From: Planctomycetota bacterium
GTDB taxonomy: Bacteria; Planctomycetota; Phycisphaerae; Sedimentisphaerales; Anaerobacaceae
Reading direction: 5' to 3'
DNA length: 64,000 bases
Assembly: GCA_030605475.1 (NCBI GenBank)
Contig: JAUWIG010000016.1
Coordinates: 1 to 64,000 of the forward strand
The translations under genes were made by a program, and so were the position numbers. The notes beneath the pieces are model-generated. The model was not told the origin of the DNA. It worked only from the letters and a program-made list of their open reading frames with translations, and ran no database searches. Shown in pieces: positions 1 to 64,000 of the stretch (positions are counted from its first letter, which is position 1; each line of letters begins with the position of its first letter).

Positions 1-705
1 TTGGTGATAGCTGTTGTCGCGGCGCTGACGTTGGCGACGGTGCGGCGTAATGAGGACTACAGCAGCGCTGCGTCGATATGGCGGACGGTGGTGGAGATTG
101 CGCCGCGCAATTCCCGCGGCCATAACAACCTGGGTAATGCGTTGTTGGCGAAGGGCCAATCAGACGAGGCTGTCAGCCAATATCGTCAGGCCTTGGAGTT
201 CGAGCCAAACTTTACCGATGCGTACTACAACCTGGGTAATGCGTTGATAGCGAGTGGTAACTTAGAGGAGGCTGCCATCTGCTATCGTCAGGTACTGCGG
301 TTCGACCCCAACCATGCCGAGGCACACAACAACCTTGGTAATGCGCTGTCAGAGCAGGGTAACTTGGATGAGGCGGTCAGGCATTATCGCCGGGCACTGG
401 AGTCGAAGACCGACTGGCCGTTGCCGTTGAACGGAATAGCATGGATTCTGGCGACACATCCGGACCCGAATCTGCGTGATTCGAGTAGTGCGATTGAGTT
501 TGCCGAGCGCGCAGCTAAATTAACAAGGTATCAAAACGGGGTGATACTTAACACGCTGGCTGCCGGCTACGCGGCTGGGGGGCAGCTCGACCGGGCCGTG
601 GCGACAGCTCAAATGGCGCTGGAGTTGGCCTATGCGGCGCAAGATGACAAGCTTGCTAATCACATCTGCGAGCGACTGCGGCTTTACAGGCAAGCAGAAC
701 GTTAG
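1..705 (+). CDS. C-terminal part of a membrane-anchored TPR protein (5' end outside window)
   Basis: The reading frame is open from the first base, so the gene very probably begins upstream and the TTG at position 1 is not a real start. Residues 2-14 are hydrophobic and look like the end of a last membrane helix. The sequence then runs into three clear tetratricopeptide repeats at about residues 37-137, each with an NNLGNAL or YNLGNAL core, followed by weaker helical repeats to residue 234. A polytopic membrane part with a TPR tail is the layout of TMTC or PMT-like mannosyltransferase-type proteins, but the catalytic part is not in the window, so this is inference. TPRs usually act as protein-binding scaffolds. 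The stop codon is at 703-705 and no partner gene follows closely. Confidence 0.75.
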   Translation: MVIAVVAALTLATVRRNEDYSSAASIWRTVVEIAPRNSRGHNNLGNALLAKGQSDEAVSQYRQALEFEPNFTDAYYNLGNALIASGNLEEAAICYRQVLRFDPNHAEAHNNLGNALSEQGNLDEAVRHYRRALESKTDWPLPLNGIAWILATHPDPNLRDSSSAIEFAERAAKLTRYQNGVILNTLAAGYAAGGQLDRAVATAQMALELAYAAQDDKLANHICERLRLYRQAER

Positions 706-899
706 CACGCGACCACAAAGGCGAAGTTTGTATTTCATATATCGAGCGTGGTTTGGGGGAAAATGCTTATTTTGGGGCCAGGATGGGCATAATCCTGTCA
801 AAAAACACATATAGTCCTGCTAATATAAGTAATACTTTTCCTACTAACGTATATTTAGCCCGATAATACAATATTTTTTGGGAAATTCTGAGATTTTTC

Positions 900-929
900 T
901 TGACGTGTGGGGAACTAATTTGGTATAAG
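900..929 (+). promoter_or_regulatory. Sigma-70-type promoter
   Basis: TTGACG at 900-905 and TATAAG at 924-929 are separated by 18 bases, close to the housekeeping consensus. The elements lie in an AT-rich stretch. A Shine-Dalgarno AAGGAGG follows at 931-937, nearly on top of the expected transcription start. The promoter probably drives the LamG gene through a long leader, or the tiny ORF at 942. Confidence 0.5.
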
Positions 930-941
930 TAAGGAGGAAAA

Positions 942-1034
942 TTGGCGAAATTTGCGTGTTTTGTTATGTATAATTCTTGTAGTTCTCAGGAGTTAGGGGT
1001 CGAAGTGCAGGGTTGGTGCGCTTCGACAATTTAA
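942..1034 (+). CDS. Possible 30-codon leader or small protein
   Basis: A TTG start at 942 lies four bases after a near-perfect Shine-Dalgarno AAGGAGG (931-937) and directly downstream of a good promoter (900-929). The frame runs 30 codons to TAA at 1032-1034. The product would start MAKFACFVMYNS and contain three cysteines. There is no family to recognise. The spacing between ribosome site and start is short, and translation so close to the transcription start would be nearly leaderless. It may be a regulatory leader peptide for the LamG gene, or chance. Confidence 0.25.
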   Translation: MAKFACFVMYNSCSSQELGVEVQGWCASTI

Positions 1035-1368
1035 AGTTCTTAAGCATTTCAATTAAGAGCCGAGATTGGGCCTCTGACGGTAAGAGGGTAAAATAAGCCT
1101 GAATATTGGGTCAGACAGGTGTTTTCGATAAAGAAAAGCCTGAAATTTGGCCCCCGAAGGAAGGAGGGTAGGACCAAGTCCTAAAAGTCGCATCAGAGAG
1201 CAGGAGGTTTGTAAAAATCTTAGGTGCTTGTTTTGTTTAAGGTAATGTTGTTTGAGACAGTTACGAAATATGTCGAAAGTTAGGGCATTCAATTGCTGTT
1301 GAAAACAACGAGCGTTTTGGCAAAGAGCCAAGTAACATTATTAATGTTTTAATTTTGTAGGAGGTATT

Positions 1369-4300
1369 ATGATGTATAGGAAACTGCTTTTATTAATTTG
1401 TGTTGTTTTGCTGCCCGGTCTGGTTCTAACTGAGGCAGCCGGCGCCGCCGGATGTCCCGGTGACCCTAATCTGATGTACTGCTTCAAGATGGATGAGCCG
1501 GACGGCGAGGTTGCCGGCGATTCGAGCGGTAACGAGAACGATGGCATACTTTTGGGCATGAAAGGAGCTATGCCAATCTGGGAGACGATGAGCGGAGTAA
1601 TTGGCGGTGCTGTGCGTCTTCGGCAAGTAGGTTATGACCCGAACTTTATTTGCGGCCGTCTTGAGATTCCTATAATAGAAGATTCTAATATGGTAGGAAT
1701 AACAAAGAAGGCGGGAACGATTTCCGTATGGGCCCGTTCTGAGGGTCGGATACTGGGTACATACAGCTTCATTTTCGGTATGAAAAGAGGCTCTTCCAGA
1801 ATACAGCTCTATCAGTTCGGCGGTGACAGCTATCTCCATCTGGGTCTTGGTAACGCGGGTGGCCCTAATCCGAGACAGTCGAACGTCAAAGATTTAGCTG
1901 CGAACACCTGGTACCATATAGCCCTGACGTGGGACGGAAACGATACCGACCCGAACAGGGGCGTGTACGAGATTTATGTTGATGGCGTCTCTAAGACATC
2001 TGCTACTCACACCTACGAGGGCTTAAGCGCATTTCGGGATGAGGCGAACATCGGTAATAACGGCGACGGCTCTGATGCCGGTGACCCTGAGAACTCGGAG
2101 CCCTGGCAAGGCCTCCTCGATGAGGTGTGCATCTACGACAGGGTGCTGTCGGCGGTCCAAGTCCAGGACATATATGATAACGGCATGCTCGGGACTCCCG
2201 TGGGCTGCTGCACTTGCGTTTTTGACGAGGCGGCGGAGCCAAGCCCCGGTCGGGATGCCAATAATGTGGAGCCTAATAAGGACCTGAGCTGGACAGCGGG
2301 ACAGAATGCCGACGGGCACGATGTGTACTTCGGCGACGATTTTAACGATGTGAACGAGGCCACGAGAAGTAGTGACCCCACTGGTGCTTTGAAGAGCTTG
2401 AACCAGGCCGGTGCGACTTTTGATGTGAACGATGCTCACGCCACGCTTCTTGTATTAGGCAAGACTTACGCCTGGCGGATAGATGAGGTCAATGAGACTC
2501 CTGTTCCTAATGAGCCGCAGTGGCCGGGCAAGACCTGGACGTTCAGGATTAACGATGGCAAGTGCTATGACCCTGAGCCGGAGCATGAGGATGACAGTTT
2601 CCCAAGAGATGCGAACTTCATGTGGGTACCGGGAGATTTCGTCGAGGCATCGGCCGGCCATCACGTGTATTTAGGTACCAGTTTTGCGGATGTGAACCAG
2701 GGCATCGGAGGTACGGACAAAGGTACTGTGGATGCTAACCAATACTTCCCGAGCCTTAATATAGGAACGGACTACTTCTGGCGGGTCGATGAGGTTAATA
2801 GCGTTTTAGGCACGTCCAAAGGGGATGTCTGGAGCTTTACGACAGAGCCGGACCTTCTCATAGACAATTTTGAGGCGTATAACGGCACCGGAAGTGACCC
2901 TGAGAGCGACCCTAACAAGGTGATGTATCGTTGGAATGAGCTCGCGAAGGGGTATGTATATCTTGAGACGCTTGAGGCTCCTCATGGAGGTGACAACGCG
3001 ATGAGGATGGCTTACCTCAATGAATCGTTGCCGTATTATTCCGAGGCGGAGTTCGAATATACTGACCCGTGTGACTGGACCTGCGGAGGTTATGCTAAAG
3101 GTATGTCGTTCTGGTATGCGATTGATGCAAACGCTGACTATCTGTATGCGAAGATTACCGATGATAACGGCAAAGCGGCAGAGGTGGTGCATCCTGACCC
3201 GAACCTGGATAGAGGGACGTGGAATGACTGGAATATTGAGCTTGCAGATTTCGAACAGTCCGCACCCAACGACGTGGACCTGACTATAGTCAGGAAGTTC
3301 GTTATTGGCATTGATGGCACAATCACTAAGGCAAGAGGTGACGGGTACTTTGACGATATCGATGTGTATGCACCGAAGGATGTTAGTTCGAAGAGACAGC
3401 CCGACGGCGATATCAACGGTGATGGCATCGTTGATGAGGAAGACCTTGATAGCCTGCATGATGCCTGGCTGGAGTACGATTACAACACTGTCGGCTGGGA
3501 CGGCATTATGCATAACTTCCCGGACGATAATTCGCAGTGGGTAACCGGTAAGTCCGGCATTGGCAGCACCGGTGCTCTGCGGTTCCAAGGCATCACTGAG
3601 GACGAGTATTCCGAGGGAAGCCCTTGGGTCAGCGACTGGGTCGATGTTGATGATTATGCCCTGCCCAATTTCAACAACAAGACGATAACGGCGTGGGTAA
3701 GAAGTGAAGGCAACCAGATAGCCTCGTGGAATACAAACATTTTTGGCACCCATGGGGCCTACGATGTGGGTCTAATGATAGAGGAATATCCGGACACACC
3801 ATACTTGAGGGCCCGTGTTGAGGATGCCAAATTAAAATACTGGGGCACCGTACCCACCAAGCAGATGCAGCCGGGCGTCTGGCACCATTGCGCTCTTGTC
3901 ATACGTGATATGGACAAGAAACGCTGTAAGGCCAGGCTTTACATGGATGGATTCTACAGGGTGGAAGAGACTACGGAAGAAGCCCAGAGGGGCGCAGGTC
4001 CGATAGTGAGGCATACCGACACCGAGCGTCTGCGTGGTGCGGCTATAGGGTCCAGGAACGACGGCGCTAATAACTTCCTGAACGGGATAGTCGATGACTT
4101 CCGTATCTATAATGACGCTGTAGATGATGACGACACCGCAAAGAATGCCTTGGACCCCAATATTAATGCTATACAGCTTAGAAAAGGCCGAACAGACCCC
4201 AATTTTGCAGCTTTTGAAGACCCGAATAATATGCTGATATATTTCAAGTTCGATGATGGCACCGGCAAGGATATGGTGCAGGATTCCGGTAAGGACGCTT

Positions 4301-4698
4301 CCACAAAGCTTTATCACGAGATACACGTGTCGGCTGATTATTACGATGAGGAGCCGAAGTACTCCAAGATGGTTGGCTTTGCGGACTATGCTCAGACGGC
4401 AAAAGATTGGCTTGTTAAGGAGTATTGGCCGTCTCCGCTTACCGTAAAGAATTGCCTCTATGACGTAACTGCTATTACCTATTACGGTACCTGGCTAACC
4501 GGGGTTAATATGTGTCCAAAGGACCTTGATGATGAATGCCATACGCTGGGTTCGTGCACCAGCCTAGGTGACTGTACCGACACCATTACTCATATGTACG
4601 GTGATGGTGCCGCGGGCTGCTGTGTGACGTTCACCGAGAAAGAGTGCAGTGCGGTCAGGAGTAGAAAGTGTCCGACCGACACTGGGGCATGTCCATAA
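1369..4698 (+). CDS. Large secreted protein with two LamG domains and a dockerin-like loop
   Basis: 1,109 residues. The start is set by AGGAGG at 1359-1364, four bases before ATGATG. A signal peptide covers residues 1-25 (charged MMYRK, hydrophobic LLLLICVVLLPGLVL, then AAGAAG). A LamG/concanavalin-like fold spans about residues 36-275. Two fibronectin-like segments with DLSWTAG and WRVDEVN motifs follow (about 295-500), then a carbohydrate-binding-like segment. A dockerin-type calcium loop, DINGDGIVDEEDL, lies near residues 681-693. A second LamG domain covers about 715-955, and the last 80 residues carry ten cysteines. Asp-Pro-Asn turns recur throughout. The role is probably binding of glycans or surface components outside the cytoplasm. 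No PEP-CTERM or LPXTG signal is visible. A strong terminator follows, so it is probably monocistronic. Confidence 0.85.
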   Translation: MMYRKLLLLICVVLLPGLVLTEAAGAAGCPGDPNLMYCFKMDEPDGEVAGDSSGNENDGILLGMKGAMPIWETMSGVIGGAVRLRQVGYDPNFICGRLEIPIIEDSNMVGITKKAGTISVWARSEGRILGTYSFIFGMKRGSSRIQLYQFGGDSYLHLGLGNAGGPNPRQSNVKDLAANTWYHIALTWDGNDTDPNRGVYEIYVDGVSKTSATHTYEGLSAFRDEANIGNNGDGSDAGDPENSEPWQGLLDEVCIYDRVLSAVQVQDIYDNGMLGTPVGCCTCVFDEAAEPSPGRDANNVEPNKDLSWTAGQNADGHDVYFGDDFNDVNEATRSSDPTGALKSLNQAGATFDVNDAHATLLVLGKTYAWRIDEVNETPVPNEPQWPGKTWTFRINDGKCYDPEPEHEDDSFPRDANFMWVPGDFVEASAGHHVYLGTSFADVNQGIGGTDKGTVDANQYFPSLNIGTDYFWRVDEVNSVLGTSKGDVWSFTTEPDLLIDNFEAYNGTGSDPESDPNKVMYRWNELAKGYVYLETLEAPHGGDNAMRMAYLNESLPYYSEAEFEYTDPCDWTCGGYAKGMSFWYAIDANADYLYAKITDDNGKAAEVVHPDPNLDRGTWNDWNIELADFEQSAPNDVDLTIVRKFVIGIDGTITKARGDGYFDDIDVYAPKDVSSKRQPDGDINGDGIVDEEDLDSLHDAWLEYDYNTVGWDGIMHNFPDDNSQWVTGKSGIGSTGALRFQGITEDEYSEGSPWVSDWVDVDDYALPNFNNKTITAWVRSEGNQIASWNTNIFGTHGAYDVGLMIEEYPDTPYLRARVEDAKLKYWGTVPTKQMQPGVWHHCALVIRDMDKKRCKARLYMDGFYRVEETTEEAQRGAGPIVRHTDTERLRGAAIGSRNDGANNFLNGIVDDFRIYNDAVDDDDTAKNALDPNINAIQLRKGRTDPNFAAFEDPNNMLIYFKFDDGTGKDMVQDSGKDASTKLYHEIHVSADYYDEEPKYSKMVGFADYAQTAKDWLVKEYWPSPLTVKNCLYDVTAITYYGTWLTGVNMCPKDLDDECHTLGSCTSLGDCTDTITHMYGDGAAGCCVTFTEKECSAVRSRKCPTDTGACP

Positions 4699-4744
4699 GC
4701 CGAGTAGTAGTATTAGTTGTGCTTTGAGTTTGTATTGTTTTTTC

Positions 4745-4776
4745 AGGGCCTATACTTCGGTATAGGCCCTTTTTTT
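4745..4776 (+). terminator. Rho-independent terminator of the LamG gene
   Basis: An 11-bp perfect stem (4745-4755 with 4760-4770) closes a TTCG tetraloop and runs into seven T residues (4770-4776). It lies 46 bases after the LamG stop codon. Confidence 0.9.
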
Positions 4777-4979
4777 CGTATTGCGTATTGCGCGGCGAGG
4801 GGCGATTTTGGCGTGCCGGGAGCGGCGAATCCGGCCACATTCTATATTTTCCCGCCCGGCCAAATTAGATTGACGAACAGGGGTTAATCTGCGACTATAT
4901 CCTTTGGTTGAGACTCATTTTTGTTTATTTTTTGCAGGAACATTCGATTGTAATATTGGTCTAATTAAGGAGACAAGAC

Positions 4980-5612
4980 GTGACAGAGACGGCCAATATG
5001 GATATATACGCCTCTAACAGGCGTATCAACATTGACGAGTCGGTGTTGGTTGAGCAGTGTCGGTTGGGCGATTCGGCAGCGATGGAGCGGCTGATACTTA
5101 AGTATCAGAACCGCATCTATAACGTCATATTGAAAATATGCGCAAATGCGGACGACGCGGCGGAACTTACGCAGGAAACATTTGTCAAAGTAATAGAGAA
5201 TATAAACGGCTTCAAGGGAAAAAGCGGATTTTATACCTGGGCGTTTAGAATAGCGGTTAACTTGACTTTGAATTACTGCAGCAGACGCGTCAAGCTGGGG
5301 CTGCGGTCGCTGGACGCAGAGGACAAGGAACACAACGGGAGGGCGAGAGAAGCGATGAAGGAGTTTTTGAGCGATGATAGCTCGCCTGACCCGGCGGAGG
5401 TGGCTGCGAAGAGGGAGCTGTGCGAGCTGACTGTAAAGGCGCTGATGAAACTCGATGACGCGCAGAGAACAGTGATTGTCTTGCGGGATATCGAAGGTAT
5501 GAATTATGCTCAGATTGCAGAGGTGCTTGATATCGAGTTAGGGACGGTCAAGAGCAGGCTGAGCAGGGCCAGAAGCGGATTGAGAGAGATATTGGAGACG
5601 TTTTTTCGATGA
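4980..5612 (+). CDS. ECF-type RNA polymerase sigma factor
   Basis: 210 residues. GTG start at 4980 with AAGGAG at 4967-4972. Region 2 covers about residues 20-100, with the core-binding and -10 recognition part ELTQETFVKV and FYTWAFRIAVN. Region 4 covers about 150-208, with the helix-turn-helix MNYAQIAEVLDIELGTVKSRLSRAR. There is no sigma region 3, as usual for extracytoplasmic-function sigma factors. It should direct RNA polymerase to a stress or envelope regulon. Its stop overlaps the start of the next gene by four bases (ATGA), which indicates translational coupling to an anti-sigma factor. A TTGACG hexamer at 4870-4875 could be part of its promoter, but the matching -10 is poor. Confidence 0.93.
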   Translation: MTETANMDIYASNRRINIDESVLVEQCRLGDSAAMERLILKYQNRIYNVILKICANADDAAELTQETFVKVIENINGFKGKSGFYTWAFRIAVNLTLNYCSRRVKLGLRSLDAEDKEHNGRAREAMKEFLSDDSSPDPAEVAAKRELCELTVKALMKLDDAQRTVIVLRDIEGMNYAQIAEVLDIELGTVKSRLSRARSGLREILETFFR

Positions 5613-6655
5613 AAGAAGACCTGAATATCGAAGAGTTGCTGAATAGCTTCGTTGACGGGGAGTTGTCGGCCAGGCAGAGGACAGAGGTCCAGCGGTTGAT
5701 AGTGCATGATGCGCAAGTTGCACAGCGGCTGCGTGAGCTTGAGAAGTGTAAAATGCTGGTTGGTTCTTTGCCTCGTGCAGAGGCGCCGGCTGAGATGGCC
5801 GATGAAATAAAAACTTCGCTGGAAAGAAGGAGTCTTCTTGGTCAGCAGTCGTTAGGTTTTGATGAGCAGGCGGGGGAGAGGCATCTGCTGGTTCGCAAGG
5901 TTTTGTCTGCCGCTGCTATGATTGGGTTGGTAGCTATTTTAGCGGCGGTGATTTATACGATTGTCGGCCCTGAGAGCGTTCCAGAAAAGTCTGTTGTTAG
6001 TAGCGATTGGCGACGGCCGGTGAGAGAATTTGAGGTGGCCAAACCTGCGCCGAGCATAGTGGCAACGGCTGAAAAATCAATTGACAAGACAATTGCGATT
6101 GCAAAGCGTTTTAATGGCAGGGTTGAGCTGAAAACAAATAACTTGGTCGCAGTTGACGCATTTATCAACAGGGCGATTGAGGATAACGGGCTTTTGGAAT
6201 ACCGCAGTCCGAGAATCCGGGGCGACACACGCATACATGCTCTTAGTTGCAGCAGGGAGGCTCTGGGTTTGCTGTTGGCTGATTTGGAATATGTGTGGGA
6301 GAGGTTCGATTCGGCAACGTTGTTTGTCGAGACTGAACAGGCTGGCGGTGAGGTAGTGGTTGACGCGGTTACGGCTGAGCAAATTACCGAAATCGTTAAT
6401 CAGGACAGTGTTAAAGGGTGCATCAAAGTGGCAAAAGATTTTGCCGTTTTGAATACGATGACGGAGCTTTTGCCGGGTAAAGAGATGTTAGTTGCCGTTA
6501 ATGGCAGAGGCATGGATTTGATAACTATACCAAAGCCGGTCTTGACTACCGCCGTTAGGCGTCCTGCGGAAGGCGAAAAGACCATTAAAAGGCCGACAAG
6601 TGCGGAAGTTGGGGAAACGGTGCATCTGACCATTGTAGTTACAGGCGGGGAGTAA
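5609..6655 (+). CDS. Membrane-anchored anti-sigma factor
   Basis: 348 residues, starting inside the stop codon of the sigma gene. The N-terminal 90 residues (NIEELLNSFVDGELS, then charged helices) match the general pattern of anti-sigma domains, although the HxxxCxxC zinc motif of the zf-HC2 class is absent. A single membrane helix lies at about residues 98-120 (AAAMIGLVAILAAVIYTIV). The remaining 225 residues would lie outside the cytoplasm and have no recognised domain. The likely role is to hold the ECF sigma factor inactive at the membrane until a signal is sensed by the outer domain. Coupling and position give good confidence in the role. The sensed signal is unknown. Confidence 0.8.
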   Translation: MKEDLNIEELLNSFVDGELSARQRTEVQRLIVHDAQVAQRLRELEKCKMLVGSLPRAEAPAEMADEIKTSLERRSLLGQQSLGFDEQAGERHLLVRKVLSAAAMIGLVAILAAVIYTIVGPESVPEKSVVSSDWRRPVREFEVAKPAPSIVATAEKSIDKTIAIAKRFNGRVELKTNNLVAVDAFINRAIEDNGLLEYRSPRIRGDTRIHALSCSREALGLLLADLEYVWERFDSATLFVETEQAGGEVVVDAVTAEQITEIVNQDSVKGCIKVAKDFAVLNTMTELLPGKEMLVAVNGRGMDLITIPKPVLTTAVRRPAEGEKTIKRPTSAEVGETVHLTIVVTGGE

Positions 6656-6757
6656 CTGATTGTCGATTTTGTCGGCATATCTGAGCATTTGAAGTTCAAA
6701 CGAATCACCAAACTGATGGAGTAAGAAAAGGCCATTCGCTGCGCTCAGGGTGACGTG

Positions 6758-7084
6758 TTACGCTGGTTCCTTTTTGTTTTTTGTGGAGGGTTTGGTTTTT
6801 TCGCCGGGCTTTGTATCTTTGCTTTTGGTCTCAGGTTTCTTTTTCGCGGTGTCGGTATCGGTACCGCTTTTCTCGCTCTTTTCGCTGTTTTTGTAGCTTT
6901 CGCTTCTGTAATCGGTTTGATAAAATCCGGAGCCTTTAAAGATTACGCCGGAGCCGGAGCCGAGGAGACGTTTCACTTTACTCCTGCCACAAAGGGGGCA
7001 TTTGCGGATGGGGTTGGCTGTTATAGGCTGGAACCGCTCAAACTCGTGTCCACAATTTTCACATATATAATCATAGGTCGGCAT
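6758..7084 (-). CDS. FmdB-type zinc-ribbon protein
   Basis: 108 residues. It begins MPTYDYICENCGHEFERFQ, the hallmark start of the FmdB/CxxC putative regulatory family, with zinc-binding pairs CENC (residues 8-11) and CPLC (34-37). A segment FKGSGFYQTDY follows, also typical of the family, and then a lysine-rich disordered tail. The molecular function of the family is not settled. It is often found next to chaperone and translation genes. Here it is the last gene of the chaperone cluster, 41 bases after grpE on the same strand. The plus-strand hydrophobic frame over it is a shadow. Confidence 0.88.
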   Translation of the reverse strand: MPTYDYICENCGHEFERFQPITANPIRKCPLCGRSKVKRLLGSGSGVIFKGSGFYQTDYRSESYKNSEKSEKSGTDTDTAKKKPETKSKDTKPGEKTKPSTKNKKEPA

Positions 7085-7125
7085 AATTTTGGTTAAATGG
7101 CAACTGAGTAGTTAGTTTGAACTAA

Positions 7126-7725
7126 TCACTGTTTGCCACCTTCATCAGTTGCTTGCTTCTGTTGGGTATCCTGCTGTTGGATAGTTTCTTGCTCTGAAGA
7201 GGGCTTGTTGACAATCACTTTGCTTGGCCGAATGACTCTGCCATTGAGCTTGTATCCGGTTTGAAACTCTTCGAGCACAGTGTTTTCTTCCCTGTCAGGG
7301 GCGACCTGCTGCATCATTGCCTGATGAAGAGCGGGGTCGAACTTTTCACCTATTGCCTTTATCTGCTCTACGCCGTGAGATTTTAAGATGTCGAGCATTT
7401 GGTCGTAGATGATGCGGATACCTTTGATGAGGACGTCAGCGTTTTCGGCTGAGTACGCGTTTTGGAGAGTGTGTTCGAAGTTGTCGAGAGCCGGCAGCAG
7501 CGTCTTTATTATTTTTTCCTTTTCGTAGGTGGTATTGTCGTCGATTTGTTTTTGAGTTCGTTTTTGGAGATTTGCATAGTCGGCACTCACACGCTGAAGC
7601 TTTTCAAAAAGCTCATCCTTTTCTTTTTGCAAATTGCTTATTCTGTCGCGAAGCTCCGCGGTCTCATTGCTTTTCGGCTTGGCCTCTTTTTGCTCTTTAG
7701 GTTTTTCTTTACTTTTATGTTTCAT
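7126..7725 (-). CDS. grpE: Nucleotide exchange factor GrpE
   Basis: 199 residues. A charged, low-complexity N-terminus ([15 protein letters not shown]) leads into a long coiled coil (about residues 25-75, with [15 protein letters not shown]) and the C-terminal beta domain (about 130-180, with [20 protein letters not shown] and [16 protein letters not shown]). GrpE dimers eject ADP from DnaK and act as a heat sensor. The start overlaps the dnaJ stop by four bases, so the two are translationally coupled. No dnaK is present in the window and it must be elsewhere. The last 25 residues are glutamine-rich and probably unstructured. Confidence 0.96.
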
Positions 7726-8852
7726 TGATTGTTACCGAAATATTTTTTCAGTTTCTCGAAAAAGCTTTTGGATTTGGGAGAGACGGTTTTATTTTCAGTT
7801 TTGGCGAATTCTATTAGTAGTTCTTCCTGTTTTGTGTTTAGCTTTACGGGAGTTTCAACAATGATTTGCACGAGTTCGTCGCCGGTTCGGCCTGTTCGTA
7901 TATTCGGCAGGCCCTGACCTTTTATTCTAAAGATGCTTCCGTATTGTGTTCCCGGCGGGATTTTCAGCAGTCTTGTGCCGTTCAGGCTCGGAACGTCAAT
8001 AGTCGTTCCCAAGGCGGCCTGGGTAAAGCTTAGGGGGACAACGGAAATTAAATTGCTTCCATCGCGCTGCAGGAATTCGTGTGGTTTTATTCTGACGTAG
8101 CAATACAGGTCACCTCTTGGTCCGCCGTTTCGGCCGGGTTCGCCTTCACTGGAGACCCTGATACCCTGTCCTTCATAAACGCCGGAGGGAATTTTGACAC
8201 TGACGATTCTCTTTTTGGGAACTCTTCCAGCGCCTCTGCATTTTTTGCAGGGGTTAGTAATTATTTGGCCGGTGCCTCTGCATTGGGGACAGGCCGAGAC
8301 CATCTGGAAGAAGCCGCCTCCCCTTGCGACCTGCCCGGAGCCGTTGCAGCTCGGGCATCGGCCGGGTGTTGTTCCTCTGGCGCAGCCGCTGCCTGTGCAT
8401 TCGGGGCATATATCCTGGCGGGTAAATTCAATGGTTTTTTCGGCGCCTTTGGCGATATCGTTGAGTGTTAGTTCGACGGTGGTTTCCAGGTCATAGCCGC
8501 GTGTGGGCCCGGCTCGCCGGGCTCTTCTGCTTCGAGTTCCGAAGATGTCGCCGAAGAAATCGTCGAAGCCGAACATACTGAAGATATCTTCGACGTTCAT
8601 TCGGGAGAAGTCACGCATCCCTATTCCGCGAAGACCATCGTGGCCGAGCTGGTCGTATCGCCGGCGTTTTTCAGGGTCGCTTAGTACTTCGTAAGCCTCA
8701 GCACACTCTTTGAATTTGGTCTCGGCCTCTTTGTCACCCGGATTCTTGTCCGGATGATACTTCATTGCCATTCGGCGGTATGCGCGCTTTATATCGTCGG
8801 CAGAGGCGCTTTTGCTCACTCCCAAAACTTCATAATAATCACGCTTGGCCAT
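7722..8852 (-). CDS. dnaJ: Chaperone DnaJ (Hsp40, class A)
   Basis: 376 residues when started at [11 protein letters not shown] (8852). An upstream in-frame extension to 8900 is less likely because it would place 16 unrelated residues, read from a hairpin region, before the J domain. The domains are: J domain (about 1-70, with the HPD triad), short Gly/Phe region, zinc domain with four CxxCxGxG repeats ([32 protein letters not shown]), and the substrate-binding C-terminal domains. DnaJ delivers unfolded clients to DnaK and stimulates its ATPase. The gene lies between groEL and grpE and overlaps grpE by four bases. No clear Shine-Dalgarno sequence precedes the start. Confidence 0.96.
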
Positions 8853-8877
8853 AATATCGTGTTTCGTGACTCGTCGC

Positions 8878-8909
8878 TCGTGACCCGGATTCAGAGTCAC
8901 GGGTCACGA
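8878..8909 (-). promoter_or_regulatory. Hairpin between groEL and dnaJ
   Basis: A perfect 10-bp inverted repeat, TCGTGACCCG at 8878-8887 and CGGGTCACGA at 8900-8909, with a 12-base loop. It lies directly after the groEL stop codon in the direction of transcription. There is no T-run, so it is more likely an mRNA processing or stability element, or a dispersed repeat, than a terminator. Confidence 0.5.
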
Positions 8910-8913
8910 AGTT

Positions 8914-10542
8914 TTATCTTACTGCGCCCGGTATCGGCTCTTTGTCTTTATCTTCATCTTTTAAGTCTGTTAGCAGCACGTTAGTAGTTAGCATCAGTCC
9001 CGCCACGGAAGCGGCCATTTGCAATGCGGTTCTGGCGACCTTTGCCGGGTCGATAATACCGGCTTTGAACATATCGACGAACCGGCCGGTATTGGCATCA
9101 TAGCCGATATTGTCGTTTTTACCCTGTTTTTCGAGAAGTTGAGCGACAACGACATCGCCCTGGTCGCCGGAGTTCTCTGCTATCTGGACTGTCGGTGTTT
9201 TAAGGGCGTCCCTTATAATGTCAAAGCCGATTTTTTCATCGCCTTTGGCCTTTGCTCTGGCCTTTTCGACCTGGTTGATGGCACGCAGGAAGATAACACC
9301 GCCGCCTGGTACGACGCCTTCTTCGGTTGCCGCTCTTGTGGCGTGAAGGGCATCTTCGAGCAGGTCCTTGCGCTCCTTCATTTCTGTCTCGGTGGCGGCG
9401 CCTGCTTTGATGATGGCGACCCCGCCGGTTAGCTTCGCGAGCCGTTCCTGCAATTTTTCGCGGTCGTAGTCGCTTGTTGTTTTTTCGATTTGGTTGCGAA
9501 TCTGGTCACAGCGAGCAGTTATATCTTTCTTTTTGCCGGCCCCTTCGATTATTGTGGTTGTTTCCTTGGCGACAACGATTTTCTTTGCCTGTCCTAACTG
9601 CGAAAGCTCGATGCTTTCGAGCTTGATGCCCAAATCTTCGGTAATTACCTGTCCGCCGGTCAAGACGGTCATATCGGCTAACATAGCTTTTCTGCGATCG
9701 CCGAAGCCTGGCGCTTTGACGGCACAAACTTTTAACACGCCCTGCAGGCGGTTAATAACCAGTGCAGCCAATGCTTCACCCTCGACGTCTTCTGCAATGA
9801 CCAATATCGGTCTGGCAACCTGGGCAATTTTTTCAAACAGCGGGATAATCTCGCGGACATTGGATATTTTCTTTTCGTGCAGCAGGATGTAGGCGTCTTC
9901 AAGGACAGCTTCGAGTGTCTCGGGATTGGTCATAAAATATGGTGATATGTAGCCCTTATCGAACTGCATACCTTCGACGACGGTCAGCTCGTTTTCCATT
10001 CCCTTGCCTTCTTCGATTTCGATGACGCCTTCCCTGCCGACCTTGTCGATTGCATCAGCTAAGATTTCGCCGACTTGAGGGTCGTTGTTCGCACTGATGG
10101 TTGCCACTTTTGCGATATCGCTGTGGCCTTTTACAGGGACACTGACTGATTCGATGAATTTTGTGACGGCTTCGGTGGCTTTGCTGATTCCTCGCTGGAT
10201 GGCCATTGGATTTGCGCCTGCGATTACGTGCTTTAGGCCCTGGGTGTAAATTGCCTCTGCGAAGACGGTTGAAGTGGTTGTACCATCGCCGACAACATCG
10301 GAGGTTTTGCTGGCGACCTGGTTGACCATCTTTGCGCCCATATTTTTGAACGGTTCGGGCAGCTCGATTTCCTTGCTGACCGAAACGCCGTCCTTTGTTA
10401 CTTTTGGTGAGCCAAAACCTTTGTGCAGGATAACATTTTTGCCGGTTGGGCCCAGAGTAACTCTGACTGCTGCGGCCAATTGCGACAGGCCGTCTTTGAG
10501 ATGTGTCCGTGCAGTATCGTCAAACATTAATTGCTTTGCCAT
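8914..10542 (-). CDS. groL: Chaperonin GroEL, second paralogue (no GGM tail)
   Basis: 542 residues, full length for Hsp60. The ATP-binding signature GDGTTT lies near residue 85, and the apical-domain and hinge segments are all in place. The C-terminus reads [12 protein letters not shown], so the flexible Gly-Gly-Met tail of classical GroEL is missing. The start codon is preceded by GAGGTG. It follows groES and precedes dnaJ on the same strand. Multiple chaperonins are common in Planctomycetota. Tail-less paralogues in other bacteria are often specialised or stress-induced, so a division of labour with the upstream copy is likely but not shown here. Confidence 0.95.
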
Positions 10543-10617
10543 TTTTTTATCACCTCATTTTTTTAGCTGTTAGTTTTTAATTCGTAATCTATGAACTACG
10601 AACTATGAACTGCTATC

Positions 10618-10908
10618 TTACTTTTCAACTACTCCGAGGATGTCACTTTCCCGCAGAATTACATATTCCTCTCCATCGACTTCGACCTCGTTTCCTATGT
10701 ATTTTGCGTAGATAACCTCGTCGTTTTTCTTTACAGACATTTTATTCCGTTTTCCGCTGTCGAGCAGTTTACCCGGCCCGGTAGCTATTATTTTTCCGAT
10801 TTGCGGTTTTTCTTTTGCGGTGTCGGGTAGAATGATGCCGCCAGTGGTTTTTTCTTCTGCATCCGATTGTTTTATTACAATTCTGTCATCCAAAGGTCTA
10901 AGTTTCAT
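10618..10908 (-). CDS. groS: Co-chaperonin GroES
   Basis: 96 residues when started at MKLRPLDDRIVIKQ (10908), which has AAGGAG just upstream. A longer frame to 10938 adds ten residues read from a short repeat and is rejected. The mobile loop (about residues 16-32, AEEKTTGGIILPDTAKEK) and the roof segment are normal. GroES caps the GroEL cavity. Its position between two groEL genes leaves open whether it serves both. Confidence 0.96.
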   Translation of the reverse strand: MKLRPLDDRIVIKQSDAEEKTTGGIILPDTAKEKPQIGKIIATGPGKLLDSGKRNKMSVKKNDEVIYAKYIGNEVEVDGEEYVILRESDILGVVEK

Positions 10909-11004
10909 AACCGGCTCCTTAATTAGTTCGTAGTTCAATTGGACATTTAAAATTCGACATTCGATATTCTTTGTTTACCCCTCACTTACGTTCGGGGCTC
11001 TGGT

Positions 11005-12684
11005 TTACATCATACCCATATCGCCGCCCATACCGCCGCCCATACCGCCGCCCATACCACCGGGCATTCCGCCGGGCATACCGCCGGGGCCGGCTTCTTT
11101 TTCTTTTGGCTTTTCGGTAACAAGGCAATCGGTGGTTAGCAGAAGGCCGGCTATACTTACGGCGTTTTGCAAAGCGATTCGCGTTACCTTTGCCGGGTCG
11201 ATGACACCTGCTTCGAGCAGGTCTTCGTATTTGTCTGTGTCGGCGTTGTAGCCGAAACCGCCTTTGCCTTCTGAGACTTTATTAACTACGAGATTTGGCG
11301 TTGCACCGGCATTGGCGGCAATGTAATAGCAGGGCGTTGTGAGTGCCTTCGCGGTTATATCGGCACCGGTTTGCTCGTCGCCTTTGAGTTTTAACCGCTT
11401 TGCTGCATTGATACATCTGATGAGCGCTACGCCTCCGCCGGGCACGATGCCTTCTTCGATGGCCGCTCTGGTGGCGTGGAGGGCGTCCTCGATTCGGGCT
11501 TTTCGCTCTTTCATTTCGGCTTCACTTGCGGCACCGACATTGATTTGAGCGACGCCGCCGGTTAGTTTGGCGAGCCGCTCCTGGAGCTTCTCGCGGTCGT
11601 AATCACTGGTTGTGGTTTCTGTTTCGTTCTGGATTTGCTTGATTCTGCCGCTAATTGCTCCCTCACTGCCGGCACCTTCGATGATTATTGTATTGTCGTT
11701 GTCGATGGTTACTTTTTTGGCCTGGCCAAGCTGTTTAATACCGATGTTTTCCATCTCGATTCCCAAATCTTTGAAAATCGGCTCGGCGCCCGTAAGTGTT
11801 GCAATGTCGGCGAGCATTGCTTTTCTGCGGTCGCCGTAGCCCGGTGCCTTTACCGCTGCTCCCTGCAATATGCCTTTTAGCTTGTTGACCACCAGTGTTG
11901 CCAATGCTTCGCCCTCGATGTCTTCTGCGATAATCAGCAGAGGTTTTTTGCTTTTTGCAATCTTTTCCAGCAGCGGCACGAGCTTGGCCACATTGCTGAT
12001 TTTGTCCTCATAAACGAGTATGTATGGTTTTTCCAGTTCGCAGACCATATTATCCGGGTCGGTTACGAAATGCGGCGAAATATAGCCGCGGTCAAACTGC
12101 ATCCCTTCGACAAAATCGACGGTTGTGTCGAAACTTTTGCCTTCCTCAACGGTAATAACGCCGTCTTTGCCGACCCGCTGAAAAGCTTTGGCTATAATCT
12201 TTCCGATTTCCATATCGTTATTTGCTGAAACCGAAGCGATATTGATTATGTCATCGGTTTTGGTGATGTCGATTGGCTTTGCCAGTGAGGCGAGCTTGTC
12301 AATTACCACTTTGACACACTTTTGCATACCGCGGGCCAGCGCCATAGCGTCTGCGCCGGCTGCGAGGTTTCTGCAAGCTTCTTTGAACATCGCTTCGGTG
12401 AGCACGGTGGCGGTTGTTGTTCCATCACCGGCGACTTTCGAGGTTTTGCTTGCCGCTTCTTTTACTAATTGTGCGCCGAGGTTCTCGTTCTTGTCGATGA
12501 ATTCGATTTCCTCAGCTACCGTTACGCCGTCTTTGGTAACGGTTGGTCCGCCCCAGCTTTTGTCGATGATGGCGTTTCGCCCTCTCGGGCCGAGCGTTGA
12601 TTTGACTGCTGCTGCCAGTTTTTCCACGCCGGCCAGCAGCCCTGCTCTTGCGTCTGATTCGAATGCCAATTCTTTAACTGCCAT
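11005..12684 (-). CDS. groL: Chaperonin GroEL, main copy with Gly-Met tail
   Basis: 559 residues. All Hsp60 regions are present, including GDGTTT near residue 87, and the C-terminus is a long Gly/Met tail (repeated GGMPGGM and GGMGGGM units), characteristic of housekeeping GroEL folding chambers. ATG start at 12684 with AAGGAG upstream. It is the first gene of the minus-strand chaperone cluster (groEL-groES-groEL-dnaJ-grpE-fmdB). No CIRCE inverted repeat (TTAGCACTC-N9-GAGTGCTAA) was seen upstream, so HrcA control is not supported. Confidence 0.96.
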
Positions 12685-12767
12685 AATTACTTTACTCCTT
12701 ATTCAAAAAAGGGTTAGCTATTAATCTCTGATTTCTGACTCCTGACTCCTGACTTCTTTTCGCGTAA

Positions 12768-12796
12768 TTTATACCAGATATGCAAAAAATATGCCA
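12768..12796 (-). promoter_or_regulatory. Candidate promoter of the chaperone cluster
   Basis: Read on the minus strand, TGGCATA-N4-TTGCA (12796 down to 12782) matches the -24/-12 pattern of sigma-54 promoters with the required GG-to-GC spacing. Immediately downstream, TGGTATAAA (12776-12768) is an extended -10 element for sigma-70. Either could start transcription about 80 bases before the groEL ATG. Only one of the two is likely to be real. Confidence 0.35.
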
Positions 12797-12931
12797 GCTT
12801 TTGTGCAAATTAAGGCCGTTGGATATTGTGTGCTCTTAACTGCTTTTATTACAGGGAATTAAGGGAATGCGAAATTGTTTGTGAGAGCTATAGCCCTTAT
12901 TTCCACCACCCAAAAATGCCAATTTTGGCAG

Positions 12932-13267
12932 TTAAAAGGAGTGGCTACGCCAACTTGACAGGGTTTGTATCTTATTCTGGGATTTTTTGAAGATTACCAT
13001 ACCCTTTTCTTTTGCCAGTTTTTCAAGGAGATGCCTGTAATGCGTCTCCAGCTCATCACCATCTCTTTTAAGCAGGCTCGGCCAGTTATAACCGGCAGGG
13101 ATAGTACTCGGCTCGTTAATCGGCGGTTTAGACCGCTCATCGGCCATTTTCAAAAATAATAGATATGTAAGCTGCTCAACATAATCGCCGTAGCTTACAC
13201 CGTCATCACGAAGGACGTGGCAATAGTTCCATAACTTTTGTACAATCTGCTGGGAATTATCTGCCAT
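12932..13267 (-). pseudogene. hsdM: Truncated type I restriction-modification methylase subunit (hsdM fragment)
   Basis: The 111 residues match the N-terminal helical domain of HsdM-type N6-adenine methylases: VQKLWNYCHVLRDDGV, YGDYVEQLTYLLFLKMADE and KGMVIFKKSQNKIQ are typical. Intact proteins of this kind are about 450-550 residues, with a SAM-binding domain and an NPPF motif. Here the frame leaves the family after QNKIQ and stops within 13 residues, so the catalytic part is gone. It is the 3'-most gene of a minus-strand island with a nuclease gene, and is best read as a relic of a larger restriction locus. Confidence 0.75.
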
Positions 13268-13319
13268 AATTTTTACCTCTGTAATTCACGCCAGTATCAA
13301 TAGTTCCTTAATTTCTAAT

Positions 13320-13892
13320 TTACTTCTTAGGCTTCTCTTGTGTCCCATCTGCGCCTGAATTAGCTTTTTGTAGTATTGTCTCTACGGTTCCTAATCTCGT
13401 ATATATACGAAAAAACAGTATCAGCCATTCGCACACCACTCTTAGCCAAAATAAACCGAACAAAATTATCAACCATTTGTGTTCGAGAATCGAATAGACC
13501 GGAGACGTTGATAGCGGCTGAAAAGAACTTGGCTCCGCCTCCGACTGCGGCAGCAAATCCACAAGATACCATACGACCACTGCAAATACACATAGAGCAA
13601 AAGTAATAATTATGACCCAAGGGAATATCATAATACGGAACAAGAAGAAGTCCTCAACAAAAGACCATACTGTCTTCGGTTTGGATTTTTCTTCGTTTGG
13701 TCCCAAAGAAGGTCTTTTGCTGGCAGCTTTATCAATGTGTTCGGTTTTATTTTCCGGCTCTAAGAACTTTGCCTTCAAGCCTTCAGAAGTAACTGTAAAT
13801 CGTTTGCTACATTTGGGGCACTTTGCTTCTCTACCTATGTATTTGTCTGGAATATTAAGTTTTCGCTCACAATGTGGACAAAGTGCTTTCAT
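13320..13892 (-). CDS. Zinc-ribbon membrane protein of unknown role
   Basis: 190 residues. The start MKALCPHCERKLNIPDKYIGREAKCPKC is a zinc ribbon of the MJ0042 type with two CPxC pairs (about residues 5-8 and 25-28). A hydrophilic linker follows, then two membrane helices (about 93-115 and 140-162). Proteins of this layout are frequent in planctomycetes and have no fixed function. The gene lies between the truncated hsdM and the nuclease gene on the same strand, 33 bases after the latter, so it may have been part of the same defence island or arrived separately. Confidence 0.7.
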   Translation of the reverse strand: MKALCPHCERKLNIPDKYIGREAKCPKCSKRFTVTSEGLKAKFLEPENKTEHIDKAASKRPSLGPNEEKSKPKTVWSFVEDFFLFRIMIFPWVIIITFALCVFAVVVWYLVDLLPQSEAEPSSFQPLSTSPVYSILEHKWLIILFGLFWLRVVCEWLILFFRIYTRLGTVETILQKANSGADGTQEKPKK

Positions 13893-13925
13893 GGTCTCTC
13901 CTTTTTTGCTATTTCTTTTTCGCTT

Positions 13926-15002
13926 TTACACCTCTCTGTTTATACCCGCTGGGGTTAATGCCATTATTGTATCAACTGCGTTCGTATTGGCAGGGGCTAT
14001 ATGATTAGTACGAATTAGCTTAACGTTCAAATAACCGACCGGCACTTCATCCCAGCTGCCGTTTTTCAGCTTTTGGTACAGGTAAAGCCGTGTCCCATCA
14101 GTGAGTACTATTTTTTTACAATTTTTGAGTTTACGCTTCTCAACATAGGTTGTGGCCTGAGTAAAAGTGTTCTGTAGCCCGTGTCCCAATCCTTTTGCTT
14201 CACAGACAAGACAACAATTCTCTGCCGTAGTAGGCGTACCTGAGAAAGCTGCAAGGTCAATTTTTTTCCATTCCACAGCAAGTAGCTGTTCCGACCAACC
14301 CAAGGCCAGCAAAAATGGTAATATCATATGAGCTACAACTTCGTGCTCTTTGGGTCTTTGGGATTTTTCCCCGTGTTTTTCATACCACTTCGCAAGCCGC
14401 CGTTGCCTTTGTATTGCTAAAACCACTTTGTCAACAGCCTCATTAGGTAGCCCTTTTGAAAACAGTTCTTCTCCAAGCTCGTCCAAATTCAACTTCTTAG
14501 GTAGTGCTAAAGGCAGCGGTTTCAAAGCCCGACTCTTGCATTGAGGGAACAAATGTTTGATTCTTTCCTGTATTCGTTTAGGAACTTTGTTGAAAGTAGA
14601 TCCCCTATAATAAAAAATATCTTTCTCTTTTTGAATACAAGATAATTCATTTGCTAAGTGATGTTGCCACATAACTCGATGGGCGTGTTGCAAATCCCAA
14701 CCGAACACATCATCAAATGTCTTTGTCCAAAAATAGCCCGACTTGCCAACCAAGCCAATTGCTTCTGCTTTTGACCCCAGCCTAAGTACAATAATATCTC
14801 CGCCTCTTACCTCTGTGCAGAACTGTCGAAGCTGAGTCGCAAAACCCTTCGTGACTAAGCCCTGTTCTTTCAACAGTTCATAAGCGTCCTTATCATAACG
14901 ACCAAATCTTCCCGGCCCCATAAACATCACGTTGTGCTGAATGAAAATATCTGTATAATTTCTTGTGCTGTCACCAGCCGCTATTTGCCAGACTTGAGTC
15001 AT
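13926..15002 (-). CDS. PUA/EVE-like domain fused to a PD-(D/E)XK nuclease: putative modification-dependent restriction enzyme
   Basis: 358 residues, with a strong AGGAGG before the ATG. Residues 1 to about 125 (VWQIAAGDSTRNYTDIF, MFMGPGRFGRYD, GGDIIVLRLGSKAEAIGLVG, WDLQHAHRVMW) resemble the EVE/PUA-like fold that reads modified bases. Residues 170-210 are helical. Residues 215-335 resemble the HsdR N-terminal nuclease fold: EHEVVAHMILPFLLALGW, Asp249 in KKIDLAAF, and Glu268-Ala-Lys270 in LVCEAKG give the D...ExK triad. A base-reader joined to a nuclease suggests a type IV-like enzyme that cuts modified DNA. This is inference from fold patterns. The start overlaps the stop of a broken upstream gene by four bases. 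Confidence 0.65.
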   Translation of the reverse strand: MTQVWQIAAGDSTRNYTDIFIQHNVMFMGPGRFGRYDKDAYELLKEQGLVTKGFATQLRQFCTEVRGGDIIVLRLGSKAEAIGLVGKSGYFWTKTFDDVFGWDLQHAHRVMWQHHLANELSCIQKEKDIFYYRGSTFNKVPKRIQERIKHLFPQCKSRALKPLPLALPKKLNLDELGEELFSKGLPNEAVDKVVLAIQRQRRLAKWYEKHGEKSQRPKEHEVVAHMILPFLLALGWSEQLLAVEWKKIDLAAFSGTPTTAENCCLVCEAKGLGHGLQNTFTQATTYVEKRKLKNCKKIVLTDGTRLYLYQKLKNGSWDEVPVGYLNVKLIRTNHIAPANTNAVDTIMALTPAGINREV

Positions 15003-15166
15003 TTATTCCTCCTCCACTTCCGCTTACCACCGAAGAGCTTACCAATTTCGTTCTCCATCAGACCAATTTTTATTTTCGCAGCGTCAAGCTGCTCCTCAGT
15101 CCATCGCTCTGGATAGGCCCAGTAACTGCTTTTCAGATAACACCGATGAGCCAAGTCGGGGTTGAA
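14999..15166 (-). pseudogene. 3' remnant of a gene upstream of the nuclease
   Basis: Reading the minus strand into the TGA at 15001-14999 gives an open frame of about 55 codons with protein-like content (FNPDLAHRCYLKSSY, WAYPERWTEEQL, LFGGKRKWRRNK) but no start codon. It is cut at a GGGTATTA tandem repeat (15167-15190). The stop overlaps the nuclease start (ATGA), so the two were once translationally coupled. The family is not recognised. From context it may be the end of a methylase or helicase subunit of the same restriction system. Confidence 0.5.
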
Positions 15167-15199
15167 GGGTATTAGGGTATTAGGGTATTAGGGGGACAG
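15167..15199. repeat. Tandem GGGTATTA repeat ending in GGGGACAG
   Basis: Three perfect 8-bp GGGTATTA units (15167-15190) are followed by GGGGGACAGT. The GGGGACAG word recurs near 62349 and 62867, the former beside TACCCCTAATAT. It marks the breakpoint of the truncated gene and looks like the edge of a dispersed repeat element. Confidence 0.6.
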
Positions 15200-15519
15200 T
15201 TACCCATTTTTGCTTTTACAATACCCAAAACCACAATTCCCGCCTGCCTGTCCTCGAATTCCGTTGTCGGGGGCCCCCGTACGCCGTAGACGGGGGTCAA
15301 CTAAATACTATTCACTAAATACTAACGACTATCCACCCTACCCGAAACTTCCCAATCCGTCAACACCGAAGGCCCCAACTAAAAACTAAGCACTTAAAAC
15401 TCAAAATTCAAAATTCTCAATTCTACATTCTAAATTCCTCTCGTAGCGCAGCGAAGACCCTCGTAGCGAAGCGGAGATCCCCGCATGTTGTTGGCGGGGA
15501 CCCAGTCTCTTTTGCCTTT

Positions 15520-15562
15520 CACTTCGACATTCGATATTCCTTGTTCGATATTCGATATTCCC
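15520..15562. repeat. Dispersed CACTTCGACATTCGATATTCC-type repeat, copy 1
   Basis: A 43-base stretch built from ATTCGATATTC words. It is nearly identical to 62053-62094, and its first half matches 10953-10975 beside groES. The repeated words suggest an expanded short tandem repeat that has also spread around the genome. Confidence 0.7.
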
Positions 15563-15830
15563 TTTCCTCCTCCGTCGTCCATCATCCCTCGCCCCCAACG
15601 CGCAACGCGTAACCCGCAACACGAAATCCGCGCAATCTGTGTAGCTTGTGCCAGTGCAAACGGGTATCTGTGGCTTAAATTCGTGTCAATCAACGTCAAC
15701 TTGTGCCATAGGTATTCGTGGCTCAACCCAGAACTCAACACTCAAAATTCAAAACTCCCCGCGTCCTCTGTGCCTAATTTTTCTTCGTGTTCTTCGTGCC
15801 TTCGTGGTGGAAAAGCTGCTGCAAAAAAGC

Positions 15831-15951
15831 GCACTTTTTCGCACTTTCTTGCACGTTTTTGCAATTTCTTACATTTTCTTGCAATTTTTACTCATTTTCT
15901 TACATTTTCTTGCAATTTCTTGCATTTTTTTGCACTTTTTTGCACTTTTTC
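15831..15951. repeat. Helically phased T-tract array with 10-bp period
   Basis: Twelve consecutive units of the form GCA(C/A)TTTYTT follow each other with an exact 10-bp period, with one 1-bp slip near 15890. T-tracts spaced by one helical turn are the classical cause of intrinsic DNA curvature, so this 120-bp segment should be strongly bent. It lies in non-coding DNA about 135 bases beyond the 3' end of tsaB. It is not a CRISPR array because there are no unique spacers. Confidence 0.75.
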
Positions 15952-16087
15952 TCCTACCCATTCCACCCAAACCCCACAAACCAACCTAACCACCCTCATT
16001 TTTGACCCAAAAACAAACATCCCCCAATGAAAAAACTCAAAATTTCCCCCATTTTTTTAAAAATCAGGATAATTTTAGTCCTCAATT

Positions 16088-16855
16088 TCAGCTCTTCCGT
16101 TGTTTCCCTGTCTCTTTAACATCAGGTGTGCGCAAATAGTTCGGCTGTAATGTCAAAGGGTCCGCAAACTCTGCGATTTGGGCTTTTTCCCAGCCGAGCA
16201 GATGGACTTTCTCGGCCTTTGGGTACCAGGTTGCCTCGTCCAAGAATCGGATGCCATCAGCCTTGAATTTGTCCTTGTAATATATCAGGCCTTCACCAAG
16301 CAGCCAGATGGGCTTTTCCCTGCGAGCAAACTTATCCAGGAACTGCGAAGCGGTCATTAAGGCATCCGGGATGACTTTTTCCCAGATTTCGTCTCTCGTC
16401 TCTCGTCTCTCGTCTCTCGTTTTTTGGTAAACGGCGATGAAGAATTGGCTGCGCTTGGCGTCGAGGATAACGGCGATATTCTCGATGCTCGGTGCTGGAT
16501 GCTCGATGCTCGATGCGTCTGCGGTGAGAGCGATTGCATTGGCGGCGATTACGTCTAATGTGTCAACCGCAACGATTTTTGCGGCGTTGGCCAGGTGCAT
16601 TGTTTTTGCGAAAGTTACAGCTATGCGCAGGCCGGTAAAGCTGCCGGGGCCGACAGAAATGCAGATATGCTCGATTTCCTGTGGCTTTCGGCTGAAGCGG
16701 TCCAGCAGGCGGTGAATGGCGGGAAGGAGCTCCGCACTGTGCCTCATTGGGCCGGAAAGAGCGGCTTCGGCGAGTATCTGTGCTCCAAGGGCTATCGCGA
16801 CCGAGCCGGTTCTGCCGGACGTTTCAACGGCTAATATCAGGGGTTTTTGCGTCAT
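16088..16855 (-). CDS. tsaB: tRNA threonylcarbamoyladenosine biosynthesis protein TsaB
   Basis: 255 residues. The ASKHA-fold start LILAVETSGRTGSVAI and the conserved ICISVGPGSFTGLRIAV identify TsaB, the partner of TsaD and TsaE in making t6A37 in ANN-decoding tRNAs. Two surface-loop regions are unusual. About residues 113-124 read as ASSIEHPAPSIE from a GATGCTCGATGCTC-like repeat (16491-16520). About residues 146-156 read as TRDERRETRDE from four perfect GTCTCTC units (16391-16418). Neither breaks the frame. The gene is alone on its strand here. Function is well supported, and the repeats probably sit in tolerant loops. Confidence 0.92.
   Translation of the reverse strand: MTQKPLILAVETSGRTGSVAIALGAQILAEAALSGPMRHSAELLPAIHRLLDRFSRKPQEIEHICISVGPGSFTGLRIAVTFAKTMHLANAAKIVAVDTLDVIAANAIALTADASSIEHPAPSIENIAVILDAKRSQFFIAVYQKTRDERRETRDEIWEKVIPDALMTASQFLDKFARREKPIWLLGEGLIYYKDKFKADGIRFLDEATWYPKAEKVHLLGWEKAQIAEFADPLTLQPNYLRTPDVKETGKQRKS
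16391..16418. repeat. GTCTCTC x4 microsatellite inside tsaB
   Basis: Four perfect 7-bp units. Because 7 is not a multiple of three, gain or loss of one unit would shift the tsaB frame. It could therefore be a phase-variable site or a fixed relic. Confidence 0.75.
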
Positions 16856-16902
16856 TTGGCAAAGATAATATCGCTGAAGCGGAGATAAATCAAATTTTTC
16901 CC

Positions 16903-16930
16903 TTGCAAAAAAGACGCATTTGTTTATAAA
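16903..16930 (+). promoter_or_regulatory. Promoter upstream of the secretin-less paralogue
   Basis: TTGCAA (16903-16908) and TATAAA (16925-16930) are 16 bases apart. The surrounding 45 bases (16885-16931) are repeated almost exactly at 18353-18399 in front of the secretin gene, which supports a conserved control region. Confidence 0.5.
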
Positions 16931-17040
16931 ACAGGCTTTTGTGGGTGTAATCTATGAGGTGTTGGGTGCTCTGATAAATCGGGATTGTTAGTTTGTGAAG
17001 AGCTTTCCATAGAAGGCGGATTTTTGGCAGGGCGTTAGTT

Positions 17041-18183
17041 TTGGAAAAGGTGAGATTTTTAATTGAGTCTTTTGGCAGAAAGGCACTGTTGGTCATTTTG
17101 GCGTCGGATTTACTGTTGACAGCGGTCCTGTCGGGGACGGCCTGGCCACAGGTAGATGAGCCTGATAAGCAGAAAGTAATCCAGCAGGTAGCTGTGGACT
17201 GGATTCTGGTTGGGATGGAACAGTGCAGAAGAGGTTTTTACGAGCAGGCGGAAAAATCGTTCCTTCAAGCCCGGGAGTATCAGGAATATTTAAGCAGCGC
17301 TGAGCGGGAGAAGCTAAGCGAGCGGCTGCAAAAAACACATATAGCTATGCTCGAAAGGAAACGCATCTTGGAGATAATTGGGACAGTCAAGGAATTAGTT
17401 GAGCAAGGCCAGTTGGTAAGTGCCAAAGTACATCTTGGAGAAATTCAGGGCAGTGTGTTTTTGACCAAAAAAGAGCAGGGGCTAATCAGAGAAGAGATTA
17501 GAAGAATAGACGATAAGTTAGATGAGCTGAAAGAAGAGCGGAAGCCAATCACGGAGGAGCTTAAGAAAGTAGATGAGCGGTTAGATGAACGGGAAAGCGA
17601 AGTTGCCGAGATTTATAGCCGCAGCGTGGAATTTTACCTTGCCGGTCAGTTTGAAAAGGCGCGTGAGGGTTTTGTCAAGATAGATGAGCTTTTAGCGCGT
17701 GGCGGCAAACCTTTGGCGCCATTTGAAGCAGAACCGGCTGAGAAGAGCCTTGAAGCTGCCGTTGCAGCTCTTCAAGATGAATTACTTGATGTTGGGAGCG
17801 AAGCTGTTCGGAAAGCTGGGCCGGAAGCGGCCCCGGTTGAACCAGTGGCTGATAAGCCGTCCTGGCACGTTTGGGTTGGTGCTCCTGAGCCAAAAGCGCC
17901 CGAGCCGATAACAGATGAAATCGCCTCCGTCGAGGCGGCTAATCGCAGAAGAAATATTCTGCGAAGCTACACGAAAGCAGTTGTTAAGGATGCTGTGGCT
18001 AAAGCGCAAAATTACATAAGCGAGGGTGAGTTCGATAAGGCAAAAAAAGCAATTGAGAGGGCCGAGCAGACCGTGAACAAAAACCAGTTATACCTCGGAA
18101 GCTCTCTTTTCAGACAATACAGCAGTGAGTTGAAACAATTGGCCAAGAAGATAGCCCAAGTACAGGATGAGAGGAGTCAGTAA
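17041..18183 (+). CDS. Secretin-less paralogue of the downstream secretin (TPR/coiled-coil protein)
   Basis: 380 residues. The TTG start is chosen because MEKVRFLIESFGRKALLVILAS aligns with the start of the secretin at 18489. A signal or anchor segment lies at about residues 14-33, followed by helical TPR-like repeats (FYEQAEKSFLQAREYQEYL) and coiled coil (about 90-190). A Glu/Ala/Pro-rich linker follows, and then a final helical block, AVAKAQNYISEGEFDKAKKA. It aligns along its whole length with the N-terminal 400 residues of the secretin at 18489 and stops just where that protein enters its long coiled coil. It is either a partial tandem duplication or a companion subunit. No catalytic motif is visible. 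Confidence 0.7.
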   Translation: MEKVRFLIESFGRKALLVILASDLLLTAVLSGTAWPQVDEPDKQKVIQQVAVDWILVGMEQCRRGFYEQAEKSFLQAREYQEYLSSAEREKLSERLQKTHIAMLERKRILEIIGTVKELVEQGQLVSAKVHLGEIQGSVFLTKKEQGLIREEIRRIDDKLDELKEERKPITEELKKVDERLDERESEVAEIYSRSVEFYLAGQFEKAREGFVKIDELLARGGKPLAPFEAEPAEKSLEAAVAALQDELLDVGSEAVRKAGPEAAPVEPVADKPSWHVWVGAPEPKAPEPITDEIASVEAANRRRNILRSYTKAVVKDAVAKAQNYISEGEFDKAKKAIERAEQTVNKNQLYLGSSLFRQYSSELKQLAKKIAQVQDERSQ

Positions 18184-18488
18184 CCGCAAGAATAAAATCG
18201 CTGAAAATAAAATAGGCGCTGACATTGAACAATTGTTTTTTTACTTAACTTGCCGATTTTGCCCAGCTTACCAATTTTGCACCACTTGCCATTTTACCTA
18301 ATTTACCGGTGATAATATAGGACGTAACAAGATAATAGTACTGAAAAGGGTGTAAATCGAAATTTTCCCTTGCAAAAGGATGCATTTGTTTATAAAATAA
18401 ACAGGTCATCATAGGTATGACCTATTCTTATAGGAGGTGGGTTTACAGTTGTGTGGAAATTTTCTGTATTTTTGGAGGAGGGCTGGCT
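18184..18488. other. Intergenic control region between the paralogues
   Basis: About 305 bases. It contains a degenerate tandem repeat of CTTGCCATTTT and CTTACCAATTTT type (18242-18306), then the duplicated promoter-like block (18353-18399), and finally GGAGGAG at 18474-18480, which sets the secretin start. No gene is seen. Confidence 0.55.
18370..18396 (+). promoter_or_regulatory. Promoter upstream of the secretin gene
   Basis: TTGCAA (18370-18375) and TATAAA (18391-18396) with a 15-base spacer, inside a block repeated from 16885-16931. The shorter spacer suggests it may be weaker than the first copy. Confidence 0.4.
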
Positions 18489-21400
18489 TTGGATAAGACA
18501 AGATTTTTAATTAGACCTTATGTCGGAAAGCTTCCACTGGTGATTTTGGCATCGATATTGCTAGTGGCAACAAGCGTTTCGGAGGTGGCTCAGTCCCAAG
18601 TAAGTGAAGCTGATAAACAAGGAGTAGTCCGCCAAGTAGCTCAAAAGTGGATTGAGGTTGGGACGGAACAATATCAGCGTAATTTCTACAAGCAAGCAGA
18701 ACAATCTTTCCTTCGAGCCCAGGGGTATCAGGAATATTTAACTGCTGGAGAGCGTGAGAAACTAAGCGAGCTGCTGGAAAAGACGCGCATCGCTGCGGTT
18801 GAAAGGGAACGCATTTTAAAGACGATTCAGACGGCTGATGAATTAGTTGAGCAGGGTGAGCTAATCAAGGCCAAGGCACATCTTGAAAAAGCTCGAGGCA
18901 GTGAGTTTTTGACCGGAGAAGAGCAGAAGCTAATCACAGAAGGCCTTGAGGAAATAGGCAGTCAGCTGGGTGTGCAGGAAGAAGGGAAAGAAGAAATTGT
19001 CGAGCTTTATAACCGCAGCGTGGAATTTTACCACATTGGTCAACTTGAAAAGGCCCGTGAGGGTTTTGCTAAAGTTGCCGAGAGCGGCTTGTTGGTAGCC
19101 CCGGCGGGTATGACAGCAGAAGATTATCTGATGAAAATAGATAGTATTTTAGGCCAGAGAGTCAAACCCTTAGCGCCAAGTAAAGCAGAACCGGCTAAGG
19201 AGGGCCTGGAAGCCGCCGTTGCAGCTATTAAAGATGAACTACTCGATGTTGAGGCCGAACCTGCTGTTGAGGTCGAAGCTGCTAAGGAATCCGAGCCAGA
19301 GGTGGCTGAAGAACCGAATAAGCCTGCGGCGGTGGTTGTTTCTGAGCCGGTAACAGAGGAAGGCGGCTATATTGAAGTAGTTAACCGCAAAAGAAATATC
19401 CGTCGAGCCCACGTCAAAGCAGTTGTTGACGATGCGGTAACTAAGGCCCAGAGTTACATAAGCCAGGGCAAATTCGATAAGGCCGAAGAGGTGGTTGAGG
19501 AGGCTGAGCGGACCGTGAACGAAAACTATCTGCAACTCGGTGACCATCTTTTCAAGCAATACAGCGGAGAGTTAAAACAGCTAAGCGAGAGAATAGTCGA
19601 GGGACAGAGCAAGATAGCCGAGCAGTTGCGAGAACAGAGGCAATTGGCAGCAATAGAGGCACAACGTCGGCTTAGAGCGCAAATGGAAAGGGACAGAGAG
19701 AGAAGAATAACCGAGCTAATGGAAAGCGCGACGGCCTACCAGAAACAACAGCGTTATAAAGAAGCTCTTGGTCAATTGGAAAACCTGCTTGCGATAGAGT
19801 CTCTAAATGACCGGGCGCTGATACTAAAACAGACACTGGAGGATACGATTAGCTTCCGTGAACAATTAGAAGTGCAGAAGGAAGCAGATATGGAAAGAGT
19901 TGGTATTTTACTGAAAGCAGATAAGTCTGGGATTCCATATGCTGAAGAGATGACCCATCCTAAGAATTGGCGAGAAATCATCGCCAAACCGACTCGCAAA
20001 CCCGAAGAGGAATTGAGGCGAGACCCGCTTGATGTTGCGGTCGAAAGACAACTGAGTGGGATTGTTGACCTTCCGGGCTTGACGCCGGAGATGCCTTTTA
20101 GCGAGGCGATAGAGGAATTAAAGAAGTCAGTTGAGCCACCACTGAGGATAGTTGTGTTCTGGCGGGACTTGTACGATAACGCTGATATTGACCAGACTAC
20201 GGCAATAAATATGGATGCGATATTGGCAGTTCCGCTTGGTAGGGCATTAGAGCTTTTGTTGCGATCAGTTTCGGGCGGATTTGTAGAGCTTGGTTACGTT
20301 GTTGAGAATGGAGTAATTACGATAGCGACAAAAGAGTCACTTCCGAGCAAGTTGGAGACACGAGTTTATGACGTTAGGATGTTGATTGGCCGGCCAGCCG
20401 ATTTTTATGCAGCCACCGGCGGTGGTGCTGGAGGCGGTATGGGCGGCGCTCGAGGAGGTATGGGCGGCGGCGGCATGGGCGGCGGCGCGGGCGGCATGGG
20501 CGGCCAGTTCTTCGCCGAGTACTTCGAGGAAGAGGAGGAAGAAATAGACAGGGCGCAGATGGCCGAGGAAATGGAAGAGCGAAAGCTCGAGCTGATAGCG
20601 CTTATCCAGGATACCATCGAGCCGGACACCTGGGAGATTTTAGGCGGCGAGGGGACGATAACATTTTATGAGGATAAGCAGCTTATTATCCGCCAGACCC
20701 GTGAGATTCACAATAGAATCGAAAAACTTCTCAAGGAGATGCGTAAGCCATTTCGAGACCAGGTTGCTATCGAGGCCAGATTTCTGGTGGTAGGTGAGAA
20801 TTTCCTTGAAGATATCGGTCTTGATTTAGATTTCAGCCTCAACACTCATGGCAGGTTGGGTGTGCTTGATATTGATCAGGAATTTTTAGACTTCGTTGTG
20901 CCGTCAAAGACAGGTGTTTTGGGTAGTTTGGGCAAGACTTCAACTCCAACGGGACCAGTTTACGTGGTTGAAGGGTTGACGATTGGTGGGACTTATGGTA
21001 ACTTACTTCTTAATGACCTTCAGGTTGACTTCCTTCTCAGAGCGACTCAGGCACACAGAGATTCCAAATTCCTGACTGCTCCGAAAGTTTGTGTTTTGAG
21101 CGGAGAGTCGGCATCGTTTCGTATTCAAAGAACCTACCGGTATGCGTTGCCTCCCGATGTTAGTACTACGGAGATGGTAGGTGGTGTTGGTCCCGGGGCT
21201 GTGAGGGCGGGTATGCAGCAAAACTATGGTGAGATACTAACGGGTACGATTCTCAATGTTACTCCGACTATTACTCCGGACAAGAAACATGTGTTGCTGT
21301 ATATAACTGCTGAAATGCGAGATTTCCTTGGTTATGAGACCAGTAAAATCCACATAGCAGGGATTCCTGGTGAGCCTACAGCACCAGCTCTTGAGTACGA

Positions 21401-21677
21401 GGTAGACCTTCCTCAGACAGAGATATCGAGGGTGAGGACGCGTGTGAGCGTGCCCGATAGCGGTACATTAGTGTTAGGCGGCCAGAAAATAACCGAAGAG
21501 GTTGAAAGAGAGGCAGGTGTTCCGATATTGAGCAAGATACCTATCATTGGAAGGGCGTTTAGCAATCGCAGCAAAATCAGGGACCATAGGATATTGTTGA
21601 TACTGGTTAAGCCGACCATCATTTTGCAGGAGGAAAAGGACGCTGAGGCAATTGCTCAAATGGAAGGCGGTTTTTAA
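18489..21677 (+). CDS. Secretin-family outer-membrane channel protein
   Basis: 1,062 residues from TTG at 18489, which has GGAGGAG eight bases upstream and aligns with the paralogue start. An ATG at 18417 in the same frame lacks a ribosome site. Residues 10-35 are a signal sequence. Residues 40-400 match the paralogue, and a long charged coiled coil follows (about 390-470). An N-domain lies near 515-620, then a Gly/Met-rich linker (about 640-670) and an acidic stretch. The secretin core is at about 755-1055, starting VAIEARFLVVGENFLEDIG and ending VPDSGTLVLGGQ, PILSKIPIIGRAFSN and ILLILVKPTII, which are diagnostic. It should form the outer-membrane pore of a type II secretion or type IV pilus-like system. 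No other secretion genes adjoin it. Confidence 0.88.
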   Translation: MDKTRFLIRPYVGKLPLVILASILLVATSVSEVAQSQVSEADKQGVVRQVAQKWIEVGTEQYQRNFYKQAEQSFLRAQGYQEYLTAGEREKLSELLEKTRIAAVERERILKTIQTADELVEQGELIKAKAHLEKARGSEFLTGEEQKLITEGLEEIGSQLGVQEEGKEEIVELYNRSVEFYHIGQLEKAREGFAKVAESGLLVAPAGMTAEDYLMKIDSILGQRVKPLAPSKAEPAKEGLEAAVAAIKDELLDVEAEPAVEVEAAKESEPEVAEEPNKPAAVVVSEPVTEEGGYIEVVNRKRNIRRAHVKAVVDDAVTKAQSYISQGKFDKAEEVVEEAERTVNENYLQLGDHLFKQYSGELKQLSERIVEGQSKIAEQLREQRQLAAIEAQRRLRAQMERDRERRITELMESATAYQKQQRYKEALGQLENLLAIESLNDRALILKQTLEDTISFREQLEVQKEADMERVGILLKADKSGIPYAEEMTHPKNWREIIAKPTRKPEEELRRDPLDVAVERQLSGIVDLPGLTPEMPFSEAIEELKKSVEPPLRIVVFWRDLYDNADIDQTTAINMDAILAVPLGRALELLLRSVSGGFVELGYVVENGVITIATKESLPSKLETRVYDVRMLIGRPADFYAATGGGAGGGMGGARGGMGGGGMGGGAGGMGGQFFAEYFEEEEEEIDRAQMAEEMEERKLELIALIQDTIEPDTWEILGGEGTITFYEDKQLIIRQTREIHNRIEKLLKEMRKPFRDQVAIEARFLVVGENFLEDIGLDLDFSLNTHGRLGVLDIDQEFLDFVVPSKTGVLGSLGKTSTPTGPVYVVEGLTIGGTYGNLLLNDLQVDFLLRATQAHRDSKFLTAPKVCVLSGESASFRIQRTYRYALPPDVSTTEMVGGVGPGAVRAGMQQNYGEILTGTILNVTPTITPDKKHVLLYITAEMRDFLGYETSKIHIAGIPGEPTAPALEYEVDLPQTEISRVRTRVSVPDSGTLVLGGQKITEEVEREAGVPILSKIPIIGRAFSNRSKIRDHRILLILVKPTIILQEEKDAEAIAQMEGGF

Positions 21678-21900
21678 GTCCTGCTTGCGTGGGAACGACA
21701 ATATAACCCCTGTAAAAACAGGGATTTCGGTGGTTATGGGGTATTTTGCGATTTTTCCCGCATTTTTGTAAAACTTAATTTGTAACGTTTTAGCCTGTAA
21801 AGGCATCTTATATATTGACGGGATTAGTGTAATTGTATTGACATTATCGATTTTGGTAACGGGAAATGATAAAGACTGACTATAGTCTCATGGAGGCGTG

Positions 21901-24900
21901 ATGATGAAGTGGCAGATTCTGATTAGCCCATTGGTTTTGTTAGCTGTAGCGGGATTCGCGAGTGCGGCTATCCTCAGTGTGCCAACAACTTATCCGACTA
22001 TTCAGGCTGCCATTAACGACGCTAATGATGACGATGTGGTCATCGTTGACCCCAATACCTATATTGGTCCGGGCAACAAAGACATCGACTTTCTGGGAAA
22101 GGCAATCACTGTCAGGAGCGTTGACCCTAATGACCCCAATGTGGTAGCGGCGACAATTATCGACTGCGAGTACGATAGGGGTGGCTTCTATTTCCACAGC
22201 GGCGAAGATGCCAATAGCAAAGTCGAAGGCTTCACCATCACTAACGGCGATACGACCTATGGCGGTGGTATAGAATGCGACGGCGCCTCGCCGACAATCT
22301 CCAACTGTATCATCACCCGCAACCATGCGAGTAATTTTGGTGGTGGTATTGATTTGTACATGTCCTCTGCAGTGATTACCAACTGTGTAATTAACGACAA
22401 CTCTGCTACAAAGGAAGGTGGCGGTATCAACTGCGATAGCGATGTAGCTGTCCCGCCCACCATCAGTTTTTGCAGAATCACGGACAACAGGTTTACAAAT
22501 ATCGGAGCTGGTATCAACTGCTACGAGTCATCTGCGACCATTAAGAATTGTATTATAGCTGGTAATACGGCGGTTTACGAAGGTGGTGCCGTTTACCTTT
22601 GGGATTCCGGGCCGAAAATAAGCAATTGTACAATCGTTAATAACAACGGCCTTGCCGATTTGGGTGGAATCTACCGTGAAGGCAGTGGCGGGGCGCCGAC
22701 TATTGTCAACTCAATTCTGTGGAACAACGGTGACGACCTGTATAACTGTGTCGGATTTGTTGAATATTGCTGTATCGAAGATAACGACCCCGGGTTATGT
22801 AATATTCACTTCGACCCACTGTTTAGAACAGGCCCATTAGGCGATTACTACCTGAGTCAAGAAGATGCGAACCAGGTGGTTACCAGTCACTGCGTCGATG
22901 CCGGAAATGCTAACGCGGATGACCCAAATATTGGCCTGGACGCATATACTACGCGAACAGATAACGGTCTCGACGCTGGTACCGTCGATATTGGCTATCA
23001 TTATCCGGACAGCGGCTTCGTTGTTAATTATGACTTGATTACCAGTGTGGTCGACCCTAATACCGGTTCCATAGACCCCTGTCATCCCGACCCCGGCAGC
23101 CCATACATACAGTTTGCGGAAGTTGTTCTTACAGCCGACCCCTGCGACGGCTACAGGGTCAAGGCATGGACCGGTACCGACAATGATACAAGCACCGCTA
23201 ACACCAACGTCGTAACAATGGACGCAAACGAGACTGTAACCGTGGAGTTCGAAGTGCTTCCAATGTGGATTCTGACGACCAGTGCCGGCACGCATGGCAA
23301 GATTAAGCCGCGAAGAGGCGGCACCTACCCGGATGGTACGGTCGTAACCCTTACCGCTATTCCCGACTCAGGTTACAGGGTCCAGGCGTGGAGCGGCACC
23401 GACGATGATGGTTCCATTGATACTATTAATTATGTAACAATGAACAATAACAAGGCAGTAGGCGTTTCGTTCGTGAAATACACACCTCGCCACGTGCCCG
23501 GTGAGTACCCGACCATACAGGATGGCATAGATGCCGCGAACCCCGGCGATGTGGTTATCATTGCGCCCGGCACCTACATCAGCAGCAACTGCAACGGCTT
23601 CGTCGTAAACAAAAATATCACGGTCACCGGTAGCGATGCCAACAAGCCCAACCTTACAATCATCGATTGCGCAGGCGAACAATCAGCTGGTTTCACCCTC
23701 AGCAGTAGTGGCACTTGCGTGTTAAATGGTGTCAGTATAATTAACGCTTATCGCAGTTGGGTTCCGGCGGCGGACGGACAAGATTTTGGTGCGAGCGGTG
23801 GCCACGGCACCAGCAGCCTTGGTGGTGGCGGCATTAATATCAGTGGAGACCACATGGTCTGCAATTGTATTATCAGAGACTGCACTCTCGTTGGCGGTCT
23901 TGCCGGAGATGGCGCAGCCGGCGACCCTAATGGCTATCCCGGTACCCCTGAGCCTGACGCCGTGATTGACAATGGTGGTAACGGCGGTAACGGCGGTGGC
24001 GCCAGAGGCGCCGGTATTTACATCTCTTCTGGAAGTCCCTTAATCAAAAATTGCACAATTGACGGTTGTACCACGATTGGCGGCGACGGTGGTGACGGTG
24101 GAGATGGCTGCGACGCTATTCCAGATGACCCCAATGCTTCCGGCGGTTACGGTGGAAGTGGAGGCAAGGCTGGAACTGTGCTTGGAGCCGGGGTGTACTG
24201 CGGGACAGGGACAAGTCCGACATTCGAGAATTGCACTATCATAAACAGCCGGGCCATCAGTGGTGTTGCCGGAGACGGAGGAGTTGGTGGCGACGACGCT
24301 TTCGGCTCTGGTAGCGGGAGGGGCGGGCATGGCGGCGTACCCGGGGAAGTTCGCGGGGCCGGCGTCTACTGCAGGGACCAATCGCGCGTCACATTCACCA
24401 ACTGCAATATAAGCGGCAACCAGGCCTATGGTGGTTACGGTGGTAATGGCGGAGATGCCGGTGTGGTCGAACCCGACGACCCGGTGTTTGGTGGTGGCCT
24501 CGGTGGATTAGTCGAACTGCAGTATGCCGACTCACAAAGTCCCCAAGGCAATGTCGGCCCGGAGAGCTATACATCAGATGGCGGTGGTATGTACTGTGCC
24601 GCAGACTCCAACGTAGTATTTATTGACTGTACGTTAGGCGACAATGTCAGCAGAGGCAGCGTCAGCGGGCGTGGTGGTTGGCCTTCTCGCGGTCTTCAAA
24701 ACCATCCGCGGAAAAACACGCGTATTGCAAGCTTTGGGGCCGGCGTCTACTGTGCCGAAGACTCTAACTCAATATTCGCAGGCTGCACCATACAAGGCAA
24801 CCGGACTACCCATGACCCCGATCAGTATCCCGACGACCCGTATGACCCCAGCGGCGATTACGCCGGCGACGATTACACAGGCTACGGTGGTGGAGTGTGC

Positions 24901-27900
24901 TTCGATGGTATCGCCGGGACCGACTGGGCCTATACTGAGTTTAATGATTGTCACATCGCTGAGAATAGTGCCCCTATCGGCGGCGGCATCTATGGGTGCG
25001 GGTTGGGAGACTTGTGGGTTGATGACTGCAACTTCGTAGACAATTCATCCTATCTGGGAGGAGGCCTGTTCTCGATAGACAGCCTTGCTGTAATTTCCGG
25101 ATGTAACATCAGCGGTAATGTTGCTGATGCAGCTATAGATTCCAATGACCCCGCCGGTGATGGTGGTGGTCTTTACTGCTTCGCAAGCGTGGCAGTGGTC
25201 TTAGACTGCGTAATTACCGAAAATGGCGCTGGTAGTTCCGGTGGAGGTGTGTACATGGCCGGCGAGCCGGACCCTGATTTATTTGTTGGTACTGTGGGGC
25301 TCTACAACTGCCTCATAACCAACAATACATCGGGCGGCGGCGGTGGTGGTGTTTCCTGTGGCTGGTATGTAGAGCCGATAATCTCCAATTGTACGATAGC
25401 TGATAACGCGGTCGTAGGAGTGTCCGCTTATGGCGGAGGACTGTACTGCTGGTGTGGAACTTATGCTACTGTGATTGACAGTATTCTCTGGGGCAATGTG
25501 GGTGCTGAAGGTTCCCAGATAGCAGTAAGCGGCGGCGGTTCGTGCTGTCCGTTACCCGCGACCACAACACTTAACATTACCTACAGTGACATTGGGCCAC
25601 CGGAGACTCCGCCGGACCCCAATTTGGAGCTGGAGCCTACTCTGATAATTAGCACTACAGGCGACGCAAATACTTTAGCAAATGAGATTCTCGGCGTTGG
25701 AATCACGGCGAGTAATTTCTCCTATACGGGGGACGCAAGTGCTTCAGGAATTTTTAAAGGCGGATTAGCAGCTGGTATCGGGATTGAATCTGGTATCATT
25801 CTGACCTCTGGGAATGCAAATTTGGCACTACCACCCAATACGAGCGACGCGGCGACAGGGAATAATGGTTTGGAGGGAGATGCAGACCTGGAGGGCCTTC
25901 TTGAGGAAAGAGGCGTGGAAGAGCCTAATACTTTTGATGCTACCGTTCTGGAATTTAATTTCACCACTAAAGGAGGCGACCTTTTCTTCAACTTTGTATT
26001 TGCTTCCGATGAGTATAATGAATTTACGAATTCCATCTATAATGATGTGTTTGGATTTTTCCTGGATGGCAGAAATATTGCGCTGATTCCTGGGACCGAT
26101 ACTCCGGTTGCGATTAACAACGTCAATGGCGGTAACCCATTAGGGACGGAGGTTTCTAATCCGCATCTTTTCAACAACAATGACCTTGATGATGGTGGTC
26201 CATTTTTTGATATTGAATACGATGGTTTCACCGAGGTTTTTACCGCCAAGGCGTTAGGCGTAGGTATGGGTACTCACACAATTAAACTGGCCATTGCTGA
26301 CACGAGTGACCACGTTCTCGATTCAGCGGTGTTTCTCGAGGCGGGTTCTTTTTCTGATAGGCCGATATTTGGTCCCCCCATTTATGTTGGAGAGGGCTGT
26401 GTAGTTCCCTGGTGGGACCCCAATGACCCAACTGACCCGTGGGACCCCAACGGTCACAACCTCAACGAGGACCCGAATTTTGTGAGGGGTTACTATCTAA
26501 GCTATGTCGCAGCAGGACAGGACAGCAACAGCCCGTGCATAGATGTCGGAAGCGGTTTGGCGGTGGATATGGGCTTTGACCAGTTAACCACACGCATCGA
26601 TGGCGTCAATGATGTCAATTTTGTTGACCTCGGTTATCACTACCCAGAGGGGTTCCCTCGGTACGAGCTGACTGTTACTATAATTGAAGACCCTTGCGAC
26701 CCTGGTATCCACGGCACAGTTGACCCAAACTCCGGGATGTTCTACGAAGGTGCTGTTGTACCGCTCATCGCCGACCCCTGTGACGGTTACAGGGTCAAGG
26801 AATGGAGCGGCACCGATGATGATTTGTCTATAGAGCCGAACAGTACCGTTACAATGACCGAAGACAAAGACGTCACGGTTGAGTTTGAGGTGCATCATAC
26901 GTACCTGCTGACGACGGCCGTGGACGGTGGTAACGGCTCCATAGTTCCCCATTATCCCAGTCCCGGTGCCCCATACCTCGATGGCACGGTAGTATACCTG
27001 CAGGCAATACCGGATGACCCGGGTACTTACGAAGTCAAGAAGTGGACCGGCACCGATAACGATTTGACCAGAGAACCGAACAATACCGTAACCATCAATG
27101 GTTCTAACGCATCGGTCACAGTCGAGTTCGGACTGATTGGTTATCATGACATCACCATCAACGGCGATGTCAACAACTTATTCGACACGATTCAAGAGGC
27201 TATTGACGCTGCCGAGCCTAACGATGAGGTCATCGTTGGTGATGGCGTCTATACCGGCCCCGGCAACCGTGACCTGCACTTTAACATGGGTATACCCATA
27301 GCCGTACGAAGCCAATTCGGGCCTGAAAATTGCATTATTAACTGCGAGGGGGCAGGCCGAGGCTTTATACTCGATGTCAACGAGGACCCAAACTATATCG
27401 TCCAGGGCTTCACTATCACCGGTGGTGACGCTGAGTTCGGCGGCGGAATTTATTGCAACGGGAGCGGCGCTACAGTTACCAACTGCAGAATTATCGACAA
27501 TACGTCCAGCTTTGACGGCGGCGGCATCTATTGTACAGGCGGCGCGGCCATGATAGTCACCAATACCGAAATCAGTCACAACTCAGCGGGCAGGTTCGGC
27601 GGAGGTGTCTATTCTGAGGATGAATCGACTCCTGCATTTATCAACTGCCTGGTTACCTACAATGAATCCGGCGATATTGGAGGCTCGTTCTACCTGTACG
27701 GGTCCTCTGCGATAATTGGTCTGTGCACAATCGCCCACAATACGGGCCTGGACTACGGCGATTTGGACGATGACGACCGTCCTTATGGTCCCAAAGGTGG
27801 GATTTGCAGCCGAGAGGCCAGTCCGGAAATCACTAACTGCATTCTATGGGACAACGGTGACGACCTTTATGGTGGAGAAGGTGAGTCGGTCTCTGTAACA

Positions 27901-30900
27901 TACTGCTGTATCGAAGATTTGACAGATAGTACCGAAGACGAAGGCGATGGTAACCTGGGTGTGGACCCATTGTTCATAGGCGGGGGTCTTAGCTATCTTT
28001 ATGGTGATTATTACCTGCTTCAAGAGCACTGGGACCCGGCCGAAAATAGCCCCTGTGTCGATACCGGCGAACAATACGCTCTGATAGACTTCCGTGTAGA
28101 GTATAACTTAGGCGATATAACAACAAGTGTCGAAAATCTCCCCGATACCGCTTACACCGACATGGGCTTCCACTACCCGTACTACACCGGTCCGCCTATT
28201 CAGTACAGCTTAGAGATAACTGTTACCGGCGATGGCACCGTCACGCCGGCCCCGGGGGTCTATTACCATAGCCCCGGTGATGTAGTAGGCCTGACTGCAC
28301 ATGCTGATGACCCCAGTGAATACTGGGGGTACTGGTCCGGCACCGATGATGATACATCCTTTAACACCTGGAACTCCGTAACCATGTGCGGCGGCAACAA
28401 GACCGTCTCTGTGGAGTTTAAGCCGATAGGGAGGAATACGATATACGTGCCCGACGAGTACCCGTTACTTCAGGATGCTATCGATTATGCAGAGTACGGA
28501 GATATAATTATCCTCGCACCGATTCAGGATGCCAACGAGCCTTACCGCACTTCCTACGGCTTTCTCATTCAAAACAATAAAGCTATTACTATAACGAGTA
28601 TTGACCCGGCTGACCCATGTGTTGTTGCTGCAACGGTTATCGAGATGGAATCGCCCGTCGAGGAGCCAGATGCTGGGGTTGGTAACGCTTTCACTTTTTA
28701 CAATGTAGGCCGGAATACGATTCTGGACGGCATTACCATCAGGGGATTTATTTATACAGCCGTTGATGGTGACCCTGGCGAAGAAACTTTACAACCTGGG
28801 GAGAACGGCTCGTCCACCTTCGGCGGTGGAATAACTTGCATTATGGCATCCCCGACTATCAGGAACTGTCAAATCGTCAATTGCCAAATTACAGGCGGCG
28901 ATGGCGGCGAAGGGATGCCCGGTGTTGATGACGGCGTCGTTGAGCATCTGGATGGTAGACCGGGCGGCTGGCCCGGCGGGGCCTATGGCGGCGGAATGGC
29001 CTGTCTTATCAACAGTGACCCGTGCGTTGTAAATTGCACTTTTGACAACTGCGCGGCTACGGGAGGCAGCGGCGGTGACGGCGGTGCCGGCAATACCGAC
29101 CCCGACGGCTGGGGCGGACGAGGCGGAGGCTGGTTTTACGGGCAAAATAGTCATTGGTACAAGGTGCCCTGGCTCTACTCCTACATCTACGACGAGTGGT
29201 GGTGGTGGGAAAGGGGCGATGGAAGCCAGAGCTTCTACGATGATTATACTAAATACACCGGTCTTGGTGGTGCCGTGTATGTCGGCCGAGGGTGCTCTCC
29301 CACATTTATAGGTTGTACTTTTACTAATAACCGCAGTGAAGGCGGGCTGTGCGGAATTTGCGGCGTAGACGGCTTTGGTGATTGGCGACAGGAACCTGGC
29401 CTTCGCTGGAAGATAGACAACTTCGGCGGTGCGGTGTACTGTGACAGCGACAGTGTGGTAACATTTACTAACTGCACGTTCAGCGGTAATTTAGCCGACC
29501 CTAACAGACCGATTTTTGACCCTAACGAGCCTGAAGGTCCTGAGAATTATGCTAATGACGACTCGGTTGTGGGCTTCGGCGGTGGTGTGGCTTTTAAGTA
29601 TAACGCGGATGTCACTTTCCAAGACTGCAACTTTGTAGAGAATGTAGGCTGTGAAGGCGGAGGAGTGTACTGGGCGTGGTCGGAGTCGTTAATCAGCGAC
29701 TGCAACTTCGTAGGTAATTCAGCAGGCAGCGGTGGTGGCGTGCTTTTTGTCGGCGGCTCACCCGAGATTGCACGAAGCAACTTCAGCGGAAATGAAGCTA
29801 CAGCCCTGTTTGCTCGCGGTGGGGCGATATGTAGCCTTGGTGCCAATCCGGTGATTGCCGACTGCAGTATAAGCAATAATGAGGCAGTGGGCTCCGGGGG
29901 CGGAATCTATGTCTCCAGCAAAGACATCGGTGGCAACGGCATCTCTGACGGCGACATGGTGCTGGTTGAGAACTGCCTGATAACCGGAAACATTGCCGGT
30001 GTAAGCGGCGGAGGTATTTCGGCCAACTGGTACTCGGACCCTGAGATAACCAATTGTACGATTGCAGACAACACGGTTACTGAGGGATATGGCGGCGGAC
30101 TGTACAGCTCCTATGGTAATTATAGTAATGTCATTAACAGTATTCTGTGGAACAACTACGCTGACTTCGGCCGCCAGATAGCCGTAAGAATCGATACCAA
30201 CCCCTCTACGGTCGATGTTTCCTACAGTGATGTTCAGGGCAGACAATCTGCTGCTTATGTTGATGCAAATTGCATACTCATCTGGGATGCGAGCAGCAAT
30301 ATTTACGACGACCCGAACTTTGCAATCGGACCGCTCGGCAATTATTATCTAAGTCAAATTGCCGCCGGACAATTGGTCGACAGCCCCTGTGTCGATGCCG
30401 GAAGCGACTATGCAAGCCATCTCGGCATGCACAGGTACACCACCCGCACCGACGAGGTATTTGATGGAGATATAGTCGATATGGGCTACCACTATCCACT
30501 TGCCTATATGGTGGAATTGTGCAGCCTCTGTGACTTGTCCGGTAACGGCATTATCGACTTTGCTGACTTTGCAATACTTTCTTTACACTGGCTCAACGAT
30601 GATTGTTCGGTCGGCAATGATTGGTGCGGCGGCGCAGACCTTACATTTGATACACATGTTGACTCTGAAGACCTCGGGCTCTTTGTTGGGTGCTGGCTGG
30701 CCAAAGATGCCAATGCGCCGATTCCTAATCCGAGTGAGTGGAAAATAGAGCCTTACTCGGTATCAGCGACACCCCCCTATTCAATTAGCATGATAGCTAA
30801 GAGTGCCTTTGACGGCTGGGGCGGGGAGGTCGAGTATTATTTCGAATGCGTCTACGGCAACGGCAGCGACTGGGGCTGGGACCCCAACACAAAGTACATC

Positions 30901-31728
30901 GATGACGGTCTTGGAGCCGGCCTCGAGCCCAACGCTGAATACGGCTACAGAGTAAGAGCGCGAGATGCGACCGGTAATGAGACTGACTGGTCGGTCGTCG
31001 GCTATGCCATAGCAGGCGAGGAGGCCGGCGAACCAGATGATTACAATGCGCCGACGGGTCTGATGTGGGTAACTGCACCTTATGCAACTTCACCAAATTC
31101 GATTGAAATGGAAGCCTCCGCCACCGACCCCGAAGACAATGGCGTAGTGTACGAGTTTTGGAATATCACTCTCGATTATTATAGTGAGTGGCTGAGCAGT
31201 CCGACATGGACCGACACAGGCCTTGACCCGAACACCGAATACTGTTACAGAGTAAGAGCACGCGACGAATCAGCCAATCACAACACGACCGAATGGTTAG
31301 ACCCGAATTGTGCGACCACTCCTGAAGAGGGAGGAGAGCCGCCCGGGCCGCCGCCAGCTCCCAATATCCTGGATTATAACCAGCGAGCCGAGCCGCTGGG
31401 AGGCGACAAGTATGATTGGTATCATTGGCTGATGGTATCACGCTCCGCTGAAGATGCGACCGGAGTCGATGAGTTCCGCTTTGTCTGCCTGAGTGTCAGC
31501 GTTTTCAGCAGTGATTGGGCGGTCATAGATGGAGAGGGTATTATAGGTGACGAGGTGGGTGAGCCTGGTTATCCTGATTATACAGTAACGTATGACGGTG
31601 ATACTATAACGTATGATAGACTCGTCAAAGTGAACTCATCGTTCGGAGAGACGTATAACTGGCGTGTGGATTCCCGCAATGCGTATGGCGAGACGCAGTC
31701 AGGCACAGTGATGATTCCTCCGCCCTAA
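21901..31728 (+). CDS. Giant secreted beta-helix protein with InlB B-repeats, a choice-of-anchor L domain, dockerin-like and FN3-like domains
   Basis: About 3,275 residues. TGGAGG at 21891-21896 supports ATG at 21901 or 21904. A signal peptide (WQILISPLVLLAVAGFASA) is followed by right-handed beta-helix blocks at about 25-370, 530-1215, 1755-2090 and 2185-2860, rich in GGGI and NCxI turns. Divergent InlB B-repeat-like modules (WSGTDDD, VTVEF) separate them at about 375-530, 1590-1745 and 2105-2175. Residues 1240-1490 carry a choice-of-anchor L domain (NFTTKGGDLFFNFVFASDEY, NDVFGFFLDG). A dockerin-like pair lies at about 2874-2940, followed by FN3-like repeats. DPN turns are frequent. The probable role is a cell-surface or matrix protein that binds or degrades polysaccharide; no catalytic residues were identified. 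A terminator follows. Confidence 0.85.
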   Translation: MMKWQILISPLVLLAVAGFASAAILSVPTTYPTIQAAINDANDDDVVIVDPNTYIGPGNKDIDFLGKAITVRSVDPNDPNVVAATIIDCEYDRGGFYFHSGEDANSKVEGFTITNGDTTYGGGIECDGASPTISNCIITRNHASNFGGGIDLYMSSAVITNCVINDNSATKEGGGINCDSDVAVPPTISFCRITDNRFTNIGAGINCYESSATIKNCIIAGNTAVYEGGAVYLWDSGPKISNCTIVNNNGLADLGGIYREGSGGAPTIVNSILWNNGDDLYNCVGFVEYCCIEDNDPGLCNIHFDPLFRTGPLGDYYLSQEDANQVVTSHCVDAGNANADDPNIGLDAYTTRTDNGLDAGTVDIGYHYPDSGFVVNYDLITSVVDPNTGSIDPCHPDPGSPYIQFAEVVLTADPCDGYRVKAWTGTDNDTSTANTNVVTMDANETVTVEFEVLPMWILTTSAGTHGKIKPRRGGTYPDGTVVTLTAIPDSGYRVQAWSGTDDDGSIDTINYVTMNNNKAVGVSFVKYTPRHVPGEYPTIQDGIDAANPGDVVIIAPGTYISSNCNGFVVNKNITVTGSDANKPNLTIIDCAGEQSAGFTLSSSGTCVLNGVSIINAYRSWVPAADGQDFGASGGHGTSSLGGGGINISGDHMVCNCIIRDCTLVGGLAGDGAAGDPNGYPGTPEPDAVIDNGGNGGNGGGARGAGIYISSGSPLIKNCTIDGCTTIGGDGGDGGDGCDAIPDDPNASGGYGGSGGKAGTVLGAGVYCGTGTSPTFENCTIINSRAISGVAGDGGVGGDDAFGSGSGRGGHGGVPGEVRGAGVYCRDQSRVTFTNCNISGNQAYGGYGGNGGDAGVVEPDDPVFGGGLGGLVELQYADSQSPQGNVGPESYTSDGGGMYCAADSNVVFIDCTLGDNVSRGSVSGRGGWPSRGLQNHPRKNTRIASFGAGVYCAEDSNSIFAGCTIQGNRTTHDPDQYPDDPYDPSGDYAGDDYTGYGGGVCFDGIAGTDWAYTEFNDCHIAENSAPIGGGIYGCGLGDLWVDDCNFVDNSSYLGGGLFSIDSLAVISGCNISGNVADAAIDSNDPAGDGGGLYCFASVAVVLDCVITENGAGSSGGGVYMAGEPDPDLFVGTVGLYNCLITNNTSGGGGGGVSCGWYVEPIISNCTIADNAVVGVSAYGGGLYCWCGTYATVIDSILWGNVGAEGSQIAVSGGGSCCPLPATTTLNITYSDIGPPETPPDPNLELEPTLIISTTGDANTLANEILGVGITASNFSYTGDASASGIFKGGLAAGIGIESGIILTSGNANLALPPNTSDAATGNNGLEGDADLEGLLEERGVEEPNTFDATVLEFNFTTKGGDLFFNFVFASDEYNEFTNSIYNDVFGFFLDGRNIALIPGTDTPVAINNVNGGNPLGTEVSNPHLFNNNDLDDGGPFFDIEYDGFTEVFTAKALGVGMGTHTIKLAIADTSDHVLDSAVFLEAGSFSDRPIFGPPIYVGEGCVVPWWDPNDPTDPWDPNGHNLNEDPNFVRGYYLSYVAAGQDSNSPCIDVGSGLAVDMGFDQLTTRIDGVNDVNFVDLGYHYPEGFPRYELTVTIIEDPCDPGIHGTVDPNSGMFYEGAVVPLIADPCDGYRVKEWSGTDDDLSIEPNSTVTMTEDKDVTVEFEVHHTYLLTTAVDGGNGSIVPHYPSPGAPYLDGTVVYLQAIPDDPGTYEVKKWTGTDNDLTREPNNTVTINGSNASVTVEFGLIGYHDITINGDVNNLFDTIQEAIDAAEPNDEVIVGDGVYTGPGNRDLHFNMGIPIAVRSQFGPENCIINCEGAGRGFILDVNEDPNYIVQGFTITGGDAEFGGGIYCNGSGATVTNCRIIDNTSSFDGGGIYCTGGAAMIVTNTEISHNSAGRFGGGVYSEDESTPAFINCLVTYNESGDIGGSFYLYGSSAIIGLCTIAHNTGLDYGDLDDDDRPYGPKGGICSREASPEITNCILWDNGDDLYGGEGESVSVTYCCIEDLTDSTEDEGDGNLGVDPLFIGGGLSYLYGDYYLLQEHWDPAENSPCVDTGEQYALIDFRVEYNLGDITTSVENLPDTAYTDMGFHYPYYTGPPIQYSLEITVTGDGTVTPAPGVYYHSPGDVVGLTAHADDPSEYWGYWSGTDDDTSFNTWNSVTMCGGNKTVSVEFKPIGRNTIYVPDEYPLLQDAIDYAEYGDIIILAPIQDANEPYRTSYGFLIQNNKAITITSIDPADPCVVAATVIEMESPVEEPDAGVGNAFTFYNVGRNTILDGITIRGFIYTAVDGDPGEETLQPGENGSSTFGGGITCIMASPTIRNCQIVNCQITGGDGGEGMPGVDDGVVEHLDGRPGGWPGGAYGGGMACLINSDPCVVNCTFDNCAATGGSGGDGGAGNTDPDGWGGRGGGWFYGQNSHWYKVPWLYSYIYDEWWWWERGDGSQSFYDDYTKYTGLGGAVYVGRGCSPTFIGCTFTNNRSEGGLCGICGVDGFGDWRQEPGLRWKIDNFGGAVYCDSDSVVTFTNCTFSGNLADPNRPIFDPNEPEGPENYANDDSVVGFGGGVAFKYNADVTFQDCNFVENVGCEGGGVYWAWSESLISDCNFVGNSAGSGGGVLFVGGSPEIARSNFSGNEATALFARGGAICSLGANPVIADCSISNNEAVGSGGGIYVSSKDIGGNGISDGDMVLVENCLITGNIAGVSGGGISANWYSDPEITNCTIADNTVTEGYGGGLYSSYGNYSNVINSILWNNYADFGRQIAVRIDTNPSTVDVSYSDVQGRQSAAYVDANCILIWDASSNIYDDPNFAIGPLGNYYLSQIAAGQLVDSPCVDAGSDYASHLGMHRYTTRTDEVFDGDIVDMGYHYPLAYMVELCSLCDLSGNGIIDFADFAILSLHWLNDDCSVGNDWCGGADLTFDTHVDSEDLGLFVGCWLAKDANAPIPNPSEWKIEPYSVSATPPYSISMIAKSAFDGWGGEVEYYFECVYGNGSDWGWDPNTKYIDDGLGAGLEPNAEYGYRVRARDATGNETDWSVVGYAIAGEEAGEPDDYNAPTGLMWVTAPYATSPNSIEMEASATDPEDNGVVYEFWNITLDYYSEWLSSPTWTDTGLDPNTEYCYRVRARDESANHNTTEWLDPNCATTPEEGGEPPGPPPAPNILDYNQRAEPLGGDKYDWYHWLMVSRSAEDATGVDEFRFVCLSVSVFSSDWAVIDGEGIIGDEVGEPGYPDYTVTYDGDTITYDRLVKVNSSFGETYNWRVDSRNAYGETQSGTVMIPPP

Positions 31729-31794
31729 TGACCACAAGATAGCCATCGTTTTGGCCGCACCCCCTCAGCGGCCGAGACGGAGGAGAAACATTTG

Positions 31795-31823
31795 GCCCCG
31801 GGTTCTAACCGGGGCTTTTTTTT
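31795..31823 (+). terminator. Terminator of the giant beta-helix gene
   Basis: Stem GCCCCGG (31795-31801) with CCGGGGC (31809-31815), a 7-base loop and eight T residues (31816-31823). It lies between the convergent giant gene and aroC. Confidence 0.88.
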
Positions 31824-31839
31824 ATTCGCAAAAGCTGTT

Positions 31840-33165
31840 TCATTTGTCCTTGAGCGTCTGGTAGCCGTAATGTGCGATGAGATGGTCAAGTATCACTATT
31901 GCGGTGTAGTTCTCAGCAACCGGCCATATACGCCCCACAATTGTGGCGTCACGCCTGGTGATGGCTGCCAGGTCCTTGTTCTCGAGGGTATATTTGTCGA
32001 TTGTCTTCTGTGGCTTGTCAATCGTGGATGTGGGCTTGACGGTAAGTCTGACGATGATGGGTTGGCCGGTAGAGAGGCCTCCTGTGATACCGCCGGCATT
32101 ATTCGACTCGAAAATAACTTTTCCTTTTTCAGAGCATATCTGGTCGTTTGATTGTGAGCCGGTCATATCGCGGGCGCGAAAGCCGGCGCCGACCTCGACG
32201 CCTTTGACAGCGCCGATGCCCATCATTTTGCCCAGTTCAGCGTCAAGTTTATAAAAGACCGGCTCGCCGAGACCTGTTGGGACGCCGGTTACGACGACCT
32301 CAACAACGCCGCCGGCAGAATCGCCTGTGGCGGCGATTCGGTTACAGGCATCAACCATAGCATAGGCGGCGTCAATGTCGGGACAGTTTAGTATGGGATG
32401 GACGCCGTATTTGTTCTGAATCGCAGCGGGTTTGGCCTTTGGAGCCTTGTCGCGGATAGCATCAATTTCCTGTTCAATCTCAGCTAATATTCTGGTTTTT
32501 TCCAGGAATCTCATGTCCATAGTGATGCGGTTTTTGACGTAAATCTCCTGGTAAAAGGGGTCGAGGTCGCGCCGCATTTTCTTGTATTCATTGGTGTATT
32601 TGACGGCCTGGTCGTGAGCTACGTCAGGGCATCGAACTGAGGCGAGCTCTTTGACATAGGAAAACACTTCGATGCCGCATTTCTTTTTTAGGATTTTTTT
32701 TGCAACGTTCCCGGCAGCAACGATTGGAGAAGTATAGCGTCCACTGAATAGACCCGCCCCGATAGCGTCGTCGTCAGGGCCGTATTTAATGAATGAAGCA
32801 TAAGATGCGTGGCCCGGGCGGGGTGTGCGGTTGGTGTCCTGATATTGCTTGATGTGAATGAAATGGCGGTCCAGGTTGGGAATCAGAATCGCCAGCGGGG
32901 TTCCATTTGTGTGATTTTTGTTTCCGGCATTTTCGATGGTATCAGCGGCGTTTAACCCGCTGTAGATAATTGGAATGTCCGGCTCTTTTCGTGGGCTGGA
33001 CAATTCGTCGGCGCCAGGCTTTCTAAGAAGCAAATCGCCGTAAATCTCCTGCTCGGTTATTAACATTCCGGGGGGGACGCCCTGTACGACGGCCGTCAGG
33101 CCCTCCTGATAAGAGCCGCCGGCAATCGTTACCTGAAAAATACGTCCAAGGGAACAGCCAATCAT
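31840..33165 (-). CDS. aroC: Chorismate synthase
   Basis: 441 residues. The start MIGCSLGRIFQVTIAGGSY, the central RPGHASYASFIKYG and DDAIGAGLFSGRYT (FMN and EPSP contacts), and the late RDMTGSQSNDQI and NNAGGITGGLSTGQPI segments are those of chorismate synthase. The enzyme uses reduced FMN to make chorismate, the last step of the shikimate pathway. The protein is longer than the usual 350-390 residues because of an extra charged helical insert at about residues 185-235. It follows aroA on the same strand with a 34-base gap, so the two probably form an operon. Confidence 0.96.
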   Translation of the reverse strand: MIGCSLGRIFQVTIAGGSYQEGLTAVVQGVPPGMLITEQEIYGDLLLRKPGADELSSPRKEPDIPIIYSGLNAADTIENAGNKNHTNGTPLAILIPNLDRHFIHIKQYQDTNRTPRPGHASYASFIKYGPDDDAIGAGLFSGRYTSPIVAAGNVAKKILKKKCGIEVFSYVKELASVRCPDVAHDQAVKYTNEYKKMRRDLDPFYQEIYVKNRITMDMRFLEKTRILAEIEQEIDAIRDKAPKAKPAAIQNKYGVHPILNCPDIDAAYAMVDACNRIAATGDSAGGVVEVVVTGVPTGLGEPVFYKLDAELGKMMGIGAVKGVEVGAGFRARDMTGSQSNDQICSEKGKVIFESNNAGGITGGLSTGQPIIVRLTVKPTSTIDKPQKTIDKYTLENKDLAAITRRDATIVGRIWPVAENYTAIVILDHLIAHYGYQTLKDK

Positions 33166-33199
33166 TTTTCCTTAATCTCCTCAAAATTGTTTTTTTTAA

Positions 33200-34477
33200 T
33201 TATTTCACTTCCATATTCGCACCTATACTTTGCATCAATTCCACATAGTTGGGAAAAGTGACGCTCATCGCCTCGGCGGTGTCAATGATGCACTGACCGT
33301 CGATAGCCATACCTGCCAACGACAAAGCCATAACAATTCGATGGTCAGCCCAGCCGTGCAGTTGGGCTGGCCTGGGTTTGCTGTGTCGTATTATAAGGCC
33401 ATCGGGCAATTCTTCAACATCTATGGCCATTTTTTTCAGTTCCTCGGCCATACATTTGATTCTGTCGGTCTCTTTGCCCCGTGCCTGGGCGACGTTTACC
33501 AGTTGGGTCTGGCCTTCGGCAAAAGCGGCGGTAACGGCCATAGCGGGCAATGCGTCCGGTGTTTTGTTCATATCTATCTCAAGGCCTTTGAGCGTGGCGG
33601 CTTTGATTGTTACAGAAGCCGGCCCGATGCTGATATCGGCACCCATTGCCTTTAGGTAATCGACCACCGCTTTGTCCGGCTGACTATCTGAGAAGTCCAG
33701 GCCTAACAAGGTTACCTCATCTGCGAACAGGGCGGCGGCGCAGAAAAAGAATGTGGCACTGGAGAAATCGGCGGGTATGCAAGCGTCAAAGGGCTTGTAG
33801 CTTTGATTGCCTTTGATTTTGAATTTGCGCAGCTTCTGATTTTCGTATTCTATGCCCTGCTTATCGAGCCAGTCGAGGGTCATTTGCACATAACCCGGCT
33901 CATTTAGCAGGGTAACGTCTATCTCGCTATCTTTGGCGCCTAAAGGTGTGCACAACAGCAGACTGGATAGATATTGGCTGGTAGATGCTGCGATAGCGGT
34001 TTTTCCGCCTGCCAGTTTTCCGATTACCTCGACGGGGACTTTGCCGTTGTTTTTAAGACTGGTGCATTTCGCTCCCAAATCATTGAGGGCGTCCATCAGG
34101 GGGCCGACGGGGCGGGTCTGGATTTGCTCATCGCCGGTGAAGGTTGTGGTCTGGCCAGCCTGGGCCAGAGCGGCTGAACCCATTGCGATACGCAGCGTTG
34201 TCCCGGAATTGCCCACATCGATAATTTCGTGCGGGGCGGTAATTTGCCCACCCGTGCCGACTACCTTCCAGAGTTGCGAATCGGATGTATCAATCTTAGC
34301 ACCTAAAGCTCGGTAACAGGCCACTGCCGCCTGTGTATCGTTTGAAACGAGCGGATTACGGATGGTACTCTGGCCTTTAGCTAAAGAGGCGATTGCCACA
34401 GCACGGATAGTGTGCGACTTTGATGCCGGAATCGTTACCTCACCGGCAAGCCGAGATTTTCGAACAATCAATTGCAT
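33200..34477 (-). CDS. aroA: 3-phosphoshikimate 1-carboxyvinyltransferase (EPSP synthase)
   Basis: 425 residues. The N-terminal RLAGEVTIPASKSHTIRA, the DVGNSGTTLRIAMGSAAL loop, and the C-terminal GWADHRIVMALSLAGM are EPSP synthase signatures. The enzyme transfers enolpyruvate from PEP to shikimate-3-phosphate, the step before chorismate synthase, whose gene lies 34 bases downstream. Lys, Ser and Arg residues for PEP and shikimate binding are in the expected places. The upstream region carries a hairpin cluster; the promoter was not pinned down. Confidence 0.96.
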   Translation of the reverse strand: MQLIVRKSRLAGEVTIPASKSHTIRAVAIASLAKGQSTIRNPLVSNDTQAAVACYRALGAKIDTSDSQLWKVVGTGGQITAPHEIIDVGNSGTTLRIAMGSAALAQAGQTTTFTGDEQIQTRPVGPLMDALNDLGAKCTSLKNNGKVPVEVIGKLAGGKTAIAASTSQYLSSLLLCTPLGAKDSEIDVTLLNEPGYVQMTLDWLDKQGIEYENQKLRKFKIKGNQSYKPFDACIPADFSSATFFFCAAALFADEVTLLGLDFSDSQPDKAVVDYLKAMGADISIGPASVTIKAATLKGLEIDMNKTPDALPAMAVTAAFAEGQTQLVNVAQARGKETDRIKCMAEELKKMAIDVEELPDGLIIRHSKPRPAQLHGWADHRIVMALSLAGMAIDGQCIIDTAEAMSVTFPNYVELMQSIGANMEVK

Positions 34478-34537
34478 AGCAGAGCTTTTACCAGAAATGA
34501 TGAAAAATTAAAAGAAGTTTTTATACCTTGCGAAGTC

Positions 34538-34613
34538 GAATGGGCGGCAATCTCAAAATGTTTAGCCCCCCAACCCGTTGTTTGTGGTTGGGGGGTTCTT
34601 TTCCGTTTCACCC
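34538..34613. repeat. 76-bp direct repeat with hairpin, copy 1
   Basis: Identical to 34778-34853, exactly 240 bases away. Each copy holds stem CCCCCCAACC/GGTTGGGGGG (34566-34575 with 34586-34595 here) around a 10-base loop, followed by TTCTTTTCC. Confidence 0.85.
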
Positions 34614-34649
34614 ACCCCTGTGGTGGGGGGGTTCCGTCCTTTTATATAG

Positions 34650-34677
34650 CCCCCAGTCCTGTGCTGGGGGGTTTTTT
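34650..34677 (+). terminator. Terminator-like hairpin in the cluster
   Basis: CCCCCAG (34650-34656) pairs with CTGGGGG (34664-34670) around a 7-base loop, and six T residues follow shortly (34672-34677). It has terminator shape, but no plus-strand gene ends nearby, so it may only be one member of the hairpin family. Confidence 0.45.
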
Positions 34678-34777
34678 ATCGTTTTACCTACCCCTGTGGT
34701 AGGGGGCACATTCTATTTTACCCTGAGCTTAGGAGTTTACCCTGAGCGAAAGAGTTTACCCTGAACCAAAGCGAAGG

Positions 34778-34853
34778 GAATGGGCGGCAATCTCAAAATG
34801 TTTAGCCCCCCAACCCGTTGTTTGTGGTTGGGGGGTTCTTTTCCGTTTCACCC
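34778..34853. repeat. 76-bp direct repeat with hairpin, copy 2
   Basis: Perfect copy of 34538-34613. Its far end touches the 3' end of the small minus-strand ORF at 34848. Confidence 0.85.
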
Positions 34854-35120
34854 GGGGGTGCATAAGTTTACCCTGTGGGATGCTTGCCCTATGAGATATG
34901 AAATTATCTCTTCGGGGCGCCGTTTGCTATCCCATCTATCCCATCGGGGCGAGGAACGCTTCTTTCTTCTTAGGGCGAGAGAGTATATCTTTTGTCTGTA
35001 AACAAATGATTGCTTTTTCGCCTCTTTCCCGTCCTCCGCCCCATACGCCCTCCGCGCAACAATCTTGGCGTATTGATAAAAGATTAAATCCTTAACTGTT
35101 TTGACATCTTTATCTGGCAT
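34848..35120 (-). CDS. Small protein downstream of the KGGVGR ATPase, 3' end frayed
   Basis: 90 residues. The first 45 residues (MPDKDVKTVKDLIFYQYAKI, then RRAYGAEDGKEAKKQSFVYR) look like a real conserved small protein. The rest (SSPRWDRWDSKRRPEE and onward) is a reading of repeat-like DNA. The original 3' end was probably replaced by repeat sequence. The start lies 49 bases after the ATPase stop on the same strand, so it could be the last gene of the TIR-ATPase operon. The family name and function are not known. Confidence 0.4.
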   Translation of the reverse strand: MPDKDVKTVKDLIFYQYAKIVARRAYGAEDGKEAKKQSFVYRQKIYSLALRRKKRSSPRWDRWDSKRRPEEIISYLIGQASHRVNLCTPG

Positions 35121-35169
35121 TTTTGTAAACCCTCATCTTCCACAATCGGAAATCCTGGCGCTTCTTTAC

Positions 35170-37098
35170 TTACATAGGCTCTCCGGGTAGTGTTAGCCAA
35201 TTTGCTTCGTGAAATAGAAATGGCCTGTTGCCCATCATGCCAGTGCAAATTTTCTTCCAATTCTTCCACCACTTCCAGAACTTTTCAGCACGGACATTTT
35301 CACCTGGAAATACAAACTTAAGTACACCATCAGACGAACCGAACAGTTCCCATGTAGCCGCCTTGAACTCTTCCGGCTTCATCAAAACCCATACCGGATG
35401 CACCATCAAGTTCCCCATAAAACTCTGTGTGTCCAAATCTTCGATAGACTTCCGCCGTCCTTCATCCTTTATACATAGACCTAACTCATACAATGATTGT
35501 CCCAGGTTCCCCAGAAACAGATATTTAACAAGTTGGTCCATATCTGCGAAAAATCCAGATAGGTAGTCCGATTTACATATCTTGAGAATATTTGCAAATG
35601 GTTCTTTTGGACCTGGCAGGTATCGGCCCCATAAGTGATGAGCGAAATAAATTTCCGCCCACCGTTTCTCCCCTACCTCTCCGTATTCCATTCCGGGCAT
35701 CGGCAATTGCATCCACTCGTTCACGAAATCCAGCTGTTTTGTCCGTGCTGCAACGGCCATTCCGAGACTTCCGGCAAAGTACAGCATATGGGATCCTATG
35801 TTTACCACGTCCGTAAAGCCGTTCCCCACTTTATTAGAGAGCAGTAAAAGTTGCCGCAGTGGTCCGACAGATTCCTGCCACAAGTCTATTCGCCCGTTTT
35901 CGACAGCCACAAGAATTGGGACAAAGCTCGGCAAACATATCTCTACGGCCTCCAACCTTGCGGTTTCTCGCGCCGCTTCTTCCTTTGCCCACACTCGCTC
36001 AGCTCTTGGCTTCCATTCGAGCAACCGCTCAGGTATGTTGCGCCAAAGCTCGTCAACCAGATCCCGCCATTTCAACAGATTCCCATCGAGTAAAATTTTC
36101 TCGCACCGCTCCTTCAAATTTACTTTCTCGCTACTACGCTTTCGCCTAGGTGGTACGTCCTCTTTACTTTCGGAGGCTACAAAAGAATCCCTGTTCTCTA
36201 TGAGTTTCTCTGTTTCCGAGCACTCTTTGGCGATTAGAGCTGCAAGTGTCTGCAAGCTATAATTGATACTTTCTGGGTCGTTACGTGTGTCTTCAATAAC
36301 AGATAACTTTTCACCAAAACTCCAGTAAGATATGTATGGCACTCGAGTGGCATCTATAATATCAGAGATATCGACATTTTTGTGGAGCCACTCGGTGTAA
36401 AACGGCCTAAGCTCTTTTTCTACAATTTTCAACCAATCCTTACCAAGCTTATGTTCTTCGCGCATGTCAAACCTCGAGAGCACAGGTAATGTTATAAGCT
36501 TTCCACGATCATATGGTAAGTTCTTTCGCTCTTTTATTATCCCCTCCGTTACACTGACAGCACCGTTCAAGCTTTGGTAGTTTGCGCTGAAGAAAAACGC
36601 AAAAACTTCTGGCAATTGAATTGTCGTAATGCCACCTATATCAGTAACTCCTGTGCGGCTGTCAACCAAAATAAAGTTGTACTCCTCCTTCCATTCCTCA
36701 CGCATCTCTTCTATATATTTTCCCAATTCTTGTTTTTCGTAAAGCTGGTTCCAGTCCAATCTCTGCAAACGTCTCATGTAAGAATCATTTTCTAAACCGG
36801 CAGGCATAAACGAAAGAGTGTTTTTAGAGTTCGGGATTTGTAAATTCGTCACATGTTCTCGCCACTTGAGTGAAATTCCTTCTTTAAAACCTTCAACTAA
36901 TTCCAATATCCCACCTTTTTTCCCCTTTGGTAAATATGGTTCAAAATAATGACCAAGGCCAGGAGATTCTAGGTCCCAGTCAGCGCAAAGAACCTTATTC
37001 CCCCACATTGCCAGCAACGCTCCAATGTTGGCAAGTGCAAAACTGCGTCCTACACCGCCCTTGTAGGAATAAAATGTGACTATTAGGCCATTCTTCAT
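35170..37098 (-). CDS. KGGVGR-type P-loop ATPase with helical C-terminal domain
   Basis: 642 residues. Residues 1-250 are a SIMIBI-class (ParA/MinD-like) ATPase. The deviant P-loop reads YKGGVGRSF, with the usual second lysine replaced by Arg18. The second motif is CADWDLESPGL and Walker B is FILVDSRTG. Residues 330-642 are mainly helical, have no recognised fold and include tryptophan-rich stretches. The KGGVGR variant is known from predicted NTP-dependent conflict and signalling systems, often near TIR or other effector genes. Here its start overlaps the stop of a TIR-domain gene by four bases, so the two are made together and probably work together. A defence role is inference. Confidence 0.75.
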   Translation of the reverse strand: MKNGLIVTFYSYKGGVGRSFALANIGALLAMWGNKVLCADWDLESPGLGHYFEPYLPKGKKGGILELVEGFKEGISLKWREHVTNLQIPNSKNTLSFMPAGLENDSYMRRLQRLDWNQLYEKQELGKYIEEMREEWKEEYNFILVDSRTGVTDIGGITTIQLPEVFAFFFSANYQSLNGAVSVTEGIIKERKNLPYDRGKLITLPVLSRFDMREEHKLGKDWLKIVEKELRPFYTEWLHKNVDISDIIDATRVPYISYWSFGEKLSVIEDTRNDPESINYSLQTLAALIAKECSETEKLIENRDSFVASESKEDVPPRRKRSSEKVNLKERCEKILLDGNLLKWRDLVDELWRNIPERLLEWKPRAERVWAKEEAARETARLEAVEICLPSFVPILVAVENGRIDLWQESVGPLRQLLLLSNKVGNGFTDVVNIGSHMLYFAGSLGMAVAARTKQLDFVNEWMQLPMPGMEYGEVGEKRWAEIYFAHHLWGRYLPGPKEPFANILKICKSDYLSGFFADMDQLVKYLFLGNLGQSLYELGLCIKDEGRRKSIEDLDTQSFMGNLMVHPVWVLMKPEEFKAATWELFGSSDGVLKFVFPGENVRAEKFWKWWKNWKKICTGMMGNRPFLFHEANWLTLPGEPM

Positions 37099-37694
37099 TT
37101 TACCCGCGGCAACTTAAATAAACCTTTCGGCTGCTCATATTCGTCCGGGATTATTATCGGAAAATCTTCCTGCCATTGAGGCACGGAAGATATTAACTCT
37201 GCTATCTCTTGTGCAATTTGCTGTATTTTGCTGACAAATCCATCATATCTATTCGTATACCTGAACTGCGCATAGGGATTGCTCCACTCAATTAAATCCA
37301 TTTGTTGTGTTCTTTTTGCCTCATCTGGAAATAAATCACCGTCAAAGAATTTCACGGGGTATACTAGCCCCTTTGGGTTATCTTTAGTTCTAAATCCCAA
37401 CTTTGCTTCGCGTGCAAGCATACTTTTCCACTCGGCATTGCACCAATTCGATCGAAAATATGTGGGTGACCACACGGCGACCATACAACGTGAATTCTTA
37501 AGAGCTTTTCTGAGTTCAAGCGGCCAGTCGGCTCCAGTTTCAATCCTCCAATCAATATAAACATCTGGGTCATACGACATAGACTGTGGTAACCAATTTT
37601 TCAACTCATGTTCAAAATGATTTTGGACCCATGTCAGCACGGGATGCTTATGAGAATAGCTTATAAAAATATCATGTTCGTAACCGTCTGCCAT
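37095..37694 (-). CDS. TIR-domain protein, probable effector of the ATPase operon
   Basis: 199 residues from ATG at 37694; a TTG nine bases upstream is a weaker choice. The TIR fold starts HDIFISYSHKHP (box 1), continues with VYIDWRIETGADWPLELRKAL and CMVAVWSPTYF, and reaches SNWCNAEW, where Glu88 is at the position of the catalytic glutamate of NAD-cleaving TIR domains. The C-terminal 60 residues (YDGFVSKIQQIAQEIAELI) are helical. Bacterial TIR proteins often destroy NAD or make signalling nucleotides during phage defence. The retained glutamate makes an enzymatic role plausible. The gene overlaps the KGGVGR ATPase gene by four bases. Confidence 0.82.
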   Translation of the reverse strand: MADGYEHDIFISYSHKHPVLTWVQNHFEHELKNWLPQSMSYDPDVYIDWRIETGADWPLELRKALKNSRCMVAVWSPTYFRSNWCNAEWKSMLAREAKLGFRTKDNPKGLVYPVKFFDGDLFPDEAKRTQQMDLIEWSNPYAQFRYTNRYDGFVSKIQQIAQEIAELISSVPQWQEDFPIIIPDEYEQPKGLFKLPRVK

Positions 37695-37840
37695 TTTGTT
37701 CAAACAACGAATGAATTATCGGTAAATAGCAATCTCCATTTTCCCCCTCAAACTACATAAAATCAAATACAAAGTCCAACCCCGCGATGCTTTTTCTCCA
37801 CCGTTGCTCAACAAATTTTACCCCCAAATCCCCCAATCCG

Positions 37841-38317
37841 TCAACCCAAAAACAACTCTCCTCGGAAAATTAATAGCGTGATATTATCGCTTCGTCTTAT
37901 AAGGCCCATCCAATAAGTTAGCTTCTTATCCTCTGTTATTGACAAATCATAGCTTAGTTTGACTTTCTGGTATGCGTCCGGCATCATTCCTTCCAATGTT
38001 TTACCAATCCCTGCGATACGTTGAATGGCTTTCTGGCCGTTATTATAAATAGTGCCTATATGTGAATACCACTTACCAGCAGGTATTCTCTTACACTCAT
38101 CAAGAATTTTCCTTGAAGTGGTGTGCTGCGCCAGTAAAGAGATTTGGATGTACCCTCCACACGGAACTTTTACTTCTTCTATAAACATAGAATCAGTTTT
38201 GACCGGCAACTGTCTCCTTTTTTCAAGAATTATTCGCCCTTTCCGCATGATTTCTGATTTTTTGTCAAAACTCAGTAATTCTACGTCCAAATAAATGTCG
38301 CATTCCAGAGTATTCAT
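37841..38317 (-). CDS. Hypothetical protein upstream of the TIR gene
   Basis: 158 residues of unrecognised family. The first half is beta-rich (CDIYLDVELLSFDKKSE, IEEVKVPCGGYIQISLLAQH) and the second half is mixed, ending LTYWMGLIRRSDNITLLIF. No membrane segment, signal peptide or catalytic motif is seen. The codon pattern and ATG start look real. It lies 146 bases upstream of the TIR gene on the same strand and could be the first gene of the same unit, perhaps a sensor or binding partner. That is a positional guess. Confidence 0.5.
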   Translation of the reverse strand: MNTLECDIYLDVELLSFDKKSEIMRKGRIILEKRRQLPVKTDSMFIEEVKVPCGGYIQISLLAQHTTSRKILDECKRIPAGKWYSHIGTIYNNGQKAIQRIAGIGKTLEGMMPDAYQKVKLSYDLSITEDKKLTYWMGLIRRSDNITLLIFRGELFLG

Positions 38318-38756
38318 TCTTATTTTCCTTATCCGTGAGTTTACTCATCAACATCACCGCACAATTAAAAAATTAACCGCTAAAGAAATTAAAAACTATC
38401 GCCGTTGCTCACCAAATTTTACCCTCAAATCCCCCAACTTTCAACAAGCAATTTTCCGTCTTCTGTCGTCGGTTATCTGTCTTCTGTCCTCTCTGCGGCT
38501 AAAAAATCCCTGTTACCTGTCCTGAGCCTGCCTATGGTGAGCTTGCCTGCACTGAGCTTGCCTGTGGTGAGTTTGTCGAACCAGTCGTAGTGTCGAACCA
38601 GTCGAAGTGTCGAAGGAATTTAGGCAAAAAACCGCCTTTCGAAGCGTAGTTTACCTCGCCGTTTTTATGGCAGGCGAAGACCTCGGCGGAGTTCTATGAA
38701 CGGAGATGGGCCCGCCTTCGCCAGCCGCCGAACCACGAGCCGCGAAATCATCGCGG

Positions 38757-38862
38757 CCTCCGCCAGCTTGCCCTGCGGGCACTACGCTTTGGTCAACCCA
38801 CGCCTAAAAAAAACATGACTCTTAAAGCATTACATTAGTATATATGCATATACTAATATACT
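38757..38862. repeat. 106-bp direct repeat, copy 1
   Basis: Matches 38982-39087 with one mismatch at an exact 225-base offset. The right end is the inverted repeat TTAGTATA-TATGCA-TATACTAA at 38835-38856, followed by TATACT. Confidence 0.85.
38835..38856. repeat. 8-6-8 inverted repeat, copy 1
   Basis: Arms TTAGTATA and TATACTAA flank the centre TATGCA. Other copies are at 39060-39081, 39438-39459 (centre TACGCA) and 63727-63748 (arms changed in a compensatory way). The size and symmetry suit a dimeric-repressor operator. Confidence 0.75.
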
Positions 38863-38981
38863 TCTATAAAACTCCCCTTTCTAATCCCCGCTCAACCCAA
38901 GAACAGGGGACCCACTGCTGGCGAGGCACCCAAAACTTTTTAATCCGTCAATTAAGAAATCCGCTGCCTTCCGTCATCTGT

Positions 38982-39087
38982 CCTCCGCCAGCTTGCCCTG
39001 CGGGCACTACGCTTTGGTCAACCCACGCCTAAAAAAAACATGACTCTTAAAGCACTACATTAGTATATATGCATATACTAATATACT
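38982..39087. repeat. 106-bp direct repeat, copy 2 with inverted repeat copy 2
   Basis: Second copy of 38757-38862. The inverted repeat TTAGTATA-TATGCA-TATACTAA is at 39060-39081. Confidence 0.85.
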
Positions 39088-39437
39088 ACTCTCTCTCTGT
39101 ACAAAACCCCCTGTTACCTGTCCTGAGCCTGCCTGCACTGAGCTTGCCTGTGGTGAGTTTGTCGAACCAGTCGAAGTGTCGAACCAGTCGAAGGAATTTA
39201 GGCAACTTTTTTTATTGACTTTTGCCTGAAAATATGTTAAAATTCTCATCCTGTACTCTGGTAGTGCAGGGTGAACCGCCTGTTTTGCCTGCCTCCTTGT
39301 CCCAGAATGTCTTTATCTGGGATCCAGTTCTTTCGGTGGCTAAAAATCCTCCACTTCTTAATCTAACGACTAATTCCTCTCACCCTCCGCTTTCAAATAA
39401 CCACCTCCCCTAAACCCCCGATCCTTAATGTAGTACA

Positions 39438-39459
39438 TTAGTATATACGCATATACTAA
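39438..39459. repeat. 8-6-8 inverted repeat, copy 3
   Basis: Arms TTAGTATA and TATACTAA are conserved and the centre reads TACGCA. The flanks share only TACA before and ATATACTTC after, so the arms are the best conserved part. Confidence 0.75.
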
Positions 39460-39712
39460 TATACTTCCTGTCGCCACCCCAGCACAACCCGCACACTTCA
39501 AAGTCTGCATCCCAAAACCCCATAATCTGCGTAAAATTTTCAATCGAAAACGTAGCCTGAAGCGAAGCGGAAATCCCGAGCGCAGGAGTTTACCCTGAGC
39601 TTAGGAGTTTACTCTGAGTGTAAGAGTTTACCCTGAACCAAAGCGATGGGAAGTGGAGGGATATCATCCTTCTACGAGGCACATTTGCTCAGAGCGGGCA
39701 GGTAGAGCTAAA

Positions 39713-41521
39713 TTATTCAGGCGGGTTTTCTGTGTACCAGTCGGCCTGGCGGTTTAGGTGGCTGAGAAGGATTTGGAAGTCGTTGGTGTCGATTAGGCCG
39801 TTAGCATTGATATCGCCAAGCAGATAACTCTCGGGCGATTTAATGCTTGTTATCAAATTATCGAGCAGAGAGATAGAATCTGATTCGTTGACGATGCCAT
39901 CGGCATTGAGGTCGTACCAAAAGATGTTGTCGCTGTTTTGCTTGGGGCTGACGTTCCAGGCCAGGGCGTAACGCTGGGGAGCGGGTATCTGGTTCGGGTC
40001 ATCAATGTTAGTGTAGAGAATAACAATTTCATAATCGGTGTAGTTGGCATCTGCGGCGGCGTAAATGTGCTCCACGTTGTCAACTCTGCTGTCGCTATAG
40101 TCAAGTAAATAGTCGTTGGTGGGATTATTCGGGTCAACGGCCCAAAGCTCAAGCCGGAGGTTGGCGTCTTGCTCCGGGTCAGGCTCAAAGGGATAGTCGC
40201 TGTTGTAATGCTTGTTCCAAACGGCTGTGGCGGTAATAAATTTGTCAGCAGGTTCTGTGAGGGTGACTTTGTAGATGTTTTGTGGGTTTTGGTCTTTTTG
40301 CAGCAGGTTTAAGTCCCAGCCGATTGTTGAGGTTTGGCCCGGTTCGTTTTGTCCAGCGATTAGATGTTTGTAGGCACCAACGGCGTTTAACATCCCAGCA
40401 CCTTGAATGTAGTCCAGTGGAGCGTGGTGGTCATCGTCTTTTGTCAGCCGGCCCTTGTGCCAGTAGGGCAGTTTGGTTGCGGAATTGAGCAAGATAGCTT
40501 TCATTACGCAATTTCCGCCTTCGGGTGAGACAGCGAGGCCGAGGTTTGGGTCTTGTTTGGCTTTTTGGATGAGCAGTCCGATTGTTCCTGCGATTAGTGG
40601 TGTTGAGAAACTCGACCCATTGCCTGTCGGTTCATAGCGGCTGGGGTCGTTGCCGTCGGCTGCCAGACAATTGCCTGGCGCGACGATGTCAGGCTTGGAG
40701 CGTCCGTCGGCAGTTGGGCCGAAACTCGAATGCTTCGGATAGGCCAGGGAGAAATGTGCCAAATTTGTTGCGAGGCTTTCGGTGTTTACAGAGTTAACAA
40801 CGCCAACGCCAATGACGTTTGCGCCAGCAGCGGGATAAAGGGGGGAATCGTGAGCATTTGAGCCGTTGCCTATTCCAGCTACGACAATGATACCATAGCG
40901 CTCGGCCATCGACTCAATGCCCCTTGTCCACCAGTCTTCAAATTGGTTTCCGATGCTGGCAGTTATAATGTCTGCATCCGGCGGTAAGCCAGCGAATACA
41001 CTGTCGATTAAGAAATGCCAAAATTCATAGATGTCGGCCTTTGCCTGCGGTGCTACGCCTTGGTAATAGAATTGTCCCGCACTAATCTCCGCGGGATTAG
41101 ATGCGTTGGGGTCCTCGCTAATCTTTAGTGCGGGATTAGATGCGTTGGGGTCCTCGCCGAGCAATATGGAGCAAATGGCTGTGGAATGGGGCGAAATGCC
41201 CGCCGGCGGTTCGGCCTGGTCGTGAAAGGCGAATTGGTCTGTCTTAAAGCAATTGTGCTCAGTGCTGGGGCGGTAGTCGTTTTGTGGTTCGCCGTCAATA
41301 TAAGTGATGCTTCGGCAGATGACGGCAAATTTGATGCCGGAACCTGTTAAATTGGGGTCGAGCTGTTTTAGCGCATAAATTCCGCTAAAATTTAACCCCT
41401 GCGGCTGCAGCATTTCCTCCGTCTGCTGCTGAGCAGCTGCGATGGTGGCCGTATGTGCGAGCAGAGCAGCTATACAAGCTATCAGACAGAAGCTGAGCAT
41501 TTTTTTGGTATTTTGAACCAT
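39713..41521 (-). CDS. Secreted subtilisin-like (S8) protein with dockerin-like tail
   Basis: 602 residues from MVQNTKKMLSF (41521), with GGAGG at the right distance. A longer frame to 41587 lacks a ribosome site. The signal peptide is CLIACIAALLAHTATIAAA. The S8 fold is visible: His112 in ISPHSTAICSILLG, Ser304 in NGSSFSTPLIAGTIG, and the ITASIGNQFEDW segment. The usual catalytic Asp motif VAVIDTG reads FAVICRS, so the canonical Asp is absent at that place. A 13-residue in-frame duplication (DPNASNPA twice, from 28-bp repeats at 41091 and 41130) lies near residues 122-145. The C-terminal 65 residues form a dockerin-like pair (DLNADGIVNESD, DINANGLIDTNDF). Role: extracytoplasmic protease or binding protein. 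Confidence 0.85.
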   Translation of the reverse strand: MVQNTKKMLSFCLIACIAALLAHTATIAAAQQQTEEMLQPQGLNFSGIYALKQLDPNLTGSGIKFAVICRSITYIDGEPQNDYRPSTEHNCFKTDQFAFHDQAEPPAGISPHSTAICSILLGEDPNASNPALKISEDPNASNPAEISAGQFYYQGVAPQAKADIYEFWHFLIDSVFAGLPPDADIITASIGNQFEDWWTRGIESMAERYGIIVVAGIGNGSNAHDSPLYPAAGANVIGVGVVNSVNTESLATNLAHFSLAYPKHSSFGPTADGRSKPDIVAPGNCLAADGNDPSRYEPTGNGSSFSTPLIAGTIGLLIQKAKQDPNLGLAVSPEGGNCVMKAILLNSATKLPYWHKGRLTKDDDHHAPLDYIQGAGMLNAVGAYKHLIAGQNEPGQTSTIGWDLNLLQKDQNPQNIYKVTLTEPADKFITATAVWNKHYNSDYPFEPDPEQDANLRLELWAVDPNNPTNDYLLDYSDSRVDNVEHIYAAADANYTDYEIVILYTNIDDPNQIPAPQRYALAWNVSPKQNSDNIFWYDLNADGIVNESDSISLLDNLITSIKSPESYLLGDINANGLIDTNDFQILLSHLNRQADWYTENPPE

Positions 41522-41597
41522 GCTGTTCCTCCGGTGGCAGTGGTAAAATCCGAAAGGCACAAAACTGTTCACCCGGTTGCAAAACATCTTTGCTTGT

Positions 41598-41624
41598 AGT
41601 ATTCTGCCGCTAAATCCTTGTCAA
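41598..41624 (-). promoter_or_regulatory. Possible promoter of the subtilase gene
   Basis: On the minus strand, a perfect TTGACA (41624-41619) is followed after 15 bases by AATACT (41603-41598). The -35 is ideal and the spacing is short. It lies about 75 bases before the chosen start codon. Confidence 0.35.
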
Positions 41625-41734
41625 TATGATACCATAAAGCGAGTTTGTTTTCAAGCAAATTATCCGGCTGGCTTCTTGGAATATAGCGTTTTCAGTATTA
41701 AAAAAAGCGGTTATTGAAAACTTAATTAGAAGCC

Positions 41735-41763
41735 TTGCCTTATCGGACCGGAGTTGCTATACT
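41735..41763 (+). promoter_or_regulatory. Promoter of the pyr genes
   Basis: TTGCCT (41735-41740) and TATACT (41758-41763) with an ideal 17-base spacer. The expected transcript would start near 41770, leaving a leader of about 38 bases before pyrR. That is too short for a classical attenuator. Confidence 0.6.
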
Positions 41764-41807
41764 CTGCGCGATATTCGTGCTATCTTTTACTAAAGGGTTC
41801 CATAATT

Positions 41808-42335
41808 ATGAAAGTGATATTAAATGCCGAGCAAATCGAGCAATTTCTGAGGAATTTGGCAGGTCAGATTATTTCCGAAAACCCGCCGCGATTGGATATC
41901 GCCGTGATTGGCATTCGCAGCAGAGGAGAGATTCTCGCCCAGAGGTTATCGAGCCGATTATCCCAGGAACTGGACAAAGATATTCCTTGTGGCACTTTAG
42001 ATATAACGCTTTACCGGGACGATTTGAATACACCACAGAGCACCGAACAGCCGAAGGTCCGAACCACGGAGATCGGTTTCGATATAGATGATAAAATCAT
42101 TGTCCTGGTTGATGATGTTCTGTATACCGGCCGGTCGGCACGTGCAGCGATGGACGCCCTTATAGATTTGGGCAGGCCGAGGGCAATAAGACTGGCGGTC
42201 CTTGTTGACAGGGCCGGCAGGGAGTTTCCGGTACAGGCTGATTACGCAGGTTACAGAACTGATGTTGCGCCCGGCAAATTAGTTCAGGTCAATCTTGTCG
42301 AATCGGACGGGAAAGACGAGGTCGTTATCGAATAA
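41808..42335 (+). CDS. pyrR: PyrR: pyrimidine regulator / uracil phosphoribosyltransferase
   Basis: 175 residues from ATG at 41808 with AAAGGG upstream. An in-frame extension to 41754 reads through the promoter and is rejected. The PRPP-binding motif ILVDDVLYTGRSARAAMDAL and the IGIRSRGEILAQRL, DITLYRDDL and PVQADYAGYRTDV segments are those of PyrR. In other bacteria PyrR binds pyr mRNA with UMP to terminate transcription and also makes UMP from uracil. It heads a pyrR-pyrB-pyrC run. No anti-terminator hairpin was recognised in the short leader or in the 64-base gap before pyrB, so its regulatory mode here is open. Confidence 0.93.
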   Translation: MKVILNAEQIEQFLRNLAGQIISENPPRLDIAVIGIRSRGEILAQRLSSRLSQELDKDIPCGTLDITLYRDDLNTPQSTEQPKVRTTEIGFDIDDKIIVLVDDVLYTGRSARAAMDALIDLGRPRAIRLAVLVDRAGREFPVQADYAGYRTDVAPGKLVQVNLVESDGKDEVVIE

Positions 42336-42399
42336 AGATTAACCGCAGAGAATGCGGAGAACGCAGAGAATAATCAATAACCAATAATCAATTAGCGCT

Positions 42400-43359
42400 A
42401 TGGCGTTAAAAAGAAAGAATAAACAATTCAGGTGGCGGCGGAAGCATTTACTGGGCTTGCGTGATTTGAGCGCCGAAGAGATTACGTATATTCTTGACAC
42501 GGCCGAAGGTTTTGAGCAGATAAGCACCCGGTCGGTGAAAAAGGCCCCGCCTTTGCGCGGCAAGGTTGTCTGCAATCTGTTTTTTGAAGACAGCACGCGG
42601 ACACGAAACAGTTTTGCGCTGGCCGCAAGCCGATTAAGCGCAGATGTTATAGAGTTTACCAAGAAGGTCAGCTCTGTCAGTAAAGGCGAGACACTTTTAG
42701 ATACAGCTAAAAATCTGGAAGCTATGGGGATTGATATTGTTGTGATTCGGCACAGTGCTGGCGGTGCACCGAAATTTTTGAGCAGGAATATCAATGTCTG
42801 TGTGGTCAATGCCGGCGACGGGTTCTGTGAGCATCCCACGCAGGGCCTTCTGGATGCCTATACCATCCGTAAAATCAAAGGCAGTCTTGAGGGTTTGAAA
42901 ATAGCGATTGTCGGCGACATAGCACACTCGCGTGTTGCCCGCAGTAATATGTGGGCGATGACCAAACTCGGAGCCGAAGTCATATTCGTTGGCCCGCCTA
43001 CGCTTATGCCGACGCAGGTAGGCCGGCTGCCGGTTAGCGTAAGCTATTCGCTCGATGAGGTTATCGAAAAGGTTGATGTTATAAATATGCTCCGAATTCA
43101 GTTTGAACGGCTCGGCGGCAATCCTTTTCCTTCGGTACGGGAATACTCACATTATTTCGGGCTGACTGTAGAGCGTATGAAAAGGGCAAAACCTGATATT
43201 CTGGTTATGCACCCTGGGCCGATTAACAGAGGTCTGGAGATGGAGAGTGAAGTAGCCGACGGCGACAACAGTGTTATCTTAGAGCAGGTTAAAAATGGTC
43301 TGGCTGTTAGAATGGCAGTTTTATTTTTGGTCAATCAGGCAGCAGCACAAAACTATTGA
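42400..43359 (+). CDS. pyrB: Aspartate carbamoyltransferase, catalytic chain
   Basis: 319 residues. The carbamoyl-phosphate loop FFEDSTRTRNSFALAA, the HPTQGLLDAYTI segment and the late HPGPINRGLEMESEV segment define the catalytic chain. It joins carbamoyl phosphate and aspartate, the committed step of pyrimidine synthesis. No pyrI regulatory chain is nearby. It lies between pyrR and pyrC. The gap before it holds CCGCAGAGAATGCGGAG-type and AATAATCAATAACC-type repeat words, and the stop codon itself lies in an ATTGATTAATGATT-type repeat. Confidence 0.96.
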   Translation: MALKRKNKQFRWRRKHLLGLRDLSAEEITYILDTAEGFEQISTRSVKKAPPLRGKVVCNLFFEDSTRTRNSFALAASRLSADVIEFTKKVSSVSKGETLLDTAKNLEAMGIDIVVIRHSAGGAPKFLSRNINVCVVNAGDGFCEHPTQGLLDAYTIRKIKGSLEGLKIAIVGDIAHSRVARSNMWAMTKLGAEVIFVGPPTLMPTQVGRLPVSVSYSLDEVIEKVDVINMLRIQFERLGGNPFPSVREYSHYFGLTVERMKRAKPDILVMHPGPINRGLEMESEVADGDNSVILEQVKNGLAVRMAVLFLVNQAAAQNY

Positions 43360-43404
43360 TTAATGATTATTGATAATTGATTATTTTGCCATGAATTACG
43401 AACT

Positions 43405-44688
43405 ATGAACTCTGAACTTTTGATAAAAAATGGACGTGTGATAGACCCTGCGAACGACATCGACGAGAAATGCGATGTGCTTATCATCGATGGAAAAATA
43501 GCAGAGGTAGGCAAAATTGAAAAAGATGCCCAGACCATTATTGATGCTGCCGGTAAACTGGTGACGCCGGGTTTGATTGATATCCACGTTCACTTCCGTG
43601 AGCCAGGCGACGAAGAGGAAGAGACGATTGCAAGCGGCTCAGCGGCGGCGGTGGCGGCCGGTTTTACTTCGGTTGTCTGTATGCCGAATACCAACCCACC
43701 TATCGAAAATGAGACCGATGTCGAATACATCCATCGAAAGGGCAGGCAGGCAAGAAAAACCCACGTATATACTATGGGTGCCATTACAAAGAAAAGGGAA
43801 GGTGTTGAGCTTGCGGAGATGGGGTTTATGGCCGATGCCGGGGCTGTTGGTTTTACTGATGACGGCAATGGTGTTCAGTACTCGGCGGTTATGCTACGGG
43901 CACTGAAATATGCTGCTATGTTTGACGTGGTGATAGCCCAGCATTGCCAGGATAACGGCTTTGCCGGTAGTGGTGTGATGAACGCCGGCTATTATTCGAC
44001 GATACTCGGCCTGCCGGGTATCGATACATTGGCTGAGGAGGCGATGCTGTGGCGGGATATTCAACTTGTTAAGAAAACAGGCGTTCGCTACCACGCCCAG
44101 CACATATCGACGGCCGGGTCGGTTGAGTTGATAAGAGCCGCCAAGAAAGATTCTTTGCCGATTACCTGCGAGGTGACGCCGCATCATTTGCTTTTGACGG
44201 ATGAGTGCTGCGCCGAATATGACACCAACTATAAGGTGAATCCGCCGTTACGAACAGCCAAAGATATCGAGGCGATAAAAGAGGCGGTCTCCGAAGGGCT
44301 GGTCGACGCTCTGGTGACCGACCACGCTCCACATCTGCAGAGCGAAAAGGAGCTGGAATTTTTAGCCGCACCTTTTGGCATAGCAAGTTTGGAATGTGCG
44401 TTGGGCCTTTACGTCAAGGCATTATTAGAGCCGGGTATTCTGGACTGGGTCGGCTTGATTAGGTTGATGACGGAGAAACCTGCCAAGATAATCGGCGTCG
44501 ATAAGGGGACACTCGGGGTAGGTGAGCAGGGCGATGTTACTATTATCGACCCAAATGCCGAGTACAAAGTTGATGTAAGTAAATTCCGCTCTAAAAGCAG
44601 AAACTGTCCCTATCAGGGGTGGAAGGTTGCCGGCAAGGTTGAAAAGACAATTGTAGGCGGGGAGATAAGATTTTCTGTGGGCGACTGA
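43405..44688 (+). CDS. pyrC: Dihydroorotase
   Basis: 427 residues, of the long (type I) class. The metal site DIHVHFREPGDEEEE and the later CMPNTNPPIENE, HAQHISTAGSVELI, CEVTPHHLLLTDE and DALVTDHAPH segments are typical. It closes carbamoyl aspartate to dihydroorotate. The start MNSELLIKNGRVIDPA lies within a repeat of GAATTACGAACTATGAACT type, so there is no normal Shine-Dalgarno sequence and translation may depend on coupling. The neighbouring NYN gene begins three bases after its stop. Confidence 0.96.
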   Translation: MNSELLIKNGRVIDPANDIDEKCDVLIIDGKIAEVGKIEKDAQTIIDAAGKLVTPGLIDIHVHFREPGDEEEETIASGSAAAVAAGFTSVVCMPNTNPPIENETDVEYIHRKGRQARKTHVYTMGAITKKREGVELAEMGFMADAGAVGFTDDGNGVQYSAVMLRALKYAAMFDVVIAQHCQDNGFAGSGVMNAGYYSTILGLPGIDTLAEEAMLWRDIQLVKKTGVRYHAQHISTAGSVELIRAAKKDSLPITCEVTPHHLLLTDECCAEYDTNYKVNPPLRTAKDIEAIKEAVSEGLVDALVTDHAPHLQSEKELEFLAAPFGIASLECALGLYVKALLEPGILDWVGLIRLMTEKPAKIIGVDKGTLGVGEQGDVTIIDPNAEYKVDVSKFRSKSRNCPYQGWKVAGKVEKTIVGGEIRFSVGD

Positions 44689-44691
44689 TAA

Positions 44692-45168
44692 ATGCCGGTT
44701 ATTATTGATGGTTATAATCTGCTGCGGTCAGTTCAAAAGGCCGAAGACTTCAAGTCAATCAGCGACGTTCACTTGTGCCGGCTCATAGGCAGGTACCTGA
44801 AACTTATCGGCGAAAAGGGCGAAATTATTTTTGACGGTACAGGCCCCAGAGACAAAGGCGGATTCGATGATATAAGCAATCTGGAAGTCTTTTTTGCAGG
44901 CTTGGCTACCGATGCCGACCATGTAATCGAGGACAAGATAAGAGCAAACACAGCACCGAGAAGATTAACGGTTGTCAGCAGCGATCGTGAAGTAGCAAAG
45001 TCGGCTCAGGCAAGAAAAGCAACAATGGTAAAGTCCGAAGTATTCTGGGATGAACTCCAAAAGCAATTGAGCAGGAAAAGGACAACGAAAGAGCCGACGG
45101 AGAAACGCAGAGGACTTAGCGAGAGCGAAACCGAGCAATGGCTGGAGTTTTTCGGCCTTGAGCAGTAG
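44692..45168 (+). CDS. NYN-domain RNase-like protein (YacP/Rae1 type)
   Basis: 158 residues. The fold begins PVIIDGYNLLRS, with the acidic Asp-Gly-Tyr-Asn signature of NYN domains. GEIIFDGTGPRD and LTVVSSDREVAKSAQARKA follow, giving the PIN-like set of acidic residues for one metal site. The relatives YacP and Rae1 are ribosome-associated endoribonucleases in Bacillus. It starts three bases after the pyrC stop and is probably co-transcribed with the pyr genes without being functionally tied to them. The last 40 residues are charged and probably flexible. Confidence 0.85.
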   Translation: MPVIIDGYNLLRSVQKAEDFKSISDVHLCRLIGRYLKLIGEKGEIIFDGTGPRDKGGFDDISNLEVFFAGLATDADHVIEDKIRANTAPRRLTVVSSDREVAKSAQARKATMVKSEVFWDELQKQLSRKRTTKEPTEKRRGLSESETEQWLEFFGLEQ

Positions 45169-45376
45169 TATTGTGTATGAATTTGTTGCAAATTCTGTGT
45201 GAATAACGGGTTTGCAAAAGCCATTGGCCATAAGTGGGGATTGATATTTAGGGTTTTTAAGCATACCTTATTAAATTGCATTTCCAATTCCGGGAAAATT
45301 ACATTGCCTAAGGCAGAAAAAAACGGTATAAGGTCAGGTTCATCTGATGGTTTTATTTTAAGGAAATGGAGAAGTT

Positions 45377-48300
45377 ATGAAGCGCAGAATGATTACAATT
45401 GACGGTAACACAGCGGCGGCATCTGTCGCCCACGCTACAAACGAAGTGATTGCGATATATCCGATTACACCGAGTTCGGGTATGGGTGAAACTGCCGATG
45501 AAAAATCAGCCAATGGCGAGCCTAATATCTGGGGGACGGTGCCTTCAGTTACGGAGATGCAGTCGGAAGGAGGAGCGGCGGGAGCTGTGCATGGTGCATT
45601 GGCGACCGGTGCTTTGACCACGACCTTTACGGCTTCTCAGGGACTTTTGCTGATGATTCCCAATATGTATAAGATTGCAGGGGAATTACTGCCGACGGTT
45701 TTTCATGTCTCGGCTCGTTCGTTAGCCTGCCAGGCCCTTTCAATCTTTGGGGACCATTCGGACGTGATGGCCTGTCGCCAGACCGGTTTCGCTTTTATTT
45801 GCTCATGTAATGTCCAGGAGGTTATGGATTTTGCGCTTATCGCTCAACAAGCGACATTAGCCTCGCGAGTACCGTTTTTACATTTCTTTGACGGTTTTAG
45901 GACTACTCATGAGGTTCAAAAGGTCGAAGAGCTTACATTGGATGATATGCGTGCGGTGATTGATGATGAACTTGTGGCCCAAAATAAGGCCAGAGCGCTG
46001 TCGCCGGACAGGGCGCAGATTTCCGGCACGGCGCAAAATCCTGATGTTTACTTCCAGGGCAGAGAGACGGTGAATAAATATTATTTAGCTGTGCCGCAGA
46101 TTGTTCAGGAGACGATGGACAAATTCGCCAAAGTGGTTGGGCGAAGCTATCATTTGTTTGATTACGTCGGTGCTGAGGTGGCCGAAAAAGTTATCGTTAT
46201 TATGGGTACAGCAGCTGATACCACCCACGAGACGGTTGAGTTCCTGGTATCTAAAGGTGAAAAGGTAGGTGTATTAAAGGTACGGCTTTACAGGCCATTC
46301 AGCACCAAGCACTTCATCGATGCTCTGCCAAGAAGTGTAAAGAAAATCGCGGTATTAGACAGAACAAAAGAACCAGGTTCGCTTGGCGAGCCGTTGTACC
46401 TGGATGTTCGAACAGCTATCGGCGAAGCGATGGTGGCAGGGCAGGCGCCTTTTGAGAAATATCCTGTGATTGTCGGTGGTCGGTACGGATTGGGGTCAAA
46501 GGAGTTTACGCCGGCAATGGTAAAAGCCGTTTTTGATAATCTCGATGCCGCGAAGCCCAAAAGCGGTTTTACGGTAGGTATCGTAGATGATGTAACACAT
46601 ACCAGTCTGGAAGTTGATGAATCTTTCGAGATTACCAGCAAGGGGCTTTTCTCTGCAATGTTTTACGGCCTCGGGGCGGACGGGACGGTGGGGGCAAATA
46701 AAAACTCAATAAAAATTATTGGTGAGCAGACCGATAATTGCGCGCAGGGCTACTTCGTGTATGATTCGAGGAAAGCCGGTGCGGTTACAATATCGCATCT
46801 TAGATTTGGTGAGCAGCTAATTCGAAGACCTTACCTTGTAAGCAAAGCGGATTTTGTTGCGTGTCATAACCCAAGTTTTCTGGAAAAGTATGATATGCTC
46901 TCGGCAGCGCGTGAAGGGGGAACGTTTTTGCTGACCAGCGGCCACGGCAAAGACGAGGTGTGGGACACTTTGCCGCAAGAGGTGCAAAAGCAGATAATCG
47001 AAAAGAAGCTGAAGTTTTATGTTATTGATGCGATTTCACTTGCTCAAGAGCTTGGTCTTGGGGCACGAATCAATGTGATTATGCAGACGGCTTTCTTTAA
47101 GATAAGCAATATTATTTCACTTGATACGGCTGTCGAGGCGATTAAAGATGCAATCAGAAAGACTTACGGCAAAAAGGGTGAAAAAGTTGTTGAGATGAAC
47201 AATGCGGCTGTTGATGCCTCTCTTGATAGAGTTTATGAAGTTGCAGTTCCCGAGAGGGTGACAAGCAAAATAAAGATGCCGCCGGTGGTTTCAGAGAGTG
47301 CACCTGCTTTTGTCAAGGAGGTTACCGCTGAGCTTATGGCTCGTCGCGGCGATAAGCTGCCTGTGAGTAAGATACCGGTTGATGGTAAGTTTCCGTCCGG
47401 CACAACGCAATATGAGAAGCGCAATATCGCGGTGAATATACCGGAATGGGAACCGGATGTTTGTATTCAATGCGGCAGATGCTCTCTGCTTTGTCCGCAC
47501 GCTGCTATAAGAATGAAGGCTTACGATAAAGAGTACCTCAAGAGTGCTCCGTCGGCATTTAAAAGCGCTGATGCAAAAGGCAAAGACTTTGCCGGTATGA
47601 AGTTCACGGTTCAGGTGGCACCGGAAGACTGTACCGGCTGTGGAGCCTGCGTGCTTAATTGTCCTGCAGAAGAAAAAGACCAGAACAAGCAGGCGACAGG
47701 ACGAAAGGCAATCAATATGGTGCCGCAAGGGTCGATTCGTGAGCGGGAGCGCGAGAATTATAAATACTTCCTGTCGATTCCAAATACAGACGGCAAACTT
47801 TTCAAAGCTGATACCGTAAAGGGCAGTCAGTTAATTCAGCCTTTGTTTGAATATTCCGGTGCCTGTGCCGGCTGCGGCGAGACGGCTTATGTGAAACTGC
47901 TGACGCAACTGTTCGGTGACAGGGCTTTGATTGGGAATTCGACCGGCTGCTCGTCGATTTACGGTGGCAATCTGCCAACAACACCTTATACGAAGAGGTC
48001 GGACGGCAGGGGGCCAGCCTGGAGTAACAGCTTGTTTGAGGACAACGCTGAATTTGCGATGGGTATGCGACTGACAGTTGACAAATTCAAAGAATATGCT
48101 CTCGAACTGCTTGGCAGGGTGACAGCGGAGGGCTGCGTTGATGCTAAGTTAGGTGAAGAAATCCGGGCGGCTGCATTGGCTAATGAGCCAATGCAAGCTG
48201 CTATTGAAGAGCAGCGGGCCCGTGTAGATAAGCTCAAAGAGCAATGCGAGAAAAGCAACTGCGCAAATTGTAGGCAGTTATTAAATGTCGCAGATTATCT

Positions 48301-48976
48301 TGTGCGCAAATCGGTTTGGGCCCTTGGTGGTGACGGATGGGCTTACGATATTGGATATGGTGGTCTGGACCACGTTCTGGCCAGCGGCGCCGATGTTAAC
48401 GTGCTTGTTCTGGATACTGAGCTTTATTCCAATACTGGGGGACAGATGTCGAAATCTACGCCGAGAGCGGCAGTGGCCAAATTTGCAGCAGGGGGGAAAC
48501 CGAGACCTAAAAAAGACCTCGGGCTTCTGGTTATGACCTATGGGAATATTTATGTTGCCAAGGTGGCAATGGGTGCAAATGCGAATCAGACGGTAAAGGC
48601 GTTTGTCGAGGCTGAAGCGTATCCGGGGCCTTCACTTATAATTGCTTATGCGCACTGTATCGCTCACGGCATCAATATGACGGCGGGATACCAGGAGCAG
48701 AAGAAGGCTGTCGATTGCGGCCATTGGCCGTTGTATAGGTTCGACCCACAACTTAAAGAGAAGGGCAAAAACCCACTACAGCTTGATTCGAAAGCCCCTA
48801 CGCTTGACCTTGAAGAATATATTTACGGTGAGAATCGCTATCGTGTGCTAAAACAGTCAAAGCCGGAAGCGGCGGCGAAATTGCTCAAACTTGCCAGGAG
48901 CGATGTGGCCCAAAGGTATGCTTTGATGGAGCAGCTTGCAAACTTACCTTGTGAGCATAATAGGAATAACAGATAG
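45377..48976 (+). CDS. nifJ: Pyruvate:ferredoxin (flavodoxin) oxidoreductase
   Basis: 1,199 residues, the usual length of the single-chain enzyme. The start MITIDGNTAAASVAHATNEV and AIYPITPSSGMGE is domain I. Two [4Fe-4S] motifs (CIQCGRCSLLCP from residue 696, CTGCGACVLNCP from residue 752) are ferredoxin-like. CAGCGETAYVKLL from residue 830 begins the thiamine-pyrophosphate domain with its extra cluster. The enzyme splits pyruvate into acetyl-CoA and CO2 and reduces ferredoxin or flavodoxin, typical of anaerobes. GGAGAAG precedes the ATG. It is alone, with about 208 bases of leader and no recognised regulator. Confidence 0.96.
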   Translation: MKRRMITIDGNTAAASVAHATNEVIAIYPITPSSGMGETADEKSANGEPNIWGTVPSVTEMQSEGGAAGAVHGALATGALTTTFTASQGLLLMIPNMYKIAGELLPTVFHVSARSLACQALSIFGDHSDVMACRQTGFAFICSCNVQEVMDFALIAQQATLASRVPFLHFFDGFRTTHEVQKVEELTLDDMRAVIDDELVAQNKARALSPDRAQISGTAQNPDVYFQGRETVNKYYLAVPQIVQETMDKFAKVVGRSYHLFDYVGAEVAEKVIVIMGTAADTTHETVEFLVSKGEKVGVLKVRLYRPFSTKHFIDALPRSVKKIAVLDRTKEPGSLGEPLYLDVRTAIGEAMVAGQAPFEKYPVIVGGRYGLGSKEFTPAMVKAVFDNLDAAKPKSGFTVGIVDDVTHTSLEVDESFEITSKGLFSAMFYGLGADGTVGANKNSIKIIGEQTDNCAQGYFVYDSRKAGAVTISHLRFGEQLIRRPYLVSKADFVACHNPSFLEKYDMLSAAREGGTFLLTSGHGKDEVWDTLPQEVQKQIIEKKLKFYVIDAISLAQELGLGARINVIMQTAFFKISNIISLDTAVEAIKDAIRKTYGKKGEKVVEMNNAAVDASLDRVYEVAVPERVTSKIKMPPVVSESAPAFVKEVTAELMARRGDKLPVSKIPVDGKFPSGTTQYEKRNIAVNIPEWEPDVCIQCGRCSLLCPHAAIRMKAYDKEYLKSAPSAFKSADAKGKDFAGMKFTVQVAPEDCTGCGACVLNCPAEEKDQNKQATGRKAINMVPQGSIRERERENYKYFLSIPNTDGKLFKADTVKGSQLIQPLFEYSGACAGCGETAYVKLLTQLFGDRALIGNSTGCSSIYGGNLPTTPYTKRSDGRGPAWSNSLFEDNAEFAMGMRLTVDKFKEYALELLGRVTAEGCVDAKLGEEIRAAALANEPMQAAIEEQRARVDKLKEQCEKSNCANCRQLLNVADYLVRKSVWALGGDGWAYDIGYGGLDHVLASGADVNVLVLDTELYSNTGGQMSKSTPRAAVAKFAAGGKPRPKKDLGLLVMTYGNIYVAKVAMGANANQTVKAFVEAEAYPGPSLIIAYAHCIAHGINMTAGYQEQKKAVDCGHWPLYRFDPQLKEKGKNPLQLDSKAPTLDLEEYIYGENRYRVLKQSKPEAAAKLLKLARSDVAQRYALMEQLANLPCEHNRNNR

Positions 48977-49786
48977 CGAAAGGTAGTTTTGAGTTTTTTG
49001 AGTCGAGTTAACTAAGAACCAAAAATTTAGAGCTCAAAATTAAAAATATTCACCATACACCTTCGTTGGTGTTTGTGAGATTTTTTCCTGCCGAAATGGT
49101 CTTTTCATCCCATTAGACATGTTATGAATATTGATAAAGTTTTTTCCTCGGATTCGGAATGTCTGACAGGATTTATCTGTAGTGGTATTGTGGTAATTAT
49201 AGGGCTCAAATAGGGGGGCCAGCGGCGAACAAATCCTATCATATTGCGTATACCTTATATCGCATTGGGTCCGTTTTTGGGAATACGTATCACCATGATG
49301 TATCACACACGCCTAACTACTTTGTGTGCCTGTAGTTGTGATAAAAAGTGGTGGATAAATAATAGTGGGTGGCAGATTATAAGTGCATAAGTGGGTTCCC
49401 ATTAGGACTCAGTGGCAAGTGCTCTGGTGCTTGGGTGCACTTTGTCTGCTAAACGCTATTAAAAAGTTAAGCAAACAGGGTGTTAAACCGATAAATTTCA
49501 TCAGATAGAAAGGTATATCATGTTGCATATATCGTGTTGCGCGATGCCCATCACGCATAACGAAAGCGCATAACGTACGATAAATATCGACGTTTTTTTT
49601 GGGAATTTTGTTTGTGTGAACCCTGTTAGAAATTCTGTAATGAGGAATAATATGGTACAAAATACGAGATACGCATCAGGGTTCCCATTTTGCGACGTAT
49701 TGCAGGGCATCCCAAAACGTCTTTTATTGTATTTAGGGGCTCTGCAAAATGGGGTTCCCTCACGCCTAAGGGGAATTTCTAAAGGG
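48977..49786. other. Long leader/intergenic region before the exopolysaccharide operon
   Basis: About 810 bases. It includes a small hairpin AAGTGC/GCACTT (49417-49442) and a 10-bp inverted repeat CCCATTTTGC/GCAAAATGGG (49684-49693 with 49744-49753) some 35 bases before the chosen GTG start of the export gene. The frame of the export gene stays open back to 49616, but the residues there look like leader sequence. No other gene is seen. Confidence 0.45.
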
Positions 49787-51454
49787 GTGAAAAGAGTACG
49801 GCCTGTGACGATTGCATTTCTTCGGGCTCGGATTTTGCGACATATTACAAAACGGGGTGTCCTTTTATCTGTTCTGACTATTTACCTGGCTGGTTGCGGT
49901 GATAAGTTCTTTGACCCGGCGCAATTAGGCAGGTTCCGTCCTGTGCCAGCGGTGAATGTGATACTGGATTCGCTTGGTGTGGCAGATGAGACGCCGCCGG
50001 TCTGGGAGGGAGCAGAAGACCCTCGTCCGATAGATGTTATGGCATTCGAGACTGATTATGTGTTTGGTCCCGGTGATGTTGTCAGGATATTAATTTTCGA
50101 ACTGCTTCAAGAGGGGGCCATGTTCGGAGACGATTATGTTATTACCGAGACCGGCAAAATATCCATATCGGAAGTTGGGGTAGTTGAGGCGGCGGGGCTG
50201 ACTGAATCGCAACTTGAAGAAGAGATAAAGCAAATCATTTCGCCGAGCATATTAAAAGAGCCATCTGTTTCCGTGGCCTTGGTGAATTCACAACAACGGA
50301 CGTATTCAATATTAGGCACCGGTGTGCCGGTTCCGGGCAGATACAGTATTCCGCGGCATGATTTTAGGTTGCTCGATGCACTTGCGGTGGCTGGGGGGAT
50401 AGGCCAATTTAACATAAGCTATGTTTATGTTTCGCGTGCGGTTACGGGCGAAGAAGCGATATCTGGGCCGGCTGAACCAGAGGTTTCTGAGCCGAAAGAG
50501 ATAGAGCAACTGATTGAGTCTGAACGGGAGATGCTGGAGATAATAGCGCCGCGTGCGAAACGGCAAGAGCCCTCACTTTCGCGGGAGTTGGTTATAGTTT
50601 CATCGGAGATGATAACGGATAATGAACACCGCCATAAGCCGGTTGTTGTCGGAGCAGCTTTGCGTGGAGGTGATGACGAGCAGGATGGGATGGACGTGAT
50701 AGGTATAGTGGAATCGTTCGGCGAGCCTGCCGGTCGCGAGACGATAGATAAGCCAGTAGATGAGGAGCAGAAAGGTCGTATTGAGTGGATTTTTCAGGAT
50801 GGCAGGTGGGTTCCAGTTCAAGTAGGTCGACCGGAGCCGACAAAACCGGCGCCCACGATTGAATCGGTGGCGAAGAAAGCAGATGAGCCACTAAGAGAGA
50901 GGGTACCGGAAGGCTTCGACTGGGGTGAGATGGGAGCTGGAGGCGTGCAGACGCGAGTTATAAAGATACCTACCGATAGGCTGACCAGCGGTGACCCTCG
51001 GTATAATGTTGTGGTAAGACCTGGCGATAGTATTCAGGTTCCTGTTGACATTATCGGTGAATTTTGTATTATGGGTAATGTCAACGGTCAAGGCTTTGTT
51101 AATCTTACTGGCCGGCCAATGACTTTGAAGATGGCGATAGCAGCAGCTGGCGGTTTGGGACCTTTGGCGTGGCCAAAACGTTGCGAAGTGGTAAGAAGAA
51201 TCGGCAAGGAGAGAGAAGAAATCGTGATGGTAGATTTGGATAAGATTGCCAGAGGCGAGCAGCCGGACTTTTTTATCAAGCCGAACGATTTGATTAATGT
51301 CGGCACACACCCGACCGCAAGGTGGCGGGCGGTTTTGCGAAATGCCTTCAGGGCGACTTACGGGTTCGGCTTTGTTTATGACCGTAATTTTGCAAATAAA
51401 GATTATGGAACTATGAGGTCTTTCCCAGGACTTAGGGGCAGAGACTGGTTTTAA
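49787..51454 (+). CDS. Wza-type polysaccharide export lipoprotein
   Basis: About 555 residues from GTG at 49787 with AAGGGG upstream. The frame extends to 49616, but that would put 93 residues before the lipobox. Starting at 49787 puts the lipobox IYLAGC (cysteine at 49895) about 37 residues in, as expected for a lipoprotein. A Poly_export domain (VFGPGDVVRILIFE, GKISISEVGVVEAAGLTESQLEEEI) and SLBB-like segments follow (YSILGTGVPVPGRYSIP, DALAVAGGIG, CIMGNVNGQGFVNL). An unusual Glu/Pro-rich insert of about 170 residues separates the two SLBB-like parts. It should form the outer-membrane pore for exopolysaccharide and is the first gene of the EPS/exosortase operon, 15 bases before the exosortase gene. 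Confidence 0.85.
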   Translation: MKRVRPVTIAFLRARILRHITKRGVLLSVLTIYLAGCGDKFFDPAQLGRFRPVPAVNVILDSLGVADETPPVWEGAEDPRPIDVMAFETDYVFGPGDVVRILIFELLQEGAMFGDDYVITETGKISISEVGVVEAAGLTESQLEEEIKQIISPSILKEPSVSVALVNSQQRTYSILGTGVPVPGRYSIPRHDFRLLDALAVAGGIGQFNISYVYVSRAVTGEEAISGPAEPEVSEPKEIEQLIESEREMLEIIAPRAKRQEPSLSRELVIVSSEMITDNEHRHKPVVVGAALRGGDDEQDGMDVIGIVESFGEPAGRETIDKPVDEEQKGRIEWIFQDGRWVPVQVGRPEPTKPAPTIESVAKKADEPLRERVPEGFDWGEMGAGGVQTRVIKIPTDRLTSGDPRYNVVVRPGDSIQVPVDIIGEFCIMGNVNGQGFVNLTGRPMTLKMAIAAAGGLGPLAWPKRCEVVRRIGKEREEIVMVDLDKIARGEQPDFFIKPNDLINVGTHPTARWRAVLRNAFRATYGFGFVYDRNFANKDYGTMRSFPGLRGRDWF

Positions 51455-51469
51455 CAGAATTGTTTAGTT

Positions 51470-52444
51470 ATGGTGGAAAATATTGCTTCTTCTGTTCCAG
51501 GAGTACAAGAGCCAAGTGTGCCCCTTCGCAAGGAGGAGTGGCGTGAACTTGGGGTGCATAGTTACGTCAAGATGCTGATGATAGGAGGGCTATTTTACTA
51601 TCTTTTTCACAACGAAATTGGGAGTATTGTCCGCAGATGGCTCACAGATAGTAGTTGGTCGCACGGTTTTCTAATCCCACTTTTTAGTTTATACTTCATT
51701 AATCAGCGCAAGAAAGAGATTTTGAACCTTCAAACCAGGCCCAATTACCTGGGTTTGTTTTTTCTAATTTGCGGGATTGCGTTTTATCCTCTCAACATAG
51801 TTCACTTTCGATATGGGTACTTGCGGCCGATTGGGATGATAGCGACACTTGGTGCGGTCGTATTGTTTTTTGGAGGATGGCGTTTGGTTAAATATACATG
51901 GCTGCCGGTTGTTTTTTTGGTTTTTGCTGTGCCGTTGCCGCAGAGATATTATGTTAGCGTGACTATGCCGATGCGGCAGCTTGCTGCGAAGGTAGCAGCT
52001 GGTTTGCTGAGTTTAGTTAGTGAGATGGAAGCTTCGGCCAGTGGTGTAGTGGTGGATGTGATTTATAGGGGCCGACGGTTAGAGCCTGCGCTTAATGTGG
52101 CGGAGGCCTGCAGCGGGATGCGGTTGCTGATGGCCTTTTTGGCTTTGGGCGTTGCTATGGCGTATTTGCACTACAGACCTATATGGCAGCGTATTGTCCT
52201 ATTGGCCAGCACGATACCGATAGCGATATTTTGCAATATCGTACGAGTTACAGTTACGGGATTTATTTATGTGCTGGTACACCTCAAGTACACTCAGGGG
52301 ATTTATCACGATATTCTTGGTATGGCGATGCTGCCATTAGCATTCGGATTATATGGGTTTCTTGCGTGGTTTATGTCGAGTTTGTTTATTGAGGAGACCG
52401 AGGCGGTTGCTGAAGATATTGTGGTTCGGAAGCGTGAGGCGTGA
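51470..52444 (+). CDS. Exosortase (membrane transpeptidase of the PEP-CTERM type)
   Basis: 324 residues with about eight membrane helices. The catalytic set is visible: Cys214 in EACSGMRLLMAFLALG, Arg259 in FCNIVRVTVTG, and His280 in IYHDILGMAMLPLAF. Exosortases are thought to cut C-terminal PEP-CTERM tails from secreted proteins and transfer them to an envelope glycolipid. It lies between the polysaccharide export gene and epsI, as in known EPS-linked exosortase loci. Its last codons and stop fall in a tandem repeat of GCGAGATGCGAGATAC type shared with the start of epsI. Confidence 0.92.
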   Translation: MVENIASSVPGVQEPSVPLRKEEWRELGVHSYVKMLMIGGLFYYLFHNEIGSIVRRWLTDSSWSHGFLIPLFSLYFINQRKKEILNLQTRPNYLGLFFLICGIAFYPLNIVHFRYGYLRPIGMIATLGAVVLFFGGWRLVKYTWLPVVFLVFAVPLPQRYYVSVTMPMRQLAAKVAAGLLSLVSEMEASASGVVVDVIYRGRRLEPALNVAEACSGMRLLMAFLALGVAMAYLHYRPIWQRIVLLASTIPIAIFCNIVRVTVTGFIYVLVHLKYTQGIYHDILGMAMLPLAFGLYGFLAWFMSSLFIEETEAVAEDIVVRKREA

Positions 52445-52484
52445 AGCGAGATGCGAGATACGGGAAGCGAGATGCGAGATACGA
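52443..52484. repeat. 21-bp tandem repeat across the exosortase stop and epsI start
   Basis: Two copies of a GAAGCGAGATGCGAGATACG-type unit of 21 bases (52443-52463 and 52464-52484). The first copy contains the exosortase TGA and the epsI ATG. 21 bases equal seven codons, so copy-number change keeps the epsI frame. Confidence 0.8.
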
Positions 52485-53299
52485 GTTCAGCACCAAAGAT
52501 TGGTGTTGGAGAGATTTATTTGCAGCCGGCCTTTTTGATATGTGCAGCGGTGCTTGCAATAGCTGGCAGCGGTATGTCGATTGCTATAAAAAGTTTCGGG
52601 GTATACTTAAAGAAGGAACCATTTCCATTGAAAAAATCCCTGGACCTTTTGGATGAAAACGGTTTAGGTCCATACAATGTAATATCAAAGGAGAAAATCG
52701 AAAACGAAGATATTATTAAAGAACTTGGCACTGAGGATTATATTGAATGGAATCTGGAAGATTCGCAGGCAGCGGCTAACAGTGCTGTTCGTTATTGCAC
52801 GTTGTTTATTACTTATTACGAGCTTCCGGATCGAGTGCCGCATGTGCCGGAAGAGTGTTATACTGGCGGTGGCTATCAGAAGTTGTCATCCGATAGTATA
52901 ACGTTAGAAATAAATAAAGACGGTACCGTCCGGCACCTGGAAAGCACTTCGTTGCCCTCTGGTTCGGTGCCGGAGAAAATTCCGGGAAGATACCTTATCT
53001 TTGCCACTACAAATTCCAGTTACAGAGAACTGTCAGGGGATACGAAATTTCCGGTTTTGTATTTTTTTAACGTCAACGGTGAATATAAGGGCAATAGAGA
53101 AGATGCTCGATTCGCTCTTAATAAAAATATTCGCAGTAAGTATTCGTACTTTTGCAAGGTTGAGTGGAAGTTTTTTAATGTGAGGTTTGGTACGACAGTT
53201 TACCCAAAGAAAGAAGAAGCGATTGTAGCAAGCCAAAAGCTTTTAGAGGTGATTTTGCCCATTTTAGAAGGAGAGCATTGGCCTATGAATAGCGGATAG
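52451..53299 (+). CDS. epsI: EpsI-type exosortase-associated protein
   Basis: 282 residues. The first 15 or so (MRDTGSEMRDTSSAPK) are read from a tandem repeat. A membrane helix then follows (about 24-45, PAFLICAAVLAIAGSGMSI), then an outer domain with TLFITYYELPDRVPHVPEECY, GGGYQ and PVLYFFNVNGEY, which are EpsI/DUF3485 features. EpsI domains occur fused to or next to exosortases. Their exact role is not settled. The gene begins six bases after the exosortase stop. No Shine-Dalgarno sequence separates them, so coupling is likely. Confidence 0.85.
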   Translation: MRDTGSEMRDTSSAPKIGVGEIYLQPAFLICAAVLAIAGSGMSIAIKSFGVYLKKEPFPLKKSLDLLDENGLGPYNVISKEKIENEDIIKELGTEDYIEWNLEDSQAAANSAVRYCTLFITYYELPDRVPHVPEECYTGGGYQKLSSDSITLEINKDGTVRHLESTSLPSGSVPEKIPGRYLIFATTNSSYRELSGDTKFPVLYFFNVNGEYKGNREDARFALNKNIRSKYSYFCKVEWKFFNVRFGTTVYPKKEEAIVASQKLLEVILPILEGEHWPMNSG

Positions 53300-53376
53300 T
53301 TATAGGGCTTCCTAATGGAGAGTGGGTAGAAAAAACTATGCATTAAACACTAAACGTGAAAGGAAGGGAAGAATTT

Positions 53377-56300
53377 ATGGCAAAGAAAAGGTTGAATAAA
53401 AAAGTTGTACTTATTGGGTCGGTTATTTTTGTATTTTTGGTGCTGGCTGCCATTTTGGTGTTTTTGCATTTGAGCCGAGACCCAGAAAAGTTTGTTAGGG
53501 ATGGGGATGTGGCGGTAAAGGCGGCTGATGAAGCGATAGATGAAGAGATAAAAGCGGAAAAATACAAGGAGGCTGAACGTAATTATCATCGGGCACGTGC
53601 TCGGGCAAAGACCGATTCACTGAGGATAGAGGTACTTTTTAGGCTTGTGGATATTTATATCAAAACCGACAAATGGGACAATGTGCGGGGGTGTTGGAAC
53701 AAAATAATCCAAATAGACCCGGAGAATGCTAAAGCTCGATTTGGACGGTTGAAGTACTTTTATATAGTTGCTGACAGCGGTGCGGGTCGAGTCTGGAGAG
53801 AGGTTGAGTCACAAGCATCGGAATTTATAGAAGTAGCAGATGCGGACTTGCTCGCTGAAGATACGGCCCAATGGGAATCCTTTGGGCCGGTAGGAAAGAG
53901 AGGGCAACCGCTGAGCTCGTATTTGTATCTGCTCAGGGGTAGGGCCATGCTTGAAATGACAAGGATTGGAGCAGTGACTGACCCTGATGAGTCACTTGCT
54001 CGTGCAATCGATGATTTGGAGAAAGTCCGAGAGCTTGAACCAAATAATGTCGATGCCTACTGGTATTTGGCACAGGCTATCGTCACAAAAGGGGATATTT
54101 TTGCTTCAAGAGGTAATCTTGAGGAGAGAGATAGAGCTTCAGAGCAAGCTACGGAACTTTTGGAGCAAGCTGTTGATGTTGCAGGTGCAGGTGCCGGCCC
54201 CAAGGCACACATTAATCTTCTAAAAATGAAGGCGGAGATTCTGCGTGCTCGAAGAGGGGGCAGCATTGTGCTGGCAAGAGAGCAAATTCAATCTCTCGAG
54301 CCTGAATACCTCTCGCTTGTTGAAAAGTTCCCTTCGAATGCGGAAGCGTTTTCGGAATTAGCTGGATTCTATCAGCAGACAGGTCCCCAAAATCTTGATA
54401 AGGGTATAGAGGCAGTTGAGAGAGCAGTTGAATTGGAGAAGGAAAATGTGACTTACGCAATGGATGCGGCCAATTTGTACTATCGCAAGTTTTCTGTATC
54501 TGCAGCGATGGGACAGGAGCAAAGGGCGGAACTCTATAAAGCAATAGAAGTGGCCAAGAACGCGCTTACATTGCCAGGTGCGCAAGATAAACCCGGGCCA
54601 GGGCACTGGGTAGATAAAAGAAATAGGACCTTATTGTATGTTTTTCTTGCAAATTGCTATATCGAGCAGGTACTTGATTCCCGGCGCACCGGGATAGGGG
54701 CGGAGTCGGAAATCCAAGAGTGGCTAACAAAGGCTGAGGAAGCGGTGCACGAAATTGAGCAGCTTCGTGGTAGTGGTGAGGATCCGCAGGTTATTAAGTG
54801 GCGAGGAATGCTTGAGCTTGCGGAGGGAAATAGAAATGCGGCGATACGTGCAATGTATGCGGCTTACGAACAGATTAAAGCATCTGAAGAACCTGCGGAA
54901 AGAGATGCACAGCTTTCTTATGCCCTTGTGAAAGTTTTTGAGGATACCTCTGAAGTCGGCGCGGTCAGGGAGTTCCTGGAAAGCGCGATCATAGCAGGTA
55001 TTGTATCGGTCAAACCTGAAGCTCTTTTGGATTATGCGGATGTGTTGTTAAAACTAAGGGCCTATGGTGGGTCATTGGCTGTTGTAAACTTTTTTGAGGA
55101 GAACTATTGGGCCGATGAGAGGAGTCAAACACTTCGGATACGGGCTTATATTGGCGCAATGCAGTTTGAGGAGGCTGAAGAAGAATTGGCCAAGAGGGTG
55201 CCGGATGACCCTAATACGATTAGCCTTAACCTGGTATTGATGCAAGGCAAGATCAGGCAAGTTGGAAGGGCTATAGCACAAAGGCAAAGAGAAGGAGATT
55301 TGGACATTGTTTCACGAGGGCTGTCAGGTGCAGAAGGAGGTGTTGAACGGTCCCCGGAGCGTGATAAAGAACTTTTGGAAACCGAGCCGGAAGGTACTGA
55401 TGAGTTAATGAGAGCTGAATTGAAGGGCTACAATGATGCTTATGCCGGATTGGTGGATAAGCTACTGTCAATAGAGCCGAATTCCGTTGATGACTTTTTT
55501 GTCGCTGCTGTTTGTGGTCGTTACATAAGAGTGGGGAAAGCACGTGAGGCCAGGGAGTTGGCCGATCGATTTTTGGAATATTTTCCGGATAATACGAGGG
55601 TTCAGTTTTACAAGCAGTTAACTTCTGAGCCTGAGCCGAACAATGTTTCGCAAGAAAGGCGCAAGGAAATAGAAAAGGAGGTTTTGTCAAATATTGCTGA
55701 ACCGCTTCGCCGGGCTATAGGTTTGGGTAGATTTTACCGGAGGCACAATGAGCCGAATGAAACGGCTGCAGAATTCAAAAAGGTCTTTGAAATAGAAGCA
55801 GTTCGTGATGAAGAGGGTGTTGTTGATGAGTCGGCTTTGGCCCGGACCGAAGAGATATTGACTTCACAGCGTATGGCTGCGGTTTATTTCTCTGATGTAG
55901 CGCTTGAGAGGAAAGATGTGGAGCTGGCAGAGCAAATCGCAGATATCGCACAACGTAATAATATCGATGACTGTGAAGGCAAGTTTTTTGCTGCCATTCT
56001 TGCTATGGTTAAAGAGGAATATAAAGATGCATTGACGATGTTTGATGAATGTTTGAAGCAGAGGCCTGTCTTTTCCTATGCTTATATGCTGAGAAGCAAG
56101 GTCAATACTGCTCTTGGAAATGAGCATGCATCTATTGTAGACGCCCAAAAAGCCGCATCTTTGAATCCTGTGGATGGAAATATTGCAAGAGTATTGGCTG
56201 ATGTGCTGTACAAACGTAATCGAAGGCTTGGTGGTAGTGCATCTTCCGACCAAATAATTGAAACCAAAAATGCCTTGATTAAGGCAGTGCAACTGAATCC

Positions 56301-58362
56301 GGGTGAATTGTGGTTACTTAACTTCTACTCTGAATATATAAGTGATGAAGATCCTGAAGAGGCTTTGGCTATTCGAGAGCGTTTGCAAAGAGCTGTTCCG
56401 AGTGTGAAAAATGCCTTGTCGTTGGGGAAGATGGCGATGAGGTTGGCTCTTCGTGAGGCGGACGCAGAGCGGAAAACATTTTTGCTTGATACTGCTGGTT
56501 CGGCTTTTGAACAGGCGCGAGCTTACGAACCCCAAAATAAGGAGGTGCTTGAAGCTCAAGCGGAATACTATCGGCTCATCGATCGAGGAGAAGAGGCAGA
56601 AGAGTTACTGGTACAATCGCAAGATAAGGAATTGCTCTGGAGTTATTATTTTCGGAGCGGTCGATTTGAGGATGCCAAGGGGGTTTTGGAGCAGTTGTAT
56701 CAGAGTGAACCAAATAACGGTGGTGTGGTCAAAGGTCTTTTACTTGTTGCAGAAAGGACCGGCGATAAAGAGGCTGTAAAGAAATATTCTGAAGAACTTT
56801 TATTGCTCGAAGACAGGGTAGAAAACCATCTTTATCAAGTTCAGAGTTTCCTTAATATTGGTCTTGTTAAAGAAGCTGAATACAAGTTGCAAAGCCTTAG
56901 AGAGAAGTATCCAGACGAGCCCAGGGCGCTGCTGCTCGAGGCGTGGCTGACGATGAGACAGGGACAACTGGAGAGGGCTTTAGAGCTGATAAACCGAAAT
57001 CTTGAGATTGATCAGGACAATGCGCTAGCTTGGCGGTTAAGAGGTGAAGTAAATCGTTTGATGGCAAATTACGACCAAGCAATCATTGACCTTAAAAGGA
57101 GCAAGTCGTTGTCAGATAAGCCTAAGGTCCGGATTTCTTTGGCGAAGGCTTATCTGCAGGCGGGACGAGCAGAGGATGCTATAACCGAACTTGAAAACAC
57201 GGCTTATGACCCAGAATCTCCTATGGAAAGTGGATTGTTGCTTGAACAGATTTACCAGCGGCTCGGCAGAAGGAATGAACTAATAAAATTCTATTCTGAG
57301 GTTCTGAAAAGATTCCCCGATAATCTACTGTGGTATAGTAGAGCGGGGTCATTTGCTATGTCAACAGGTGATTTCAAAGGGGCAGAGTACTTGTATGGAT
57401 TGCTGTTGGAGAAAAGTAAGAAGTATGGAATGGGTGACCCCGACGCGCTCGGTGCATATTTGCGGGCACTGGTGTTAGGTGGGAAGTTTGATAAGGTCTT
57501 TGAGGAAGCTGGAAAATATGTTGACGGCGATTTTGCTCCCATAGCCTTTTTCAGAATGGCTGAGGCGAAGCTGGAGTTAGGTGATAGAGCAACCGCCATA
57601 CAATATTGCCGGAAAGCTGTTGATAAAGCTGGGACAGATGAGGCTTTTGCGTCTCATATTTTGGAGAAAATGTATGACCTACTGGGGGCCCGAGAGGTGC
57701 AGAAGTATTGTAAAGAAAGACTTGACGCTAACCCTAACTCGCAGGCTGCTAATTTTACTATGTTTAATTTGGCGAAGCTTAGCGGCGAGTACAACAAGGC
57801 TTTAAATCATATTGACAAATGCTTGGAGATAATAGGAGGGCCTGATAACCCCAATGCGGCTGATTACGTAATAGAAAAAGCGATAGTTTTACAATTGGCT
57901 TACATCAAGACTTCCGATAATGATTATCTTAAGAGGGCTATTGCAGCATACGAAAGCTTATTAGTTAAAATGCCGAATAATACGGATGTCTTGAATAACT
58001 TGGCGTATATGTTAGCTGAAAATAATGAAAGGCTGGCTGATTCGCTCGAATATTCCAAACGCGCTCATGAAGCAAGGCCGAATAATGCTAACCTCATGGA
58101 TACTTACGCTTATGTATTGTATAAAAATGGTAAATATTCAGAGGCGGCTGAAGTTTTGCAGTCTGCTCTACAACAGTATGAGCAAGATGGAAGCTCCATA
58201 CCGGCGGAAGTGTATGAGCATTTAGGTATGATAAAAGAAAAGCTTGGGTCGGTGGCTGAGGCCATTGCCGCTTATAAACAAGCGTTGGAGGTAGGAGAGC
58301 GCACATTTTCGGAACCAGTTAAGGAGCGAATCAGGGCAGTTATCGAACGTCTTTCACGGTAA
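53377..58362 (+). CDS. Giant TPR protein of the exosortase locus (PrsT-like)
   Basis: 1,661 residues from ATG at 53377, preceded by GGAAGGGAAG. A GTG 21 bases upstream is rejected. A single membrane helix lies at about residues 11-30 (VVLIGSVIFVFLVLAAILVF). The remainder is a long chain of degenerate tetratricopeptide repeats with conserved Leu/Ala/Tyr spacing, clearest near the C-terminus (DVLNNLAYMLAENNERLADS, LMDTYAYVLYKNGKYSEAAE, VYEHLGMIKEKLGSVAEAI). Large TPR proteins are a standard component of PEP-CTERM/exosortase loci and probably scaffold polysaccharide synthesis or export at the membrane. BY-kinase synthesis follows 20 bases downstream, so the operon continues. Confidence 0.85.
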   Translation: MAKKRLNKKVVLIGSVIFVFLVLAAILVFLHLSRDPEKFVRDGDVAVKAADEAIDEEIKAEKYKEAERNYHRARARAKTDSLRIEVLFRLVDIYIKTDKWDNVRGCWNKIIQIDPENAKARFGRLKYFYIVADSGAGRVWREVESQASEFIEVADADLLAEDTAQWESFGPVGKRGQPLSSYLYLLRGRAMLEMTRIGAVTDPDESLARAIDDLEKVRELEPNNVDAYWYLAQAIVTKGDIFASRGNLEERDRASEQATELLEQAVDVAGAGAGPKAHINLLKMKAEILRARRGGSIVLAREQIQSLEPEYLSLVEKFPSNAEAFSELAGFYQQTGPQNLDKGIEAVERAVELEKENVTYAMDAANLYYRKFSVSAAMGQEQRAELYKAIEVAKNALTLPGAQDKPGPGHWVDKRNRTLLYVFLANCYIEQVLDSRRTGIGAESEIQEWLTKAEEAVHEIEQLRGSGEDPQVIKWRGMLELAEGNRNAAIRAMYAAYEQIKASEEPAERDAQLSYALVKVFEDTSEVGAVREFLESAIIAGIVSVKPEALLDYADVLLKLRAYGGSLAVVNFFEENYWADERSQTLRIRAYIGAMQFEEAEEELAKRVPDDPNTISLNLVLMQGKIRQVGRAIAQRQREGDLDIVSRGLSGAEGGVERSPERDKELLETEPEGTDELMRAELKGYNDAYAGLVDKLLSIEPNSVDDFFVAAVCGRYIRVGKAREARELADRFLEYFPDNTRVQFYKQLTSEPEPNNVSQERRKEIEKEVLSNIAEPLRRAIGLGRFYRRHNEPNETAAEFKKVFEIEAVRDEEGVVDESALARTEEILTSQRMAAVYFSDVALERKDVELAEQIADIAQRNNIDDCEGKFFAAILAMVKEEYKDALTMFDECLKQRPVFSYAYMLRSKVNTALGNEHASIVDAQKAASLNPVDGNIARVLADVLYKRNRRLGGSASSDQIIETKNALIKAVQLNPGELWLLNFYSEYISDEDPEEALAIRERLQRAVPSVKNALSLGKMAMRLALREADAERKTFLLDTAGSAFEQARAYEPQNKEVLEAQAEYYRLIDRGEEAEELLVQSQDKELLWSYYFRSGRFEDAKGVLEQLYQSEPNNGGVVKGLLLVAERTGDKEAVKKYSEELLLLEDRVENHLYQVQSFLNIGLVKEAEYKLQSLREKYPDEPRALLLEAWLTMRQGQLERALELINRNLEIDQDNALAWRLRGEVNRLMANYDQAIIDLKRSKSLSDKPKVRISLAKAYLQAGRAEDAITELENTAYDPESPMESGLLLEQIYQRLGRRNELIKFYSEVLKRFPDNLLWYSRAGSFAMSTGDFKGAEYLYGLLLEKSKKYGMGDPDALGAYLRALVLGGKFDKVFEEAGKYVDGDFAPIAFFRMAEAKLELGDRATAIQYCRKAVDKAGTDEAFASHILEKMYDLLGAREVQKYCKERLDANPNSQAANFTMFNLAKLSGEYNKALNHIDKCLEIIGGPDNPNAADYVIEKAIVLQLAYIKTSDNDYLKRAIAAYESLLVKMPNNTDVLNNLAYMLAENNERLADSLEYSKRAHEARPNNANLMDTYAYVLYKNGKYSEAAEVLQSALQQYEQDGSSIPAEVYEHLGMIKEKLGSVAEAIAAYKQALEVGERTFSEPVKERIRAVIERLSR

Positions 58363-58382
58363 GAATTAGCTTTTAGTTTAAG

Positions 58383-60611
58383 ATGGCAGAACAGAAACAA
58401 GCTCGAATGGTTGTAGATAGGGCGGTTGGGCCGAGGCCGGCTGTTGCCGTAACGCTGACACCGAGGGAAATTTTTGGAGTGTTGCGGCGGCACGCATTGC
58501 TGATAGTTTCTATGATTATATTTGGTTTTCTGACCGGCGGCGTGAGCTGGTATCTTTTACTAAGATATTCTCCGAAATATACCGCTACAACTTTCATTAA
58601 AGTTCTGCCTCCTGTAGATAAAGACCCTATGACGGTAGTGAGGGCACAGGTGGCCAAGGATATTCAATATGGTTATCGTTTATCAATGGCTGCCCTTATG
58701 AGGCAGCAGAGCACTCTGCAAAAATTGATTGAGAGGGACAAAGTTCGAGAAACCAAATGGTTCAAGCGTTTTGGTGAGATTAAAGATAAACGTATTATAA
58801 GAGCTGTTGGGGATTTGGAGGATAATTTTAATGCTTATGGCCAAAGAGACGGCGAGTTTATTGTTATGTCGATGACCTGTGGTGATAGAGGAGAATCGGC
58901 ATTGATAGTGAATGAGATGTTGGATTTGTTTCTTGCTTCGCAAGGAAGTGCGACGAGAGAAGATATTGCTGAGAAGCTGGCAAAGCTTGAAGAACAGCGG
59001 GTTCGTGTTCAGCGAGATTTGGATTCATCCGAGAGGGCGCTGGAGGAGGTTCGCGGCAGATACGGTTTTACCGACCTTGAAGAGCGCAATTTCGAGCACA
59101 TAATTACGAGAAGATTAGGTAATTTGGAAATTGAACGGAGCGACCTTCTTATGGAGATAAGGCAAATTCAAACCAGTGTAGAAATTCTTGAGGAGCAAGC
59201 GGTGGGGCCTGTTTCTGAGCAAGTTGAAAATCAGGTAGAGCGTGACCCTACTATGGTTATGCTTACCCAGTACCTTGTCTCTCAAGAAGCGCAGCTTGCA
59301 GGCAGACTTACGAAGTTTGGTGAAAATCACAGGATTGTGCGTCAAACACAAGAGTTGATAAACGAACTCAGGGTAAGAAGACAAATCCGAAAAGAGGAAA
59401 TAGCAGAACAGACCCGACGGGCAAATCTTCAAAGTGCACGGGATATGTTGGCTACGTTGCGAAGCAGGCTTACAGAATTGGAAAAGATGCGGCAGGAGGC
59501 TGCAGCACAAAAAAGAGATCTTGATTTAGCCCGCGCACAATATGCACAGCGAGTGAGTATAAGAGACGAGAGAAAAATGATGCTCGATTCGGTCAAAGGG
59601 CAGGTTGAGAAATTGAGGATAATGCACGATGACCCGGAAACACCTAAGGTGCAGCGTGTTGGGTATGCTCCGGTGCCGCTGGAAGTGAGTTCCCCGAAGT
59701 GGCGGTTTTATCTCCCTGGTGGAACGACATTGGGTTTTATGTTTGGGATAGGGCTTGCTTTTCTTATAGAGCTGGTCAATGACCTGGTGCGGACACCGAG
59801 AGACGTGAGCAGATATTTGCATATTGGGCTTCTGGGCGTTATTCCCGATGCAGCCGAAGATGAACAGGTTCGTGATGTTGACCTTTGCCAGGTTGTTCGT
59901 CAGGCACCTTATTCTATTATAAGTGAATCTTACAGGCGGTTTCGGACGAATTTAAAGCTGTCCGGTTCTGCGGAATCTTCGAGGGTTTTGCTTGTCAGCA
60001 GTGGTAAGGCAGGTGAGGGCAAAACAACTGTGGCGGTTAATCTTGCGACAACTTTTGTTGCTGAAAATAAGACGGTGCTGCTTATAGATGCTAATTTTTG
60101 GCGGCCGGGTTTACATACGATATTTCCGAAGCCCCGGACTGAAGGGGGCGAAGCGGTCGAGGAGTCTGAGTTTGGATTAAGTACTCTGCTTGCGGGCCTG
60201 TGTGGTTACCGGGAAGTTATAAGGTCCAGTGGTATCGAAGGCCTTGACGTAATCGATGCGGGGCCGCTGCCTTCTAACCCTGCAGAACTGCTCGGCGGGG
60301 CGCAAATGGAGCAGTTGGTTAAACGGCAACGTGAGAGCTATGATTATGTTGTAGTTGACGGCCCGCCTGTACTGCTGGTAAGTAGTGCCAAAGTGTTGGC
60401 AAGACTTGTTGACGGTACTATCTTGGTATTCAATGCGGGCGCTACAAGAAGAGGCGTCGCTCTGAGGACTATCCGGGAATTAAGAGAAGTAAACGCAACA
60501 ATAATTGGCTGCGTTCTCTTTGCGGTAAGGGCTATGAAGGGCGGCTATTTCCGCGAGCAGTTCAGGTCACATCAGGAATATCAAAAGCTGCAACTTGCTC
60601 GTTCGATTTAG
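58383..60611 (+). CDS. Wzc-type chain-length regulator with BY-kinase domain
   Basis: 742 residues. Two membrane helices (about 39-62 and 437-460) flank a periplasmic Wzz-like domain with long coiled coils (about 195-400). The cytoplasmic C-terminal domain is a bacterial tyrosine autokinase: Walker A SSGKAGEGKTT (Lys547), Walker A' LLIDANFWRPGL and Walker B YVVVDGPP. The C-terminal tail has only two tyrosines (GGYF, EYQK) in place of the usual tyrosine cluster, so phosphoryl regulation may differ. With the Wza-like lipoprotein it would span the envelope and control export of the polysaccharide. Confidence 0.92.
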   Translation: MAEQKQARMVVDRAVGPRPAVAVTLTPREIFGVLRRHALLIVSMIIFGFLTGGVSWYLLLRYSPKYTATTFIKVLPPVDKDPMTVVRAQVAKDIQYGYRLSMAALMRQQSTLQKLIERDKVRETKWFKRFGEIKDKRIIRAVGDLEDNFNAYGQRDGEFIVMSMTCGDRGESALIVNEMLDLFLASQGSATREDIAEKLAKLEEQRVRVQRDLDSSERALEEVRGRYGFTDLEERNFEHIITRRLGNLEIERSDLLMEIRQIQTSVEILEEQAVGPVSEQVENQVERDPTMVMLTQYLVSQEAQLAGRLTKFGENHRIVRQTQELINELRVRRQIRKEEIAEQTRRANLQSARDMLATLRSRLTELEKMRQEAAAQKRDLDLARAQYAQRVSIRDERKMMLDSVKGQVEKLRIMHDDPETPKVQRVGYAPVPLEVSSPKWRFYLPGGTTLGFMFGIGLAFLIELVNDLVRTPRDVSRYLHIGLLGVIPDAAEDEQVRDVDLCQVVRQAPYSIISESYRRFRTNLKLSGSAESSRVLLVSSGKAGEGKTTVAVNLATTFVAENKTVLLIDANFWRPGLHTIFPKPRTEGGEAVEESEFGLSTLLAGLCGYREVIRSSGIEGLDVIDAGPLPSNPAELLGGAQMEQLVKRQRESYDYVVVDGPPVLLVSSAKVLARLVDGTILVFNAGATRRGVALRTIRELREVNATIIGCVLFAVRAMKGGYFREQFRSHQEYQKLQLARSI

Positions 60612-60668
60612 CTAAAAACGACGCGTAATAATAACATACAGCAAATCCTTTTGTGAAAGGTCTCTTTG

Positions 60669-61607
60669 ATGGAGAAGTTTTTAGTGACCGGCGGAGCCGG
60701 CTTTATCGGTTCAAATATCTGCAAGAAACTCGTTTTGCAGGGCTGTTTTGTAAGGGTTGTCGATAATCTGCTGACAGGCAAAAAGAGCAATCTGGCAGAT
60801 ATTATAGACGAGATTGAATTTATAGAAGCCGATATGGGCGACGAAAAAATAGCCCGTACGGCTATGAAAAAGATTGATGTTGTTTTTCACGAGGGTGCTT
60901 TGCCTTCGGTGCCGCGCAGCGTTGACGAGCCTTCTGCGACACACAAACATTGTCTCGATGCTACTTTCACACTCCTTTTAGCAGCTCGTGACGCCGGCGT
61001 AAAACGCTTTGTGTATGCGTCAAGCTCATCGGCTTACGGCGATACGCCCACGCTGCCGAAGGTCGAGACGATGAAGCCTGAGCCGCTTTCGCCTTATGCG
61101 GCTGCCAAGCTCGCAGGCGAATATTACTGCTCTGTCTTTTACAAGGTTTTCGGGCTTGAGACTATTTCATTGCGGTATTTTAACATTTTCGGCCCGCATC
61201 AGGACCCCACCAGCCAATATGCCGCCGCCATACCGGCTTTTGTAACAGCCATATTAAAGGATGAACCACCGACCATCTTTGGCGACGGTGAGCAGAGCAG
61301 GGATTTTACGTATGTTGACAATGTCATCGAGGCCAATTTACTTGCCGCAAGGGCCGAGCATACTGCCGGCGAGGTTGTAAATATTGCCTGCGGAAAGGCC
61401 ATAACCGTCAACGCGATTACTGATATGATTAACGATTTGGTCGGCAAAAATGTTAAGCCGCTCTACACTGCCCCACGTCCCGGCGATATAAAACACTCAC
61501 TTGCCGATATCACCTTAGCTCGAGAAACAATCGGCTATAAACCGATAGTGCCATTTAAGCCAGGCCTCGAAAAAGCAATAGACTGGTATCGCGAGAATCT
61601 TCTTTAA
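60669..61607 (+). CDS. NAD-dependent nucleotide-sugar epimerase/dehydratase
   Basis: 312 residues from ATG at 60669 with GAAAGG upstream. The Rossmann start LVTGGAGFIGSNI binds NAD. The catalytic Ser and Tyr-x3-Lys lie in YASSSSAYG and SPYAAAKLAGEYY. RYFNIFGPHQDP and GDGEQSRDFTYVDNV are typical of UDP-glucose 4-epimerase-like short-chain enzymes. It probably supplies a UDP-sugar for the exopolysaccharide and closes the operon. Exact substrate specificity cannot be read. A degenerate copy of its last 17 codons lies at 61983-62036. Confidence 0.92.
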   Translation: MEKFLVTGGAGFIGSNICKKLVLQGCFVRVVDNLLTGKKSNLADIIDEIEFIEADMGDEKIARTAMKKIDVVFHEGALPSVPRSVDEPSATHKHCLDATFTLLLAARDAGVKRFVYASSSSAYGDTPTLPKVETMKPEPLSPYAAAKLAGEYYCSVFYKVFGLETISLRYFNIFGPHQDPTSQYAAAIPAFVTAILKDEPPTIFGDGEQSRDFTYVDNVIEANLLAARAEHTAGEVVNIACGKAITVNAITDMINDLVGKNVKPLYTAPRPGDIKHSLADITLARETIGYKPIVPFKPGLEKAIDWYRENLL

Positions 61608-61611
61608 TGTC

Positions 61612-61631
61612 ATTCCCGCGAAAGCGGGAAT
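61612..61631. repeat. Hairpin repeat ATTCCCGC-GAAA-GCGGGAAT
   Basis: A perfect 8-bp stem with a GAAA tetraloop, five bases after the epimerase stop. The surrounding TGTCATTCCCGCGAAAGCGG word resembles widespread intergenic palindromic repeats. With no T-run it may still act as a 3' end stabiliser or transcription barrier for the operon. Confidence 0.6.
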
Positions 61632-61640
61632 CCATCATAT

Positions 61641-61829
61641 TTAATCCGGTTTTCTTTTAATAACTTCAGTAGTTTTTCTAGGTTTATCCCTTTTAAGCAA
61701 ACTACGCAACTCCCGGGTTTTTCTGAACATCATTTCAAATCGCTGGCTGGTTGTTAAAGACGCAAGGTAATCCAGTTCAAATTCGATTTCCTTTTCCTCG
61801 TTATGTGCATCCAGTTTAAGGATAGTCAT
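61641..61829 (-). CDS. Small conserved-looking protein, 62 residues
   Basis: Sequence features: MTILKLDAHNEEKEIEFELD, then YLASLTTSQRFEMMFRKTRE, then a basic tail. It is fully helical in appearance and highly charged, without membrane segments. Small proteins of this style are often the first gene of toxin-antitoxin-like pairs, but no partner is present next to it. The stretch upstream (61830-61980) holds no gene, so a partner may have been lost. The family is not recognised with certainty. It is convergent with the epimerase. Confidence 0.45.
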   Translation of the reverse strand: MTILKLDAHNEEKEIEFELDYLASLTTSQRFEMMFRKTRELRSLLKRDKPRKTTEVIKRKPD

Positions 61830-61982
61830 TCAATACCTTCCGCAAAACATTTAATCAACACCATTGGCCTATACGGGTATTTTAACTGATATGTATAAAT
61901 ATTCAATAAAAAAGTAGAGTTGTGAAGCGAAACTCTTGAATGCGCTATTTACTAAAAGCCCTCTATGTTCTTTTATAACAAA

Positions 61983-62036
61983 TTCAAACAAGGCCTCCAA
62001 AAAGCAATAGACTGGTACCGCGACAACCTGCTGTAA
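61983..62036 (+). pseudogene. Decayed 3' end of a second epimerase gene
   Basis: The 17 codons plus TAA read FKQGLQKAIDWYRDNLL, matching the end of the neighbouring epimerase (FKPGLEKAIDWYRENLL) at both protein and DNA level. Nothing upstream continues the match. This is the last trace of a tandem epimerase copy, or a fragment moved by recombination. Confidence 0.75.
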
Positions 62037-62416
62037 GCATGTCCCCGCGTATCACTTCGACATTCATTATTCCTTGTTCGATATTCGATATTCCTCGGGG
62101 TCATCCCGACCGTAGCCCGCCTTTGTGGATGAAGGATGGATGGCAGTGTTTGTCATTCCGTGCTTGCCTGCACTGAGCATTGTCGAAGTGCTGAAGGATC
62201 GGCAATCCAATCTTTTTCTTAAAATCACCCAAACATTCTTTGATCGCATACGTAGTGTATCCTACGGGCAGTCCTAATCTGCCTGACGATGTGAATTGAG
62301 CCCAGGTAATAATTGCCTGGGCTTTTGTCATTAATGGAGAAGAAAGGGGAATAGGTTGGGGACAGGGATACCCCTAATATCCCAACATGGGATTACCAAG
62401 TAAAAGGAGAATACAT
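62037..62416. other. Repeat-rich stretch, possible gene fragment on the minus strand
   Basis: About 380 bases. It contains a CACTTCGACATTC repeat (62053-62094), a GCACTGAGCATTGTCGAAG segment related to 38550-38620, an 8-bp-stem hairpin GCCCAGG/CCTGGGC near 62301-62326, and GGGGACAG at 62349. A minus-strand frame starting at 62331 reads MTKAQAIITWAQFTSSGRL for about 45 residues before running into repeat. It may be a truncated gene, but this is weak. Confidence 0.4.
62053..62094. repeat. Dispersed CACTTCGACATTC-type repeat, copy 2
   Basis: Near-identical to 15520-15562, with differences only in one ATTC word. It lies immediately after the decayed epimerase fragment. Confidence 0.7.
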
Positions 62417-62857
62417 ATGGAAAACAAGACGGTAAATAAGCAGGGTGAGCAGTATGCCAGCTTTAATTTCGTGAGGTTCTTCGCACCTAAGGTTGCTGAG
62501 GATTTAAACCTTGCCGAGGATTATCTACATATATGGAATGATCCACACGGGAGCATGTTGAAGGTTAGAGCGGCTATAGAAGATCTTGTAGCCAATCACA
62601 TAGTTGTTAGAGAACTGCCAATGAATCAATCTGCACCTAAACCAAGTTTTCAAGAATGCATAGAGTTGCTGGGTAAGAAAGGAACTATCCCAAAGAAGGT
62701 TATACAATCAATGGAGTATATACGAAAGCGAGGTAATCGAGCGAACCACGAGAGATGGGACAAGTTGTACGATGCACGCGAGTGCCTCAAGCAGGCATAT
62801 AAGATTTTAAGCTATTGGGAAACAGTAAGTTTATTTGGAGGTCAGAATAATAATTAA
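62417..62857 (+). CDS. DUF4145-like helical protein
   Basis: 146 residues from ATG at 62417 with AAGGAG upstream. A longer frame to 62387 is not needed. The pattern YASFNFVRFFAPKVAEDL, then MLKVRAAIEDLVANHIV, and late IRKRGNRANHERW is like the DUF4145/HEPN-type helical domain seen at the N-terminus of type I and III restriction helicases and in stand-alone proteins. The RxxxNxxxH-like segment RKRGNRANHE could be a HEPN motif, and many HEPN proteins are RNases. No partner helicase or antitoxin is adjacent. Function unknown. Confidence 0.55.
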   Translation: MENKTVNKQGEQYASFNFVRFFAPKVAEDLNLAEDYLHIWNDPHGSMLKVRAAIEDLVANHIVVRELPMNQSAPKPSFQECIELLGKKGTIPKKVIQSMEYIRKRGNRANHERWDKLYDARECLKQAYKILSYWETVSLFGGQNNN

Positions 62858-63056
62858 ATAGAATTAAATAGGGGACAGTATTTTCTTTATCCATCTGGCA
62901 CTTTCAAACCACAAACCACCCAAAATTGAAGCCAAACGCAAGTCCAAAACGCCCTAAATATTGCCTATAATCTCCAAGGTTGATACAATACTGGCCCAAA
63001 TCGAGACTCAAAATGGACTATTGAGCGATTTGTTGATTTATAGAATGGAATGAACT

Positions 63057-63584
63057 ATGGGGTCTGTACCAAAAGAAATCAAATTGATGGAGCAAATCGC
63101 TAGAGAGCTTGAAAGGTGGGCTGATGATAAATCAAAACAGCTTTCGGCTTTATCTGACGGTTATCTCTCCAGCTTTCCGGACTCATTTTGCCTTCAATTA
63201 TATGAGGTTCTTGAGTGGTTACAATGGCATAAACCGAATTTAGCAAAGTCTGTAGAGGAAGAACACAACGCGATTAGGCAATTTATTGAAGCCAGCAAAC
63301 ACGAATATGATAATGGACATAAACCAGTTGCTGGGCCTTTCCTCGCAAGAATTTCTGCAGACATACTGGCAAGGAAACTGCGACATTTAGCGCAAATCGC
63401 CAGAGAAGAACTAAAAAATAAAGAAAAAGTTAATTCATCGATAACCGGCTGGATATTTAAGAAAACGTCCCATCTTATTGCGGTTATTATTTTCCTTCTC
63501 GCAGCGCTACTTACAATTTTTCATTACTTGGGGTGGCTGGAACCAATTAGGGCATTTATTTACAACATTCTGCGGCCTAAGTGA
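63057..63584 (+). CDS. Hypothetical C-terminally membrane-anchored protein
   Basis: 175 residues. Residues 1-120 are helical and charged (IKLMEQIARELERWADDKS, FCLQLYEVLEWLQWHKPN, EEHNAIRQFIEASKHEYDNG). A hydrophobic membrane segment lies at about 138-160 (LIAVIIFLLAALLTIFHYLGW), followed by a short tail. No catalytic motif is recognised. ATG at 63057 has only a weak ribosome site. It stands alone in the accessory end of the window. Confidence 0.5.
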   Translation: MGSVPKEIKLMEQIARELERWADDKSKQLSALSDGYLSSFPDSFCLQLYEVLEWLQWHKPNLAKSVEEEHNAIRQFIEASKHEYDNGHKPVAGPFLARISADILARKLRHLAQIAREELKNKEKVNSSITGWIFKKTSHLIAVIIFLLAALLTIFHYLGWLEPIRAFIYNILRPK

Positions 63585-63726
63585 AAACCGTTTTGTTAGT
63601 GAATCGTAAATTGAGCCACGAGCTAAGAACTGAAAAACCCTCTGCGCCCTCAGAGGACGCCCCCGTGGCAAAAAAATCTCCACCTCAAAGCCCTCTTCCA
63701 AAAACCACGATTCTTAAAGCAGTCCA

Positions 63727-63748
63727 TAAGTATATATGCATATACTTA
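63727..63748. repeat. 8-6-8 inverted repeat, copy 4, beside the ArsR gene
   Basis: TAAGTATA-TATGCA-TATACTTA. Compared with the copies at 38.8-39.5 kb, the second base of the left arm and the matching base of the right arm have both changed, so symmetry is kept. It lies 25 bases beyond the 3' end of a partial ArsR-type regulator gene. Confidence 0.75.
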
Positions 63749-63773
63749 TATCCCCGTACAAAAACCCTGCTGT

Positions 63774-64000
63774 CTAATCCCCATCCAGCTCAAATAGCTT
63801 GCTGGTGGCCTTGTGAATGCGAGCTATGTTTTGTACATCGAGATGATAATAAACATGGAACCCTCTCTTCTGAAATTTTACAATGCGTGCGTCTTTCAAA
63901 ACTCGAAGATGCTGAGAAGTTGCCGACTGTGATATACCCAGTCGCGATGTCAACTCAGTAACACATAGCGCTCGCCGCTTAAGAACCTGCACAATGCGTA
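63774..64000 (-). CDS. ArsR-family transcriptional regulator (5' end outside window)
   Basis: At least 75 residues. The frame is open to the window edge, and the residues before the first GTG (RI, then VQVLKRRALCVTEL) fit the family, so the gene starts beyond 64000. The winged helix-turn-helix LTSRLGISQSATSQHLRVLK and wing FQKRGFHVYYHLD are typical ArsR/SmtB features. No metal-binding ELCVCDL motif is seen (the segment reads ALCVTEL), so the effector is probably not arsenite and may be a redox or other signal. It is a dimeric DNA-binding repressor by family. Confidence 0.85.
   Translation of the reverse strand, partial: RIVQVLKRRALCVTELTSRLGISQSATSQHLRVLKDARIVKFQKRGFHVYYHLDVQNIARIHKATSKLFELDGD

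Follow-up and report, generated by a model that had tools for sequence, protein, structure and literature searches.

The helically phased T-tract array at 15831..15951 (+) of the window, which is the whole 64,000-nucleotide stretch of DNA analyzed here, forms the expanded core, predicted to be curved, of a ~270-bp non-coding element scattered in intergenic DNA. The element exists in many copies, has a defined structure and is restricted to the family of the window genome. Judging from modeled curvature and from comparison of its copies, we think it probable (roughly 0.6) that it is a non-autonomous MITE- or BIME-like dispersed repeat found family-wide, whose curved core would be functional and whose tract phase would be under selection.

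Phased T-tract array and its predicted curvature

The array consists of 12 tracts of the word GCA(C/A/T)TTTYTT running from 15831 to 15951; re-reading of the sequence confirmed these coordinates and this repeat unit, which had been given, as GCA(C/A)TTTYTT, by an earlier sequence-only reading. The words (beginning with GCA or ACA/TCA) start at 15831, 15841, 15851, 15861, 15871, 15881, 15892, 15902, 15912, 15922, 15932 and 15942. Of the 11 steps, ten measure exactly 10 bp and the remaining one, located at GCAATTTTTACTCA, measures 11 bp (mean step 10.09 bp), so that the earlier count of 12 units holds and the claim of an exact 10-bp period does not. Many of the tracts are TTTCTT and not unbroken T-runs. 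The central 11-bp step, GCAATTTTTACTCATTTT (15881..15898, +), is aligned with CAATTTTTGCTCATTTTT of other genera; since the two segments are counterparts, the array seems to have grown on both sides of the central one.

Tandem Repeats Finder (TRF) described the array as 11.7 copies of period 10 with 77% matches, and assigned the other tandem repeats of the window periods of mostly 7, 12, 14, 18-19 or 21, with a single further repeat of period 10 (two copies). By AAA/TTT periodicity at 9.5-11.5 bp, the array ranked first among 6388 segments of 121 bp across the 64 kb; its value of 4.23 compares with a maximum of 2.55 in 2000 same-base shuffles, 0/2000 of which reached the array. A coding reading was considered and rejected: ORFs cross the array (e.g. 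15485-16030, +), the contexts of the copies differ and no ORF is conserved.

Curvature was computed with our own script by using two dinucleotide wedge-angle sets (Trifonov/Bolshoy and De Santis). Under both wedge models, curvature in the window peaked at 15800-16090, comprising the array and the segment at its right, and the lowest end-to-end ratios in the window all fell at about 15800-16000. The A/T tracts recur every about 10.0-10.5 bp through several turns and the model curvature is strong, exceeding that of composition-matched sequences in the two models, as is characteristic of phased A-tract DNA. The intrinsic curvature proposed on first reading is thus predicted by both models, and the curvature calculation suggested there as a check gave a positive outcome for this computed property.

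Architecture of the element and its copies in the window genome

Left of the core lies a mosaic of 7-bp "text-like" tandem repeats (15396..15820, no strand assigned), which is found in many intergenic regions of the same genome and is outside the conserved core. Repeats of this kind crowd intergenic regions (window 15396-15437, 15523-15560, 16389-16420 and 16481-16516; loci L012, L014 and L017; loci L209-L223 of genome G018), and their units drift stepwise through gagcatc, cagcatc, gaacaac, gaacaat, gaactac and gaactat. Two 7-bp arrays, TCGTCTC and CTCGATG, sit within the tsaB-like gene at 16088-16855.

The left edge of the core, GCAAAAAAGCGCACTTTTTC (15821..15840, +), is found in the aligned copies of the window genome, and its counterpart in other genera is CTCAAAAAGCGCGCATTTTTGC, a GC-rich inverted repeat around an A-tract (seen in G107, G034, G106 and G027). 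The right-hand part of the array overlaps the A-region, a conserved segment CTCTTGCCTATTTTACCCAAACCCTACAA..CCCCCATTTTT.ACCCAAAAAC (15933..16039, +), which is matched at E=1.6e-22 by R1, a model of the type A segment built from ten sequences and using sequence only; curvature is predicted for the A-region too. The tsaB-like gene (16088-16855, -) has its stop codon within the final bases of the element's right end (..GGATAATTTTAGTCCTCAATTTCA; 16040..16090, +).

A search of the window genome (2.40 Mb, 58 contigs) returned 30 places at E<1e-7, i.e. about 29 copies, because two of the places are probably overlapping ends of two contigs. The copies occupy >20 contigs and are placed between genes, with the good ones 77-92% identical; the element shares with MITEs that it is short, multi-copy, non-coding and intergenic. 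Aligned copies have in common the left edge GC-AAAAAA-GCGCAC, about ten 10-bp units and a central TTTTTACTCA, and they end on the right either in type A (the conserved C/T-rich segment) or in type B (AACTTGCGCAAATGATTGA). The word GCANTTTYTT is conserved within this genome alongside the phase. Small palindromes are inserted in some copies (CCGTTAGAGAAGAGTCTCTAATGG and CCCGCCTATGGCGGG; right ends of L011 and L016, A-regions of L005 and L029). The array is thus not a single site; the sequence-only reading is supported as to predicted curvature and overlooked the dispersed multi-copy element with additional conserved parts to which it belongs.

In a 449-kb sample of the window genome (the genomic background, window included), all clear R1 matches adjoin an array, and the top candidate for an A-region without an array, L088, proved on inspection to be a false match. 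The orientation of the right-hand neighboring gene was near even in the window genome and 16 to 30 in relatives, which is not significant. In the single-contig genomes G045 and G001, chromosome position could be followed through weak matches only, which lie on both strands, and each genome has two dnaA genes; no link of the copies to origin or terminus could be drawn. A role of the array as a nucleoid-protein site, in chromosome architecture or in replication, as first suggested, is putative.

Distribution in the family

With R1 at E<=0.01, 47 of the 89 family genomes had matches; they represent 33 of 45 genera and hold up to 19 copies apiece. Across 161 genomes of the order, 33 had matches at E<=1e-4, every one inside the family, and at this threshold 0 of 72 genomes from other families of the order were matched. 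A near-identical copy occurs in two genera (L184 of G040:C1 and L217 of G018:C12), a possible recent transfer or misbinned contig.

Conservation of predicted shape between genera

The copies were found without recourse to the DNA on the left side of the R1 match. With one copy taken from each of 18 genomes, the median pairwise identity of this DNA was 0.53, and in 18/18 genomes it exceeded in curvature, under both models, 95% or more of first-order Markov resamplings, which preserve dinucleotide composition on average and not exactly. When only bases strictly outside the R1 match were used, curvature exceeded that of at least 95% of composition-matched resamplings in 52 of 53 copies under the Trifonov model and in 51 of 53 under the De Santis model; the copies share descent within a genome and partly between genera, and counts of curved copies and of phase are therefore not independent.

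The words of the arrays differ between genera and include GCAATTTCTT, TCTCTACTTT, GCGCATTTTT, TCGAATGTTT and GCTCGTTTTT. Tract type differs as well: T-tracts prevail in the window genome and G018, A-tracts prevail in G013 and G042, and G106, G107 and G034 have a mixture; counted on the same strand, tracts range from 1 A / 9 T in G018 up to 8 A / 1 T in G013. The period of the T-tracts was 10.25 +- 0.10 bp over 26 copies of the window genome, 10.05-10.45 bp in G022/G052 and 10.2 bp in G018, where the period and phase analysis disregards three wrongly delimited arrays of G074 (L148, L156 and L161). Pooled tract phase relative to the anchor had a coherence of 0.51-0.65 at 10-11 bp, 0.03 at 7 bp and 0.21 at 12 bp; the genus-mean phase coherence discriminates less (0.72 at 12 bp). 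Permuting the steps within an array usually left the coherence equal, and no phase correction beyond independent steps was detected within arrays.

Core lengths across genera were 58, 64-67, 74-76, 86, 95 and 114 bp, with 124 bp for the window copy by manual count, and the increments are about 9-10 bp. Orthologous copies from two species (L122/L123) differ by 11 bp and also in many letters, and duplicates inside one genome (L126/L128) differ by about two units (turns). Slippage of a 10-bp tandem unit would by itself retain the period and yield such whole-unit length steps. The stronger arguments for conservation of shape are the exchange of A- for T-tracts and the arrays that lack tandem similarity. 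This computation across genera supports the proposal, made from the window alone, that shape rather than sequence is conserved: a phase of 10.05-10.5 bp is retained in relatives though the words differ, and related genomes were not found to carry the same words at other periods such as 7 or 12 bp.

Amplification and ends

The multiplication of copies inside genomes points to a MITE- or BIME-like element. One common inserted segment like GTGTAATCTGTGAAATCTGTGG is borne by 9 of 17 fetched G018 copies. In the window genome, the left flanks of the copies can be sorted into a few classes with two to eight members apiece, made of 7-bp GAACTAT repeats, of other text-like repeats or of TCAATCATTTGCGCAGGGGGG, and the copied unit is therefore a mosaic.

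Inverted ends of the TTAACA..TGTTAA type are imperfect and outdid shuffles at the 0.05 level in 6 of 18 copies; the distance between the end motifs is 255-275 bp in 18 copies. A second end pair, TCAATCA..TGCGCA / TGCGCA..TGATTGA, occurs in L025, L028, L061 and L062, and the left end is absent from many copies of the window genome. No target-site duplication was seen by eye at L025 or L028, no empty site was found at two flanking loci compared with a congener, where synteny is lost, and a scan with 16-bp end motifs gave no suitably oriented pair spanning a gene. The element probably works like a MITE; since neither a target duplication nor an empty site nor a transposase partner turned up in this non-exhaustive search, we do not file it as one.

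Proposed mechanism and alternative explanations

According to our preferred reading, the element would be a non-autonomous repeat that relies on machinery acting in trans for its copying, and its curve would serve as a pre-bent platform where copying machinery or a host bending or bridging protein assembles. If the curve is such a functional platform, selection would act on tract phase. In the window species, the core would have been enlarged via 10-bp units added on either side of an ancestral CAATTTTTACTCATTTTT segment. We infer that the reader of the bend is either the copying machinery or a host protein; that DNA shape is the conserved property of a family-wide element, with a recombinase or nucleoid protein recognizing the curve itself, is a more tentative suggestion.

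Host architecture offers a different account, which we consider rather unlikely. The curved core would be the site of a nucleoid-associated bending or bridging protein in an H-NS-, HU- or Lsr2-like role, and the repeat would have been retained since dispersed bends aid chromosome folding or insulate neighboring genes. The intergenic placement of copies, the change of words with curvature kept and the orthologous copy retained in two species are all consistent with it, but a copy number of 0 to 19 or more among family genomes is repeat-like, and the visible amplification inside a genome is unlike a fixed structural element. Simple curvature would moreover need neither a conserved A-region nor end motifs, and the copies follow no position or orientation rule that we could find. 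It is less probable still that the array is a plain minisatellite, that is, an old repeat with slippage of a 10-bp unit, no selection on shape and curvature as a by-product. Non-tandem separators or mixed A- and T-tracts with the phase kept (G042, G013, G106 and G014) argue against this, as do the many genera that reached one period with different words and the mostly non-10 periods (7, 12, 14, 18-19 and 21) of the other tandem repeats in the window; it would nevertheless account for the word common to units of the window genome, for the variation in unit number and for the equal coherence of permuted steps, by which no active phase correction is visible.

A transcribed element, whether terminator, small RNA or other structured RNA, would fit the left edge, which can fold into a short GC hairpin followed by T's, and on each strand the window copy outfolds the majority of its shuffles (z -2.8 and -3.2). 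Against it, a search of 20 loci with Rfam gave 0 matches at the gathering score, there is no orientation bias relative to genes, and folding varies from copy to copy: that of the G034 copy falls short of significance (z -1.6 and -0.6), so that the GCA/TGC tandem units of the window copy are the probable source of its signal; we regard this explanation as very unlikely.

Relation to known repeats

BrickBuilt, a MITE with an internal minisatellite in Porphyromonas gingivalis (PMC4596501), is likewise a short intergenic repeat (19 copies per genome) in which a leader and a tail with inverted-repeat ends flank a tandem array; one or both ends are missing from most copies. Its unit is 23 nt whereas here it is about 10 bp, its text nowhere mentions curvature, and it is known from one species and a close relative, while the present element is family-wide and changes its words as the phase stays. 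REP/BIME and GTAG/CGTC-tagged palindromic repeats, as portrayed in PMC2817692 and PMC3733652, are similar in their many intergenic copies, modular build and candidacy as sites of architectural proteins; the REP described there are palindromes of 20-40 bp, whereas our element is about 270 bp, has phased tracts as its main feature and, on inspection, is no palindrome.

Phased A-tracts occur widely among bacterial genomes, where they play an unclear physiological role (PMC3940949, PMC3431218). The chromosomal periodicity (PMC3940949, PMC3431218, PMC4132750) likewise comprises A/T runs at the helical period that are read as intrinsic curvature, but it is a genome-wide statistical signal and the present element is discrete and dispersed, its flanks being conserved and as many as 12 of its tracts lying in register. 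What distinguishes the element is that it is discrete, multi-copy and family-wide, and retains predicted curvature and not sequence; it is a case where the recognized feature of a repeat may be shape. Its dozens of natural variants provide a means to test selection on bending and to identify the reader of the bend.

Similar arrays in other genomes

The exact array pattern was searched in 84,980 genomes, among which the window's own genome may be absent, and gave 17 scattered matches, one viral match and no word-sharing family; we therefore take the word to be specific to the window genome and the architecture not to be. Similar phased T-tract arrays occur in a KSB1 bacterium contig (L105, about 3424) and in a viral contig (L121, about 220), and L105 has TTTTTGGCAAAACTTAT in common with L070 of G051, which belongs to the window's family. 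G074, a genome from another family of the order, holds 12 copies of another curved element, unrelated to the present one, whose core also consists of phased T-tracts; it spans ~280 bp from GTAAGTCCTTATTTTACGTTG to AAGACTAAACAATTCGGG, and copies are 84-92% identical to the query copy (L148, L152, L154, L156-L164). In Histophilus somni (L110, about 5805-5892), a run of GCAAAAAACT 10-bp units lies right after a start-like ATG and looks slippage-prone.
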